Below are positions 1 to 64,000 of a stretch of 64,000 nt of DNA, piece by piece; the first letter of the stretch is position 1, and every line of letters begins with the position of its first letter. Below the pieces are notes generated by a model. That model made no database searches. It was not told the DNA's origin and worked only from the letters and a program-made list of their open reading frames with translations. The stretch is from Tilletiopsis washingtonensis (lineage: Eukaryota > Basidiomycota > Exobasidiomycetes > Entylomatales), in NCBI RefSeq assembly GCF_003144115.1, contig NW_020312012.1:400601-464600 (forward strand). Reading direction: 5' to 3'. The position numbers and the translations under genes were made by a program.

Positions 1-198
1 GCTGGCCAAATTATCGAGCGCCGGCCGATCACGTGCGCTGCGCCCGCACGGGGCTCATGCTGTGAGGCTTGGCTCGCCGGCTGGCCGAGGAGCGCACGCG
101 CCGCCGATCTCCGCCTCTCCCCACATCCATCCTCCACCCTCTCGCAGCCGCGTCACTCCTTCTCAGCAGCTGCCTGGCGCTCATCTCCGCGCACTTAC

Positions 199-1621
199 AT
201 GTCCTTCAACGATCTCGAGCGCGGCACCGGCGGCGCCGGCAATGGCGCACACGGCTCGCCCTCGCGCGGCGGCGCAGCCGGTGGCCTGACGGGCTCCGTG
301 GGGCGAGCCGGCGCCGCACCTCGCCATTCGGGCTCCTTCACGCCGCTGCCGCTCTACCGTGCACCGCCATCATCCAACGCCGCATCGAACAGCACACACG
401 CCGCCATCGACGTCGAGGCTGCCGGTGCAGCTGGCAGTGCGCCCAGCGAGGTGGAGCTCGAGTTTGAGCGCCTCGCCAAGCGCATGGGCATCCAGATCTT
501 CAAGCTCAACTCCAACGTCGCGGGCATTGAGAAGCTGGTGGAGCTGTCGAGCAAGAGCGGAGGCACGGGTGCTGGCAAGGACCGCGACTGGACCAAGTCT
601 GTGTGAGTCAGATGTGCACAGGTGGAGGCCAAGACCAGCCGCCGATGCTTCGCTTTGGGGCGGCCTGAGCACGGCACGCTTGCCTCGCAACGTGTCGCTG
701 CTTGTGACTCCTTCTCGCTGCATTGATGTCTGTGCTGCAGTCATCTCACGCACGATCTCATGCGCAGGGCCGACCTCACCTCGACGACACAATCGCTCTC
801 GAGCTCGCTGCTCTCGGACATGAAGCAGCTGGGCGCGCTGCGCTGCTCGGGCCAGGCGCAAAAGATCGCGCTCAACAAGCTGCGCTCGGACCTCGAGGCG
901 GCACTCAAGGGCTTCAAGCAGGCGCAGCTGCGCGGCGCAGAGGCTGGACGTAAGGCTGTGGAGGGCGAGCGGAGAAAGCAGGAGGGCAACCGGAAGTGAG
1001 TGGCAGCAGTACTGCCCCTGAGCAGCGGCAAGAGCTCGTGCTGAACAGACCGCTCCGCAGAGCCCTCGAGACGACGCCTCTCATCAACGTCGCCGACCCC
1101 TCAGCTGCACCAGACTCTTCTGCGCAGTCACAGGAAGAGGCAGGCGAGCAACAAGAGCAGGCTCAGGCGCAGGCGGTCGCGCAGGTCGGGCCATCGCAGG
1201 CCGAGGTGGAGTTCCAGGAGGCGCTTATCTCCGAGCGCGAGGCCGAGATCCGCGAGATCGAGAGCGGCATCCATGAGCTCAACGAGATCTTCCGCGATCT
1301 GGGCACGATCGTGCAGGAGCAGGGCGGCATGATTGGTGAGCGCAGCTGCGGCCTCTTGCTGCATCGACGCCGAGGCTCACGCTCGCTTCCGTGCAGACAA
1401 CATCGAGTACAACGTGCAGACCATCGCCACGCATACCGGCGCCGCCGACCGGGAACTCGTGAGCGCTCACGAGTACCAGCGCAAGGCCGGCAAGCGTGCT
1501 GCATGTCTGCTCGCCGTGGTCGGCTTCGTCGTCGCGATCGTGCTCATCGCGGTGAGTCTTCCCGGCTGCATTGGCCCACCATCCAACACGCTCACACGTC
1601 CACGTGCAGGCTCTGAGCTGA
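199..1621 (+). CDS. PEP12: Qa-SNARE syntaxin, Pep12/syntaxin-7-like
   Basis: Predicted endosomal/vacuolar t-SNARE that forms the four-helix SNARE bundle for membrane fusion. Five exons are inferred: 199-602, 741-995, 1061-1335, 1397-1551 and 1610-1621, all with GTGAG donors and phase-consistent joins. The N-terminal ~75 residues are Gly/Ser/Ala-rich. A three-helix Habc-like region follows (FERLAKRMGIQIFKLNSNV onward). The SNARE helix starts near EREAEIREIESGIHELNEIF and carries a zero-layer Gln in GTIVQEQGG, which makes it a Qa-SNARE. A basic RKAGKR stretch precedes one C-terminal membrane anchor (LLAVVGFVVAIVLIAALS), so it is tail-anchored. The acceptor at 740 was chosen because it restores the SVHLTHDLMRR helix. 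The Pep12/Vam3-type assignment is by overall resemblance; plasma-membrane syntaxins look less likely. The Habc subtype was not verified by alignment. Confidence 0.85.
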
Positions 1622-2041
1622 TGCCGGGCAGTGCGCTACACACTACCCATCCAGCTATCCGTCTCCATACCTGTTCCATCGCCCTGCCTCTCCGTGTTAC
1701 CAGAGTCCTGCCTCCTCCTGCGCGCCCTCGTCGTGCCTATACCGCTGCTAGGCGTCAAGCCGAGTTTCATTGTCATTGCGTGACCGAGTGAGAGGCAACA
1801 GGCCCGGAGATGTGCGTGGTCGGCAGGGGAAGAGACGTGATGCAACGACGAGGGAGAGAAGGGCAAGCCGAGCGCATGTAGGGTGAGAAGAAAGGGCGTC
1901 GCGGGAGCGTGCGAGTGTATGTGGGGCGTCTCGAGGAAGCACAGATGAGCATGAAGGAGGAGGGAGGAAACCGCGACGGATGAGTTGAGAAGGAGCAGCG
2001 AAGAGGCAGGTGCAGAAGTGGCGGGCGCGGCGCAAACGCTA
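1622..2041. other. Convergent 3' intergenic region
   Basis: About 420 bases lie between the stop codons of the converging syntaxin and cyclin genes. I see no further gene. It presumably holds both 3' UTRs. Confidence 0.6.
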
Positions 2042-3584
2042 TCAGCCAACGCCCGAGACGCCACCGTGGACGTCGCTGCTGCGCTTGCGTGCATGAGCAT
2101 CGGGACTGGCGCCAGATGAAGCGTCCGAGTAAGCAGGTGGCGACGTGTGGTGCCGTCGCTTGCCGTGACGCTCCTCCTCGGGCGCACGCTGAACGCCGGC
2201 GGCAGGCGCCTCGTCGACGACCATGTCGCCGCCGCCGTTGCTGCTCTCGTACGACGACGAGGCCTCGGCCATCGAGACGTCGTTGGCGGACTGCGTCGGG
2301 GCGACGACTTCGGACGGCTTGGGCTCGGCGAGGACGTAGGAGGCGTGCGAGCGCACGAGAGAGGCGTAGTAGTGCTGCAGCAGCACACCGCTGCACTGCA
2401 CGTCGGATAGCGCTGATCAGCGCAGGCACAACGCTTGCACACGAGGCCATGACTCACCGTCAGACGCCAGTCGATGATGCTGAGGAACTCCTTCTCCAGC
2501 ATGTTGAGCTCAATGAGCGAGATACCGCCAACACGCGCGTAGTGGCCTGACTCGAGAGTCAGCAAGAAGAAGCCGCAATGCAGGTCGAGGCGCGCTCACC
2601 GTTCGTGCTGAACGCATCGCACAGCGCCTTGCTGGCGCACACGACAGCGGCACAGGTGAAGCGATGCACGGTCAGGCTGCACACAGTGAAGCCCTCCATG
2701 CGCTCGCAGACGCGGTCGATGTAGACGAGCAAGATGAGAGCGCAGGCCTTGTCGAGCGAAGTGTAGCGCGCAATGCGCCGCAGGTACGAGGTGATGGTGA
2801 TGCCGGGCGTGGCGCGCGAGTGGAAGCGCGTCAATGCGGAAGGGTGCAATGGCAGATGGTCGTTGTGCGAGGTGAGCCGCGTGAGCATGTCCGCTGCAGG
2901 CAAAGCGTCAGCGAGTGCAAAGGCGAAGCGGATAGAGGCAGTGCGCAAAGCCGTGCCGTCGACCAGCGCAGCTGCAGCTGCAGATCCTCGAGGCACGGGG
3001 CAGCACGAACACATCCCAGCAAGGCAGCTTGCGCTCGAGATGACCCGGCGCGCCCACTCACCGACCAGTAGCACCACGTCGTCCACGTCCGCATCCTCGA
3101 AAGTGGCCGGCAGCTCTCGCTTCTCCTCAATCTCCACTTCCCGCACGCCCGGCTCCTTGAGTGCCTCTCTCGCCGCCGGCAGGGCTCCAGCTGCGTCTGT
3201 CAAGACAGTCGCCGGACCCGAGTGACTGGCCGAAGAGCTGCCTTGCTCGGGAGACGTCTGCTGCGAACTGCCTGCCGAGACGGACGCATCGGCTTGCAGC
3301 CCGAGCTCTTCGACTGTACGAGCAGCGGCAGACGAGCCAAAGATGACGTCTGACGGCGAGGCTTTCTTCGGCGCGGCAGCCGCGAGGGAAGAAGAGGATG
3401 CGCTGCGCAGGGAAGAGGAGGCAGCTGCAGCAGCGACGTGCGAGCTGCTGCTCCGCTGGTGCTCCTCCACTGAGCTGCTGCCGCCGCCGCCGCGACGCCC
3501 GCTACTCGATGCGTACGCCGGCGACGAGCTCGAGGAGGCGACGGAGAACTGCGGCGAGACCATGGCGCCGGCGTTGCTGGCCAT
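2042..3584 (-). CDS. Pho80/Pcl-type cyclin
   Basis: Predicted regulatory subunit of a Pho85-type cyclin-dependent kinase (phosphate signalling or cell-cycle/nutrient control). Exons on the minus strand are 3584-3062, 2893-2600, 2546-2458 and 2395-2042, giving 419 residues. Residues 1-170 are Ser/Ala-rich and disordered. The cyclin box runs through exons 2-4: ADMLTRLTSHNDHLP, then TPGITITSYLRRIARYTSLD (the classic Pho80 'P-I-YL-RI-KY' pattern), CALILLVYIDRV, HRFTCAAVVCASKALCDAF, YARVGGISLIELNMLEKEFL and DWRLT. The C-terminal tail after LLQHYYASLVRSH is low-complexity and ends in a basic HGKRRHH segment. An in-frame upstream Met at 3716 exists; 3584 is preferred because the extra 44 residues look non-coding. 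Which Pho85 cyclin (Pho80 itself or a Pcl) cannot be decided from sequence alone. Confidence 0.85.
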
Positions 3585-4694
3585 CTCGCACTGCGGAGCA
3601 GCGCCGCGACGCGCACAGGCAGAGCAGGCGGACGCGCGCTGGGAGGTGCGTGCGAAGGAGGTCCGGCCAGGCGGAGCGGGCGGTGACGGGTGTGCCCGAG
3701 GATGGCGAAGGTGCACTACGGCAACGTGACGGATGGCTCGTCACGGGCGCAGCGCATGGAGTCGGCCGTGCTGGATGGCGCGTGGTGCGGTGTGCTCGCG
3801 CGACACGAGAAGAAAGGAAGAGCAGCGTCGCGGAGCAGCGAGATGCGGCCGGCGCCTCGAAGGACTGGCGGCCGGACAGGGAGAGAGAGAGAGAGACAAG
3901 GCGCAGCGAGCCGGAAGTAGCACGTCAAGGAACGGAGACGGCCTGCTGCGAGACCTCGGGAAAGGGAGAGGGAGAGGAAGAAGGAGAGGAGAGCGTGGTG
4001 GGCCAGCAGCCGGCTCGAGAGAGAGAGAGACGCGTGCCGCTCCCGTTCCCGTTCCCAGGCGCGTGCAGGCGCAGCACCAGGCAGGCAGACGCGAGAGCGG
4101 AGGGCCAGGCCGGCCTGTCGCTGTCTCTGCAGAGGTGCCGCGGCCGGCCGGCAGAGGCGCAGCGTGAGGTGCAGCACCGCCCTCCGCGGAATCGTCGCGC
4201 CTGCGCTGCCGCCTCGCTGCGCCGCCCGTGTCATCTCGCGCGACGAGGGCACGTGCGTGCTGCTCTCCCTATCGCTGCGCCCGTGCTCGCCGTGTGCTGC
4301 TCCTGCGCAGGCAGAAGACCCTGCGGCTGAGCAACCCCGCATGGGCACGCCGCATGGAGCAGCTCCGCTCGCCTTCAGCAGCAGCAGCGCCGCTGGAGGT
4401 TTTGCGGCGCGAGAGGAGGCGTCCCTCGTGCCCGCACCGAGCCGCTTCCATGCCCGCCCCGCTGCCGCCGGCAGCTCCTCTGCGCCCGACGATACCTCTC
4501 ACCAGGCACCAGAGAGCCTCTTTGCAGCGTTGGAATTGGCAGAGGGCGCGAATTTGGAATACAAGACGGATAAGCGGAGCGGAGCGAGAGACGAGGGAGG
4601 GAGGGAGGGGTGCACAAAGGCCCATCGAGGTGTGCGGCACCTCCGCTTTGCGCTCCTCTCCGAGCATGCCTTCTGCCTTTTGTAGTGTCGCCGT
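3585..4694. other. Upstream region of the cyclin gene, with GA tracts
   Basis: About 1.1 kb separates the cyclin start (3584) from the SUB2 stop (4695), both on the minus strand. It has purine-rich GA repeats near 3882-3898, 3958-3996 and 4015-4032, and poly-Ser/Ala-like GC-rich stretches. The open frames here overlap in several frames without splice-consistent conserved protein. I see no supported gene, so this is likely promoter and 5' UTR of the cyclin plus the SUB2 terminator. Confidence 0.5.
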
Positions 4695-7100
4695 CTAGCT
4701 CATGTACGTCGCCGCATCGATCTCCTGCGGCAGCGGCGGGATCTCGACGCTGAAGCGGCTCTGGATGTCGCTCAGCACGCTCTTGTCCTCCTCGCTCGAC
4801 GTCATGAGGATGGCCAGGCCCTTGGTGCCGAAGCGGCCAGCACGACCGGCGCGGTGCAGCCACTCGTCGGCCGACGTCGGGGCGTCGTACGAGATGGAGA
4901 GGTTCACGCGCTCCACGTCGATACCACGGCCGAAGACGTCGGTGGCTGTGAGGCGAGCGGTGAGCAGATGCCGTGCGCGGGCAACGTCGTGCTACGCACC
5001 GACGAGGATGCGCTTCTCGAACTTCTTGAACTGCTGGTACCGCTCAATGCGCTCCTCCTGCTTCAGTGCGCCGTGCACGCAGATCGACGGGAAGTTGCAC
5101 TCGATGAGCAGCTGGTTGAGCTGGTTGGCGCGGGCCGTGGAGCGGACAAAGATGATGACCTGTGGCAGAAGGGCGATGAGCTCCGAGACGCACGTCTTGT
5201 GCCGGCTAGCGCACCTGGTTGAAGTCGAGCGAGTCGAGCAGCTCGTTCAGCTTGCGGTTCTTGGCCGCCTCCTCGAGCTGCACAAAGTACTGCTGCAGGC
5301 CGTGCAGCGTGAGCTTGGCGCCGTCGTCGACGTAGATCTCGAGCGGCTGCGTGCAACAGTCAGCGATGGCGCGAGCTTGGCGTGCGGGCGACCCCACGCA
5401 CGTTCTGCATGAACTTCTTGCACACGGGCCGGACCTCGGTCGAGAGCGTGGCTGAGAACATCATGACCTGCTTGTGGTGCGGCGTGGCGCGGAAGATGTC
5501 CTGCACGTCGCGGCGCATGTCTGAAGTACAGAGATGCTGTCAGATGCAGTGAACGACGGAGAGCTTTGCGCGACTGACCAATCTGCTCGAGCATCTTGTC
5601 GCACTCGTCGAGAACGAAGTGCTTGACGCCGCCGGCCTTGAGCGACTTGTCGCGCACGAGGGCGTTCATGCGGCCGGGCGTGCCGACGACAATGTGCGGG
5701 CACTTGGTCTTGTCCTTGAGCACGGCCTGGTCGGCCGCGACGGGAGTGCCGCCGTAGAAGACCGAGGTGCGCACCTCGGGCATGTACTTGCTGAAGCGCG
5801 CGTACTCGTTGCGGATCTGGAACGCCAGCTCGCGCGTGTGGCACAGCACGATGACGCCCACCTCGCCGTCGACCGGCTCGATCTGCTGCAGCGTGGCGAG
5901 CACAAAGACGGCCGTCTTGCCCATGCCCGACTTGGCCTGGCAAACGAGGTCCATGCCGAGGATCGACTGCGGGATGCACTCCTGCTGCACTGTGTTGCGC
6001 GAGATGGGAATGTCAGGCCGGGCCGTAGCGATGCGGTCCAGACGCGCAGCTCGACTGACCCTCGGACGGGTGCTCGAAGCCGAGGTCTCCGACGGCACGG
6101 AGCAGCTCGGGCTTGAGGAGGAAGTCGCGGAAGCCGGTCGAGTGAACGCCGGCGTAGGCAGCCTGTGGGAGAGAAGAGGACGCAACGCGGCGACGAGGGG
6201 GAAAGAGGAGGAGGGAAAGGGCAGGCGTAAGGATGCTGTTGACGGAGTGGGAGGAGCAGCGCGAAGGGACAAGATGGAGCAAGAGCAGTGCGCAGTCGCC
6301 GTTGATCGTCGCACCGTCCGCCGATGCGGGCTGCAGCCGTGCTGGCACTTGCGGCGGGCGTCCTACCAGCCCTCATGCCTATTTGACATCCGACGTGGCA
6401 GCACGATGATCGACAAGCTCCGCCAGCTTGACAAAGTGCGCGCCGGGCTCGCGTCTCGCGGCCATTGCGTCCGAGGAGCCAGACTGCCTGGATGTCTAGC
6501 CGCCCGGTCGAGCGCGTCTCGCTGTCCGCCACGAGCGAGCGCCACAGTGCGTGGCTGGTCGCACGGACGGTCGTGTGCGCCTGGGCTCGCATCGGCGTGC
6601 ACCGCTCCGCGCGCGGATGGAAGCCCAGCGGCGAGGTTCGGGCTTCCTATCCAAACGCTGGGCGTGAAAGCGCCATCGTGTACGTGCACCGTGCAAGCTC
6701 GCAAGGGCGCCGCCGATGACGCTGCAGCAGCGTGTCGAAGAGCCGCACGCGGCGCACCATGCACCGCACGGACGAGGTGCGACAGAGAGGAACAGGAGAT
6801 GCCGGATGTGGAGAGAACTAAGGGCAGGGAAGAAGAATGCTCGCCTTCTTGTCTCCATCTGCGGGCGCATCGGCAGACGCGGCACCGTCGGCGGCCGAGG
6901 CGTCGGTCGCGGCGGCAGCGGCCGGCGTGACGGTGGGCAGCTCCTCCTCGTAGTCGACAAGGCTGTGGCAGGCGCGGTGTGAGCGGCGTGCTGCAGAGCG
7001 GAGAATGGGTGCTGCGCTGCAGGCCGAGGCGGCGCACGACAGCGGCGCGTCGCCAGCCTGACCCGAGTGTCCGCGGCGATACGCACTCTTCGCCGTCCAT
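4695..7100 (-). CDS. SUB2: DECD-box RNA helicase Sub2/UAP56
   Basis: Spliceosome-assembly and mRNA-export helicase of the TREX complex, nuclear. Eight minus-strand exons: 7100-7087, 6962-6845, 6162-6060, 5989-5579, 5520-5402, 5346-5215, 5159-5000 and 4945-4695, totalling 435 residues, the normal family length. The N-terminus [18 protein letters not shown] fits the acidic Sub2 start. Then come [19 protein letters not shown] (Q-motif region), Walker [10 protein letters not shown] near residues 97-105, DECD in [16 protein letters not shown] in [11 protein letters not shown], and motif [12 protein letters not shown], ending EIDAATYMS. The first exon is only 14 nt. Intron 2 (682 nt) begins with GC rather than GT. 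Other donors are GTCAGT or GTGCGT/C. The protein is very highly conserved, so the joins in the core are secure; the 14-nt first exon is the least certain part. Confidence 0.93.
6163..6844 (-). other. Long GC-AG intron 2 of SUB2
   Basis: The exon before it ends ...GDGDKK-like acidic/basic text (AAG AAG at 6850-6845) and is followed by GCGAGC; no GT lies between there and the in-frame TAG. The acceptor CAG at 6165-6163 precedes GCTGCCTACGCC (AAYAG). At 682 nt it is about ten times the usual intron here. An upstream GT donor inside the Ala/Asp-rich stretch would be phase-possible only by deleting acidic residues, so GC-AG is preferred. Confidence 0.65.
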
Positions 7101-7528
7101 GATGACTGGTGGTGTGGGGGGTGAACGGGGCTGGGTGGTGAGAGAGAGGATGCGGGTGCAGAGCGGGGTGGTCGGCGTGGGATGTGACAGGGGTGACGAA
7201 GGAGCACGGAGCACGGACGGTGTGGCGTAGGCGCGCGTCCAGCCGCACACCGCGGCTCACGCGCGAAGCTCGACGCGCCTTCGCAGCGCAGCGACGGCGA
7301 GAGGCGCGCGGCGGGCTGGCAGGGCGGGAGAGGTCACGTGGCGCGAAGGTTGCGGAAGGCACAGCCAAGGCACGACCAGGACGCGCGCCGCGAGACGCAC
7401 AGACGCAGCCTCGAAAGCATCTCTCTCTCCGACACCGGCTCCACCACCTCCGCTCTCGCACCCGGCGCAGCACACCCGTGCATCACAGCGCCAGCCTTCC
7501 ACGTCGCGCTCCTCGCTCCGCCTGCGCC
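7101..7528. promoter_or_regulatory. Divergent promoter region SUB2 / CCT6
   Basis: These 428 bases lie between the divergent starts of SUB2 (7100, minus) and CCT6 (7529, plus). No clear TATA box is visible. It presumably holds both promoters and 5' UTRs. Confidence 0.5.
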
Positions 7529-9675
7529 ATGTCCTCGGCCATCGAGCTCATCAACCCGCGCGCCGAGAGCGTGCGGCGCGCACAGGCGCTCGGCGTCAAC
7601 TGCGCCGGCGCCATGGGCCTCGCCAACGTCGTCAAGTCGAACCTGGTGCGCAGCAGCGCGGTGCGGGACATGTGCTGAACGGCGTGCTGACGGCGTGTGT
7701 GCGATGCGCAGGGCCCGCGCGGCACGATCAAGATGCTGGTGCGTGGCAGAGGCGCGAAGGGCGTGCGGGGATCGGACAGCTGACATGCGCTGCAGGTCGA
7801 TGGCAGCGGCAACCTCACCATGACCAAGGACGGCTGCCGGTGAGTCGTGCCTGCAGTCTGTGCGTGAAGGCACACCGCTGAGCCCCCTTGCGCGTAGTCT
7901 CCTCAAGGAGATGCAGATCCAGAACCCGACGGCCTCGATGATTGCGCGCACTGCCGTGGCGCAGGACGACCAGTGCGGCGACGGCACCACGAGCGTCGTG
8001 CTGCTCGTCGGCGAGCTGCTCAAGCAGGCTGAGCGCTACATCCAGGAGGGCGTGCACCCGCGCGTCATCAGCGAGGGCTTTGAGCTGGCAAAGACGAGCA
8101 CGCTGAAGGTGAGTTGCACAGCAGCAGGCGCGGGCAGATCGGCAAGCCGTGGGTTGGCATTGCAGGGCGCAGCTGACGCGCTTGGCGCGCAGTTCCTCGA
8201 GACGTACAAGCAGACGCCCGAGCTGGACCGCACGACGCTCATCTCTGTGGCGCGCACGTCGCTGTCGACGAAGCTGCACGCCAAGCTTGCAGCGCAGCTC
8301 GCAGGCGACGTTGTTGACTCTGTGCTTGCAATCCGGCCGTCTACGAGCACCAAGATCTCTGCGCCCGCGCCTACGGGCGACAAGAGCGCCGAGAACCCGG
8401 CCGAGTGGGAGGTGCGCGACCCCATCGACCTGCACATGGTGGAGATCATGAAGATGCAGCACCGCCACGAGACGGACACGCAGCTCGTCCGCGGCCTCGT
8501 CATGGACCACGGCGCACGCCACGCCGACATGCCGCGCCGCGTCGAGAACGCATACGTGCTCACGCTCAATGTCAGCCTCGAGTACGAGAAGACGTGAGTC
8601 GCATCGCGACCGGCAAGGTGTGTGGCGCGGCGCTGATGCTGGCCCCTCTCAGCGAGGTCAACTCGAGCTTCTTCTACTCGTCGGCCGAGCAGCGCGAGAA
8701 GCTAGTCGAGTCGGAGCGCCGGCACGTCGATGCCAAGCTGAAGAAGATCATCGAGCTGAAGCAGGCCGTGTGCGATGCGCCGACGGACGGCTCGTCCAGC
8801 GAGAAGCCGAAGCAGTTCGTCATCTTCAACCAGAAGGGCATCGACCCGCTGTCGCTCGACGTGCTGGCCAAGCACAACATCCTGGCACTGCGCCGCGCCA
8901 AGCGCCGCAACATGGAGCGTCTGCAGCTCTGCTGCGGAGGTGTCGCGCAGAACTCCGTCGACGATCTCTCGCCTGACATTCTCGGCTACGCGGGTCTCGT
9001 GTACGAGCACACGCTCGGCGAGGAGAAGTACACGTTTGTCGAGGAGTGCCGCGAGCCGAAGAGTGTCACGCTGCTCATCAAGGGTGCGTCCTGCGCGCGT
9101 TCGCTCTGCCAGCGCTGCTGACCTCCTGCCAGGCCCCAACGCACACACCATCTCGCAGATCCAAGACGCAGTGCGCGACGGCCTGCGCTCCGTCAAGAAT
9201 GCGATCGAGGATGCCTCGCTCGTTCCCGGCGGCGGCGCCTTCCAGATTGCTGCAGCACAGCACCTCGAGGAGCAGACGAAGAAGGCGGCCAAGGGCCGCA
9301 GCAAGCTTGGCGTGCAGGCGTTTGCCGATGCGCTCCTCGTCATTCCTAAGACGCTGGCTGCCAACGGCGGCTTCGACGTGCAGGATGCCATTGTGGCGCT
9401 GCAGGATGAATGCTCGGCCGGCAACGTTGTCGGCCTCGACATTCTCACCGGCGAGCCGACGGACGTGGTCACGCAGGGCATCTGGGACAACTACCGCGTC
9501 ATCCGGCATATGCTGCACAGCGCGTGAGTCGGACGTGTGGGCTGCGCTGAAAGGATGGCTCCGCTGACTGAGATTTCCGCCCTGCAGCTCCGTCATCGCC
9601 ACCAACATCCTCGCCGTCGATGAGATCCTGCGGGCGGGCCGCAGCTCGCTGAAGAGCGAGCAGCCGGGGCCTTGA
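7529..9675 (+). CDS. CCT6: T-complex protein 1 subunit zeta (CCT6)
   Basis: Subunit of the cytosolic chaperonin TRiC/CCT that folds actin, tubulin and other clients by ATP-driven ring closure. Eight exons: 7529-7645, 7712-7738, 7796-7839, 7898-8108, 8193-8593, 8653-9083, 9133-9523 and 9588-9675, giving 569 residues. The N-terminus is [20 protein letters not shown]. The nucleotide-binding GPRGTIKML is encoded entirely by a 27-nt microexon. TKDG, then [20 protein letters not shown] (phosphate-binding GDGTTS), [53 protein letters not shown] and [18 protein letters not shown] follow in the order typical of zeta. The second exon join and the TAG acceptor at 7897 are supported by protein continuity. 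Slightly longer than yeast Cct6 through a short insert around the EIRPSTSTK-like region near 8330-8400. Confidence 0.93.
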
Positions 9676-10089
9676 GAGGCGCCGGAGCAAGCATCAAAGA
9701 GGGAGAGAGGCGGAGAGGCGCTGGGAGGCGCATAGGCAATCACCATGAGATGCGCACAGCCACTCGCTTTCTCGCAGCCTCGGATGACGCAGAGATGATG
9801 ATTGGCAGTGGTTGCTCGTGTAGTACACAGGTGCACGAGAGAGTAGAGAGAGGTAGGGCGGGTGAGGGTTACATGGTGTTCGGGCGGCATTCAGGTGGAC
9901 TGGGCGGACAGATGGAGATTACGCGACGGCATTGGGTTGAAGAGCGGCGGGCGACAGCGACGTGACCGAGGAGGAAGAGATTGTATGCGGAGAGACGAGA
10001 CGGGAGGGAAAGCGAGATTGAGAGCTCGCACGTCGAAGCGAAGGCACCTGCAAGGCAGAGCTGCAGAGAGCGTGTTGGCGGCGACAGCA
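9676..10089. other. Convergent 3' region CCT6 / 4E-BP
   Basis: About 410 bases between two converging stop codons. Purine-rich on the plus strand; no gene seen. Confidence 0.5.
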
Positions 10090-10963
10090 TCAGATGTCCA
10101 TGGCGAACTGCTCGCCGCCTGCCTGTGCTCGCGGCGGGCTGCTGCTGTTGGGCTTTGCAGCCGTCGGCGATGTCGGGCCCGTAGGTCGCTGCGCGGAGAT
10201 GCCGCTTGGCGCCGTCGAGCCGCCGGCAGATGGGTAGCGGCGCGAGCTCGGACTGACAGGCCCGCTGAAGTTGAATGCGGAGCCCGGCGAGCGCGGCGTT
10301 GCGCCCAGAGGCGAGCGCGAAGCGGGCGGCGAAGAGCCAGCGGCGCTGCTGCCAGCGCCGATGTTCATGGCGCGGTTGAGAGCGGCAGTGTTGCGCAGAC
10401 TGCTCTTCTCAGGCGAGCGGCCCAGAGAGGTGCCGGCTGCGCCGAAGGAGGAGGAGAACGCTGCTGCATCTCCCGAGCCAGGCGAGCGGGAGATCTCAGA
10501 CGGGATGCCAGAGGCGCCCAGTCCGCGTGGAGGCGTGGCGGAGAGCGGAGAAGAGGCGAGGGCGAGGAGCTGCTCGCGCGAGTAGACGATGCGCGTGCTG
10601 CGAGTGAGGTGTCAGATGGGGGTTCAGGAGTGGCAGGCAGCGCCGTGGCTGGCAGCGGCCATGCTTGCGAGCATGCGAGAGAGAGCCACGTCCTGCCACA
10701 GAGCAGACGCTATCTGGCAGCCCGAGCGCCATGCTCAGGCTCGCCCACCTCGCTGCACCTATTGCCAGCCAGAGTTCCACTCGCGCGCCCTCCGCAGCCC
10801 CTCTGCACCCGTGCTGCGCCCTCACTCACCCGCCGGGCGTGGTGCCGTAAAGATGTGCGCCTCCCGGCGTCGCCGCGAGGCCGTCGTGGCGGCGGTTGTG
10901 CGCGGCTAGCAGCTCCTGCTGCGTGGCGGCGCGCGGACGGATGGGCAATGGCGAGGAGGACAT
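10090..10963 (-). CDS. eIF4E-binding protein (4E-BP) homologue
   Basis: Predicted translational repressor that binds eIF4E and blocks eIF4G, controlled by TORC1 phosphorylation. Two minus-strand exons, 10963-10830 and 10597-10090, give 213 residues; the join restores TTPGGTRIVYSREQLL. Y50-S-R-E-Q-L55-L56 is the canonical YxxxxL-phi eIF4E-binding motif. It sits in the same setting as in animals: two TP sites before it (T32 in AATPGG and T42 in TTPGG, matching human T37/T46) and SSPLSATPPRGL just after (S61/T66, matching human S65/T70). The last five residues are FAMDI, which fits the TOR-signalling (TOS) motif at the extreme C-terminus of animal 4E-BPs (FEMDI). Between them is a Ser/Pro/Gly-rich spacer longer than in animals (human protein about 118 residues). 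Budding yeast uses unrelated Caf20 and Eap1. Assignment is by motif order, not by alignment score. Confidence 0.85.
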
Positions 10964-11661
10964 GGCTGGCTCGGGCGTTGCGGGTGGTGGTGGAGAGGAG
11001 GGAAGTGGGGCACGGACGACGCTGATCCCCGAGGTGACGTGGCCGGCTCGAGATGAGGCTGTGTGGTGCGAGAGATTGCCCGCGTGGTGTGGGTCCAGAG
11101 CGGCCTTTGGAGGCGGAGGCGCAGCGAAGCGTCTCGCGGCTGGCGAGCTGAGCTGGACGCCGCATGCCGAGTGCCGAGGCGGCGCGGCGCGGCGGCGCAC
11201 GGCGTATCGTGTGGAGCAGAGCAGCGCTATCGCGTGCCAGCGGCAGCGGCTCACGGCACCCAGCACGCAGCGCTCGCCCTCGTCAGGGGCACCGGCCCGG
11301 CGCCAGGCCGTGTTTCTCGGGCCGCCAGCTGGACGTGCTTCGTCACGCAACGCAGCTCGGCAGTATGCAGCGGCGGCAGCACCTCATCTCGCCCACACCT
11401 CGAGGCGCTGAAAGGCGCCGTGGGTGAGCCCGTACCGCTGCCGGCGTGCGGGGTCGAGTCGAGTGACGCAACGCTGGGCCTCCTCATGCACCGCTGGTCA
11501 CGTGACCGCGCACGGACGTAGGCGCCTTGCCTCGCCTTGGGGTCCAGCTCCTGCTCTCCACCTCACCTGCTTCCATCGAGCGTGTCCGCAAGTACGGCTC
11601 GCATCGCTCTCGGACAAGGCGTGCACCGGCAGTCTGGCCTCTGGTGCCCGTAGCGGCAGCC
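10964..11661. promoter_or_regulatory. Divergent region 4E-BP / DCTN6
   Basis: About 700 bases between divergent starts. No clear TATA box or further gene; overlapping ORFs in all frames look compositional. Confidence 0.4.
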
Positions 11662-12540
11662 ATGTCGCGCGAGTGAGCTTGGCTCCGCTTGCCAGAACGC
11701 GGCGGCCGCTCTGATGCTCCCACTGCCCACCGCTCCAGAGCCGCAGCTGCCATCGTCGACAAGCTCACCGTCGGCAGCAAGGTCGTCATCGCCGCCGATG
11801 CCGAGCTGCGGTGCGTTGCATGCGCGCGTTCGATGCAGCCTGCTCAGCTGACAGCTGCGTGCGACTCGACAGAGGCACCATCACCATCGGCAATGGCTGC
11901 GTGCTGCATCCTCGCGCCTCCATCGTCGCGCTAGGTGGACCGGTTCATCTCGGCGCAGACTGCATCGTGGAGGAGAACGTGCGCATTGTCAACCGGCGCA
12001 GCGAGGCGCTGATGATCGGCGAGAGCAACTTGTTCGAGGTCGGCTGCTGTGCGTGCCACGTGCAGCGTGTCGCTTCTCGAGGCATGTGCTGATCAGACCG
12101 GAGCAGTCATCGAGGCAGCAGAGATTGGCAGTCACAACACCTTCGAGCCTCGCTGTTCCGTCGCGAGCTCGGTGCGCATCGGCTCTTATACGTCCGTCGG
12201 CGCCACATGCGTCCTTTCCGCATCGCCCGTCTTCCCGGACGACGCTGCCGCCATCCTCGCTGAGGCAGAGCACGGCGACGAGGGCGAAGAGGTGCAGGCG
12301 GACGCGCCGAGAGAGGAGAGACTGCCCGATCACTCGGTCATCTTCGGCACGGGCGCGCAGCCGCAGCGCAGGCTGTGGAGCGGAGAGGGCGTGCAGCAGC
12401 AGGCAGCGCTGCATGCGAAGCATCTCGAGTACCTCAGACAAAGTGAGCTGCACCTCTTCTCGAGCGGCGCTGTACCAGCGACTGATGCTCGCCTCTCCGC
12501 AGATATCCCGCAGCAGCATAAGCTGCGAATGATCACGTAG
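11662..12540 (+). CDS. Dynactin subunit 6 (p27)
   Basis: Predicted pointed-end subunit of dynactin, the dynein cofactor. Five exons: 11662-11672 (11 nt), 11739-11810, 11873-12048, 12107-12442 and 12503-12540, giving 210 residues. The sequence is a left-handed beta-helix (hexapeptide repeat) protein: GTITIGNGCVLHPRASIV, GGPVHLGADCIVEENVRIVN, MIGESNLFEVGC, IEAAEIGSHNTFEPRCSV and VRIGSYTSVGATCVLS. The order and the 'I-N-R, MIG-NLFEVGC' segment match DCTN6 rather than p25. An acidic insert (about 30 residues, EAEHGDEGEEV) follows, then LPDHSVIFGTGAQPQRRLW and a C-terminal helix KHLEYLRQNIPQQHKLRMIT equivalent to the animal LDFLMKILPNYHHLK tail. The 11-nt start exon is inferred from a good ATG and GTGAGC and is the least secure join; the acceptor at 12106 is also provisional. 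Confidence 0.8.
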
Positions 12541-12675
12541 ATGCCCCCCCGCTTCTCCGCCATGCGCCGAGCGGCCCAGCCGCGGCTCGACAGAGGTAAG
12601 GTAATGAGTGCAGCGTACAAGTACAAGTGAAGATGGGAGGGGCCGCGTGACGAGGGACCGGATGGGAAGGGCGCG

Positions 12676-14972
12676 CTAGCCAGCGGCGAGCGACGGCTCT
12701 TCGTCTGGCAGTTCAAACGGCGTGCCGTTGTCCTGCGGCAAAGTGCGTCAGTCGCCGCTTTGCGACTTCAAGTGGCTGTGCGCTCGACTCACATCGATGG
12801 CAAATGGGATCCACGTGCGCCAGCCGAGCTCGGGCACGGCGGGCTCAGCAGGCTCGGCGTCCGGCTCAGGCTTGATCAGAGGTGCGGCGCGTGGCGGCAT
12901 CGGCTGCGAGGCGGGCCGTCCCACCATCTGTGCGAAACTGCGTGCGAGAGGTGGAGGAAGGACGCGGTCAGCACTCGGCAAGGGAAATAGCCTCAGCGCC
13001 AGTGGCCGACTCCTCACGTCTGACTGCGCGGTCCAGCTCGAAAGAGAGTGACTCGGTTCGTCTCCTTGCCCAGTGCGCTTCCTCGTTCAGCGTACAGCCA
13101 AGCCGCCTCCGCCTCGTCTCGCGGCACGATCTGCATCTCTTCCGCGTCGACACCGAGCACCAGCGGCGCCAGCAGCTGCGGCACCAGCCGGGCGATGGCG
13201 TCCGGGTTGCGAAAGTTGGAGAGCACTCCGCCAGGCGCAAACATCTTGCTTGCCATCTGATTCGTCGCCAGCACGGCAACGTTGGCGGCTCGCGCCCGTG
13301 CAGCGAAAGAAGCGATGCTGGCGAAGGCCTGCGTGCGGGCAGTGCGCTGGGCTGATGTATCGCCGGGCGGGAACCGCAGAGGCGAAGAGAGAGTGTCGAT
13401 CACGATGAGCGCACAGCGCGCCGGCAGACGTCCCGCGTATGGAGCGGCGATGGTGGGCGGAAAGGCGAGGAAGAAGTGTGCCAGCAGAGCGGCGAGAGAG
13501 AGGACCCGAGAGATGTGGAGTCCTTGAAGAACAGCTCGGAGCAGGCCTTTGCGACTGGCGTCTGCATCTGCGTCTGCGGAGGATGCCCCATCCATGACTA
13601 CGTCGCCATCTGCTGCGAGGCTGGACTCGATGACCTCGCTCTCGGGCAGCGCGGCAACTTGCGACACAGCAGCCTGGCGCAGCCGAGCGGCGATCAAGGC
13701 ACCCTCGGTGTCTAGAGCGCATCGAGTGTGAGCAGACCAGTCGCGGGAGATACGACAGCTTCTCGACTCACCGAGAAGCCACACCTGCTCGGCTGTCTTC
13801 GCCGCGCTCTCCCACGTGTCAGGGCTCGCATCATCCGCCTCGCCTTCCGACCTCGCTCGCAACCGCGCCCTGACTCGCCGCAGACTATCCAGTCTGCAGC
13901 GCACCGCCGCCGCCACTGCGAGCACCGTCTTGCCCGAGCCTGGCGGACCCGCAATCTCGAGTGCGCCGCCAGGACGCAGGCCGATGCGCCGCTGCTCGTC
14001 GGCCGAGTACGGACGCAGCGCAGTAGGAAACGGCAGCGGCGCCAGCAGGGCGTCGAGGGAGGGCAGGTGTGTCGAGAGACGTTCTCGTGGCACATGTCGC
14101 GAGGGTGCAGTGGGCGGACGAGGCAGTGCTGGAGAGGAGAGCGATGCCGGCAGTGCTGGAGAAGCGTGCGGCGTCTCTGCTGGCGGCACCGGTGGTGGCA
14201 GCGCTGCAGGTGGCTCGACGACTGCCGGCGCAGGCATGAGGAGTGACTCGACCGCCGGCAACGGTGTGCGCTGAGATGGTGCCGCCGCGAGCGCAGCTGC
14301 TGCTGCGAGCTGGCGCTCCGAGTTCGCTTGCTCTGCGGCTGCTGGCTGCATATGCGCCGCCTGTACGCTCAGCGACACCTGCCGACGAGTGGGACTGGCG
14401 GAACGACGCGGCAACGGCGGCGGTGGAGGCGGAGGCTCTGCAACGAGGCGCACGGGCTGGAGTGCGCTGAGCGCCATCAGCGGGCGAGGCGATGCCGCTG
14501 GAGCGCCGCCGCTGACAGCTCGCGGACTCGGCGAGGAAGGCGGTGCGAGCCGCGGTGGTGCTGCGCCATGTACGCCAGGCACGCCTGCTGGCGAGCGTCG
14601 CACAGCGCTGCTCTCGCCGCGCCGCCCAGACTGACTGCTGCCGACGGCGGCGAGCAGCGATGCCTGCGAGAGCACATGCGAAGAGATGCCCATGGGCGAC
14701 GCTTGCTGGCTAGCTGGGCCGCCGCGCGAAGGCGACGCAGCGGGCATCTGCGGCGATGCCGGCGGTGCAAATTGCCGGCCCTCGAACGCGGGCGCCACCA
14801 GGCTGGTGCGCTGCCTCTTCTGCGCCACGCCGGGCCGCGAAGGCGTCATGCTCGACAGCGGCGCCATCGATGAGGAGGGAGCATCGCTGAGCGACGAGCT
14901 GGGCACCGTTGTGCCGCTGCCACTTGCCCGCCCACGCGCAGCCGAGCCAGAGCCGCTCGTTGGCGCCGTCAT
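12676..14972 (-). CDS. RecA/Rad51-superfamily ATPase with long disordered N-terminus
   Basis: Likely recombination-repair ATPase of the Rad51-paralogue type. Minus-strand exons 14972-13772, 13711-13018, 12937-12793 and 12732-12676 give 698 residues. Residues 1-300 are Ser/Pro/Ala-rich and disordered, with PPPPPPPLPRR. The ATPase core begins near LPSLDALLAPLPF and RIGLRPGGALEIAGPPGSGK, where GPPGSGKT (about residues 341-348) is Walker A. DTEGALIAARL spans the first intron, as in the 'TEG' region of Rad51 proteins. CALIVIDTLSSPLRFPPGD (near residue 500) is Walker B, and NVAVLATNQMASK is the L2-like segment. Exon 3 adds FAQMVGRPASQ, then ELGWRTWIPFAID; the end is acidic DNGTPFELPDEEPSLAAG. It has no N-terminal HhH fold like Rad51 itself. 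Whether it is Rad55, Rad57, Rad51C/D or XRCC2/3-like cannot be settled by eye. Confidence 0.75.
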
Positions 14973-15474
14973 GGCTGCAGCAGCGAGACGCTGGCTGGGT
15001 GGGCGTACACGGCGCCGCCGCGAGTGCACATGCGATGCTGCGCGAGTCGGGCGGGTGCAGACGCTGTTGGGTGAGAGAGGGCGGCGCGAGGATGGGGAGC
15101 TGCGGCAAGAAGGCACGACGCGTGAGGCGAGCATCCAACACGCGTCAGGATCGGATGCGCGCCGGCAGCGAGAGGATGTGGAGGCAGGCGGGCACAGCAG
15201 CGCCGCAGCAGCGAGCCTGCGTCTCGGCCACCACCCCCCTCCCTCGCTTCCCGGCTGCATCACGCTCACTCGCGACGTACAAAGTAAAAGGCTAGATTAG
15301 AGTAAAAAGGTGACAGCTGAAGAAGTAGAAAGGAGAAGGCTACAGATGCTGTGCGGTGGGACAGCGTCGGACAAGGAATGCGTGTGGTGTCTCGCTGCGA
15401 AGACGGGGTAACGGATGTGGGGTGGCCGAGAACAAGAGAGGGTAGGCAAGGGCCGGCGAGGACGCTGCACTTGC
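14973..15474. other. Intergenic region between MAPK stop and Rad51-like start
   Basis: About 500 bases between head-to-tail minus-strand genes. It should hold the promoter of the RecA-like gene and the MAPK 3' UTR. No other gene seen. Confidence 0.5.
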
Positions 15475-16968
<1,494 letters not shown>

Positions 16969-17345
16969 GATGGAGAGCGTGAGGCAGAGCGGGAGGAGAG
17001 GAAGGAGGGGGGATGAGGGCATGCGTCAGCTAAGTTGCTCGAACAGCGGGGCAAAGCGCAGACGCAGCGTCGTCTTATACGCCTGCAGTGGGCGCAGCGC
17101 AGCATGTTGTGCGGTGCGCGAGAGGAGGTGGGACAAAGGCTGGCGCCGGCGAAGAGTGCGCCTCAGGGGGCGGGACAAGGGGAGCGGCGGCGGCGAGGCA
17201 CGCGTAGCGCGCGCCGCGTCCTTGTTCTCGCCTCGCCGCCGCGTCTCCCTTGTCCTCCAGCCTCTGCCGCACCGCACACGAACAAGAGCATCCACCCGTG
17301 GTCCAACCGCCGCTCCCTCCTGTGCCGGATCGGAGCAGCACTCAC

Positions 17346-17503
17346 CGGACCTTGCGCACGGGCTGCGCCGCCTTCGTGGCCGTTGGCTTGGTCACCTTGC
17401 TCGACGGCGTCGTCGGCGCCTGCTTCGTCGTCGCCTTCTTCGTCACTGCCGGCGCAGAGCCGGGCATGTTGGCGAGTGCCGGCGCGGAGAGGACGCTGGT
17501 CAT
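17346..17503 (-). CDS. Small Lys/Ala/Thr-rich protein, first coding exon
   Basis: An ATG at 17503 opens 52 codons ending at a good GTGAGT donor (17345-17340). The text MTSVLSAPALANMPGSAPA then KKATTKQAPTTPSSKVTKPT is basic and low-complexity. Codon choice (AAG, ACG, GCG) is like the neighbouring strong genes, which argues it is real. The second exon is uncertain: a CAG at 17322-17320 would continue RRERRLDHGWMLLFVCGAAE and stop at 17163; a CAG further downstream would instead read into a stop at 17026. I do not recognise the family. A TATATAA box at 17874-17868 on the same strand lies about 365 bases upstream, suggesting a long or spliced 5' UTR. Confidence 0.45.
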
Positions 17504-17867
17504 GCTGGGCGAGTGGGGTTTGAAGTGCAGGGGCTGTACCGGACAGTCGGAGCAACGAGCGGATCGGCAGACGAAGAGTCTGCTCTGGCGGGAGTAGTAG
17601 CTAATAGAGGTACGCAGCGAGGAGCGCAGCAGCAAGGATTAGGCGAATGTGTCGTCAGCCCAGCTGGTAGTGAAGAAGTAGCGTTGAGGCGTAGCGAAGG
17701 GGTGGAGAGAGCCAGAGATCAGTGCGTCCAGACGCAGAGAGGTGGCTAAAGAAGAGGGTGTCGCGTGTAGTGCGGGTAGAGAGGGAGGCGGCTCGACGGT
17801 GCGGGGTGGCGGACAAGGGGATGGTGTGAGCGAGGATGAGAGAGGCTGACGAGGCGAGAGGTGCGGC

Positions 17868-17874
17868 TTATATA
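17868..17874 (-). promoter_or_regulatory. TATA box (TATATAA)
   Basis: The minus strand reads CTATATAAGCC, a consensus TATA box in a very GC-rich background. It points toward the small Lys/Ala-rich gene at 17503. Clear TATA boxes are rare in this window (the other good one precedes OLE1). Confidence 0.5.
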
Positions 17875-20800
17875 GCAGATAGACAGCTCGTCTCGAGCTC
17901 GCAGAGGCAGGCGGCTGTCTACGTGGCCGCTACCATAGGAGAACGCCGCAGCCGCACCGAGGCTCCTCTGCGGCGTCAGCTTCGGGCGCGGAGAGGAGCC
18001 TCCATGTGCTCTCTCTGCCACTGCCACCGCACATCACGCCGCAAGAATGAGAGGAGCGGGCCAAGCCAGTCTGGAGCGGCGGCGCCATCATGGGTCCCTG
18101 TGGAGACGGCGCAGCGCACTTGTGGCCAAGCCCCCCGATGGGCGTCTCGCTCCTAGTCTGCTGTTCGTCCGAGGCTGCACGCACGGACGTCGGTGCGGCT
18201 CGACGTCGGCGTAGGCTTCAGGGTGAGAGTGCGCCCCTGCGGAGCCGGCGCAGTGGCGAGACCACGCGGCATCAGTGTCGCAGGCAGGAACGCCGTAGCT
18301 CGGGCTCCGGCCGTCGAAGCTCCGGCGCAGTGGCGGTGTGACGGCGCCGAGCGACAGGAGAGGCCGGGCGCGGCTCGGGGCTGCACTTGACCCTGTCCTG
18401 GCGGCGCAGCAAGTCCACGCCGCAGAGCGGCTGCTGTGCTCGGGAGGCAATGCGTCTCCTGTGGACTCGGTGGCCGAGGCGCACAAGCTCCGCCTCGGGG
18501 CGCTGCGCTGCTGGGCGGTGGCGCTGCGCCGACGGAGCGGCAGAGGAGCGGCGCAGAGGGGAGAGGAGCTGGCATGACGCGCTATGGGGCTCTCTCCATC
18601 TGCTATCCGCACGCCGCAAGGACTAGCCTAGGCTTGCGACAGGAGGCAATTGAGCGCTCTGCCGCACGAGGGCAAGAATAGCCACTCGAGGAGCACGAGG
18701 TCGGCGGCGAGCGAGAGCAGAGGATGGGCGCCCCATCTCGCTGCAGGGGCCAAGCTGCCGCGCTGCGGCCTCTCACATAGTGCACCTCGTGGGCGTTGCG
18801 GAGTGCGGATGTGTGCTTTCGGATCTCAAGTCTGTGCGCAAGAGAGTAGGCGAAAGAGGCCGTGCGGGCGCAGTGCGAGGGGCCGCACTCGAGTCTCGGC
18901 TCCGGGGCCAGGAGCAGCTGAGCAGGCGTGGTGGCGGCGTGCGGAAGAAGCACACCGGCGGTGCAGCGTGCGTGCGTGCGTGCGTGCTTGCGCCGTGCTG
19001 CTCTGGTGCCCGGCGCGTGCCGGTTTGCCCTCGCGCGCTGCGCCCACTTTCAGCTGCGGCGCGGCGCAATATTTCGCACGCTGCCCACATGGGCCGAAGG
19101 CGAGCCCTCGCCGTGCTCCTCGTCCCTCCCGCTCGCCTCTCAGGAGCATGTCATGTCCGCCAGCTGGCGATCGACGATGCTCACGTGCTCCTCATTCCAA
19201 GGCCTCGATCCGCGCTGCTGGTCATGTGATCCAATTCCAGGCTGTGCCGAGGCTCGTCTCTGCCTCGCGCCTCGACTCCCAGCATCTCCTTCCCCCCCTC
19301 AGCCCACACGCACCGCTTGGTCAGCAGCCGCAGCAGGGGCGCATCTTAGGGGCCGCAGCGCCGCATCTAGGAGCTCGGCGTCCGAGCTCGGGGCTGTGCC
19401 GGACGCCAGTGAGAACATCTACATTGCCGGCGGGCGTGCGGCGTCTCGCTGCGCCGAGGCTCGCCTCCTCTACTCCTCTGCTCCTCCTCGGCTCCTCTCG
19501 CTGCTCTCGTGCGACTGCTGACCTTCCGGGAATAGCGCTTGCAAGCACACGGCCGAGAAGCAGAACACCGGCTGGGAGCAGCCGAGGAGGCAGACGAGCT
19601 CGTCTTTTCGCTGCTTCATTCGCACCTCCAGCACACGCACTCAGCTCTCAAGCGCAAAAGGCGAGCGATTCAAGAGGCCGAGTGTCCAATCCAATGCGCC
19701 GCCCAACGGTGACCGTGCATCGCTATGCTGCGCCCACCGCTCGACACTGCGGCTCTCGTACTCTGAGGCAGCAGACGAGCTGCGCCCCCGCTTGCCCTGC
19801 CACGTCGCCGGTGACGCAACAAACCCTTGGGTCTGCCGCGCTGGTCCCTAGGGTGTGCAGGGTGCTGCGAATAGCTCGTCTCCTGCACGAACTGGCCTGA
19901 TGCTGGTGCGTGCAGTCTTTCTCCTCTGCTGAACAAAGGGAGAAGGGGAGAGGAGGCAATGCATTCAGCCCGCATTCGCGCCCCCAGGGTATCTGGACGC
20001 CGAGCTGCCGAGTTCGGCAGCAATGCGCTGGAGTAGGCAGCACAGCCTTGTGTAGGTCCCTTGACCCCACCGGCTCCTGCTGCTGCCCCACCGCTTCGAG
20101 AGAGACAGAGGAGTCGTTGGCGTCGCAGGGGCCCAGCGAGGCTCGCAAGCGGGGCGAGGTTAGAGCTCCACCAGGCCGAGCGCTTCGCCGCCCTCTAGCA
20201 GTCGCACGTAGAGCGAGAGACGTCGCGTGAGCGTCTGAGGTGTACGAGGCGCTCGAAGTCGCTCAGACGAAGATTGTGAAGGCAATGGCGAGGTGGCAGG
20301 TTGATCGAGCTGGCAGTGCGATGCGACGAGGCAAACAACGATGGCCCTGCCAGGCCGCGTCGCGCCGCCAGCGTGTACCTGCTGCTCAGGGCCATCACGC
20401 TCTGCAACTGCTGCATGCTGCGCCCTCGGCGGCACGACGGCATGCAAGACGAAGCAGGCCGTTGCCAGCGAGGCACGCAGCGTCTCGAAGCACCTCCGCG
20501 TCCGGTCCTCGTCCAAGCGCTGCCGGCGGGCGGCAACGTCTCTGAGACGGCACGGCCAGCTCAAAATCAGCGGCAAGCTGCCGCAGCAAAAGTCGGGAGC
20601 GTCGCTGTGCTGGCGGGTGGGAGCAGCACGCTGCGCATGCGCGTGGAGGTGCGGCTCGGGCGCAAGATCGGCGTCTGCAGCGGGCGGCACGGCCACGCAG
20701 CAACGTCACCGCGCAGCGCCCGGGCGGCGTCTGGCGAGGTGCGGCGCCTGACACATCAGAGCGGAGCGCTCCCCGCCTGCGGATACGACTCCGCTGCACG

Positions 20801-21372
20801 GCTGAGCGAGAGCTTGTGCAGCGAGCGCTTGGATGGCTGGAGAAATCTGCGGCTGAGGCTGCAGCTGCATCTGGCCCTGGCAGCGCAGGCGGGAGAGAAG
20901 GAGCGTGCCAGCGAGGGGAGCGCTCGGCGCGGCGGCGGGCGCCATCGTGTGGAGCAAGGCGCGCGCGCCGCGTCGGAGCGTGCGACACGGCGCATCTGCC
21001 GCCTGCCGGCCGACGGAGAGATGCAACGCCCGCTGATGGCCTGACGCCAGATGCAGCTCGAGCTCGAGCTCGAGCTCCGTCTCCAGCTCCAACACCTCGG
21101 CCCTGTCCTGCTCTCCGTCTCCAGCTCGTCTCGGCCTCGCACCTCGCTCGCAGCTCGCGCCGTCTCGCTCGCTGCTCTGCACCGCTCGCTCCCCTTCGCT
21201 CTCGCTCTCGCGCTCCGTCTCTCGCTCGCTTGCACGGACCTGCCGCCTCGTCGCGCCTCGGCTTCTTCGTCCATCTCTGGCCTCGTAGGCCATCGCTTCG
21301 TCTCTCAGTCTCGCATCTCCAGCACAGCGGCGCACCCATCGCTGCGCATAGTCACGCACCTCAGCGCTCTCC
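17875..21372. other. Gene-poor 3.5-kb region
   Basis: No gene can be supported here. Many overlapping ORFs occur but none has family motifs, consistent codon choice or clean splice joins; a 416-codon plus frame (18650-19900) looks compositional. The one stretch that might be coding is minus 20161-20700. There, three frames each show short protein-like runs (SDFERLVHL in one, LYVRLLEGGEALGLVEL ending in a stop at 20161 in another), as if frames had shifted or small introns were missed. The rest would be the long promoter of the zinc-finger gene at 21373. Confidence 0.4.
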
Positions 21373-24300
21373 ATGTCCCAGGCGCCCGTTGCGTCGCAGC
21401 CTGCCAGCGCATCTGCGCTCGGGCCGAGCCTTGGCAGCGGTAGTAGCGGCGGCTCGGGCAGCAGCAGCGCTCTCGGCATGCCGCCCTTCTCCGGCGCCGG
21501 ACAGGACTTTGTCCTCTTCGACGATGCCTTTCCCGGCGCCAGTCTGCCGATGCCGGCCCAGACGCCCGGCGGCGAGTTGGGCACGACGTGGGGCAGCAGC
21601 AGCAGCGGCAGCAGTCTGCTGGCGCCCGCCGGCGTGCCCGTCACGAGCGGTGCAGCGAGCAGCGCCCAGCCCAGCATGGCTGCGCGCCCGGCGTTCGACT
21701 CGAATCCCTCCTTCATGCAGTACCGCGGCGCACCTGCCGGCCTGGGACCTGCCGACTCGCCCTTCTCCAGCCCAGCCTCGCGGCCCGAAGACGACTTCGG
21801 CACGTCGCCCGGCAGCGGCAGTGGCAGCACTGTCGACCCACGCTCGGGCATGCCGAGCAAGAAGCGCGCACGCGGCGCACACGCATACAGCAGCAGTTGG
21901 GCTGGCTCGGCTGGCAAAGGAGGAGTGCCTGGCCTGGGCGGCGTGCAGCGGGACCGCGTGGCCTCGCAGGGCAGTGCGCCGGGCGGGCCGGGAGACTCGC
22001 CGCTCTGGGTCTCCGACAACTCGCTCTCGCCGCCCAGTGGCTCGTTGGGCGCGCCATTGAACTCGCTCTCCCTCGGCGACGGCTCGGGCGGAGCAGACGT
22101 CAGCTTCGAGAGTCTCTTCCCGAACTACCCGCATCAGCAGCACCTCGGCGGCAGCGACAACGACGAGCAGCAGCAGCGCGCTCATGCCCAGGCGCAGGCG
22201 CAGGCTCAGGCGCTGCTGGCGCTCTCGCTCGGCGCCTCGGGCCCCAGTGCTACGGCGCCCATGCCGACGAACATGCCCAACATGTCCGGCTTCGGCGGCG
22301 CACCGCTCGGCCGCGCAGGCTCCTTGCCGAACGCAGAGCGCGTGCGGCAACAGGTGCGCAGCGACCTGGCGGGCGTCGACCCGCGCGCTCTCAAGGGCCC
22401 GCTGCGGAACATTCAGCAAGGACAGAACGGCGGCGGCTTTCCGCTGAACAACCAGCAGCCGGCGTTTAGCGGCGCGCCCGACTTCAATGCCGTGCAGCAG
22501 ATGCAGAGCTTCGGCCCGAGCAGAGGTGATGCCGATCAGCAGCGTCCCAACGCGCCGCGGAGACGAAGCGGGAGCCTCGACTCGAGCATGTTTCCTTCGC
22601 AGACGGACCTCTTCAGCGGCATGGGCGCGTGGCAGGGCGGCGCACCGATGGAGTCGAGCATGAGCTGGGACGGCGGCCTGATGAACTACCTCGCCAGCTT
22701 CAACCAGCCGCAGTTCCAGCAGCAGCAGCAGATGCCGCCGCAGCAACAGCAGCATCAGCAGATGATGCCGAATCAGCAGCTGCCGCCGCCGCAGCAAGCA
22801 CAGCAGCAGCCGGCGCAGAACGGCAAGGGCCAAGCAAAGGCTGCTCAGAAGGCTGCTCGCGGTCGTCCACCTGCTGCCGGCCGCGGCCGTGGTCGTGGCG
22901 GGCGTCCCGAAGCAAACGGGCGCCCCGGCATGACGCGCGACCGCAGCGGGCTCACCGTCAGTCCGCACGAGACGCTGCTGGAGTACGAGCCGCCGAGCGG
23001 CAACATGTTCAGTCTCTTCCAGACGTCTGCACCGACGCCCGTGCCAGGACTCGCCGACTCGCTGGCGCGTGCTACTGCACTGCAGCAGCAGCGCTTCCAG
23101 GGCAACACGGAGTCGGTCAGCACGCCGACTGGCCCGCCTGCTCCGCAACGTGCGCCGCTGGACCGCAACGAGACTGCACGACCGTCCGTGTCGCAGCGCG
23201 AGGCCATGGAGCGCGCCACGACGGCCAGCAGCACGAATGGACCCAGCCGCGAAGGCTCGGCGGGAAGCGGACCGAGTCTGTTCTCGCCGCCCGAGACATT
23301 CGGCACGCCCTCGAGCGATGACGAGGACGAGGCGATGTTCCGTCCCGCAGCCAAGGCTCATGCCGAAGCCAAGGCTGCTGCTGCTGCAGCCGCTGCCGCA
23401 GGAGGGCAGATGATGCCCGGCTTCTCGGCGCACTTTCCCTTCCCTGCGCAGCGCATTGCGCCCGGCCCGCGCTTCGGCGACGTGTCGTCGAGCTCGAGCG
23501 AGTCGGAGGGTGAAGGTCCGATGCGCGGACGGCATAGCGGCTCTGGACAGGGCATGTTTCCGCGCCAGCAGGGCATGGGTGGCTATGGCTACATGGCCGG
23601 CAGTCAAGAGAGCGGCCTCAGCGTCGCTGCTGCCAGTCTGCCCGGCGCACTGGCTGCCGCTGGACACGCAGGCGCACAGGCGGCGCGGAGCCGGAGCGCC
23701 AGCTCGGCGCAGGACGACGACGGCAGCGTCAGTCCGTCGATTCGCAGCTCGGCGCAAGCACTGCCGGGCTATCGCCGCGAGCTGGCCGGTCTGCCAGCAC
23801 ACGGCCCGCCAGTACAGCCCGACCTCTCCGATCCTCGCCAGCGCGAGCGCAGTCGTTCGCGTCCTCGACCAGCGGGCGCGAATGCCTCGCCGCAGGGCGG
23901 TGCGCGGCGGCCACTCAAGAATACGTCGGCCAGCGAGGACGGCGATGACGATGAGGACGCGTGGGAGAGCGGCGACACGGAGGACGAGACGGGCGAGTCG
24001 GACTACGCCGAGGGCTCGAAGCCGTCCCGACCCAAGGCGGCGGGCATCAAGAAGCGTCGCCGACCGCCGGGCGAGCCTGGTGCCTCTGCCTCGTCAGCGG
24101 CCTCAAAGGAGGATCATGGCATCCACGTGCCGCTGCCCAAGGCTGTCGGCGGCAGTGAAGGACCTTCATCTGCCGCGATGCACTCTGCAGCCAACGCCGC
24201 CGGCATCACGACGTGCGACTATGTGCTGCACTCGACGGGCGAGATCTGCGGCACCGAGTTCCACCGGCCGTACGACTTGGCCAGACATCGCGAGACGATT

Positions 24301-24568
24301 CACGGCAAGGAGGAGGCGCAGCTTTTGAGGCAGGGCAAGTTGCGCAAGGAGGATTGCGCGGTGCTCTACAAGGAGGTCGATCCCGAGAAGAGCCTCGCCA
24401 CTGTCGAGTGGAAGTGCGACGGCCGCAATGGCTGCGGCAGCGTCTTTAGCCGGTGAGCCTCGGCGAATGCTGACTTGACATGAGCATCTGCTGACGCCTC
24501 GTCTTCCGTGGTCTTCCAGGAAGGATGCTCTGCTGCGTCATCGCCGTATCCGCGGGCACGGCAAGTGA
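21373..24568 (+). CDS. Gln-rich C2H2 zinc-finger transcription factor
   Basis: Large predicted nuclear regulator of 1042 residues. Two exons: 21373-24452 and 24520-24568; the short second exon completes the last finger (SRKDALLRHRRIRGHGK). The N-terminal 900 residues are Ser/Gly/Gln-rich and disordered. They contain a poly-Gln stretch (QFQQQQQMPPQQQQHQQ, near residue 450), an RGRPPAAGRGRGRGGRP AT-hook-like segment near residue 497, and an acidic patch (EDGDDDEDAWESGDTEDETG, near residue 855). The C-terminus has two atypical C2H2 fingers: CDYVLHSTGEICGTEF with HRETIH, and CDGRNGCGSVF with HRRIRGH, separated by a charged linker (EEAQLLRQGKLRKEDC). Both have long Cys-Cys loops. I recognise no specific family member. 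A long antisense frame under this gene is a GC artefact. Confidence 0.85.
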
Positions 24569-26138
24569 GGCACACATCTCGGCGGCTGCGCTCGTAGCTG
24601 CCTGCGACAACCTTTCGACCTGCTCGCGCATCTTCGGACCATCCCAGACCCCTTCATTCCGCATCTCCATACCGCTGCCTCGCCCTCTGCGTCGCACCTT
24701 CTCTCACCCGGAAGGCTCGCTCCCCCATCATCTTGTGGCCCATCGCTTTGCAATCCCACTGACCACGCACCTCGCTCCTCTCCATGCGGCATGTCTCGTG
24801 TGCGCACGTCCGTCTCCATTCGACCAGCCGCAGCCCCCCGAGAGCAACGTGGGTTGGACGCGCTGATGTGCCGGGCTTGACGAGCTGCATTGCTTGTGTG
24901 GCTCGCTTCGCCTGCGCCGGCCGTCCTGCTCCATGCCAGCTGTCACGCCCAGAGGGCTGTCAGAGTGCGCAGCGGACCAGGGGGCGCAGACGACAAGCTC
25001 AGCATCGGGAAGATCGACAGGGCAAGGCGCGCGCTTGAGCTCCGCTGCGCCTTGGGGCGCGGCCGAGCGGCCCCTTGAGCGAGCCGTCGCCGCTCAGCAC
25101 TGATCGAGCGTCCTCGCGCGCAGCGGGCATGCGAAAGGGACGCACCGTCGATCCTCCAAAATGCAGCCCGACAGCTCGCAGCGTGCCCGAAAGCGAGAGC
25201 GCAGATCAAGAGTTTGCGATCCGCCCGCTCGCCGGGATCGCTGGGCGCTGACATGCGTGGCTGGCGCCCGTCCAAGAGGGCCGATAACGAGATGCTCCCA
25301 CGTGCCTCGCCTCGCCTCGCTGCCCGACACCGCGGCTGGTGCGGCTCGCCGCTGCAGCGGCTGCTCGCAGCGAGCCAAGCAAAAGGCTGAGCAGGTGGGA
25401 GGCATGAACAGTCAGGCACGACGAACGCTGGCTCATCAGTTGCAGTTTCGACATCGGCCAGGCAGCTCGCGCTCGCTCAGCGGCACGGCCCTGCCACACG
25501 GCTGCGCCGAGCGGCTGCGCTCAACGAGCATGTGCCCCAAGCAGCGAGCCTGCGCCTCTCAGCCGGAGACGGCATCGCTGCATCGATGCTGCTGGGCTGC
25601 GCTGGTCGGATGCAGCGCTGTGAGCGTATGGCAAGCATCGACGCACTCGCGCGCGCTGCTGAATGCTGCCCCTGCTGCTGCGCTCGCCCGAGGGGCGCTC
25701 TCAGCCTGTGAGTGGCTGCCACGCACGCCGGTGCCGGCTCGGGCGCGGCGGCGGATGCGGAGCGCGGACGAAGGCGGCCGAGCGGTGCGGTGCTGGCGCA
25801 GGCGCTGTGCGAGCTGCATGGCCGTTCTTGGCGCTTCGGAAGCGCGGCACGGCTTGCGGGTCGCTCGGATGCGGGCGCAGCGCCAGCGGGCGGCTCCCAC
25901 CCGCGCTCGCCTTATCGCAAACGTATCGCGCGCGCTCGCCGCTCTCCTCTCCCACCACGCCTGCCGCAGAGTCCGACCGGCCACCTCCCGCAGCGGCTTG
26001 TCCCCTGTTTGCGTCCTGCTCCACATCCACACCCATCCTCCTCACCACCACCTTCGCGCGCCGCATCCCTTCGCGCGCCTCCATCACACACACACCTCCA
26101 CACCCGCTAGCTCAGCGCAGCTAGCCAGACAGTCAGCC
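24569..26138. other. Intergenic region upstream of the DUF3602 gene
   Basis: About 1.57 kb. The first ~200 bases are CT-rich and likely 3' UTR of the zinc-finger gene. Frames further on are compositional. No gene or clear motif can be supported. Confidence 0.45.
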
Positions 26139-27320
26139 ATGGCCTTCGGTCCCTCCTCCACCGAGCGCGGCCGCGATGCCGTCATCAGCTCGGGACGTGG
26201 CGGCGCGGGCAACGTGAGTGCACGGCGCCGGCCGAGATCGTGGGCTGTGCGGTGGAGCCAGAGAGACGTGCGACGCCGAGGGACTGCGCAGCAGCGTGTA
26301 GAGCACAGCATCGCCGCCGCACAGCACGGGTCCCTTGCTGCGGTGCGCACTGCGCGACGATCGCAGTGCCAGCTGGCGAAGGCTCGCAGTGCTGCTGCAC
26401 ACTTGTATGCGCTGCTCGTCTGCGCAATGGACGGGCGAGCCGCAGCGACAGGAGAGAGCGTGCTGCGCCTGCAGGGTGTGCATATGCCGCACCCTCCGCT
26501 GTGCTGCCTGCCGCCTGCTGTTCACGGCCAAGGGACCAGCATATGCTGCGCACTGAGCAGCGCACGGCTGGAGGGTCACAAGGCGGCACATACATGTCTC
26601 TCTTTCGAGCACCTCCCACTGACGCTCGCTTCTCTCCTTTTTCTCAGATGACGCGCTCTCCCTCTCGCGATGCCGCCGCGGCGCGCGAGGGCCAGGAGCA
26701 CGCCGCGCAGGTGCAGTACGCCAAGAAGCAGACCTTCGTCGCAGGCGGTCGCGGCGGCGTCGGCAACGTGCGTTCGCCGAGCCGCGACCCCAAGGACCGC
26801 GTCAAGATGCAGGCCGAGGAGGAGAAGGAGGCCAGTATCCAGGCGCAGGCGATTGCCAAGGAACGCCAGAACCCGCACACGACCGGCCGTGGAGGTGCCG
26901 GAAACGTCAAGAGGGAGAGCAGCACGGAGAGAGGCGCCGATGACCGTGGACGAAGCTCGGGTGGAGTGGGCGCGGTGAGTTTGAAGCAGCGCGAGCAGAT
27001 GAGGGGGAGATGGGCACAAAGGTGGCGCACGAAGGTCTCGCTTCGACTGCCAGCGTTCCATCTCAGCCATTCTTCTCCTCTCCTTTCCTTTCACTCACAC
27101 CACCTCTCATCTGAAGGCGATTCGCTCTCTCTCGCGCTCCCGCTCGCGCGAGCCTCGTGCCTCGAGCGGCCAGCGCACGGCCACGACGGCCGATGCCGGC
27201 TCGCTGGCCGCAGTCGACGAGACGGCCTCGTCGCACTCGGGCTCGACCAACGGCACTGCCAAGCACGAGGGCTTGGCGAGCAAGCTCGCCAGCCATCTGC
27301 CGGGTCATGGACACAAGTAG
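26139..27320 (+). CDS. GRGGAGN-repeat protein (DUF3602, Par32-like)
   Basis: Small disordered fungal protein, 201 residues, in three exons: 26139-26213, 26648-26974 and 27117-27320. It carries the diagnostic short repeats of the DUF3602 family: SSGRGGAGN ending exactly at the first splice site, VAGGRGGVGNVRSPSRD, TTGRGGAGNVKRESS and the weaker GRSSGGVGA ending at the second splice site. The C-terminus has a Ser/Arg stretch (IRSLSRSRSREPRASS) and KHEGLASKLASHLPGHGHK. In budding yeast the family member Par32 is a rapamycin-responsive phosphoprotein that restrains ammonium transporters; a similar role here is inference. Intron 1 is long (434 nt). The last acceptor (CTGAAG at 27111-27116) is not the usual CAG/TAG; it was chosen because it keeps phase and gives a good C-terminus. 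Confidence 0.8.
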
Positions 27321-27950
27321 TCCGGCCCCTGGACTTGCTGCGCATGAGAGCAGCGCACTCTGAGAGAGGGCACCGCCATGCAGTGCGTGCGCCATCAAGC
27401 GCAATCTGCGGTGCGCAGATCCGGCGCAGCGCAAGGAGGCATCGCATGGCCTAGAGCCTCTCTCTCTCTTCTTCTCCACCGACTTGGTCCGTCTCCTCTC
27501 TCTTGTCTCTTTCTTCTCGCGCTCGACGGCTTTCGAAATCGAGCCTCGACTCTCTTGCTCTTTGCCGGACGGAGCGCAGATGGGAAGGCGATGTGCGGCC
27601 TTGAGTCGCTCTCTTCCTCCGCCAGCTGCCCCTCCCTCTTCCTCTCTGCGCCTGCTTCCTCTCGTTTCTACTCTTGAGATATCCCACCGACCTTTGCTCT
27701 GCAAATCCCACCACTCTCTCTAACCCTGCCTGCCTTGCGCCTCTCCCCTTTGCGGCCTAGCAACCCCTGTACTTCCCTTGCTCGTGGCTCCTGAATCCCA
27801 ACCCACTCGCGACCTTTCCCTGCCCGCTCCACCGGCTTGTTGCCTCAAGCTCACGCCCGGATGTGTCTAGATGGGATTCGTATTACTTCGTTTCTCTCGC
27901 GCGCCCCCGGATTTTGTGCGTAGAGGGTGAGGCAGAAGAAGGGGAGACGC
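27321..27950. other. Convergent 3' region, pyrimidine-rich
   Basis: About 630 bases between converging stop codons. The plus strand is strikingly CT-rich from 27460 to 27760. No gene seen. Confidence 0.5.
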
Positions 27951-31445
<3,495 letters not shown>

Positions 31446-32469
31446 GGTGTGCGAGAGGGTGAGTGTAGAGTGGGGGTGTGGGGGATGTGGAGCTGAAGGG
31501 AGCGGCGCTATCGAGGCGGCGAGCTGCCAGCAGCGCGGGTCTCGCTGCTGGTGCTGGGCGCAGGGCGCTTCGCGGCGCGGCACTCGGGCGCGCGCCTGAC
31601 TCGCGGCGTGCCGTGCGATCAGGCGTCTCGGCCGCCAGCGCGGCACGGCTCGGCGCCGAAGATCAGCTGCCATCGCCCCGCCTCAGCCCTCCAGCAGCAG
31701 CCTCGCGCTCAAGGAAACGCTCACAGCGACAGTCTCACAGCATCAGCGGCGATCCGCCGCTCTACGTCTGCTCTCGAAGGCGTGCTGCAGCCAGGCAAGG
31801 GCAGCTCAGCACCCAGCAGGCAGCCTCGGGCGCGCCGTCGGCCACCGCGATCAGGCGCTCGGCCTTATCGCGATCGTGGGAGCAGCCCGAGCGCGCATCA
31901 CGTGGCACCACGGCGTGCTTAGTCAGCCTGCCCCTCCGGCCTGCACCGAGTCATGTCTCTGCGCCGGCGCCGGCGTAGGACCGAGCTGGCCCTGTGGCGT
32001 AGGGCGCAGACGGAGCGGTGCATCAACGCTCGGAGCCGCATGCTGCTGCAAGCTCGTTGCGGGTGCTCGCCGCCTCGCAAGGCCTGGCCGCCGAGAGGGG
32101 CAGCGCTGATTCAGCGTCGCCTCTCTGCTTGGCCGGCCGGCGGCAGCGCCACAAGCATCCGCGCGAGAGAAGCTGCAGGCCGGCGGCGCGGCGCGTGGCA
32201 AGGCACGTTGCGAGGACCCCTTCGGAGCGGGCGCGCGCGCAGAGCGGAGCCAGAGCCAGCGAAATTTCGCTGGCGCGGCGCGCGCGCGCGGCTTCGCGCG
32301 AAGCAAAGCAAGCGTGCCTCGCCCCGTCGCACACCCGCCTCCTCTCCTCTTCTGCCCAGCCAGCACGCGCGCCAGATCTTCCGACCCAACTCCGTCCGGT
32401 GCCGTCGTCGACCCAGCCAGCTTCTTCTCACCCGGCCCCTCCTTTGCTCCCCACCACCCGCATCCACGC
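31446..32469. promoter_or_regulatory. Divergent region ARG5,6 / SHM with two perfect palindromes
   Basis: About 1 kb between divergent starts. The half nearest the SHM gene has CCAGCGAAA-TTTCGCTGG (32256-32273, 18 bp, perfect) and GCTTCGC-GCGAAGC (32291-32304, 14 bp, perfect), joined by an alternating CG run. They lie 166-214 bases upstream of the SHM start and are candidate operator-like sites for dimeric regulators. No other gene is supported. Confidence 0.5.
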
Positions 32470-34221
32470 ATGCCCCTCGCCTCCCGCACGCCTCTTCTCC
32501 GTCTCGCCGCGCCCTCGCTCCTCCGCGCCTCCTTCGCCGCCACTGCCCGTGTCGCACGCACCCCCGCCTTTGCTCCCCTCGTCGCCCCCGCTCCTTCGCG
32601 CAGCATGTCGAGCATCAAGGTCCCCACCGACTACGTGAGTTGGCCGCGGCGTGACTTGCTGCCGCACTGTCACTCACGCCTCCTGGCAGAACGCGGTGCT
32701 GTACAAGACGCTCGCCGAGGCCGACCCCGAGGTGCAGCAGATCATCGAGGATGAGACGTGGCGCCAGTTCAGCGGCCTCGAGCTCATTGCGTCGGAGAAC
32801 CTGACGAGCGCGGCCGTCATGGAGGCCAACGGCAGCATCCTCACCAACAAGTACAGCGAGGGCCTGCCCGGCGCGCGCTACTACGGCGGCAACGAGCACA
32901 TCGACCGCCTCGAGATTCTCTGCCAGCAGCGCGCCCTCAAGGCCTTTGACCTGGACCCCAAGATCTGGGGCGTCAACGTGCAGCCCTACTCGGGCTCGAC
33001 GGCCAAGTGAGTGGCGTGTGCGACGCGCGTGGGGCACAGCGAGGCGAATGTCGCGTACTGCAGAACAGGCCGCTGACCCGCTTGTTGCGCAGCTTCGCCA
33101 CCTTCACCGCCCTGCTGCAGCCGCAGGACCGCATCATGGGTCTCGGCCTGCCCTCGGGCGGCCACCTGACGCACGGCTACTACACGGCCAAGAAGAAGAT
33201 CAGCGCCTCGTCGATCTACTTCCAGTCGTTCCCGTACCAGGTCGACACCAAGACGGGCCTCATCGACTACGAGACGCTGCACAAGAACGCCGACCTCTTC
33301 AAGCCGCGCATGCTCATCACCGGCGGCTCGGCGTACCCGCGTGACTGGGACTACAAGCGTCTTGCCGAGACGGCCAAGTCGCAGCAGGCGCTGCTGATGA
33401 GCGACATTGCCCACATCTCCGGCCTCGTCGCGGCCAAGGTGCAGAACAACCCCTTCGAGTACTGCGACATTGTCACGACGACGACGCACAAGACGCTGCG
33501 TGGCCCGCGCGCCGGCCTTATCTTCTTCCGCAAGGACAAGGACCCGGAGGTCGAGGGCAAGATCAACGCCGCCGTCTTCCCGGCCTGCCAGGGTGGCCCG
33601 CACAACAACGTGAGTGGCGGGCGAGAGCAGTGACGCTTCGGCAGGGCAATGTCGGCGGCATAGGCTGACACATCGCAACAGACCATCGCTGGTATCGCCG
33701 TGGCGCTCAAGCAGGTGGCCGACCCGGCGTTCAAGGCCTACGCCACGCAGGTGATCCGCAACTCGCAGGCCATGGGTGCGCGTCTCATGGAGCACGGCTA
33801 CAAGCTGCAGACGGACGGCTCGGAGAACCACCTGCTGCTCGTCGACCTTCGCCCGCTCGGCCTCACGGGCTCCAAGATCGAGGAGCTCGCCGACCTGTGC
33901 GGCGTGACCGTCAACAAGAACGCCGTGGTTGGCGACACGTCGGCGCTTACGCCCGGCGGCTACCGTCTCGGCACATCGGCGCTGACGAGCCGCAGCATGA
34001 TGGAGAAGGAGATGGTCATCGTCGCCGACTTCCTGCACCGCATGACGCAGATCGCCCTGCAGATCCAGAAGGAGGTGGGCAAGAAGCTCGTCGACTTCAA
34101 GAAGGCCGCCAACGCGAGCGAGGACGTCAAGACGCTCAAGAAGGAGGTTGAGGCGTTTGCGACGAGCTTTGCGCTGCCGGGCATCGACAGCAACAACATC
34201 AAGCGCCCCGCTGGCCACTGA
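32470..34221 (+). CDS. Serine hydroxymethyltransferase, probably mitochondrial
   Basis: PLP enzyme that converts serine and tetrahydrofolate to glycine and methylene-tetrahydrofolate. Four exons: 32470-32634, 32690-33006, 33093-33609 and 33682-34221, giving 512 residues. The first ~45 residues ([20 protein letters not shown] and on) are Arg/Ala/Ser-rich without acidic residues, a mitochondrial presequence. Core motifs: [45 protein letters not shown] (first intron phase preserved), [27 protein letters not shown], and the PLP lysine in [14 protein letters not shown] (about K294). The C-terminus has [18 protein letters not shown] and [11 protein letters not shown]. An in-frame Met46 (32605, [10 protein letters not shown]) begins right at the start of the mature enzyme and could give a cytosolic form from the same gene. 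Confidence 0.93.
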
Positions 34222-35315
34222 GCGTCTCGTCTTCGGTAGCGAGCGGTTGAGCAGACACAGCATAGGGCGCCTCAACGGCCCCGTCGCTGCCTTGCCTGCC
34301 TCGCTCCTGCCTCTCTCCCCGTCTCTCGTGCTTCCCAAGTGTCTCTCCATGGTCCCCCTCACTCTCCCCCCATCATCCGCATTACTTCAACGTCACTGTC
34401 TCTCCCTGTCTACTTGCCTAACTATGCTCTTCCATCTCCCATCGTGTGCTTGACTGCAGGCTGCGCGGGCCAGAGCACAAGAGCACAGAGCGCATCGCGG
34501 GCGTGAGGGCGGAGAGGAAGCGGCGCTCGGAGCGCAGGCGGGAAGCGGCACGTGACCGGACGCGCCCCCCCTCTCTCCCTCTCGCTCTGCTCTCCCGTCG
34601 AGCAGGTCGTGTGACGCACGCCGGGAAGCATGGCACGCCGTCGCTGGCTTCTAGAAGGGCACGCCTCACCATCCACTGGGACCAGTCTGCAGGGCTGTCA
34701 CTGGCGGGGCGCAGGATGCCCGTCCGACAGGCCTCTGCCGGGCGGTGTTGCTTGCGACGCGTGTACCGCAAGGCGCGCCGCCGCCCGCCGGCCATGGCTT
34801 CGCCCGCATGCCAGAGATGCGTGCCATGCGCGCCGGCGCTTGAGCCGCTCCTCATCAGCCGCCGGCGCCGCTTGCACCAGCAAACAGACCGGCGCCAACG
34901 CTCCTCTCACCACCACACACATAACCCCCTGTCCCTCACCGCCGGCCGGTCCGTTGCCGAAGCACTCACACCGCACCCGGCCGCACCGAGCTAGCCGAGC
35001 CACCGCTGCTCTGGCCGCGCGCGTTGCCGCGAGAGAAAGAGAGCAACACTCTCTGCATCTCGGCGCTCGCCCCACCTCGCCCTTCCCTTCTCCGCCTCTC
35101 GCCTCTCGCCGCTCCTCCCCCACGCCCCCACCCGCTCGTGCGCTCAACGGCTCGAACTGCCCCGGCACACACACTGGCTGCTGCTCGCTGCGTCTGTCCC
35201 GCCTAGACAGCCACTACTGCTGCCGGCAGTACGGCACGCTCGTGTGAGCCTGCAAGCGCTAGTGCAGCGCCACTGTTCACTTGCAGCGGGCGAGACAAGT
35301 AGGCGAGGGGCAGAG
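34222..35315. other. Intergenic region downstream of SHM
   Basis: About 1.1 kb. The first 220 bases are CT-rich 3' UTR-like. No gene or clear element is supported in the rest, which should contain the promoter of the gene at 35316. Confidence 0.5.
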
Positions 35316-37768
35316 ATGTCTCTGGCTCGTCGCGAAAGCACTGTGAGTCCCCTCCGCTCCTTGCTCCCCCCTGTCCTCTCTTAACCCTCCTCTCGCCACA
35401 GGTCTTCTCCCATCCTCGTCATCCCTCCAGTGCGTCCTCGCAGCCGCATCCGCGCCGCGACGACAGCAGAGCAGCCAGCGCCGCCGCGCCGCCGCAGACG
35501 CCGATGCCCGCGGCGCGCTTCGACTCGCTCGCCGACCTGCTGCACGACGCCGGCTACAAGGAGACGCGCATCTTCACGCCCGTCGCTTCTTCCTCTGCCG
35601 CCGCCGCTGGGGGTGCCGCTAGTGCTGCTGGTGCAGCAAGCATGTCAGCCTCGGCTGGCCGAGCTTCCACGCCGCGCTCCTCCGGCTCTCCGCGCCGTAC
35701 AGCGCATCCAGGCGGCTCCTCCTCGCGACGCATGCCCAGTCGTGCGCCGGTCAAGGGCGCTACTGCGACGCTCAAGCAGAAGCCATCTGGCAGTTGGTTC
35801 TCCTCCTTCTGGGACGCCACGCTTGGCGCTTCTGCGTCGAGCAGCAGTGGCGCAGTGCGGAGCGAGGGCAAGGAGAACGTCGGCGTGGACGTTGGCGTTG
35901 GCGCGTCGGGCGAAGGGAAAGCCCGCGAGCTGAGGAAGGTCAAGTCTACCGCTGCACTCTCCTCCTCCTCTTCTTTCTCCACAAGCGCCAGCGCCAAACG
36001 TGCGCCCCTCTCTCCACTGCGTGGCAGTAGCGACCGTGCGAGCATGACTGTCTCGACGTCGAGTGCGGCCTCAACCTCGACGGCCTCTCCTCGTCGCGCA
36101 GTCGCTGCATCGCCATCAGCAACAGCGAGCACGGTGACGACGACTCGACCGCGCACATTAGGCCGCGCCAAGAGCTCAGCTGCGCTCGGTGGATTGTGGT
36201 GTGGTTCGCTACGCTATCGCACCGACGCCTCCTCGCTCGCGACCGAGGTCGTGGACAAGGAGGAGATGACTCCCTCGTCGCACGCTGCCGCCTCGCGCTC
36301 TCTGCCGCGTCGAGGCGCCGGCAAGTCTCGTGTCGGACTAGCCAGTGCATTTGCGCCCGAGGATGAGCAACCTGGAGAGCCAGGCTCGCCCTCCATCAGT
36401 CAAGAAGCACGTCGAATGCGCCGCGAGCGTGCAGCATGGAGAGAGAGTGTCTCCAGTCTTAAAGCCTTTGCTGCCTCTTCCAGCCATCGCACAACTTCGA
36501 CTCCAGCAATCAGCGTCCAGCCCGCCTCGCCTGGGCGCTGCGATACGGCGGCCACACGCCGCACGCTGGCCGAGCTCTTTGCAGCGCCCGCTCAGCCCGT
36601 CGTCTCGAGAGACGACGCAGTGGTGCTGCGCAACGACGGCTGTCTTTGGCCTGCTGGAGCGGGCTTGAGACGCATGAGAAGCGTAGAGGCCCTGGAGAAC
36701 GCTGCAAAGGCCTTGGCGCGGGGAGAGAGTGACTCTGGCTCCGCCATTCAGATCGCAAGCACGATATGCGACGGTGCGGCACCTTCTACGTCGAGCTTCA
36801 GCGTCTCGGCTCCAGCAACGCCTCGAACGGCCATTTCAGCTCACATCTCCCCGCCGAGACCATCTGCCGTCGTCGTCGAGACGACAAGTGTCATCATTGC
36901 GCCGTCGCCCTCTCCGCCGCGACCCTCGCCTCCTCGAGGTCCGCCGGCACTGGTGCTCACGTCGCCTACCGGCATGTCGGCGCCGCAGATTCTCGATCTC
37001 ATGGCCAAGGAGTTTGAGCCGCGCAGCTTCTCGCCCGAACAGATCCTGCGCTCTCAGCTTCCACGCCCGGCGGCAAGAGCCCGCACGCTGCCGGCGCGCA
37101 ACTTTGGCGTGCGAAGCAGCGGCAGCGGCGGCAGTGGAGAAGAGAGCACGAGCAGCACCGGCGCAGGCTCGGCATCGGGAACGAGAAGGGGAAGGAGAAG
37201 AGCTTCGAGGACGGACGAGTCGAGCAGCGGCACCAATACCGTCACCGTCATCGGCTCCTCCTCGACGCAGCAGCAGAGCACTGCGGCCTCGACACACTCC
37301 ACGCTCACGGCGCCCACCTCTCGTTCGCTCTCTTCCCGCGGCCGTCGTCGCAAGCCCATTCCCTCCATGGACACTGCCTCTTCTTCCTCAGCGTCGTTCG
37401 GAAGCGCCTCCACTCGGCTCTCGCGTGCCGCGGCAGCAAGCACAAGACACGAAGACGACCCCTTCGTCGACCGTACAAACCGCTTCGAGAAGCAGCAGCA
37501 GCAGCAGCAGCAAGGCTCGCTCTCGCACCGCCCTGCCTCGCTGCCGCGCCGCAAAGCGCCGGGAGTGCGTGGCGCCCTACCTGCGCCGCCGCCGCCGGCT
37601 TTGCCGAGCGCGACGCAGCAGCAGCAGATGCCATGCAGCGGCAGTGCAAGCGCAAGCAGTGACTCGCCTGGCATGGCGGCTAGACGCAGAAGATTGGCTG
37701 CCAGGCCGAGCATTGCGGGCATGGCGAGTGCGTCGGGCAGCGCCAACGGCGCCGCTGTCCTCGCCTAG
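35316..37768 (+). CDS. Uncharacterised Ser-rich disordered protein
   Basis: Predicted protein of 797 residues. Main exon 35402-37768; a 27-nt first exon (35316-35342, MSLARREST) with GTGAGT and an acceptor at 35399-35401 joins in frame through VFSHPRHPSSASSQPHPRRD. If that join is wrong, translation starts at Met 35504. Most of it is Ser/Ala/Pro-rich with polyGln (near 37492-37510). A few ordered-looking islands stand out: FDSLADLLHDAGYKETRIFT near the N-terminus, GSWFSSFWDATLGA, RRMRRERAAWRESVSSLKAF, LRRMRSVEALENAAKALARG, and MSAPQILDLMAKEFEPRSFS followed by EQILRSQLPRP. I recognise no domain. The islands suggest short binding motifs in a scaffold or regulator; that is inference. Confidence 0.7.
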
Positions 37769-40080
37769 GGTCTCTTCTTGCTTTCTCTTCGAAGGAGAAC
37801 TGCTACAAGCAGCTTCGCTCTCTGCGCCTCCTTGGCGACCCTACTCATCCTAACTTATCCCCGCCATCGGCGCCTCCCCCTTACATATCACACTCTTTAG
37901 CGATGCCTCACACCACTCCACGCTCTTTACCACCTCGTCAGTTCTTGCGTCACCCAGTAATCTATCTGCTCTAGTAGCGCGGCAGCATCGTGATGGAGAA
38001 AGGGGGGGGGGGGTATAGAGCCATTGCGGGTATCCGTCAAACGTGCGGCGGGACAGAGCGGGCAAGGGTGCGCCGGCTCCTCAGTGCTCTGCGCTTCGGC
38101 GGCATTCACCTCACATGCTGGATGGCATGTCGAAGTGACGTCTGATGCTGGACGGGGGACGCTTGCCGTTTTCCCGGACAGGGCGACAAGACGCGGAGCA
38201 GGGGTGACGTCGAAGGGTCAGTTTTCGCCCCGCTCCGTCGCTTCCTTCTTCCCACCCACACCCACGTGAACGCGGCGCACCGGGCAGTGGCAAATGAATG
38301 ACACCTCGGAGCCGCAGCTCGCAGCGCCGGGGGTGCGGCCATGCGATGGCTCCGGCTTTCTGCGCCCCTGCGGTGCTCTCACGGCTCGACGGCCTTGCAC
38401 TGCTTGCACCTCCATCACCATGCGCGATTGCTGTCCGGCACCCGGCGTCTGAGGAGTCTGGCAGGTGATGCGCCACCTCCTTCTGTTTGCTCGCCTCCGC
38501 AGAGAAGCTGCTCCCCATGCTGTCTGGGTGCCGCCGCCACACAGCAGACAGTCGTGTTCTCACGCCTGCAGACGGAGATCCCGGCGGCTCCGCGTCCCTC
38601 GGCGTGCAGCGGCGCTGTCGGCGCAAGCCGGCGCCGGCGCGCCGTCTCGTGCGCGCGTGCTTCATGCTTACGTCACGCCGAGGAGATGATCGGCAGAGGC
38701 GCGGCACTCGCGACTGGCAGCGCCGCGCGGGCGCAGCTTCACGCGCGGCGCCCCAACAAAACTCTTGCTCAGGCGCGCCGGCAGTGTGTGGGACGGGGTG
38801 GGCACCGCAGCCGCCCGAGGGACGAATTAAAATTTCCGCCGTGCATCAGGCCGTGCCTGTGAATGCCCTATTCGCGGCTACAGGCCGGACGTCGCGTGAA
38901 ATGTCGCGCTGCGAGGCTGGCCCTGTTCGGCAGCCTGGCCTCGTAGCTTGGAGGTGCAGGTGGAGAGAGAGGGAACGTGAGGCAGCTGTGGAAGACGACG
39001 TGAATGCGAGGCGGGCTGGCGATACGAGAGATGGGGACGTGTGCGAGGGAGAGAGGAGGAGCGATGCGAGGGGGGCCGGAGGTGCGTGTGCGAGGAGCGC
39101 AAGCCCCCTGGGGCGCGAGGCCAGTCTATTTCGCGGTGCGGCGCGCGGGGGCGTGTCGCTCGAGAAAGGGAGGTCGCGACGACGAGCAGCGGCGAGGCCT
39201 CGTTACCCCACATCGCATAGCCGGCAAGACCCACATAGCCGGATGCCGAAGCATGCAGGGCGAAGACCCAGCGTGTTGGTGCAGGCTGCCGGCACGCTGC
39301 GGCAGGAGGGATGCGATGGGGTGTGCGGGGCGGCGGGGCGCGTTGGCAGGCAGGCGCGCGGCGCGCGCGCGGCGGGGGCGCAGCCAGCACCAGGAAATTC
39401 AGGAGTGGCAGAGCCGCGGAGCTGTCGTCACCGGCACGGGCATGCGGCACCCTGATGCTGCTGCTGTCGGGTGCAGTGGGCGCAGCACGCAGCGAGCACG
39501 AGGGAGAGGCCGAGGCTCGGAGGACGGCTGATCATCCTTCGCGGCGCCGGCGCAGAGAGAGAGAGAGAGAGAGAGCTGCGATGCATGAGGCAGGCGCGCG
39601 GCGACGGCGGCGCGCCCCAACAACGCGCGCCGACCGGACGGTGGCGAGAGGCGGCGCCAGCCCAGACGCCGAGGCCACGTCGCGCCGAGGCACGGCTCAG
39701 CCTCAGCGTGCGCAAATCATTTCGTGCTGCTGCTGCTCGCCGGCCCTCGCCACGCACGCTGGTGCTGGGCCGAGACAGGCTGCTCCGGCGGCTTTGGCGA
39801 GGGTGCAGCGTGCCTGCCTGCCTGCCGCACCCAGCGCCGGCCATGGGGCACGCGCCACCCGTGCGCCGAACCTCGGCCCCTCCGCCACCGGCAGAGATTC
39901 GCATGGCTGCCAGTCGAGGGTGGTATATAAGGCCTCACCGCTGGTGCTCCGCCCTTCTGCCCGCACGATCACCTCCCGTCACCCCCCTTCCCCCCTGCCA
40001 CCTCACCACCTTCACGACCACACGTCATCCACACCGCCTCACGACACCCACCTCACCGCACCACTCTCCGCACACACACC
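37769..40080. promoter_or_regulatory. Long region upstream of OLE1
   Basis: About 2.3 kb without a supportable gene. A run of 10 G lies near 38005-38014, and one unusual AT patch (AATTAAAATTTCC, 38825-38837) stands out in a GC-rich setting. The last 150 bases hold the OLE1 TATA box. Tightly regulated desaturase genes often have long promoters, so the length may be functional. Confidence 0.45.
39924..39930 (+). promoter_or_regulatory. TATA box of OLE1 (TATATAA)
   Basis: GGTATATAAGG lies 151 bases before the OLE1 ATG and is followed by a CA/CT-rich leader, as expected for a strongly expressed gene. Confidence 0.65.
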
Positions 40081-41706
40081 ATGGCGTCCGCCGAGCTCCG
40101 CAACCGCGGCCCGGCGCCGCTCGAGCCCGGCCTGCGCACGCCGCCGGCCGACCAGCTCTCGCCGCCGCAGTCCGAGGCGTCGGAGGATGAGGGCGTGGCC
40201 GTGCCGAGCCGCGGCGGCAAGAAGGCCTCGCCGCGCCCGCACCCCGACGACGACATTCCCGACGACTACGTCACGCGCACGCTGCAGCGCGAGCCGGCGC
40301 TGCCGCCGATCCAGTGGAAGAACATCCTGAGCGAGATCCAGTGGGTCTCGTTCATCATCCTCACCTCGACGCCGCTGCTCGCCGTGTACGGCATGTGCAC
40401 GACGCCGCTGCAGCTCAAGACGGCCGTCTGGGCCGGCGTCTACTACTTCTTCACCGGCCTCGGCATCACGGCCGGTTACCACCGGCTGTGGGCGCACCGC
40501 AGCTACGTCGCCAGCCGGCCGCTCGAGTACTTCCTCGCCCTCATGGGCAGCGGCGCCGTCGAGGGCAGCATCCACTGGTGGGCGCGCGGCCACCGTGCCC
40601 ACCACCGCTACACCGACACCGACCTCGACCCCTACGGTGCGCACCACGGCCTGCTGTGGAGCCACCTCGGCTGGATGATTGTCAAGCCGCGCCGCAAGCC
40701 GGGCGTCGCCGACATCTCGGACCTGCGCCGCCACCCCGTCATCCGCTTCCAGCACCGCTTCTACCTCCCGCTCATCGTCATCATGGGCTTCCTCTTCCCC
40801 ACGGCCGTCGCCGGCATGCTTTGGGGCGACTGGCGCGGCGGCTTCTTCTACGCCGCCGTGGCGCGCCTCGTCTTCGTGCACCACTCGACGTTCTGCGTCA
40901 ACTCGCTCGCGCACTACCTCGGCGAGGCGAGCTTCGACAACAAGATGACGCCGCGCGACCACTTCATCACCGCACTCGTCACCGTCGGCGAGGGCTACCA
41001 CAACTTCCACCACCAGTTCCCCATGGACTACCGCAACGCCATTTCGTGGTACCAGTACGACCCGACGAAGTGGTTCATCGCGTCGATGAAGGCCGTCGGC
41101 CTCGCCACGCACCTCAAGACGTTCCCGGACAACGAGGTCAAGAAGGGCCGCGTCGCCATGCAGCTGCAGAAGCTGCACGGCGAGCAGGCCAAGCTGCAGT
41201 GGCCCAAGAGCACCAACGACCTGCCCGTCATTTCGTGGGACGACTTCCAAGAGGAGGCCAAGACGCGTCCGCTCATCGTCGTCGCCGGCTTCATCCACGA
41301 CGTCTCGGCGCTCGACCACCCGGGCGGCGAGGCGCTGCTCAAGTCGCGCATCGGCAAGGACGCCACCACGGCCTTCCACGGCGGCGTGTACGACCACTCC
41401 AACGGCGCCGCCAACCTGCTCTCGTCGCTGCGCGTCGGCGTCCTCGACGGCGGCTACCAGCTGGCCGTCGACGAGCTGGCCAAGGCCGAGAAGCTGCAGG
41501 CCGAGGCCGCCGCCATCCTGCCGAAGAGCAGCGCGCCCGAGGCCCAGTGGTCCGCGCCGCAGCCCACGGCAGACTACCGCGGCGTCGACGCCCGGGCCCT
41601 CGCCTACATGGCGCCCGGCCAGACGTACAGCATCGCGCAGCGCGGCGAACTCAAGGAGAATGCCGTGGCGAAGAAGAGCGGCAACAAGGTCGGCCGCCTG
41701 CTCTAA
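40081..41706 (+). CDS. OLE1: Acyl-CoA delta-9 desaturase with cytochrome b5 domain
   Basis: ER membrane enzyme that makes palmitoleoyl- and oleoyl-CoA. Single exon, 541 residues, unlike nearly every other gene here. About 70 disordered residues precede the first membrane hairpin (WVSFIILTSTPLLAVYGMCT; TAVWAGVYYFFTGLGITAGY). The three iron-binding histidine boxes are HRLWAHR (residues 134-140), HRAHHRYTD (from 171) and HNFHHQFP (from about 307). A second hairpin is at FYLPLIVIMGFLFPTAVAGM. The C-terminal cytochrome b5 domain (about 380-480) has the haem ligands in HDVSALDHPGG and FHGGVYDHSNGAANLL. This fused layout is the fungal Ole1 type; animal enzymes lack b5. Codon use is extremely biased (CTC, ATC, AAG), suggesting high expression. 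Confidence 0.95.
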   Translation: MASAELRNRGPAPLEPGLRTPPADQLSPPQSEASEDEGVAVPSRGGKKASPRPHPDDDIPDDYVTRTLQREPALPPIQWKNILSEIQWVSFIILTSTPLLAVYGMCTTPLQLKTAVWAGVYYFFTGLGITAGYHRLWAHRSYVASRPLEYFLALMGSGAVEGSIHWWARGHRAHHRYTDTDLDPYGAHHGLLWSHLGWMIVKPRRKPGVADISDLRRHPVIRFQHRFYLPLIVIMGFLFPTAVAGMLWGDWRGGFFYAAVARLVFVHHSTFCVNSLAHYLGEASFDNKMTPRDHFITALVTVGEGYHNFHHQFPMDYRNAISWYQYDPTKWFIASMKAVGLATHLKTFPDNEVKKGRVAMQLQKLHGEQAKLQWPKSTNDLPVISWDDFQEEAKTRPLIVVAGFIHDVSALDHPGGEALLKSRIGKDATTAFHGGVYDHSNGAANLLSSLRVGVLDGGYQLAVDELAKAEKLQAEAAAILPKSSAPEAQWSAPQPTADYRGVDARALAYMAPGQTYSIAQRGELKENAVAKKSGNKVGRLL

Positions 41707-42392
41707 GCGGAGCAGCGCGCGCGCCCGCCTTGCGCACCATCTCGCTCTCTCACCTCGTCACGCATCTTCACGACCATCCCTGGTAGCCCTCGTTCACCGT
41801 TCATGCATCTCGCTAGTCTCGCCACATCCATCCACACACCATGTAGTTACCTCTCTCTCTTCATCACCTGTCCTTTCTCGTGCCCACCCGAGCCAATTCA
41901 TCCGCTCATAGATCTACCTTGTCTAAGCGCCCGTCGTCGTCTGAATCGCGCCGCCTGAGTCTTCTGCGCTTCCGCCACTGCCCACTGCGCTCGTGGCTTT
42001 GGCGCTCTTTCTGCGCGCTCTTTCTGCAAGGCTGGCGTGCAGCGGCATGGCGACGGCGACGTCGACGTCGTCGCGGCGCGCGGCGCGCTCGAGATTGTCC
42101 CCGCGCCGGATTGCTCATCGCCACAAGGCCAAGGCCTCAGCGTCGGTGCCGGTCGACAGGCACGCACGCTGGACTATGTACAGATGCGTCATTTCTCTGG
42201 TTCTAGTCGTTTGCGTGTCGTCAGGTGTGGCGGAGTGAAAGAGGGCGGGGCAGGAGGGGGGGGGGATGAGGTCCGCGCTTGAGACCGTGCCCCCCCGTTG
42301 GACGCAGCCGCGGCGTCAGCGAGAGATGGCGAGGCGGCTCTTTGCCTTGACGGCAAGGTGGTCCAGCGATGCCACGCGGCCCCCGGCCTCTC
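41707..42392. other. Convergent 3' region OLE1 / transporter
   Basis: About 690 bases between converging stop codons. CT-rich just after OLE1, with a G run near 42257-42266. No gene seen. Confidence 0.5.
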
Positions 42393-44928
42393 TCAGGCAT
42401 GGTCGTTCTCGGCCACGAGCAGGGCGCCGAGGACGAGCAGCACAGTCGTGGGTGCGGCGAGGATGACGTAGCTGACGACTGTTGTTTGAGTGGGAGCTCG
42501 GGAGTCAGTGGCGATGCAAACAGCTAACAAGTGGACAGAGAGGCGGGGGGGAAGAAGCAGCAGCTGGGCGCAAGAGGACACATACTCACAGATGGTCCGG
42601 CTGATCAGCCGCTCGAAGCCCGAATTGCCCTTGGCCGAGACGGTGGTGATCTGCGCCAGCGTGAGGGCCGGCGGCGAGCCGATCACTGTTTGCAAAGTTG
42701 CGAGGTGGTGAGCGGGTGAACAGAGAAGAAAGGAAAGGCAGCGCAAAGCCGGGAGAAACGCACGGAGGAAGGCACAGGCGATGGCAACAGGATCATCGGC
42801 GCTACCAAGCAGCGAAGGGGGGTCAGCGTTCGGCATATGGGGCCCGCTCGGCTGCGCCAGTTCGTGGCGCGAACCCTCACACATTGTAGCGCGTCTTGAC
42901 GCAGTAGTAGGCGAAGACGGGGCACAGCACGAGCGGCACGACGAGCATGCGGCTCAGCACGCTGACGGCAATGGTGCGCTTCTCGAGCGAGGCCTTGTGC
43001 TTGGCGCGGCGCTCGGCCGGCGTCTTGCCGTCGCGCCGCAGCGCATCGCCCGCTGGCGACGCGGCGTTGGTGCGCGTGTGTTGCGCGGCTTGGCCGTCGA
43101 GGGGCGAAGGCGCAAAGGCCTCGCTGGGAGAAGGCGGAGCCGAGGTGCCAAGATCGGAGCCCGAAGAGTTCCACCCCGAGTCACGCTCGGCATCGCTGCG
43201 ACCGTCGTCGGAGGCGCCGCCCCAGGGATTGCGCATCTTGGGCAGCTTCTTGGAGGAGGAGGAACTGGAGCGCGTGCCGACGAGTGTCGAGTGGTTGGAG
43301 AGCCCTTCGCCTGTGGATCCGGCATCGGGAGTGGCTGAGAGGCAGAAGTCAGAGCCGGGCGAGGGGAGGGACAAGGAGGGGAGAGAGATATGCCTCACGC
43401 TCTGTCGTTGCCTTTGCCTTGGGCTTCTCTGCGGGCACAAAGTAGGCGCCGAGCACGACCTGACAGGAGGCAGACAGCGGCATGCGTCAGCGCGATGCTC
43501 GCCTCCCAGGGCCCGCCCGGCGAGCCACTCTCGCTCACGAGACTCACCATCGTCAACGGCACGCTGACCGCGCCGGCCGTCTGCAGTGCGCCCACCAGCG
43601 GCTCAATGCTGCCGATACCCACTTGCAGCGGCCGGATCATGGCGACGATGAGGGAGATGACTGCCGCCCAGAGCGGTGCCGTCTGGTTGGCACATTTGCG
43701 TCAGCGTCGAGATGGAAGGGGGAGACGGCGAGAACGAGCAAGAGACGCACCATGAACGCCATGAACGCCTTGTAGGGACGCACGATCCAGCGCTTGCCAA
43801 AGCTCTTTGCGTTGTCGGCCGCCGGCGAGTTCCACAGCGCAGAGCTAGAGTTGAAGTGCCGTCTCGCCACTGCCTCTTCGTCCTCATTCGAGTCGCTGCC
43901 CGCCTCGCTCGGCGGCGCCGTGACGTCGGTGTGCGGAAAGGAACGCGTCCACGCTTGAGGGCGAGGCTTTGGCTTGTCGCGTCGCGAAGACAGCAAAGGA
44001 GAGGCCTCGGAGGCATCGACGTCGTTGGTGGCGCGCCGAATGGCGATGCGAGGAGGCTGCTGTGCCGCATTGTCGGACTCGACGTCGACGAGCTGCGCCG
44101 TCGATGCTGCACCTTCGTCTTGTGCTTGCGACTCTTCCTCCTCATCGACCGTCGCGAGCAGCTTTGCGCCGATGCTCCAGCGCGTCAGCATGCCGAGCGT
44201 GCTGAAGAGGACGAGATAGGTCAATGCGCGGCCAAGCATGCCGTCCACCGTGTCCTCTGGCTCTCCCTCTTCCTCCCAATGCAGCTGCGGCACGGTGGCC
44301 ACCAGACTCTGCATCAGCGCCACGGGCAGCGAGTTGCTGTTTGGACTCATGGCGCAGGCAATGGCAAAGTTGCGCTGCGCGCGCGAGATGCGAGCAATGC
44401 GCGCCATGCCGTATGCCACGAGTGCCGAGACGATCGAGACGACGACGAAGCCAATGGGCACCACGACGAGCTCGGCCAGGCGCGCGGGATTCAAGGTGAA
44501 GGCCACCTTGGAGAAGAGGAGGGCAGGCGTGAAGAAGGAGACGTTGATCTTGTTGAGCTTCGTCTGCGTCACCTTGTCGATGATGCCGCGCCGCGCCAGG
44601 TAGTAGCCCACCGACGAGAGAATGGCCACTTCGGCAATGGAAGAGGCGGTGACCTTGACGAGCGGCCAAATGGGACCCTTGCTCGCTTCGCCCTTGCGGC
44701 CGTGATGCCGCGAGGAAACGTGGATGATCTGCGGCGCAGCAGCCGAGTTCGAGGCGTGAGCGACGACGTCGGCGAGGCTCCTGGCGCGCTCGGCGTCATC
44801 GGTGTTGCCGAACGCCTCCTGCTCCTGCTCCTCGTCGTCGTCGTCCTTGTGCGCAGAGGCGGGCAGGGCAAGATGCATCGGCAGCTGCATCTTGGCGCCG
44901 ACGCGCTGCATGCTGTCGTGCTGCTGCA

Positions 44929-44969
<41 letters not shown>

Positions 44970-44998
44970 GTAGTGGCCGCCTGCTGTTGCGCAGCCAT
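42393..44998 (-). other. Auxin efflux carrier (membrane transport protein) half, possible separate gene
   Basis: From Met 44998 this half alone would be 705 residues. After the CAG-repeat poly-Gln and an acidic linker it has paired membrane segments: VTASSIAEVAILSSVGYYLA, INVSFFTPALLFSKVAFTL, LVVVPIGFVVVSIVSALVAY and ALTYLVLFSTLGMLTRW. A ~130-residue polar loop follows, then WAAVISLIVAMIRPLQVGIG, LQTAGAVSVPLTM with VVLGAYFVPA, a second long polar loop, RMLVVPLVLCPVFAYYCV, DPVAIACAFL, LIGSPPALTLAQI and VILAAPTTVLLVLGALLV. The SPNSNSLPVALMQSL and IGSPPALTLAQ segments are typical of the AEC/PIN-like family. A GTG codon at 45028 is not needed as a start. Substrate unknown. Confidence 0.75.
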
Positions 44999-46802
44999 GG
45001 CCTCGGGCAGCAGCACGCTGTTGAGCACGGCGGCCAGACGCGTGCCCGCGAGCGCCAGCTGGCGTTGCAGGATCTTTGCGCTTTGCGAATCGAGAAGGGG
45101 AGCCGAGGGGGTCAGCGATCACTAGCCCCGCTCCCTTCTGGCCGCATCAACCCCGCCGCGCAGCTCGGCTCTTGCGCTCGCGCAACGAAGGCAAGGTAGA
45201 GGAGGAGGCGAGGTGGGGGTGCGGGAGGGTTTAACTCACTCATCGATCCTCGCCGCATATTCGCCATCCAACTCCGGTCTCTCCATGCCGCCCTTCTCCG
45301 GCACGGGCGTTGCAAATGCATAGTGGCACACGAGCGGGTGCATCTTCTCGCTCCACGCATACGGGCACAGCGGCTCGTCTGTGCGGTCCACATCTGCCGG
45401 ATCCCACTCGCTCGAGGAAGCGGAGCTGGCGGTGGAACTGCCGCCGCCGAGGAGCGAGGAGAGCTTGCGCACGGCAGTGGACGAATGCGGCATTGCAGAG
45501 CGCAGAAATGTCGCTGCCGCGCTGTGCAGAGGCTTCTTGGCCTTGACGTCGGGACAGGCAGGCCAGGCATTGACGTCGCTCCACCATGCCTCGTTGGCGC
45601 CGACTTGGCCCATGCCTTCGGCGAGGATCCAGCGAATGTAGGCGTCGTAGCGTGCGCCGCGCAATGCCGACTCGATGCGTGCGTTGGGGAGCGGCGACGT
45701 GTAGTTTGAAAGCGTGCGCAGCTGCCGGTTTAGGACTGTGCAACGAGAGAGAGGACGATTAGTGGAGAGGTAAGAGGAGAGAGAGGCCAGCAGCAGGAGC
45801 AAGCGACACAGACTCACGAAGACCGTCCCAGACGCTGTGCAGCTCTGAGCACAGACGCGACGGAGAAGGTTAGCACGGTGTGGAGTAGCGCCAGGCATGG
45901 GGGGAAAGTGAGGGCCGGCGCAACACTCACTGGCAATGCGTCCCTACAACATGTTGCCGCGTCACGCAAATCAAGCGGGAATTTGGGCTGGTCAGTTGGG
46001 CACGTCGCCTCTCACATTTCCCCCCCCCCCTCCCTCGCCCATGTGCGCGGCGGAAGAGCCTGCCAACTCACCTCGAAGCGCACCACGACGTCATTGCCGC
46101 CTCTCTCTCTGCCCGTCAAGTGCAGCGGCTGATGCAGATCACCGATCAGATGCGTGAGCATTCGCAGTGCCATGTCTCTCTCCCACTCGCGTCCCTCTCC
46201 CCTCTGCGTCCTGAGGCGCGTCGTGTAGTTGACGCTGGCCGACAGCACGTTTTCCAGCGACGTCCAGCCGGTGGCGCCGTAGATGCACGACGCGGGAGGC
46301 GTGTCGTTGATGGGATTGACGTAGTGCAGATGAGAAGACCACGGATAGCGAAAGCGAATCGTGTCGGGCCACGAGGCGATGGGCGCCAGATGGCAGCTGC
46401 GAGCAGAAGAGTGGGGCAATCAGGCATGGCCGGCGCGGAGACATTTTGCAAGAGGGCGACAGGCACAGCAATCTCGCTACTGTCACCACCCACCCATCCT
46501 ACTCGCCAGGCCGGCGCGACATCAGGCGCACTCGTCAAGTGGCACAGCATGATGCTCGCCACGACGACCACCCACGCCATGCCACGCGCCCACACTCACT
46601 GCAGATGCGGCGCGCCCTCGCGTGGCCAGGCGCTCCAGTAGCTGGTGGCATTTGGCAGAATGGAGCAGAGATGTTTGCGCACGAGAGGGTGCAGCTGAGC
46701 TTGTGCCAGCGTGGCGACGATGGCGTGCCCGTCGGCGCCCCATGCCTGCACGCTGGGCAGTAGGAGCGCATAGACGCCGAGGAGGAGAGCGAGGAGATGC
46801 AT
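42393..46802 (-). CDS. S1/P1-type nuclease fused in frame to an auxin-efflux-carrier-type transporter
   Basis: Minus-strand exons: 46802-46600, 46396-46072, 45943-45931 (13 nt), 45844-45818 (27 nt), 45735-45240, 45080-43751, 43682-43548, 43459-43399, 43334-42881, 42801-42764, 42685-42590 and 42478-42393; 1087 residues. The nuclease half has a signal peptide (MHLLALLLGVYALLLPSVQA) with W21 as mature N-terminus. All nine expected zinc ligands are present: W21, H26, D79, H92, H150, D154, H160, H183 and D187. Its usual C-terminus (ILQRQLALAGTRLAAVLN) is in exon 6, and no stop follows: the frame runs through a poly-Gln and acidic linker into the transporter. If translated whole, this is a secreted-side nuclease tethered to a transporter. 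The alternative is two genes, with the second starting at Met 44998 and the nuclease ending by an unseen alternative splice or polyadenylation. Confidence 0.7.
44930..44969 (-). repeat. CAG repeat encoding poly-Gln
   Basis: About 13 nearly perfect CAG units (CTG on the plus strand) in the linker between the nuclease and transporter halves. Likely length-variable between strains. Confidence 0.85.
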
Positions 46803-47128
46803 CGCGGCGTGGATGCGGCGGTGAGGAGAGAAGCAGAAGTGCCCAGGTGCGGAGCCGAGGCGAGATAGCGCACAGGCAGCAGCCACGATGGCCCGAGCTG
46901 GCAGGCACGTTCATGCGCGCTCGCGCCGCTGTATCCGCATCGCGCCTGTCGAATACAGACCGCTGCGCCGCGATTAGGCTTGCAGAGTGCGCGAATACAA
47001 CCATGCTCGATGACGCGGCGCGCGCGCACCTCCACCTCCAGTCGTCCTTGCCCTCACCACCACCCCACGCACACTACGCACACCGTCCGACGCACCCGCA
47101 CCTCTGATCCCACCTTCTGCTGCGCTCC
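46803..47128. promoter_or_regulatory. Divergent promoter region nuclease-fusion / EF-hand gene
   Basis: 326 bases between divergent starts. No TATA box is clear. It probably serves both genes. Confidence 0.45.
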
Positions 47129-47432
47129 ATGTCGCCTCCGCGTCCCTCGTCGCACGCCGTCTTTCTCGACGCCTGGCGCGCGTGGCGCCTCGAGGCGGGC
47201 GACGAGCCGGCCTCGCTGCCTGCGCCGCTCCTGCTCCACGCCGACGCCGAGGCCGAGGCTTCGACTGCTCGCAAGCGCAAGCGCAAGCGCAGCAAGGGCG
47301 TGCGCAACAGCGAGCACAAGGCTGCAAGCAGTGCCGGCGGCGCAGGAGGAGGCGGAGGATTCTTCGTCGATGAGGAGCAGCAGCAGCAGCAGCAGCAGGA
47401 GATGGGTGCTGCAGCAGGCGGTGGATTTCTGC

Positions 47433-47467
<35 letters not shown>

Positions 47468-48577
47468 GCGTCTGGCGGCTTCCTACCCGACTCGCCCTCC
47501 TTGCATGCCGGTCCTTCCACTTGCGCCTCCGCCTCTACTCCCTCAGCTCCAGCGCCGAGCCACATTCCGCTCGCGTGCATCCCCGACGCGCTGGCCTCGC
47601 TGCGTCTACCTCACGCAGACCCCTCCGTCCTCGCTCTCTTTCGCGACACTGCCGTTGCGCTGCCCGGCGCAAAGGGAGCAGAGGCGCGCAGGCACAAGTT
47701 TGTAGAGAGGCGCAGCTGGGACGCCGTGGTGGGATTGTTGTTGGAGGCGGAACCGCAGCCGGAGGCGCAAGAGGAGGGAGAGGCGAGGGAAGAGGAGGCA
47801 AGTGATGAGGAAGAGGGAGTGAGACGTAGACCGCTGCGAAGGACGCGCAAGACGACCACACGTGCGTCACGCGGCCACCAAGAGTCGCAGGAGGAGGATT
47901 CGCACGAGTCGGACGAGTATGAAGGCAGCGCGCTCTCGGAGGAGCAAGAGGAATCGGAGCAAGAGGAGAGCGAGCAAGACTACGACGACGACGGCGGCAA
48001 GCAGCGTCGTCGTCGTGGCAAAGGCGGCGCAAAGGCGAGCGCCGCCTCGACGTCGATGTCGGGCAAGCGCAGCAAGACAGGCAAGCCTGCCGCCGCCGCC
48101 AGCACGGGCATCGATGCAAGCGAGTCCTCCTCCTCCTCGCAAGCCATGCCGTTGACGGCATCCCAACGCATCTACGTAGAGGAAGCATGGAAGCTGCTGC
48201 TCGACACTTTGCCGCCTGGCACGACGCGCGTGGGCGTCAAGGAGCTGAAGAGGGTGTTGGGTGGCTTGGGAGAGAAGATGAAGGAGGATGAGGTGAGTTT
48301 TTGTGCACAACATCGAGGCCAAGCAAACGACGGCATTCCATCGGACGGCATGGCGACGGCATGTCGACGGCAAGTCGAGGCGTAGCGAGGGGGATGGGGG
48401 GGGGGGGGATGTGGGAACAGGAGAGAGAGAAGAGAGCATGATTGCTTTTTGGGCTCGTTGCCGAGCGCGCCTCGCTCGAACAAGTCTCGTAGGCACGGGA
48501 ATGGCCCAGTCTTCTTTGCGTCTTGCTTCGCATCGCTGATCCACCTTTGTTCTTGGCCTTCAAATCTCCCTTCTGTG

Positions 48578-48636
<59 letters not shown>

Positions 48637-49026
48637 ACCCGCAGATTGAAGAGATGATCGTCGAAGGCAGCAAGCTCTGGGCGCCCTTTTCCGCACGTCC
48701 TCGTGCCTCCGCCGTCTCCAGTCGTGCGAGTGCGAGTGCGGCGACGACGGATGTGGGCGTTGATGAGTGAGTGTGGCGCAATACCCCTTGGCTCTGCATA
48801 CAAGCACGTCGAGTAGGGCGAGACGGGAGAGGGGGGGGGCTCGTTTTGCCCAAATTGCGATAGGGGGGACGGCGGAAGAGTGGGGGGGGGGGGCGGCGAG
48901 CGCGGTGCCACTCTGGCACACCCAGCATGTTTTGCTGAACCCTGCTTCTTCTCTCTCTCACTCAACTACTGCCAACAAAACACGGCCAGATTCGCAGGCA
49001 TCTTGCGCAAAGCACGTGTCATCTGA
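47129..49026 (+). CDS. Acidic protein with C-terminal centrin/EF-hand-like domain
   Basis: 440 residues in three exons: 47129-48292, 48645-48766 and 48990-49026. The N-terminal half has a basic RKRKRKRSKG, short poly-Gln, a run of ten Asp, and then ACIPDALASLRLPHADPSVL and HKFVERRSWDAVVGLLLEAE. An acidic, Glu/Ser-rich middle follows (EEQEESEQEESEQDYDDDGG). The C-terminus across the introns reads TASQRIYVEEAWKLLLDTLP, GTTRVGVKELKRVLGGLGEK, MKEDEIEEMIVEGSKLW and, after a spacer, GVDEFAGILRKARVI. This is the helix-loop-helix layout of a degenerate centrin-type EF-hand pair (second loop ending DEFA). A Rad33-like role in nucleotide-excision repair is possible but unproven. Intron 1 (352 nt) contains a G run and a long CT tract. 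Confidence 0.75.
48581..48632 (+). repeat. (CT)26 microsatellite in intron 1
   Basis: Pure CT dinucleotide run ending about 10 bases before the CCCGCAG acceptor at 48638-48644, so it doubles as the polypyrimidine tract. Probably length-variable. Confidence 0.9.
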
Positions 49027-49794
49027 AGAGTGGGGGGGGGGGCGGGCAAACAAGACGCATTAAACAGCCACCAACGAACGGAACACGCTTGCGGGCTTGG
49101 CGCACACGGCTTGGCGCCCCGCTAGGTCTTTTGCATCGAGCACCCCCGAGGGAGGGGGAGGGGGGAGAGGATCGAGGGTCGAGGAGGTGGGGGCCTAAAG
49201 GGAAACATGATACCCCCTTCTCTCTCTCTCTCTCTCTCTCACTAAGTCTGACCATGTCAGCGCCGCTCTTCTACTGCTGTCGCTGCTGCTGCTGCTGCTG
49301 CTGCAACTCGGGGTGGGCAATGTGTGGTGCAGCTGGCTGCAGTCTCCGATGTTCGAAGAAATTGCGAGCTGCGAGTTGCGAGTTGCGAGGCGGGGGGGGG
49401 GGGGGGGAAGAGGGCGGACGACGGCAAACAAGTCGCGCGCAAGAGTGGAGAGAACGGCATCGGAGTCATTGCCAAGGTCGCTAGACGTTGGGTTCGCATA
49501 GACCTCCCCCCTCCCCCCTCCCTCTCCCCAACGCCTGATAGCCGCCCCCCGAGAAGGAGGAGCAGCAAGCAAGCAGCCACCCAGGCGAAGAAGCGCTCAC
49601 GCTTACGGCAGAGGCTGCTTCGGGCGCAGCGCGCGCGCGGTGCCGGCCGGCTTCCCGGCCGAGTCGCTCTTTCTCGCGTGGTGGTGGCGCTGCGCACGGG
49701 CGTGTTTGCCACGATCTGGCGCCCTTGTTGCGCCTCTCTCTCTCTGTTCCCTTGCACCACCACCACCCCTCTCAGTTGCATCGAATTCCTCGTC
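49027..49794. other. Intergenic region upstream of PDI
   Basis: About 770 bases with several G/C homopolymer runs (49032-49041, 49391-49407, and C/T-rich 49503-49530) and a CT repeat (49219-49240). No gene seen; presumably 3' UTR of the EF-hand gene and the PDI promoter. Confidence 0.5.
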
Positions 49795-52108
49795 ATGCAG
49801 CTCCCCTCTCTCCTCATCCCGCTCGCCGCGGCCCTTCTCGGCGCCCTTTCGTGCGCACCGCACGTCGCGGCAAAGGCGCAGCCGGGCGTGCTGGATCTGA
49901 CAAAGGAGGCCGACTTCAACAAGCATGTGGGCAAGGACTCGGTGCGTTTGTTTTGGTCGGGCGTGTGTGTGTCGCGCGCGCGCGTGTGTGTGTGTGTGAA
50001 ATCTTGCCGGCACTTCTGCCTCTCTCCCTCTCTTTCCTCTGCTGCGAAACTTGGCCGCCATTCCACCCCCCCCCCCCTCTTCCCCCCTTGCTGACCCACA
50101 CGCAACGCCACCCTGGGTCCCCACCCACGCACACAGCCAGCGCTCGTCGAGTTCTTTGCGCCGTGGTGTGGACACTGCAAGAAGCTGGCTCCCATCTACG
50201 CCCAGCTCGCCTCTTCCTTCTCCTCTTCCGCCTCGGGCAGCAGCGCGGCCGTGCACATCGCCAGCGTGGATGCCGATGCCAACCGCGCGCTCGGCGCGCG
50301 CTTCGACATTAAAGGCTACCCGACGCTCAAGTGGTTCGCCGCCGGCTCGCTCGCGGGCGAGGAGTATCGCGGCGCACGAGACCTCGAGAGTCTCAGGCGC
50401 TTCGTCGCAGACAAGATTGGCGCAAAGGGGGAGAAGAAGAGGCAAGATACGCGCACGGTGGCGGTGCAGCTGAGCAACGGCAACTTTGATAAGGTGGTGC
50501 TGGATCAGACTAAGCATCGCTTGGTGGAATTGTGAGTNNNNNNNNNNNNNNNNNNNNNNNNNNNNNNNNNNNNNNNNNNNNNNNNNNNNNNNNNNNNNNN
50601 NNNNNNNNNNNNNNNNNNNNNNNNNNNNNNNNNNNNNNNNNNNNNNNNNNNNNNNNNNNNNNNNNNNNNNNNNNNNNNNNNNNNNNNNNNNNNNNNNNNN
50701 NNNNNNNNNNNNNNNNNNNNNNNNNNNNNNNNNNNNNNNNNNNNNNNNNNNNNNNNNNNNNNNNNNNNNNNNNNNNNNNNNNNNNNNNNNNNNNNNNNNN
50801 NNNNNNNNNNNNNNNNNNNNNNNNNNNNNNNNNNNNNNNNNNNNNNNNNNNNNNNNNNNNNNNNNNNNNNNNNNNNNNNNNNNNNNNNNNNNNNNNNNNN
50901 NNNNNNNNNNNNNNNNNNNNNNNNNNNNNNNNNNNNNNNNNNNNNNNNNNNNNNNNNNNNNNNNNNNNNNNNNNNNNNNNNNNNNNNNNNNNNNNNNNNN
51001 NNNNNNNNNNNNNNNNNNNNNNNNNNNNNNNNNNNNNNNNNNNNNNNNNNNNNNNNNNNNNNNNNNNNNNNNNNNNNNNNNNNNNNNNNNNNNNNNNNNN
51101 NNNNNNNNNNNNNNNNNNNNNNNNNNNNNNNNNNNNNNNNNNNNNNNNNNNNNNNNNNNNNNNNNNNNNNNNNNNNNNNNNNNNNNNNNNNNNNNNNNNN
51201 NNNNNNNNNNNNNNNNNNNNNNNNNNNNNNNNTCCTTCTCTTTTGTCCCCCCTCCTCTCTTCGCTCTCTCGCTCTCTCACGCGCCGACTTCGTTCCTCGG
51301 GCTCGCCGCACGACTCGGCCTTGACTCCCGCAACTTGCGCCCCGCCCCCCCATCTTCCGTCCTCGTGCGCCCCTCCCTACGCTACGCTTCCCTCGCCCCA
51401 GTGCGTCGTGGCGCAACTGGACGCCGACAATGCGCTGCACAAGACGTATGGGCAGCAGTACGGCATTTCCAGCTACCCCACCATCCTCGTGCGTAGGTAG
51501 TGATGCGCTTCATTCACTCTTGCCCCACGCACACACACACACGCACCCTTTGCGCGCGACCGCTAACCCCCCGTCGTTGTTGGGTTGCCCAGTTCTTCCC
51601 CAAGGGCAGCTCCACGCCGAAGCCCTACACGGGCGCACGCTCCGAAGAGGCGCTGCTCAACTTTCTCAACGACAACTGTCAGACGTTCCGCAAGGCCGGC
51701 GGTCTGCTTTCCGAAATGGCAGGCCGCATGCCATCTCTTGACCGCCTCGCCGCCCTCTTTTTCAACGGCGCCCACGACGACGCCAGGGCCTCGGTGCTCG
51801 CCGAGACCAAGGAGTACGTGGCGCGCATGAGCCAGAGCGTCAATGCCACAGAGGCAAAGAATGCGGCGGCAAAGTACTATGTGCGCGTCATGGACAAGCT
51901 CCTAGAGACGCCAGAGTACGTCGAAAAGGAGACGAAACGCCTCGAGGCGCTCCTGGCCAAGCACGCAGAGGGCGTGGCGCACCTGGCCGCAACGAAGGTC
52001 GACGAGCTGACGCGCAAGAAGAACGTGCTCGCTAGCTTTCGCAAGATGTCGCAGGAGTACATGGAGCGCCTGCACGAGGCGGGCAAGAAGAGACACGAGG
52101 AGCTCTGA
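49795..52108 (+). CDS. Protein disulfide isomerase, ERp38 type (interrupted by sequence gap)
   Basis: ER-lumen thiol oxidoreductase. Visible exons: 49795-49941, 50137-50531, then a gap, an exon ending 51488 (from about 51402), and 51593-52108. A signal peptide (MQLPSLLIPLAAALLGALSC, then APHVAAKA) starts it. Thioredoxin domain 1 has FFAPWCGHCKKLAPIY with C60-G-H-C63 and GYPTLKWF. After the donor at 50532 the sequence is unknown. Domain 2 resumes at CVVAQLDADNALHKTYG with SSYPTILFFPKGS, so its own CGHC should be inside the gap. The C-terminus is the ERp29c-like helical domain (LDRLAALFFNGAHDDARASV; AAKYYVRVMDKLLETPEYV; MSQEYMERLHEAGKKRHEEL). There is no classical HDEL/KDEL; it ends KKRHEEL, which may act as a weak variant. 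About 90 residues are missing. Confidence 0.88.
50538..51232. other. Assembly gap (695 N)
   Basis: Run of N inside the PDI gene, starting six bases into an intron. It removes most of thioredoxin domain 2. The surrounding introns carry C and G homopolymers, a common cause of such gaps. True length is unknown. Confidence 0.99.
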
Positions 52109-52519
52109 GGCGCCTGTCAGGCCGCGCTTATCTCCCCCTCGCTCCTCTCCCTCCCCTTCTCCCCTCTCTCTTCTCCTCCTCCAACTCTACTTGTCGCACT
52201 CAAAATGACATCACACATGCGCCCGCGTTCAGCTGAGGGCCTGTCATGGGCCTGACTATATCACTCGAGCGGGTGTGAGGCAAGAAGGACATCGCATTGC
52301 GGCCGCCTCGCGGTGCTGCACCTCCACAACCGAGCCTCATCTTCGCACCGCTCTGGCCCCGCAGCCAGCACCTATCATCGTCGCAGCGCATCGTCCGCAG
52401 CAGCGTCGCCAGCCAAAGCTCGTTAGCCGCCGGCGCTGCAGCGGAAGAGCGAAACGAGAAAGAATGCTGCTGCCGCAGTCCGGAGCGGCGCAAAGAAGAT
52501 TGCTCGGTGAGGGAGAGGC
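52109..52519. other. 3' region of PDI
   Basis: CT-rich for the first 90 bases, then plain sequence running into the palindromic array. No gene seen. Confidence 0.5.
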
Positions 52520-52940
52520 GAGACACGCGAGCGCCGTTCGCGTGCGGACCGTCGATGCCGAGAGACGAAGCATGGCGGCCGTCGCCCGGTGCGCCGTGCT
52601 CCTGCTTCCGAGTGTTCATCGGCAAGCAAGCCTGCGAGACGGTGCAACAGAGTTCATAAAGCGCGCCGACGAGGCAGCTGCAGAGCCAGCGAGCCAAAGA
52701 CTTTGGCTGTGGGCTCTCGCAGATGCATCGTCGACGGATGATGATCACTGAGTACCACCTCGGAGGAAGTGCGGCCGACGAGCGCTCGGGAAAGAAGCGC
52801 AAAGCACCGCGCGGCGGACGTTGCGGCTCTCCGCCTCAGTCGTGGAAAAGAAGTGCCGGTGGCGTGTGACTTGCGCGAGTGGAGGAGTCCGGGTATCGCG
52901 AGGTGGCGCTGGCGGAGTCGGAGGCAACCCTACTCCACTT

Positions 52941-53033
52941 CCGATGCAAACTGGACTCACGTCGATGCTTGCTGTCCAAAGGCGTGGCACGCCCAAGGAC
53001 ACACAACATCGACGGAGCTTCGCACGCATCGAG
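52941..53033. repeat. Inverted repeat A
   Basis: Apex GGCGT-GGC-ACGCC at 52981-52993. The left arm has CGATGC near 52942 and TCGATG near 52962, then TGTCC; the right arm gives the same order when reverse-complemented. About 45-base arms with several mismatches. Confidence 0.6.
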
Positions 53034-53714
53034 AAGAGAGCGAGGAGCGCCTTCGACGAATTTGAGCGCCGGTTGGAGAAGAGAGGCGGAACGGAGGTGA
53101 CGTTGAGCGGCGAAGGAAGGCGAAGAGGCCGTTGCACGGGCAGGTGAAGTTGCACAATCGGCACGGATGCAGGGCAAGAGCCGTCGCAGACGGGTGAGGG
53201 CCGAGGCACGAGCGTGATATCGCCCACGCTTCTGCCCTCACCTCATGTCGACTGGCTTAGCTCTGCAGCCGGTGCCGAAGGGCTTGACGCGGTCACCAGA
53301 CGTGCGATCTCGAGCTAAAGCGGCAGAATGCGGGGCGTGGACCGAAGATGATGTCGAAGGCAGGACGACGAGCGACGATATTGCTCGTCCTCTCGGCCTT
53401 CGACGGTATCTATACGGTTTCCGCGCGTCATCATGCCACCCCAGACCGTGCCGACGACTGCCGCGCTGCTGAGTGTGCGAAGAGGAGAGGCCGGCGAGTC
53501 TCGCCGCAGTTGAGAGTCGTCGAGCTACGATGCCGAATGAGGCGCGCGTGAAGCCTGACTTGCGCTCGAAGGTCGAAAAACGGACGCCGCAGTCGTCCGT
53601 GCTCCGGCCCTCGAACGTAAGGTCTGGCTCATCGCTTGCTCGCAGTCGCCGTGCCGCGTCCTTGAGCGCGCGAGTGTGCGAGGGCTTGCTGTCGGACCGA
53701 AGACGAGCGGCATC

Positions 53715-53845
53715 GAGCTTGCGCTCAGACACCCGGCGCGGCAGGAACGCAATCGAGGAAGGGTAGGAAGGCGGGCGTGGCAACGCCCGCTTCTCACTTC
53801 CAGCGGCTGCGAGCCTGGGGCGCTGGTGCAAGCTCCAGCTAGACG
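53715..53845. repeat. Inverted repeat B
   Basis: Apex GCGGGCGT (53771-53778) pairing with ACGCCCGC (53783-53790). Outer matches include GGAAG/CTTCC and GAGCTTGC/GCAAGCTC, but spacing between them differs by several bases. Confidence 0.5.
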
Positions 53846-54131
53846 CCGCATGACCGAGGGCGAGCACGAGGAAGGTGACTTGGCGCCGACGAGGCAAGGA
53901 TGCTCGGTGATACGCCAGTGGACGATGCCTGTCAACGCAAGCGACAGCGGCATGCGCAATGGCATCGGGCTAGCTCGATGTGTTTCCCGTGTATCTCCGA
54001 GCGCGAGGCCGTGAAGGCAGACAGGCGCGAACGGCGAGATGGCGTGTACAGACCGTGACGCGGTGCCGACGAGAGCAATTGTCAGGCGCACAGCGAGCAG
54101 CTTGCAGCTGGGCGATCGCGCACGTAACAAC

Positions 54132-54200
54132 GAGCGTGGCGCTGGAAGGATGATGCACGGGCGTAGCACGCCCGTGGATCATGCCTTCGAGCACCACACC
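54132..54200. repeat. Inverted repeat C
   Basis: The best preserved unit. CACGGGCGT (54156-54164), AGC, ACGCCCGTG (54168-54176) is perfect. Beyond it, ATGAT/ATCAT, GGAAGG/CCTTC-like and TGG-GCT segments keep pairing for about 33 bases per arm. Confidence 0.75.
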
Positions 54201-54355
54201 TCAAGTACACGAGCTCGACGTTGCTGCAGCGTATTCGAGATAGGCCGAAGATCGACGGGCGACGAGCAGTGAAGGCGAAGGATGTCGGCGACGCGTTGTT
54301 GCTCGAGTCAGTCCGGCGCTCAGCCGCAGGTGAAGGCGAGCTTGCGCTGCCAGAG

Positions 54356-54456
54356 CCATCGCCAAGCACACATCCTCGACGAGAACGGGAGACAAGCGGG
54401 TGTGACACGCCCATGTGTCTCGCCTTTCAGTCGACGACATGCTGCTGGTGATGACG
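54356..54456. repeat. Inverted repeat D
   Basis: Apex GGGTGT-GAC-ACGCCC (54398-54412; one G-T change in the apex). GAGACA pairs with TGTCTC, and further out TCGAC, CAT, CCA and CATC blocks pair at matching distances, for arms near 48 bases. Confidence 0.65.
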
Positions 54457-54591
54457 AGGGCCGAGCTCGACGTCGCTTGTGGCATGGCAAAGCGCGCGAC
54501 GACGAAGAGAGATGGTCGACTTCTTGCTCCCGCTCGCGCTCGACGCCGTCGGACGCTCAGCAAGTGACGGCGACTCTGCATCGCATCAGCC

Positions 54592-54690
54592 ATCGCAAGC
54601 CGGCACAAGAGACGCCAGAAGCAAGAACAGCGGGCGTCGCACGCCCGGCATTGCTTGCTTCTGGCATCGCTGCGTCGAGAGGCGATGCAT
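54592..54690. repeat. Inverted repeat E
   Basis: Apex CGGGCGT-CGC-ACGCCCG (54631-54647). GCCAGAAGCAAG (54614-54625) pairs perfectly with CTTGCTTCTGGC (from 54655), with a small internal bulge between the two stems. Weaker pairing continues outward. Confidence 0.7.
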
Positions 54691-54695
54691 GACAC

Positions 54696-54711
54696 GACTC
54701 GAGCTCGAGTC
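54696..54711. repeat. Perfect 16-bp palindrome
   Basis: GACTCGAGCTCGAGTC, just after inverted repeat E. The core GAGCTCGA recurs after units C and D. Confidence 0.75.
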
Positions 54712-55060
54712 CGTCTTGAGATGCGCGACGTCGAAGCAAGAGAAGTCGAGCGACACCAAACGAGCGAAGATGGGCTGGAACCGCCCGCGCTTCTGCCGCA
54801 CGTGCAGGCAAAGCTGTCGAGAGATTGAAGAGCACGGCGGACTTGCGCCGCGTGTCCAAGCTTTCGAGAGGCTGGCGAACAGGTGCGACCAAGCGCAAGA
54901 CAACAGCTCGAGGTCGCTCGTGGCGAGCGGCGTGGCTAGATGAGGCGGAGGGAGTGCAGCGGCGTGAAGGAGGGCCGAGGCCGACGAGGTGATCCTCGCA
55001 AACGCGCCGGGGACGCCGAGGTGGACGACAGACTCATACTCGGTTTGCATCGCAAGATGA

Positions 55061-56141
55061 AGGCGTAGGACCGGAAGAGGCACGGCAAGTCGCTGCCGCG
55101 CATCTGGTCTTCTGGCCTCTGCGATCATACAGCGTTGCCGACGAGAAGGAGCTTGTCGCGGCACCAAGAGCGACGTCTTCAAGAGAGTAGGCGGACGAGA
55201 GGACGGCACCGTAGAGAAGCGCTCGTGAAAGGTTCGAAGCCGTAAGACGTCGCCAGGCGGGCCCCTAGCTAGACGTGCCTCCCAGCCTCGCACAACGCTG
55301 CAACCGGCCCGGAGGAGTAAGAAGCACGGCGAAGGTTGCCGCACCTCTCGTCCTCCGGAGAAAGTAGCAGTCGCGTGCGATGAGGAGATGGACAGCAGCT
55401 TGAAGCCGCTGACGACGTCTTCCGAGCCCTTGCGTCGAGTCGAAGACGGAAGGAGTAGGCGCAGGCGCGAGGCGATGAAGAATGAAGAAAAGCGCCTCGA
55501 TCCGAAGCCGCAGAAGACTGGCGTGACCCAGCTGCATCCCCTCGCCTCTCTCGCTCGATGAGAAGACCGCCCTGCAAGCACAGATGGCGCGGCGAGAGTG
55601 CGCCGCACGTCGGGTCTTGCAAGACGGTACTCCTACTCAACTAGCGAAAGGGGCTGAAGGAGCAGCTTGAGGGACTGCCACGTCCTCGGCGGCTGAAGAA
55701 TCGAAGAGCGATGAGGTGGCATTGATGGACGACGACGGCTCGAGTGAAGAAGGTGGGAGGCCATCGACGCCAAGCCGACGAAGACGATGATGACAGCAGC
55801 GAGGAGCTAGAAGTGCGCGCGCCCGTCGCAAGGAAGCGAGTCGACCGCGGAAGGCTGAAGAGGCACGACAGAGTGCGTCGTGCGTCCGGCCTGCCGCTAT
55901 CGATTCCCTCCCCCTACGACGAGAGGGAACACTATGAGCTCGAAAGTGCTCGCCACGTCTTTGTGGAGTGATGTGGACGATGAAGAAGGGGTATGAGATG
56001 TGTCCGGTGACCTCGATGCCGTGAGCGAGAGAAGAAAAGCGACTGGTCGAAGGCGCACGGCTAGTGTAGGCGAGGGCGAAAGAAGAAACGGACCGTGGCG
56101 AATGAGCGAGGCCAGCTCGCAGGCGCCTCGATCGCCTCGAA
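55061..56141. other. Region between the palindromic array and the lactonase stop
   Basis: About 1.1 kb. A 75-codon plus frame (55744-55971) with an acidic DEDDDDSSEELE stretch exists but has no support as a gene. No clear inverted repeats like those upstream were found past 55.1 kb. Confidence 0.4.
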
Positions 56142-57521
56142 TCACTTGTCCGCCGGAGCGAAGCCGGCAAACGCCACCTTTGGCAGTCCACCGAGCGTGG
56201 CCACCTTGTCCAGGCTGCCATCCTTGTCGCTGACGCGCAGAACGACGACGTTGCCCGAGTCCTGGTTCGCGACCGAGAGGTACTGGCCGTCCGGCGAGAC
56301 ATCGAACTGTGGGGGACAAGGCAGATGTCAGCTGCCGTGAGGAGAGAGGAAAGGAAGGAGAGCGGCCAACTCACGTGCCGAGGATTCAGGCCGCCGCTGC
56401 GGTACCAGTATGTCCAGCTTGCACGGCCATTGTCGCCGCGCGTCAGCACCGAGATGCTGTCCTCTTGCGAGTCGCCGCGGTTCGACGCAAACACAAAGCG
56501 TCCGTTCGGCGCGACTTGCACCTCTGCGAGGGTGCGCTTCGGGCCGTCGGCCTTGTTGCCGCCCAGCGGCAGCGCCGGCGGCGAGGAGAAGCTCGGCTCG
56601 CCGATCTGCTGCAGCACCTCGTCGGACGAGGCCGTGGGAGCATAGAGAAAGGACGTGATGGTGTTGGCAAACTCGCTGGAGAGGTAGGCAAACGTCTTGC
56701 CCTTGGCGGCGTCGACGAAGAACTTGAGGTGCCGCGGGCCCGAGCCGGCGCGGAGTGGAATGTCGGCGACGTGTGCGGCATCCTTGCAGGCGGAGGAAGC
56801 GGGACGGATGACGCGGATGACGTCGGCGCCGAGATCACAGACAAAGACGTAGGCACCGTCGGGCGAGACGACGACGTCGTGCGCGTAGCTGCCGTCTTGC
56901 CGATTGCTGACTGGGCCGGTGCCGTTGCGCGTAAAGGAGAGCACGGCGGATGCGTCGCGCAGCTTGGGAGTGAGGCGAGGCGAACCGCCACTGTCGGGCG
57001 ACTTGTGCGTGTAGGAGAGAGGCAGGACGGAGAGCGAGCCCGAGTCGTAGTTGGCCACGTAGACGCACGAGCCAGACACAGCGCTAGCCACGCTGCCGTC
57101 GCCCTTGGTCTGTGCACGGCTCGAGGCGCGAAAGGAGGGAGGCGAGGAGAGGCGGTCGAGGAGATAGGCGCCGCCGGGAGCCGACTCGTCGGTGACGAGG
57201 AGCGTGCGACGGGAGCCGGCCGAGGGCGTGGAGAGGAAGGTGAGCCAGGAAGGCGCAGCACCTGTTTGGCCGGCGAGAGTGTCGCGGCGTTGCAGCGTCG
57301 AGGGCGGCGTGAAGCGCAGCAGGTTGCTGTGGAGAAGCGAGCGTCAGGGCTGTGCACAGCGGTCGCGGGCGCAGAGAGAGCGTGAAGCAGCGCACGACAG
57401 AGAGGCAGGGGACTCACATGTCGGCAGCGTAGCCGCTCGTGTAGACGTCGTACGATGCAGACGCGGCCATGCTGAGGCACGCAGACACGAGCAGGCTGGC
57501 GCCGACGGCGAGGAGACGCAT
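56142..57521 (-). CDS. Secreted lactonase, 7-bladed beta-propeller (6-phosphogluconolactonase/muconate-cyclase fold)
   Basis: Three minus-strand exons, 57521-57418, 57326-56375 and 56306-56142, give 406 residues. The N-terminus MRLLAVGASLLVSACLSMAA is a signal peptide. The body shows the repeating blade pattern of the PF10282 lactonase family: CVYVANYDSGSLSVLPLS, DVVVSPDGAYVFVCDLGAD, GPRHLKFFVDAAKGKTFAYL, VQVAPNGRFVFASNRGDSQ with DSISVL, and FDVSPDGQYLSVANQDSGNV, where R-H of LNPRH sits at the last splice site. The family includes bacterial Pgl and fungal carboxy-cis,cis-muconate cyclases; the signal peptide argues against the pentose-phosphate role and for an extracellular or vacuolar lactone-type substrate. 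Two N-glycosylation sequons are possible (NGTG). Confidence 0.88.
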
Positions 57522-57938
57522 GGTGGGCAGAAGACGCGGCGGCGGGCGAGGGCGCACAGGCGCGGCGGTGCAGATGCGCGCGGCGCGGCGTGCTGCGTGC
57601 ACGAAAGTGGAGGGGCGAGCTGAGGCCGAGGGGGCTGCGACTCGCAGGCGCAGGCTGAGGAGTGGGAGGTGGTGGTCGCAAAGCAAGCGCTCGCCCCACT
57701 TCTGCACCCTCTTTTAGCCTTGTGAGCCTGCTCTGTTTGGGGCCCGGCGAGCGGCCGCTCCCCTGTCGCCGGAGCAGCATGGGAGATGCCGCAAAGGGGG
57801 CGCGCCGGCGCTCGATGGGGCAACAGGGCCGTGCGCGGGCGCTGGGCGTTACGTAAGCGCCGCCGCCGCCTCGCCGCACCTTTGCCTCGCCTCGCTCCCT
57901 CGTTCTGCACTCCCACACACTCAAGGCAAGGCAAAGCA

Positions 57939-58133
57939 ATGTCGTCCTGTCCATGCACGCCGCGTGCCCTGCTCGTGCCGCAAGCGCTGCCGTATCTGGC
58001 GCCTGCGCAGCGCGTCTCGAGCGCCGAGCTGATGCGGCGCGATCGCGAGTGGAAGCGCCGGGCGGCCGGGCCGAGCAAGCAGGACGGAGCGGCAAGCAAG
58101 GCAGGCGAGGTGCAAGGCCTCAAGAGCCGCTGA
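57939..58133 (+). CDS. Possible small protein (64 aa)
   Basis: An ATG 418 bases from the divergent lactonase start opens MSSCPCTPRALLVPQALPYL and then SSAELMRRDREWKRRAAGP, ending KAGEVQGLKSR. Codon choice is reasonable and the ATG is preceded by AGCA. No family recognised; it could be a real small gene or chance. Confidence 0.35.
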   Translation: MSSCPCTPRALLVPQALPYLAPAQRVSSAELMRRDREWKRRAAGPSKQDGAASKAGEVQGLKSR

Positions 58134-58467
58134 GCGGCCATCGTTCTGCTTGGCATAGCAGAGACCCGGCATCACGAGCGCGAGGCAGCAAGCCCAATAG
58201 GCCGCTGTTGGCGCGCACGTCGATGCCCTTGCGCAAGCATCCGACGCACCGAGTCGGGCCTGAGCGACGGGAAGATCGGCATGCACGGCTCGACTTGAAG
58301 ATTGCAGCGTTCTTCGTCGCCAACACTTCAATGGCGTGCTTCACCTTTGGCTGCTCGAGACGCTCGCGCTCGACCGGGCGGTAGACAACGCCCTCTTCGC
58401 ACGCTTCTAAGACCGATGGGCAGACGACAAAGCCGCTCGCTTCGCCCACTGCCTGTCGAAACGGCAC
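58120..58467 (-). CDS. Possible small protein (115 aa)
   Basis: Opens MPFRQAVGEASGFVVCPSVL and continues CEEGVVYRPVERERLEQPKV and KHAIEVLATKNAAIFKSS, with a TRCVGC pair of cysteines later. The first 60 residues look protein-like and codon-biased; the C-terminus looks random, so an intron or decay is possible. It overlaps the end of the plus-strand ORF at 57939 by 14 bases; probably only one, or neither, is real. Confidence 0.3.
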   Translation of the reverse strand: MPFRQAVGEASGFVVCPSVLEACEEGVVYRPVERERLEQPKVKHAIEVLATKNAAIFKSSRACRSSRRSGPTRCVGCLRKGIDVRANSGLLGLLPRARDAGSLLCQAERWPLSGS

Positions 58468-60354
58468 ACTCGGACCCTCTGTTGCCCCGCCTAGACGCTG
58501 ACTCAGCCCCTCCGCGACGTTTGCGAGCTGCTGGCAACGAGCGCGCAGTCTTCGATGGTCGGCGAGCCATGGCTCGCCCCGATTCTTCCGTCGGCCGCGT
58601 CCTCACCCTGTCTCGCCCGCGCGGCAGGAGCATATCAGCGCATCAAGCCCTGTGGGCTGTGCGCTCTCTGAGCTTGCTGGAGCTGTGCCGTCGAGCTCGA
58701 GAGTCTCCGTTGGCGGCCGAGATTCTTGCGGCTCACTCTGCCATGCCTGCTCGTGCCCGTGGAGGGAATAGAACACCACGTCCCCTCCCGTCGGAACTCT
58801 CGAGTAGCTCGAGCGCTCGACAAAAAGAAGCAGACACCAGTCCTCAGCCTCTGGCCATGTCCGGACCCTTGCTTGAGGCTTTTCGCGTGGCCCAGCAAGG
58901 GGGAAGAGAGAGGCACGGCATCCTCTCTCTGCTGCTGGTGCAAGGCCGAGCCGCTGCGTCGGAGACCCTCTCAGCTTCACCGCTGCGCAGGTCCGCCTCG
59001 GCCTCGGACTCTGGAAGGCGGCCGACGTGTTCCAGGGCACGCGTTGAAAGCATAGCTGCCGGCTGCCATGCTCGGTAGCGTCGTACCTGACATTTGAGCT
59101 GCCGACAGCGAGCGCGTGGAGCGTCGAGAGCTCCGTTCAGAGTCGGCAGCCCGCAGGGTTGCATGAAGGCTGGGCCGTGCAGCCAACGTGGCAGCGCAGC
59201 CGCTCAGAGAGCAGAGCCATGTAAAAGTCGTCGGAGCGCGCCCCTGCCAGGCGAGTCGGATGCGCTATGCTTCGCGCGCGTCCCTGCGAGAGAAGAGTGG
59301 CATGAGTCGAGCGGGGCCCCGAGCGCCGCTGTTGGAAGGAAGCGCCGCTGAGAAGGGCATGGCAACGCAGCGAGTCTTAAGTGGCTCTTTCCCTGCGGCT
59401 GCTGCTGCATGCTGTCTCAGCTGCAGCTCATCAGCGGCAGCCGCTCTCAGGCGCAGGCGCACCCCCCGCCGCACGCCGGCACCTCTTGTTCTGCGGCTGC
59501 AGATGCGCATGCAAGCCAAGCCGTGCCCACACGAGCGACGGCAGTGACAGCCGCGCAAGGGGCTCAACTCGCATCGGGCCGCGAGAGAGGAGGTGCAAAC
59601 GGAAGCGCTGCTCCGAGCTGGTGCTGGGTGCTGTGGCGGCTCGGCTCCTGCTGGGAGCAACCCCTCGGATCGTTTCTCAAGGTGGTTGAGGAGGGACTGC
59701 TGCGTCTCCGGCTCTCCGGCTGCTGCGGCTGCTGCGAAGCGTCTCGCCTCCTCTCGCTCTCCGCTGCCGCCCGCTGCTGCTGCTGCGCGGCTGCTGATGC
59801 AACGAGCGAGGAGCGGTACCCCGGCACGACGGCGGCGAGATTCTGCCTGCTGTCACATCGCGTGCCCACCTCTCTCATGCTCTCGGCCGCCGAGTCGAGA
59901 CTCGAGAGCGGGCACGGCAGCGGACGGAGCCAGAGCGAGAGCGCAGACGCAGCGTGCAGCAGCAGCGAGCGGAGCGTGGAGCTCCGCACATCCGCACGCC
60001 CCTCTCTCGAGGTGCCGGAGCAGCGTCGGCAGGCGGTGACGTGTGCCGCGCTTGCCCGTGGCTGCTGTTCTGTGCTTGGCTTGCGCGCGGCGGGCGAGGA
60101 GCGGCGCCGAGAGCAGGCACGTCGCCTGTCTTTCGCGCATCGACGGTGCCCTGATGCACGGCCTGCTTGCTCCACTCGCTCCGCCTCCGCACGCGCGCCG
60201 CTGCTGCTGGCGTGCCTTGGGCGTGTGCCTCGCCTCGCCTCGACTCAGCGCCTCAGCGTCGCAACCCGGCTCTGCATCTCCCCCACTCTCTCGCCTCCCT
60301 CCGCCTTCCGTGCTCTCCACCACCACCACACCCCCATCCTCTCACACCCGCACC
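58468..60354. other. Region upstream of the acyl-CoA synthetase gene
   Basis: About 1.9 kb without a supportable gene. Frames are compositional. The last 80 bases are a C/A-rich leader typical of 5' UTRs in this window. Confidence 0.45.
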
Positions 60355-63353
60355 ATGCCCGGCAAGCCGACCGTTGCCTCCGTCGAGATTGGCGATGCGC
60401 CGCCAAAGGGCGAGACGCGCGTGCGCCGCGCCTTCTGCTCCCCCGACCGCCTCGTCCACCGCCCCACGGGCGACGACGGCAACATCAACACCATGGCCGA
60501 TGTGCTGCAGTATGCCGTGCGCAGTGAGTGGGCCACAGGGGGCACATGCGTGCACGACGATGCAGCGAGGAGGGTGCAGCAGCTGACCTTCGCCCTCCCC
60601 ACCCGCCCTCATCCACTCGCAGAGTACACCAACAAGCCCTGCATGGGCTACCGCGACGTCATCAAGACGCACACCGAAAAGAAGGAGATCACAAAGAAGG
60701 TCGACGGCGAGGAGGTCAAGGGTGAGTGCCTCGCGCGCGCCGAGTGTTGTGTGAGCCGGTGGAGGAGCAAGAGATGCAGAGACGGCTGCGGCAGATGCAG
60801 GGAGCGGACCCGGCGAGGCACGCGAGGCAGACATTCGTGCATCCGCAAGAGAGCCTGCGAGCTAGCTGGCAGCCGCTGTGGCAGCGACTCGCGCAACGTG
60901 CGAAGCAGCGTGAGGCCACGTCGGCCTGCCAGCAGAGACGCAGCAGCGCCGAATCTCGAGCTTCTGCTCGCGAAAGCCGCTCTGCCGCTGCAGACGGCGA
61001 GTGCGCTCGAGACCGGTTCCAGGCCTGCGCAGTGCGCTGGCTGCCGCGCTGCTGCTCAGTACAACGTTGCCCGTTCAGTTCGAGCAGCGCCCGTTCCGTC
61101 TCTCTATTCGCAGCGGCTGACATCCCGTCCCTGCTCGCCAGAGACCAAGACGTGGCAGCTGCAGGAGCTGAGCGAGTACAAGGTGCGTCTCTTGCAATTG
61201 CGCGCGCACGCTGCGCCGCAGCTGCTCACCTACTCTGCGGCGCCTCTGCTCACGCTTGTGCCCTGCAGTACCTCACGTTCAAGCAGTTCAACGAGCTCGT
61301 GGTTGAGATTTCGAGCGGCCTGCGCAACCTCGGCATGACGTCGGAGAAGCGCTTCAACATCTACGGCAGCACCTCGTGCGTAGCCGTGCCTGGGCGCCGC
61401 TCTGCCGAGCATGATGCTCACGCTCCCGCTTGCGCAGGCTCGACTGGCAGTCGATGGCGCACTCGTGTTTCGCGCAGAACATTCCCTTTTGCACGGCGTA
61501 CGACACGCTGGGGCCCGAGGGCCTGCAGCACTCGCTCGCCGAGCCCGAGGTGGTGGGCATCTTTACCAACCCGCAGCTGCTCAAGACGCTCTGCGACGTG
61601 CTCGACGACACGCCCACGGTGCGCTACGTCATCTACAACGGCAAGCCCGAGGAGGCGCAGCTCGAGACGCTGCGCAAGAAGCTCGAGGGCCGCGAGGGCG
61701 CCAAGGTCATCTCGCTCGACGAGCTCAAGGCGGACGGGCGCGCGAACAAGGCCGAGGCCAACCCGCCAAAGGCCGACGATGTGGCGTGCATCATGTACAC
61801 GTCGGGCTCGACGGGCAAGCCCAAGGGTGTGATTCTGAAGCACAGCAACCTCGTCGCCGCCACGGGCGCCGTGGAGCTGCTGCTGGGCCAGCACCTGCGG
61901 CCCACGGACACGTTCCTGGCGTACCTGCCGCTGGCGCACATTCTCGAGTTCATCGTCGAGTGCAGTCTCATGTACGTCGGCGTCACGATGGGCTACGGCG
62001 GCGTCAAGACGCTCACGCCCGCGGGCGTCAAGAACTGCGAGGGCGACCTGATGGCCTTCAAGCCGAGCGTCATGGTCGGCGTGCCGGCGGTGTGGGAGAC
62101 GATCCGCAAGGGCATCCTCACCAAGGTCAACGCCGGCCCGGCGGTGGCGCGCCTGGCGTTCAAGGGCGCCCTGTCGTGGAAGCGCAACTCGATTCCGCTG
62201 CTCAGCAGTGCCTCGGAGGTCATCTTCAACAAGGTGCGCGCCCAGACGGGCGGGCGCCTGCGCATTGCCCTCAGCGGCGGCGCGGCCATCTCGCGCGAGA
62301 CGCAGGAGTTCCTCGACATGGCCCTCGTGACGCTGCTGCAGGGCTACGGCATGACGGAGAGCTGCGGCATGTGCACGATTGGCACGCCCGACTTTTGCGC
62401 GTACAGCACCGTGGGTGCGCCGAGCCCGGCCATCGAGATCAAGCTCGTCGACGTGCCCGACGCCGGCTACTTTGCCACCAACGACCCGCCGCAGGGCGAG
62501 GTGCTCATCCGCGGGCCCGCCGTCACCGAGGGCTACTTCAAGCGCGAGGAGACGACGCGCGAGGCCATCAATGCCGACGGCTGGCTCATGACGGGCGACG
62601 TGGGCCAGTGGAACAAGGACGGCACCCTCTCGGTCATCGACCGCAAGAAGAACCTCGTCAAGCTCAGCGGCGGCGAGTACATTGCCATCGAAAAGGTAAG
62701 TGTTGTGTGCGAAATCGCCGCTGAGGGTGGAGGCAGCAGGTGCGACGAGGCGGTAGACGCGGAGGAGAGATGCAGGCCCAAGGAGCGACGAGGTGGGGGC
62801 AGACGCGTTGGAGCGGCAGCGCAAGGGCCTGCATCCCTCTCCTCCGCAGCCACATCCACCACCTCGGCCCCGTCTCGCCACACGGGAGAGGCCCTGCTCC
62901 CCTTTTCGCAGCCACACACACTGACACATGCCCTTGCGCCACAGCTCGAGTCGACGTACAAGTCGTGCGACCTGGTGCAGAACATGTGCGTGCACGCCGA
63001 CGCCAACGCCAGCAAGCCCATGGCCATCGTCTTTCCGCGCGAGGATGCGCTCAAGGCGCTCGGCGGCGGCCGTTCGCTCGAGGAGCTGTGCAACGACGAC
63101 AAGGTGGCGAACCAGGTGCTGAAGCAGCTCAACGAGGTCGGCCGCAAGGGCGGCCTGAAGGGACAGGAGGCACTCACACTGTGCATTCTCGTGCCCGAGG
63201 AACTGCCGATGACTGGTGAGTTGTGTCGAGCGACGCGGATGGGGCGGGCCGAGACTGACCCTCCCCCCCCCCCCCCCCCCAGCGGCGCAGAAGCTGGAGC
63301 GCGGCAAGGTGACGAAGAAGTACGCCGATGTCATCAAGGAGAAGTACGTGTAG
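60355..63353 (+). CDS. Long-chain fatty-acid CoA ligase (Faa1/Faa4 type)
   Basis: Activates long-chain fatty acids to acyl-CoA with ATP; lipid droplet/ER associated. Seven exons: 60355-60523, 60623-60721, 61142-61182, 61269-61375, 61438-62695, 62945-63215 and 63283-63353, giving 671 residues. Motifs in order: KYTNKPCMGYRDVIKTHTEK, YLTFKQFNELVVEISSGL, WQSMAHSCFAQNIPFCTAYD, the AMP-binding P-loop CIMYTSGSTGKPKGV (near residue 260), AYLPLAHILEFIVEC, GVPAVWETIRKGIL, LSGGAAISRETQEFLD, LLQGYGMTESCGMC, DGWLMTGDVGQWNKDGTLSV and the fatty-acyl signature DRKKNLVKLSGGEYIAIEK. It ends KYADVIKEKYV. Exon 3 is only 41 nt, after a 420-nt intron. Intron 5 uses the only GTAAGT donor seen. Intron 6 has a run of about 18 C directly before its AG. 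Confidence 0.94.
63261..63280 (+). repeat. C homopolymer before a splice acceptor
   Basis: About 18 C in a row directly abut the AG at 63281-63282 in the last intron of the acyl-CoA synthetase gene, acting as the polypyrimidine tract. Confidence 0.85.
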
Positions 63354-63878
63354 GGTCTTCTACGCGTAGCTCAGCTCTACTTGCCCTTTCGTCCGAGCCT
63401 GCGCTTCCCGATCCGAGTGTCCGATACCCTCACCCACCTCTCCTCTCGCGCCGGACTATGCCCCCACCTCTTCTCCCTGCTACGCTGCACCTCTCGAATA
63501 TCCCTACTCGTGGCGCCGCTCGAGCCGAGTGTGTTTTCTCTGAATGCCCACGTCTCTCTTTTTCCCAAGCTGTTCCGCCCGCGCCCTCTTGGTGTCCGTG
63601 CTTGGGAGGGAGGGATGCGCTATGCACCTGAGCCGCGTAGTGCGGGTGGGGCCGAGCGTGGGAGCGCTGCGCACTTGGCGCCGTGTGGGGGAGAGAGAGA
63701 GCGAGCGCGCGGCGTGACGTCACGCGCGCTGAGCCCGCATGCCGCATGTCGCACCGCCTCGCTGCGCGGCGATTCTCTTAGATGCTCAGCCTTGGCTGCA
63801 ACTCGACTGCGCATCCCCGCGCACCTTCGCTCTCCCCCACCACCACCCACACACCTCACACTTTCACACCCTCCAACC
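63354..63878. other. Intergenic region
   Basis: About 525 bases: CT-rich 3' UTR of the synthetase gene, then the promoter and C/A-rich leader of the next gene. A GTGACGTCACG palindrome (ATF/CREB-like TGACGTCA, 63716-63723) lies about 155 bases before the next ATG. Confidence 0.5.
63716..63723. promoter_or_regulatory. ATF/CREB-type site (TGACGTCA)
   Basis: Perfect 8-bp palindrome within GCGTGACGTCACGCG, itself palindromic for 15 bases apart from the centre. Upstream of the gene starting at 63879. It matches the consensus of bZIP ATF/CREB factors. Confidence 0.55.
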
Positions 63879-64000
63879 ATGTCCAACAACGAGCAGCAGT
63901 TCAGCATCCAGCCCCACCCGGCCACCAGTGCGTCTTTGCTGGCCTTCTCCCTCTCCTTGCTTCGCCTTCGCCATCTTCCTTACTCTTCTCGCTGACGCGC
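63879..64000 (+). CDS. First exon of an unidentified gene, cut by window end
   Basis: ATG at 63879 opens MSNNEQQFSIQPHPAT, ending at a GTGCGT donor (exon end 63927, phase 1). The rest lies beyond the window. Too short to name. Confidence 0.55.

Follow-up and report, generated by a model that had tools for sequence, protein, structure and literature searches.

Does the minus-strand frame at positions 46802–42393 of the window (the whole 64,000-nucleotide stretch of Tilletiopsis washingtonensis DNA analysed here) encode one protein that joins an S1/P1 nuclease to an auxin-efflux-carrier (AEC) transporter, or do the two halves belong to separate genes? In a 12-exon model the frame is open for 1087 codons, from the start ATG at 46802 to a stop codon that ends at 42393, and encodes the nuclease, a linker and the AEC transporter in this order. 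Both domains lie in this one spliced frame and score above their Pfam curated cut-offs: S1-P1_nuclease (PF02265) at 160.8 bits (cut-off 29.5; E 7.4e-47) in two stretches, the best of which covers profile positions 1–170, and Mem_trans (PF03547, AEC) at 130 bits (cut-off 25.7; E 9.9e-38) in one stretch over residues 502–849 (profile positions 5–251 of 343). The central claim of the original prediction, that one open frame joins nuclease and transporter, was thus confirmed by the 12-exon model together with Pfam. Introns 1–4 are located inside the nuclease, intron 5 at the join and introns 6–11 inside the transporter. Exon 1 (46600–46802) carries the start codon, a hydrophobic signal-like N-terminus and nuclease residues W1 and H6, exon 2 (46072–46396) encodes the nuclease core with D45, H60, H116, D120 and H126, exon 3 (45931–45943) is a micro-exon of 13 nt, exon 4 (45818–45844; 27 nt) holds H149 and D153, and exon 5 (45240–45735) encodes the C-terminal half of the nuclease as far as ..GEYAARID. 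Alignments to PDB sequences extend through the two short exons 3 and 4 (13 and 27 nt) and thereby support the splice model.

The nuclease part looks complete from its sequence, and the enzyme is presumably active. A PDB search with this part matched eight distinct sequences, and in four of the five alignments shown (ENDO2 twice, 8qjl and P1 nuclease 1ak0) the alignment begins at the mature N-terminal tryptophan; in S1 nuclease (5fb9) it begins later. A hydrophobic stretch at residues 3–21, defined by hydropathy only, ends at W21, which corresponds to the mature N-terminus of the family. The positions that we take to be the zinc ligands of P1 nuclease (1ak0_A) were compared by eye in the alignment, and all nine are kept (W1, H6, D45, H60, H116, D120, H126, H149 and D153), as had been predicted. 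This set agrees with an excerpt of the literature in which the S1/P1 ligands are one Trp, three Asp and five His (PMC4144908). In its signal-like N-terminus, mature tryptophan, nine ligand positions and C-terminal helix the protein resembles P1 (1ak0), S1 (5fb9) and Arabidopsis ENDO2 (3w52), but unlike these nucleases it reads on in frame beyond the last helix into a transporter. It also contains an additional Ser-rich stretch (about residues 262–310) that has no aligned counterpart in ENDO2.

The case for joining the two halves depends on the C-terminal helix of the nuclease. Exon 5 ends with ..GEYAARID and the nucleotides GA at 45241–45240, and exon 6 opens with a C at 45080 (C GCA AAG ATC CTG), so the phase of the join is as originally described, as are the 443 stop-free codons of exon 6 (1330 nt, to 43751). 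The first 61 nucleotides of this exon (45020–45080) encode the helix (AKILQRQLALAGTRLAAVLN). The segment QLALAGTRLAAVLN corresponds to the C-terminal helix of the S1/P1 family and shares both its exon and its frame with the transporter. The C-terminus of ENDO2 reads QRLAQGGVRLAATLN, and the first 20 codons of exon 6 contain QRQLALAGTRLAAVLN. A 106-residue piece bridging exons 5 and 6 matched S1-P1 profile positions 195–257 of 258 with 31.9 bits (Pfam cut-off 29.5), and the S1-P1 score of the nuclease is 165.5 bits with the exon-6 end and 141.4 bits without it. Among 96,136 stop-free 20-mers from the six frames of the window, the helix had the highest mean score against three solved S1/P1 C-termini (when these were taken singly, it ranked second against ENDO2, first against 8qjl and second against S1). 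Separate phmmer stretches over the helix were present in four of the five chains shown and were weak (1.4–4.3 bits); the Pfam piece across the join is a stronger test of the helix than either these stretches or the 20-mer ranks. The join piece, the ranking and the alignments together bear out the prediction that the helix is read in the transporter's frame. The window has a GC content of 65.7%, and a position outside the gene is open for 25 codons in 71% of cases and for 114 codons in 27%, so openness by itself is weak evidence and was not counted in favor of the fusion; it is the position of the helix in frame, and not openness, that is hard to ascribe to chance.

Based on these features, a single-chain nuclease–AEC fusion is the best reading of the sequence and, in our view, a somewhat probable one. 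It depends on the splicing of intron 5 (45081–45239; 159 nt), which has a GTGAGT donor, a branch-like CTGAC about 32 nt before its end and an AAG acceptor. When the 44 AG acceptors located 50–499 nt downstream of the donor at 45239 were tested, the helix was kept by one, 45080, and the frame set by this acceptor continues along the linker and on to the AEC helices. The AEC frame was kept by five of the 44, four of which drop the helix, including a CAG at 45017. The acceptor at 45080 is the first AG past the only CTRA site of intron 5, and all but one of the gene's 11 introns carry such a site at 15–49 nt from the end. No donor-like GT was found between 45030 and 44620 (none of the 11 GTs there scores above one of four donor positions, and the 11 modelled donors of the gene match three to four), so there is no visible second intron that would give a helix-bearing nuclease a stop.

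Features of the same intron also count for two overlapping genes, in which the nuclease would end without its helix, through retention of intron 5 or use of an earlier acceptor, and the AEC transporter would be expressed separately. Its promoter would then be located within exon 5 of the nuclease or within intron 5, and translation would start at the ATG of residue 383 or at one further along the linker. Retention leads to an immediate stop (ARIDE-stop, TGA at 45238–45236), and eight of the 44 AGs, all upstream of 45080, yield a helix-less nuclease that stops 3–18 codons later. Two of these eight are YAG acceptors, at 45137 and 45121, which would give a stop after five or three codons and for which TTGAT is a possible branch site. 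The acceptor needed for the fusion is rare here and counts against it: its AAG is the sole non-CAG/TAG end among the 11 introns of the gene, and in a crude window-wide scan AAG ended one of 40 candidates whose donor was GTGAGT, GTGAGG or GTGCGT (probably intron 5 itself) and 2 of 11 candidates with five control donor hexamers. In addition, only seven codons after the helix there is an ATG with G at both −3 and +4 (GCCATGG, residue 383), which could serve as a separate AEC start. However, two genes would leave the family helix, in frame behind the CTGAC site, without an explanation, and the free nuclease would lose 24 bits of its conserved domain. An AEC protein initiated at a linker ATG would also have a charged N-terminal tail of 67–107 residues that would have to be translocated across the membrane unaided by a signal peptide, which is probably difficult. 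We therefore regard the two-gene arrangement as possible but rather unlikely.

In another alternative, which we consider improbable, the frame is indeed joined but the join is immaterial, because the chain is cut after insertion, because a stop codon was lost recently, or because the fusion exists only in this strain or assembly. The linker is long, of low complexity and probably exposed, which counts for this alternative, but there is no KR/RR pair ahead of TM1. This absence and the three N-glycosylation sequons of the nuclease part were counted for the single-chain reading. The first stops past the helix in the other two frames end only at 44796 and 44569, so that a 1-base indel error just past the helix would not have masked a nearby stop, and the sole N run of the window (50538–51232) lies upstream, 3.7 kb from the start codon.

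The linker itself (44678–45019) comprises 114 residues between the nuclease helix and the AEC transporter and includes the GCCATGG-context ATG, a polyQ run and an acidic stretch. Its coding character was assessed with codon scores trained on the frame of the neighboring desaturase and on the nuclease and AEC parts of this gene, but not on the linker. In intron 5 (windows starting at 45239, 45194 and 45149) the all-codon score was below zero in all three frames, and from 45104 to 44609 the exon-6 frame scored above zero in 11 of 12 windows, with −0.3 at 44789. The score based on synonymous codons only was weak in the linker (−2.4 in the windows at 44789 and 44744). Within the polyQ zone (45014 and 44969) it was higher in another frame than in the exon-6 frame. 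The linker thus looks coding, though not strongly throughout. Stretches of polyQ and acidic residues are more common in cytosolic or nuclear proteins, which counts against the lumenal linker that the fusion would have. A match to TFIIA (21.3 bits; cut-off 36.2) was ascribed to this polyQ/acidic composition. In a fold model of exon 6 alone, calculated without an alignment, the nuclease helix continues through the polyQ run (residues 2–61, block pLDDT 72–83); the mean pLDDT was 46.5, too poor for use, and the model was not relied on.

The remainder of exon 6 (43751–44677) encodes AEC helices TM1–TM5 and most of the TM5–TM6 loop, and exons 7–12 (43682–43548, 43459–43399, 43334–42881, 42801–42764, 42685–42590 and 42478–42393) encode TM6–TM10 and the stop codon. 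The Mem_trans match stops at residue 849, at about TM7, so helices 8–10 are assigned by hydropathy and not by Pfam. At a threshold of 1.25, hydropathy detected nine of the ten expected AEC helices in addition to the N-terminal one, and for the charge count the boundaries of all ten, TM4 included, were set by hand. With these hand-set boundaries and the N-terminus outside, 26 K/R residues near the membrane fall on predicted cytosolic loops and 6 on predicted lumenal loops. This pattern fits a lumenal N-terminus of the AEC part, so that a nuclease with a signal peptide placed ahead of TM1 would need no additional membrane crossing. A mild point against this orientation is that the last 15 residues before TM1 contain three K/R and one acidic residue. 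An excerpt on plant PINs describes two five-helix groups with a cytosolic loop between them (PMC9477730), from which a non-cytosolic N-terminus follows by counting. The original prediction had put the nuclease on the lumenal or extracellular side of the transporter; the placement is supported by the sequence, including the K/R charge pattern, and its premise of one chain is one that we infer.

The AEC part resembles AEC/Mem_trans proteins and PINs in its Pfam match, its probably ten helices, the long charged loop after the fifth and an N-terminus that is non-cytosolic by charge. It differs from them in having an entire nuclease in front and a second long charged loop, which spans 133 residues from TM7 to TM8. 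A PDB sequence search with the AEC part matched no PIN, and the Pfam alignment ends at profile position 251 of 343. The single match in that search (E 0.4) was taken as chance, and an NCBIfam search with two exon pieces gave no match.

If the fusion is expressed as we propose, one gene and presumably one transcript would yield a single, stable membrane protein of 1087 residues. The S1/P1 nuclease would enter the ER lumen by means of the signal peptide, fold there and possibly be glycosylated, and the flexible polyQ/acidic linker would follow. TM1 of the AEC-type transporter, with its N-terminus lumenal, would then halt translocation, and the ten AEC helices would insert such that the two long charged loops end up in the cytosol. 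The nuclease would stay attached on the lumenal or outer face of the membrane that houses the transporter. A functional link between the enzyme and the transporter's cargo may exist, but the suggestion that nucleic-acid breakdown is coupled to uptake found no support: PINs of plants, the AEC proteins with solved structures, carry auxin out of the cytosol, as stated in the excerpt cited above (PMC9477730). We also considered that intron 5 acts as a switch, with splicing at 45080 producing the tethered nuclease and retention or an upstream acceptor producing a free one. This is very doubtful; if true, one locus would choose between a released enzyme, ending within 18 codons of the join, and a membrane-bound one.

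There is a precedent for holding a nuclease of this type at a membrane. In an excerpt on trypanosomatid class I (S1/P1-type) nucleases, some are described as membrane-anchored, and those copies of an L. major cluster that are putatively membrane-bound are said there to have no active site (PMC13232948). The proposed fusion is like these enzymes in its tethering, as far as that excerpt describes it, but their anchor is a putative transmembrane domain, and here it would be a transporter of about ten helices. No report of S1/P1 nuclease and AEC (PF02265 + PF03547) paired in one protein was found in the open-access literature; both parts belong to known families, and their union would be new. If the chain is made, it would bring together a secreted zinc nuclease and an AEC transporter, a member of this transporter family would carry an enzyme on its lumenal side, and the fused nuclease could be used as a topology marker for AEC transporters. 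Relatives were sought with exon 6, and not the nuclease, as the query; several of its peptide patterns were polyQ or acidic and poor at reaching relatives. In viral contigs 600 stretches matched a pattern and none was confirmed, and in prokaryote genomes there were 591 pattern matches, again with none confirmed. Neither collection contains fungi, so both results are uninformative on conservation.

Scans of the whole window against Rfam and for tRNAs gave no matches. Downstream of the gene, in tail-to-tail orientation, a cytochrome b5-containing fatty-acid desaturase on the plus strand ends at 41706. Upstream, head to head with the gene, there is a plus-strand open frame (47108–48385), possibly a gene, without a Pfam match.

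Within the nuclease part of the minus-strand fusion model, a Ser-rich extra stretch (about residues 262–310) is encoded in exon 5 (window 45735–45240, minus strand), and no counterpart to it was aligned in ENDO2, the Arabidopsis S1/P1 nuclease (3w52). The AEC transporter part contains two long loops, TM5–TM6 and TM7–TM8, both charged, the latter 133 residues in length (43459–42881, minus strand; transmembrane boundaries set by hand).

The AEC end of this gene is convergent with a plus-strand gene for a fatty-acid desaturase with a C-terminal cytochrome b5 domain (39931–41706), in which the GC content of third codon positions is 0.94. A single open frame at 29082–30563 on the minus strand matches amino-acid kinase, N-acetylglutamate synthase, and semialdehyde dehydrogenase, and in this resembles the fungal arginine-pathway double enzyme. 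The sole run of Ns within the window spans 695 positions (50538–51232).
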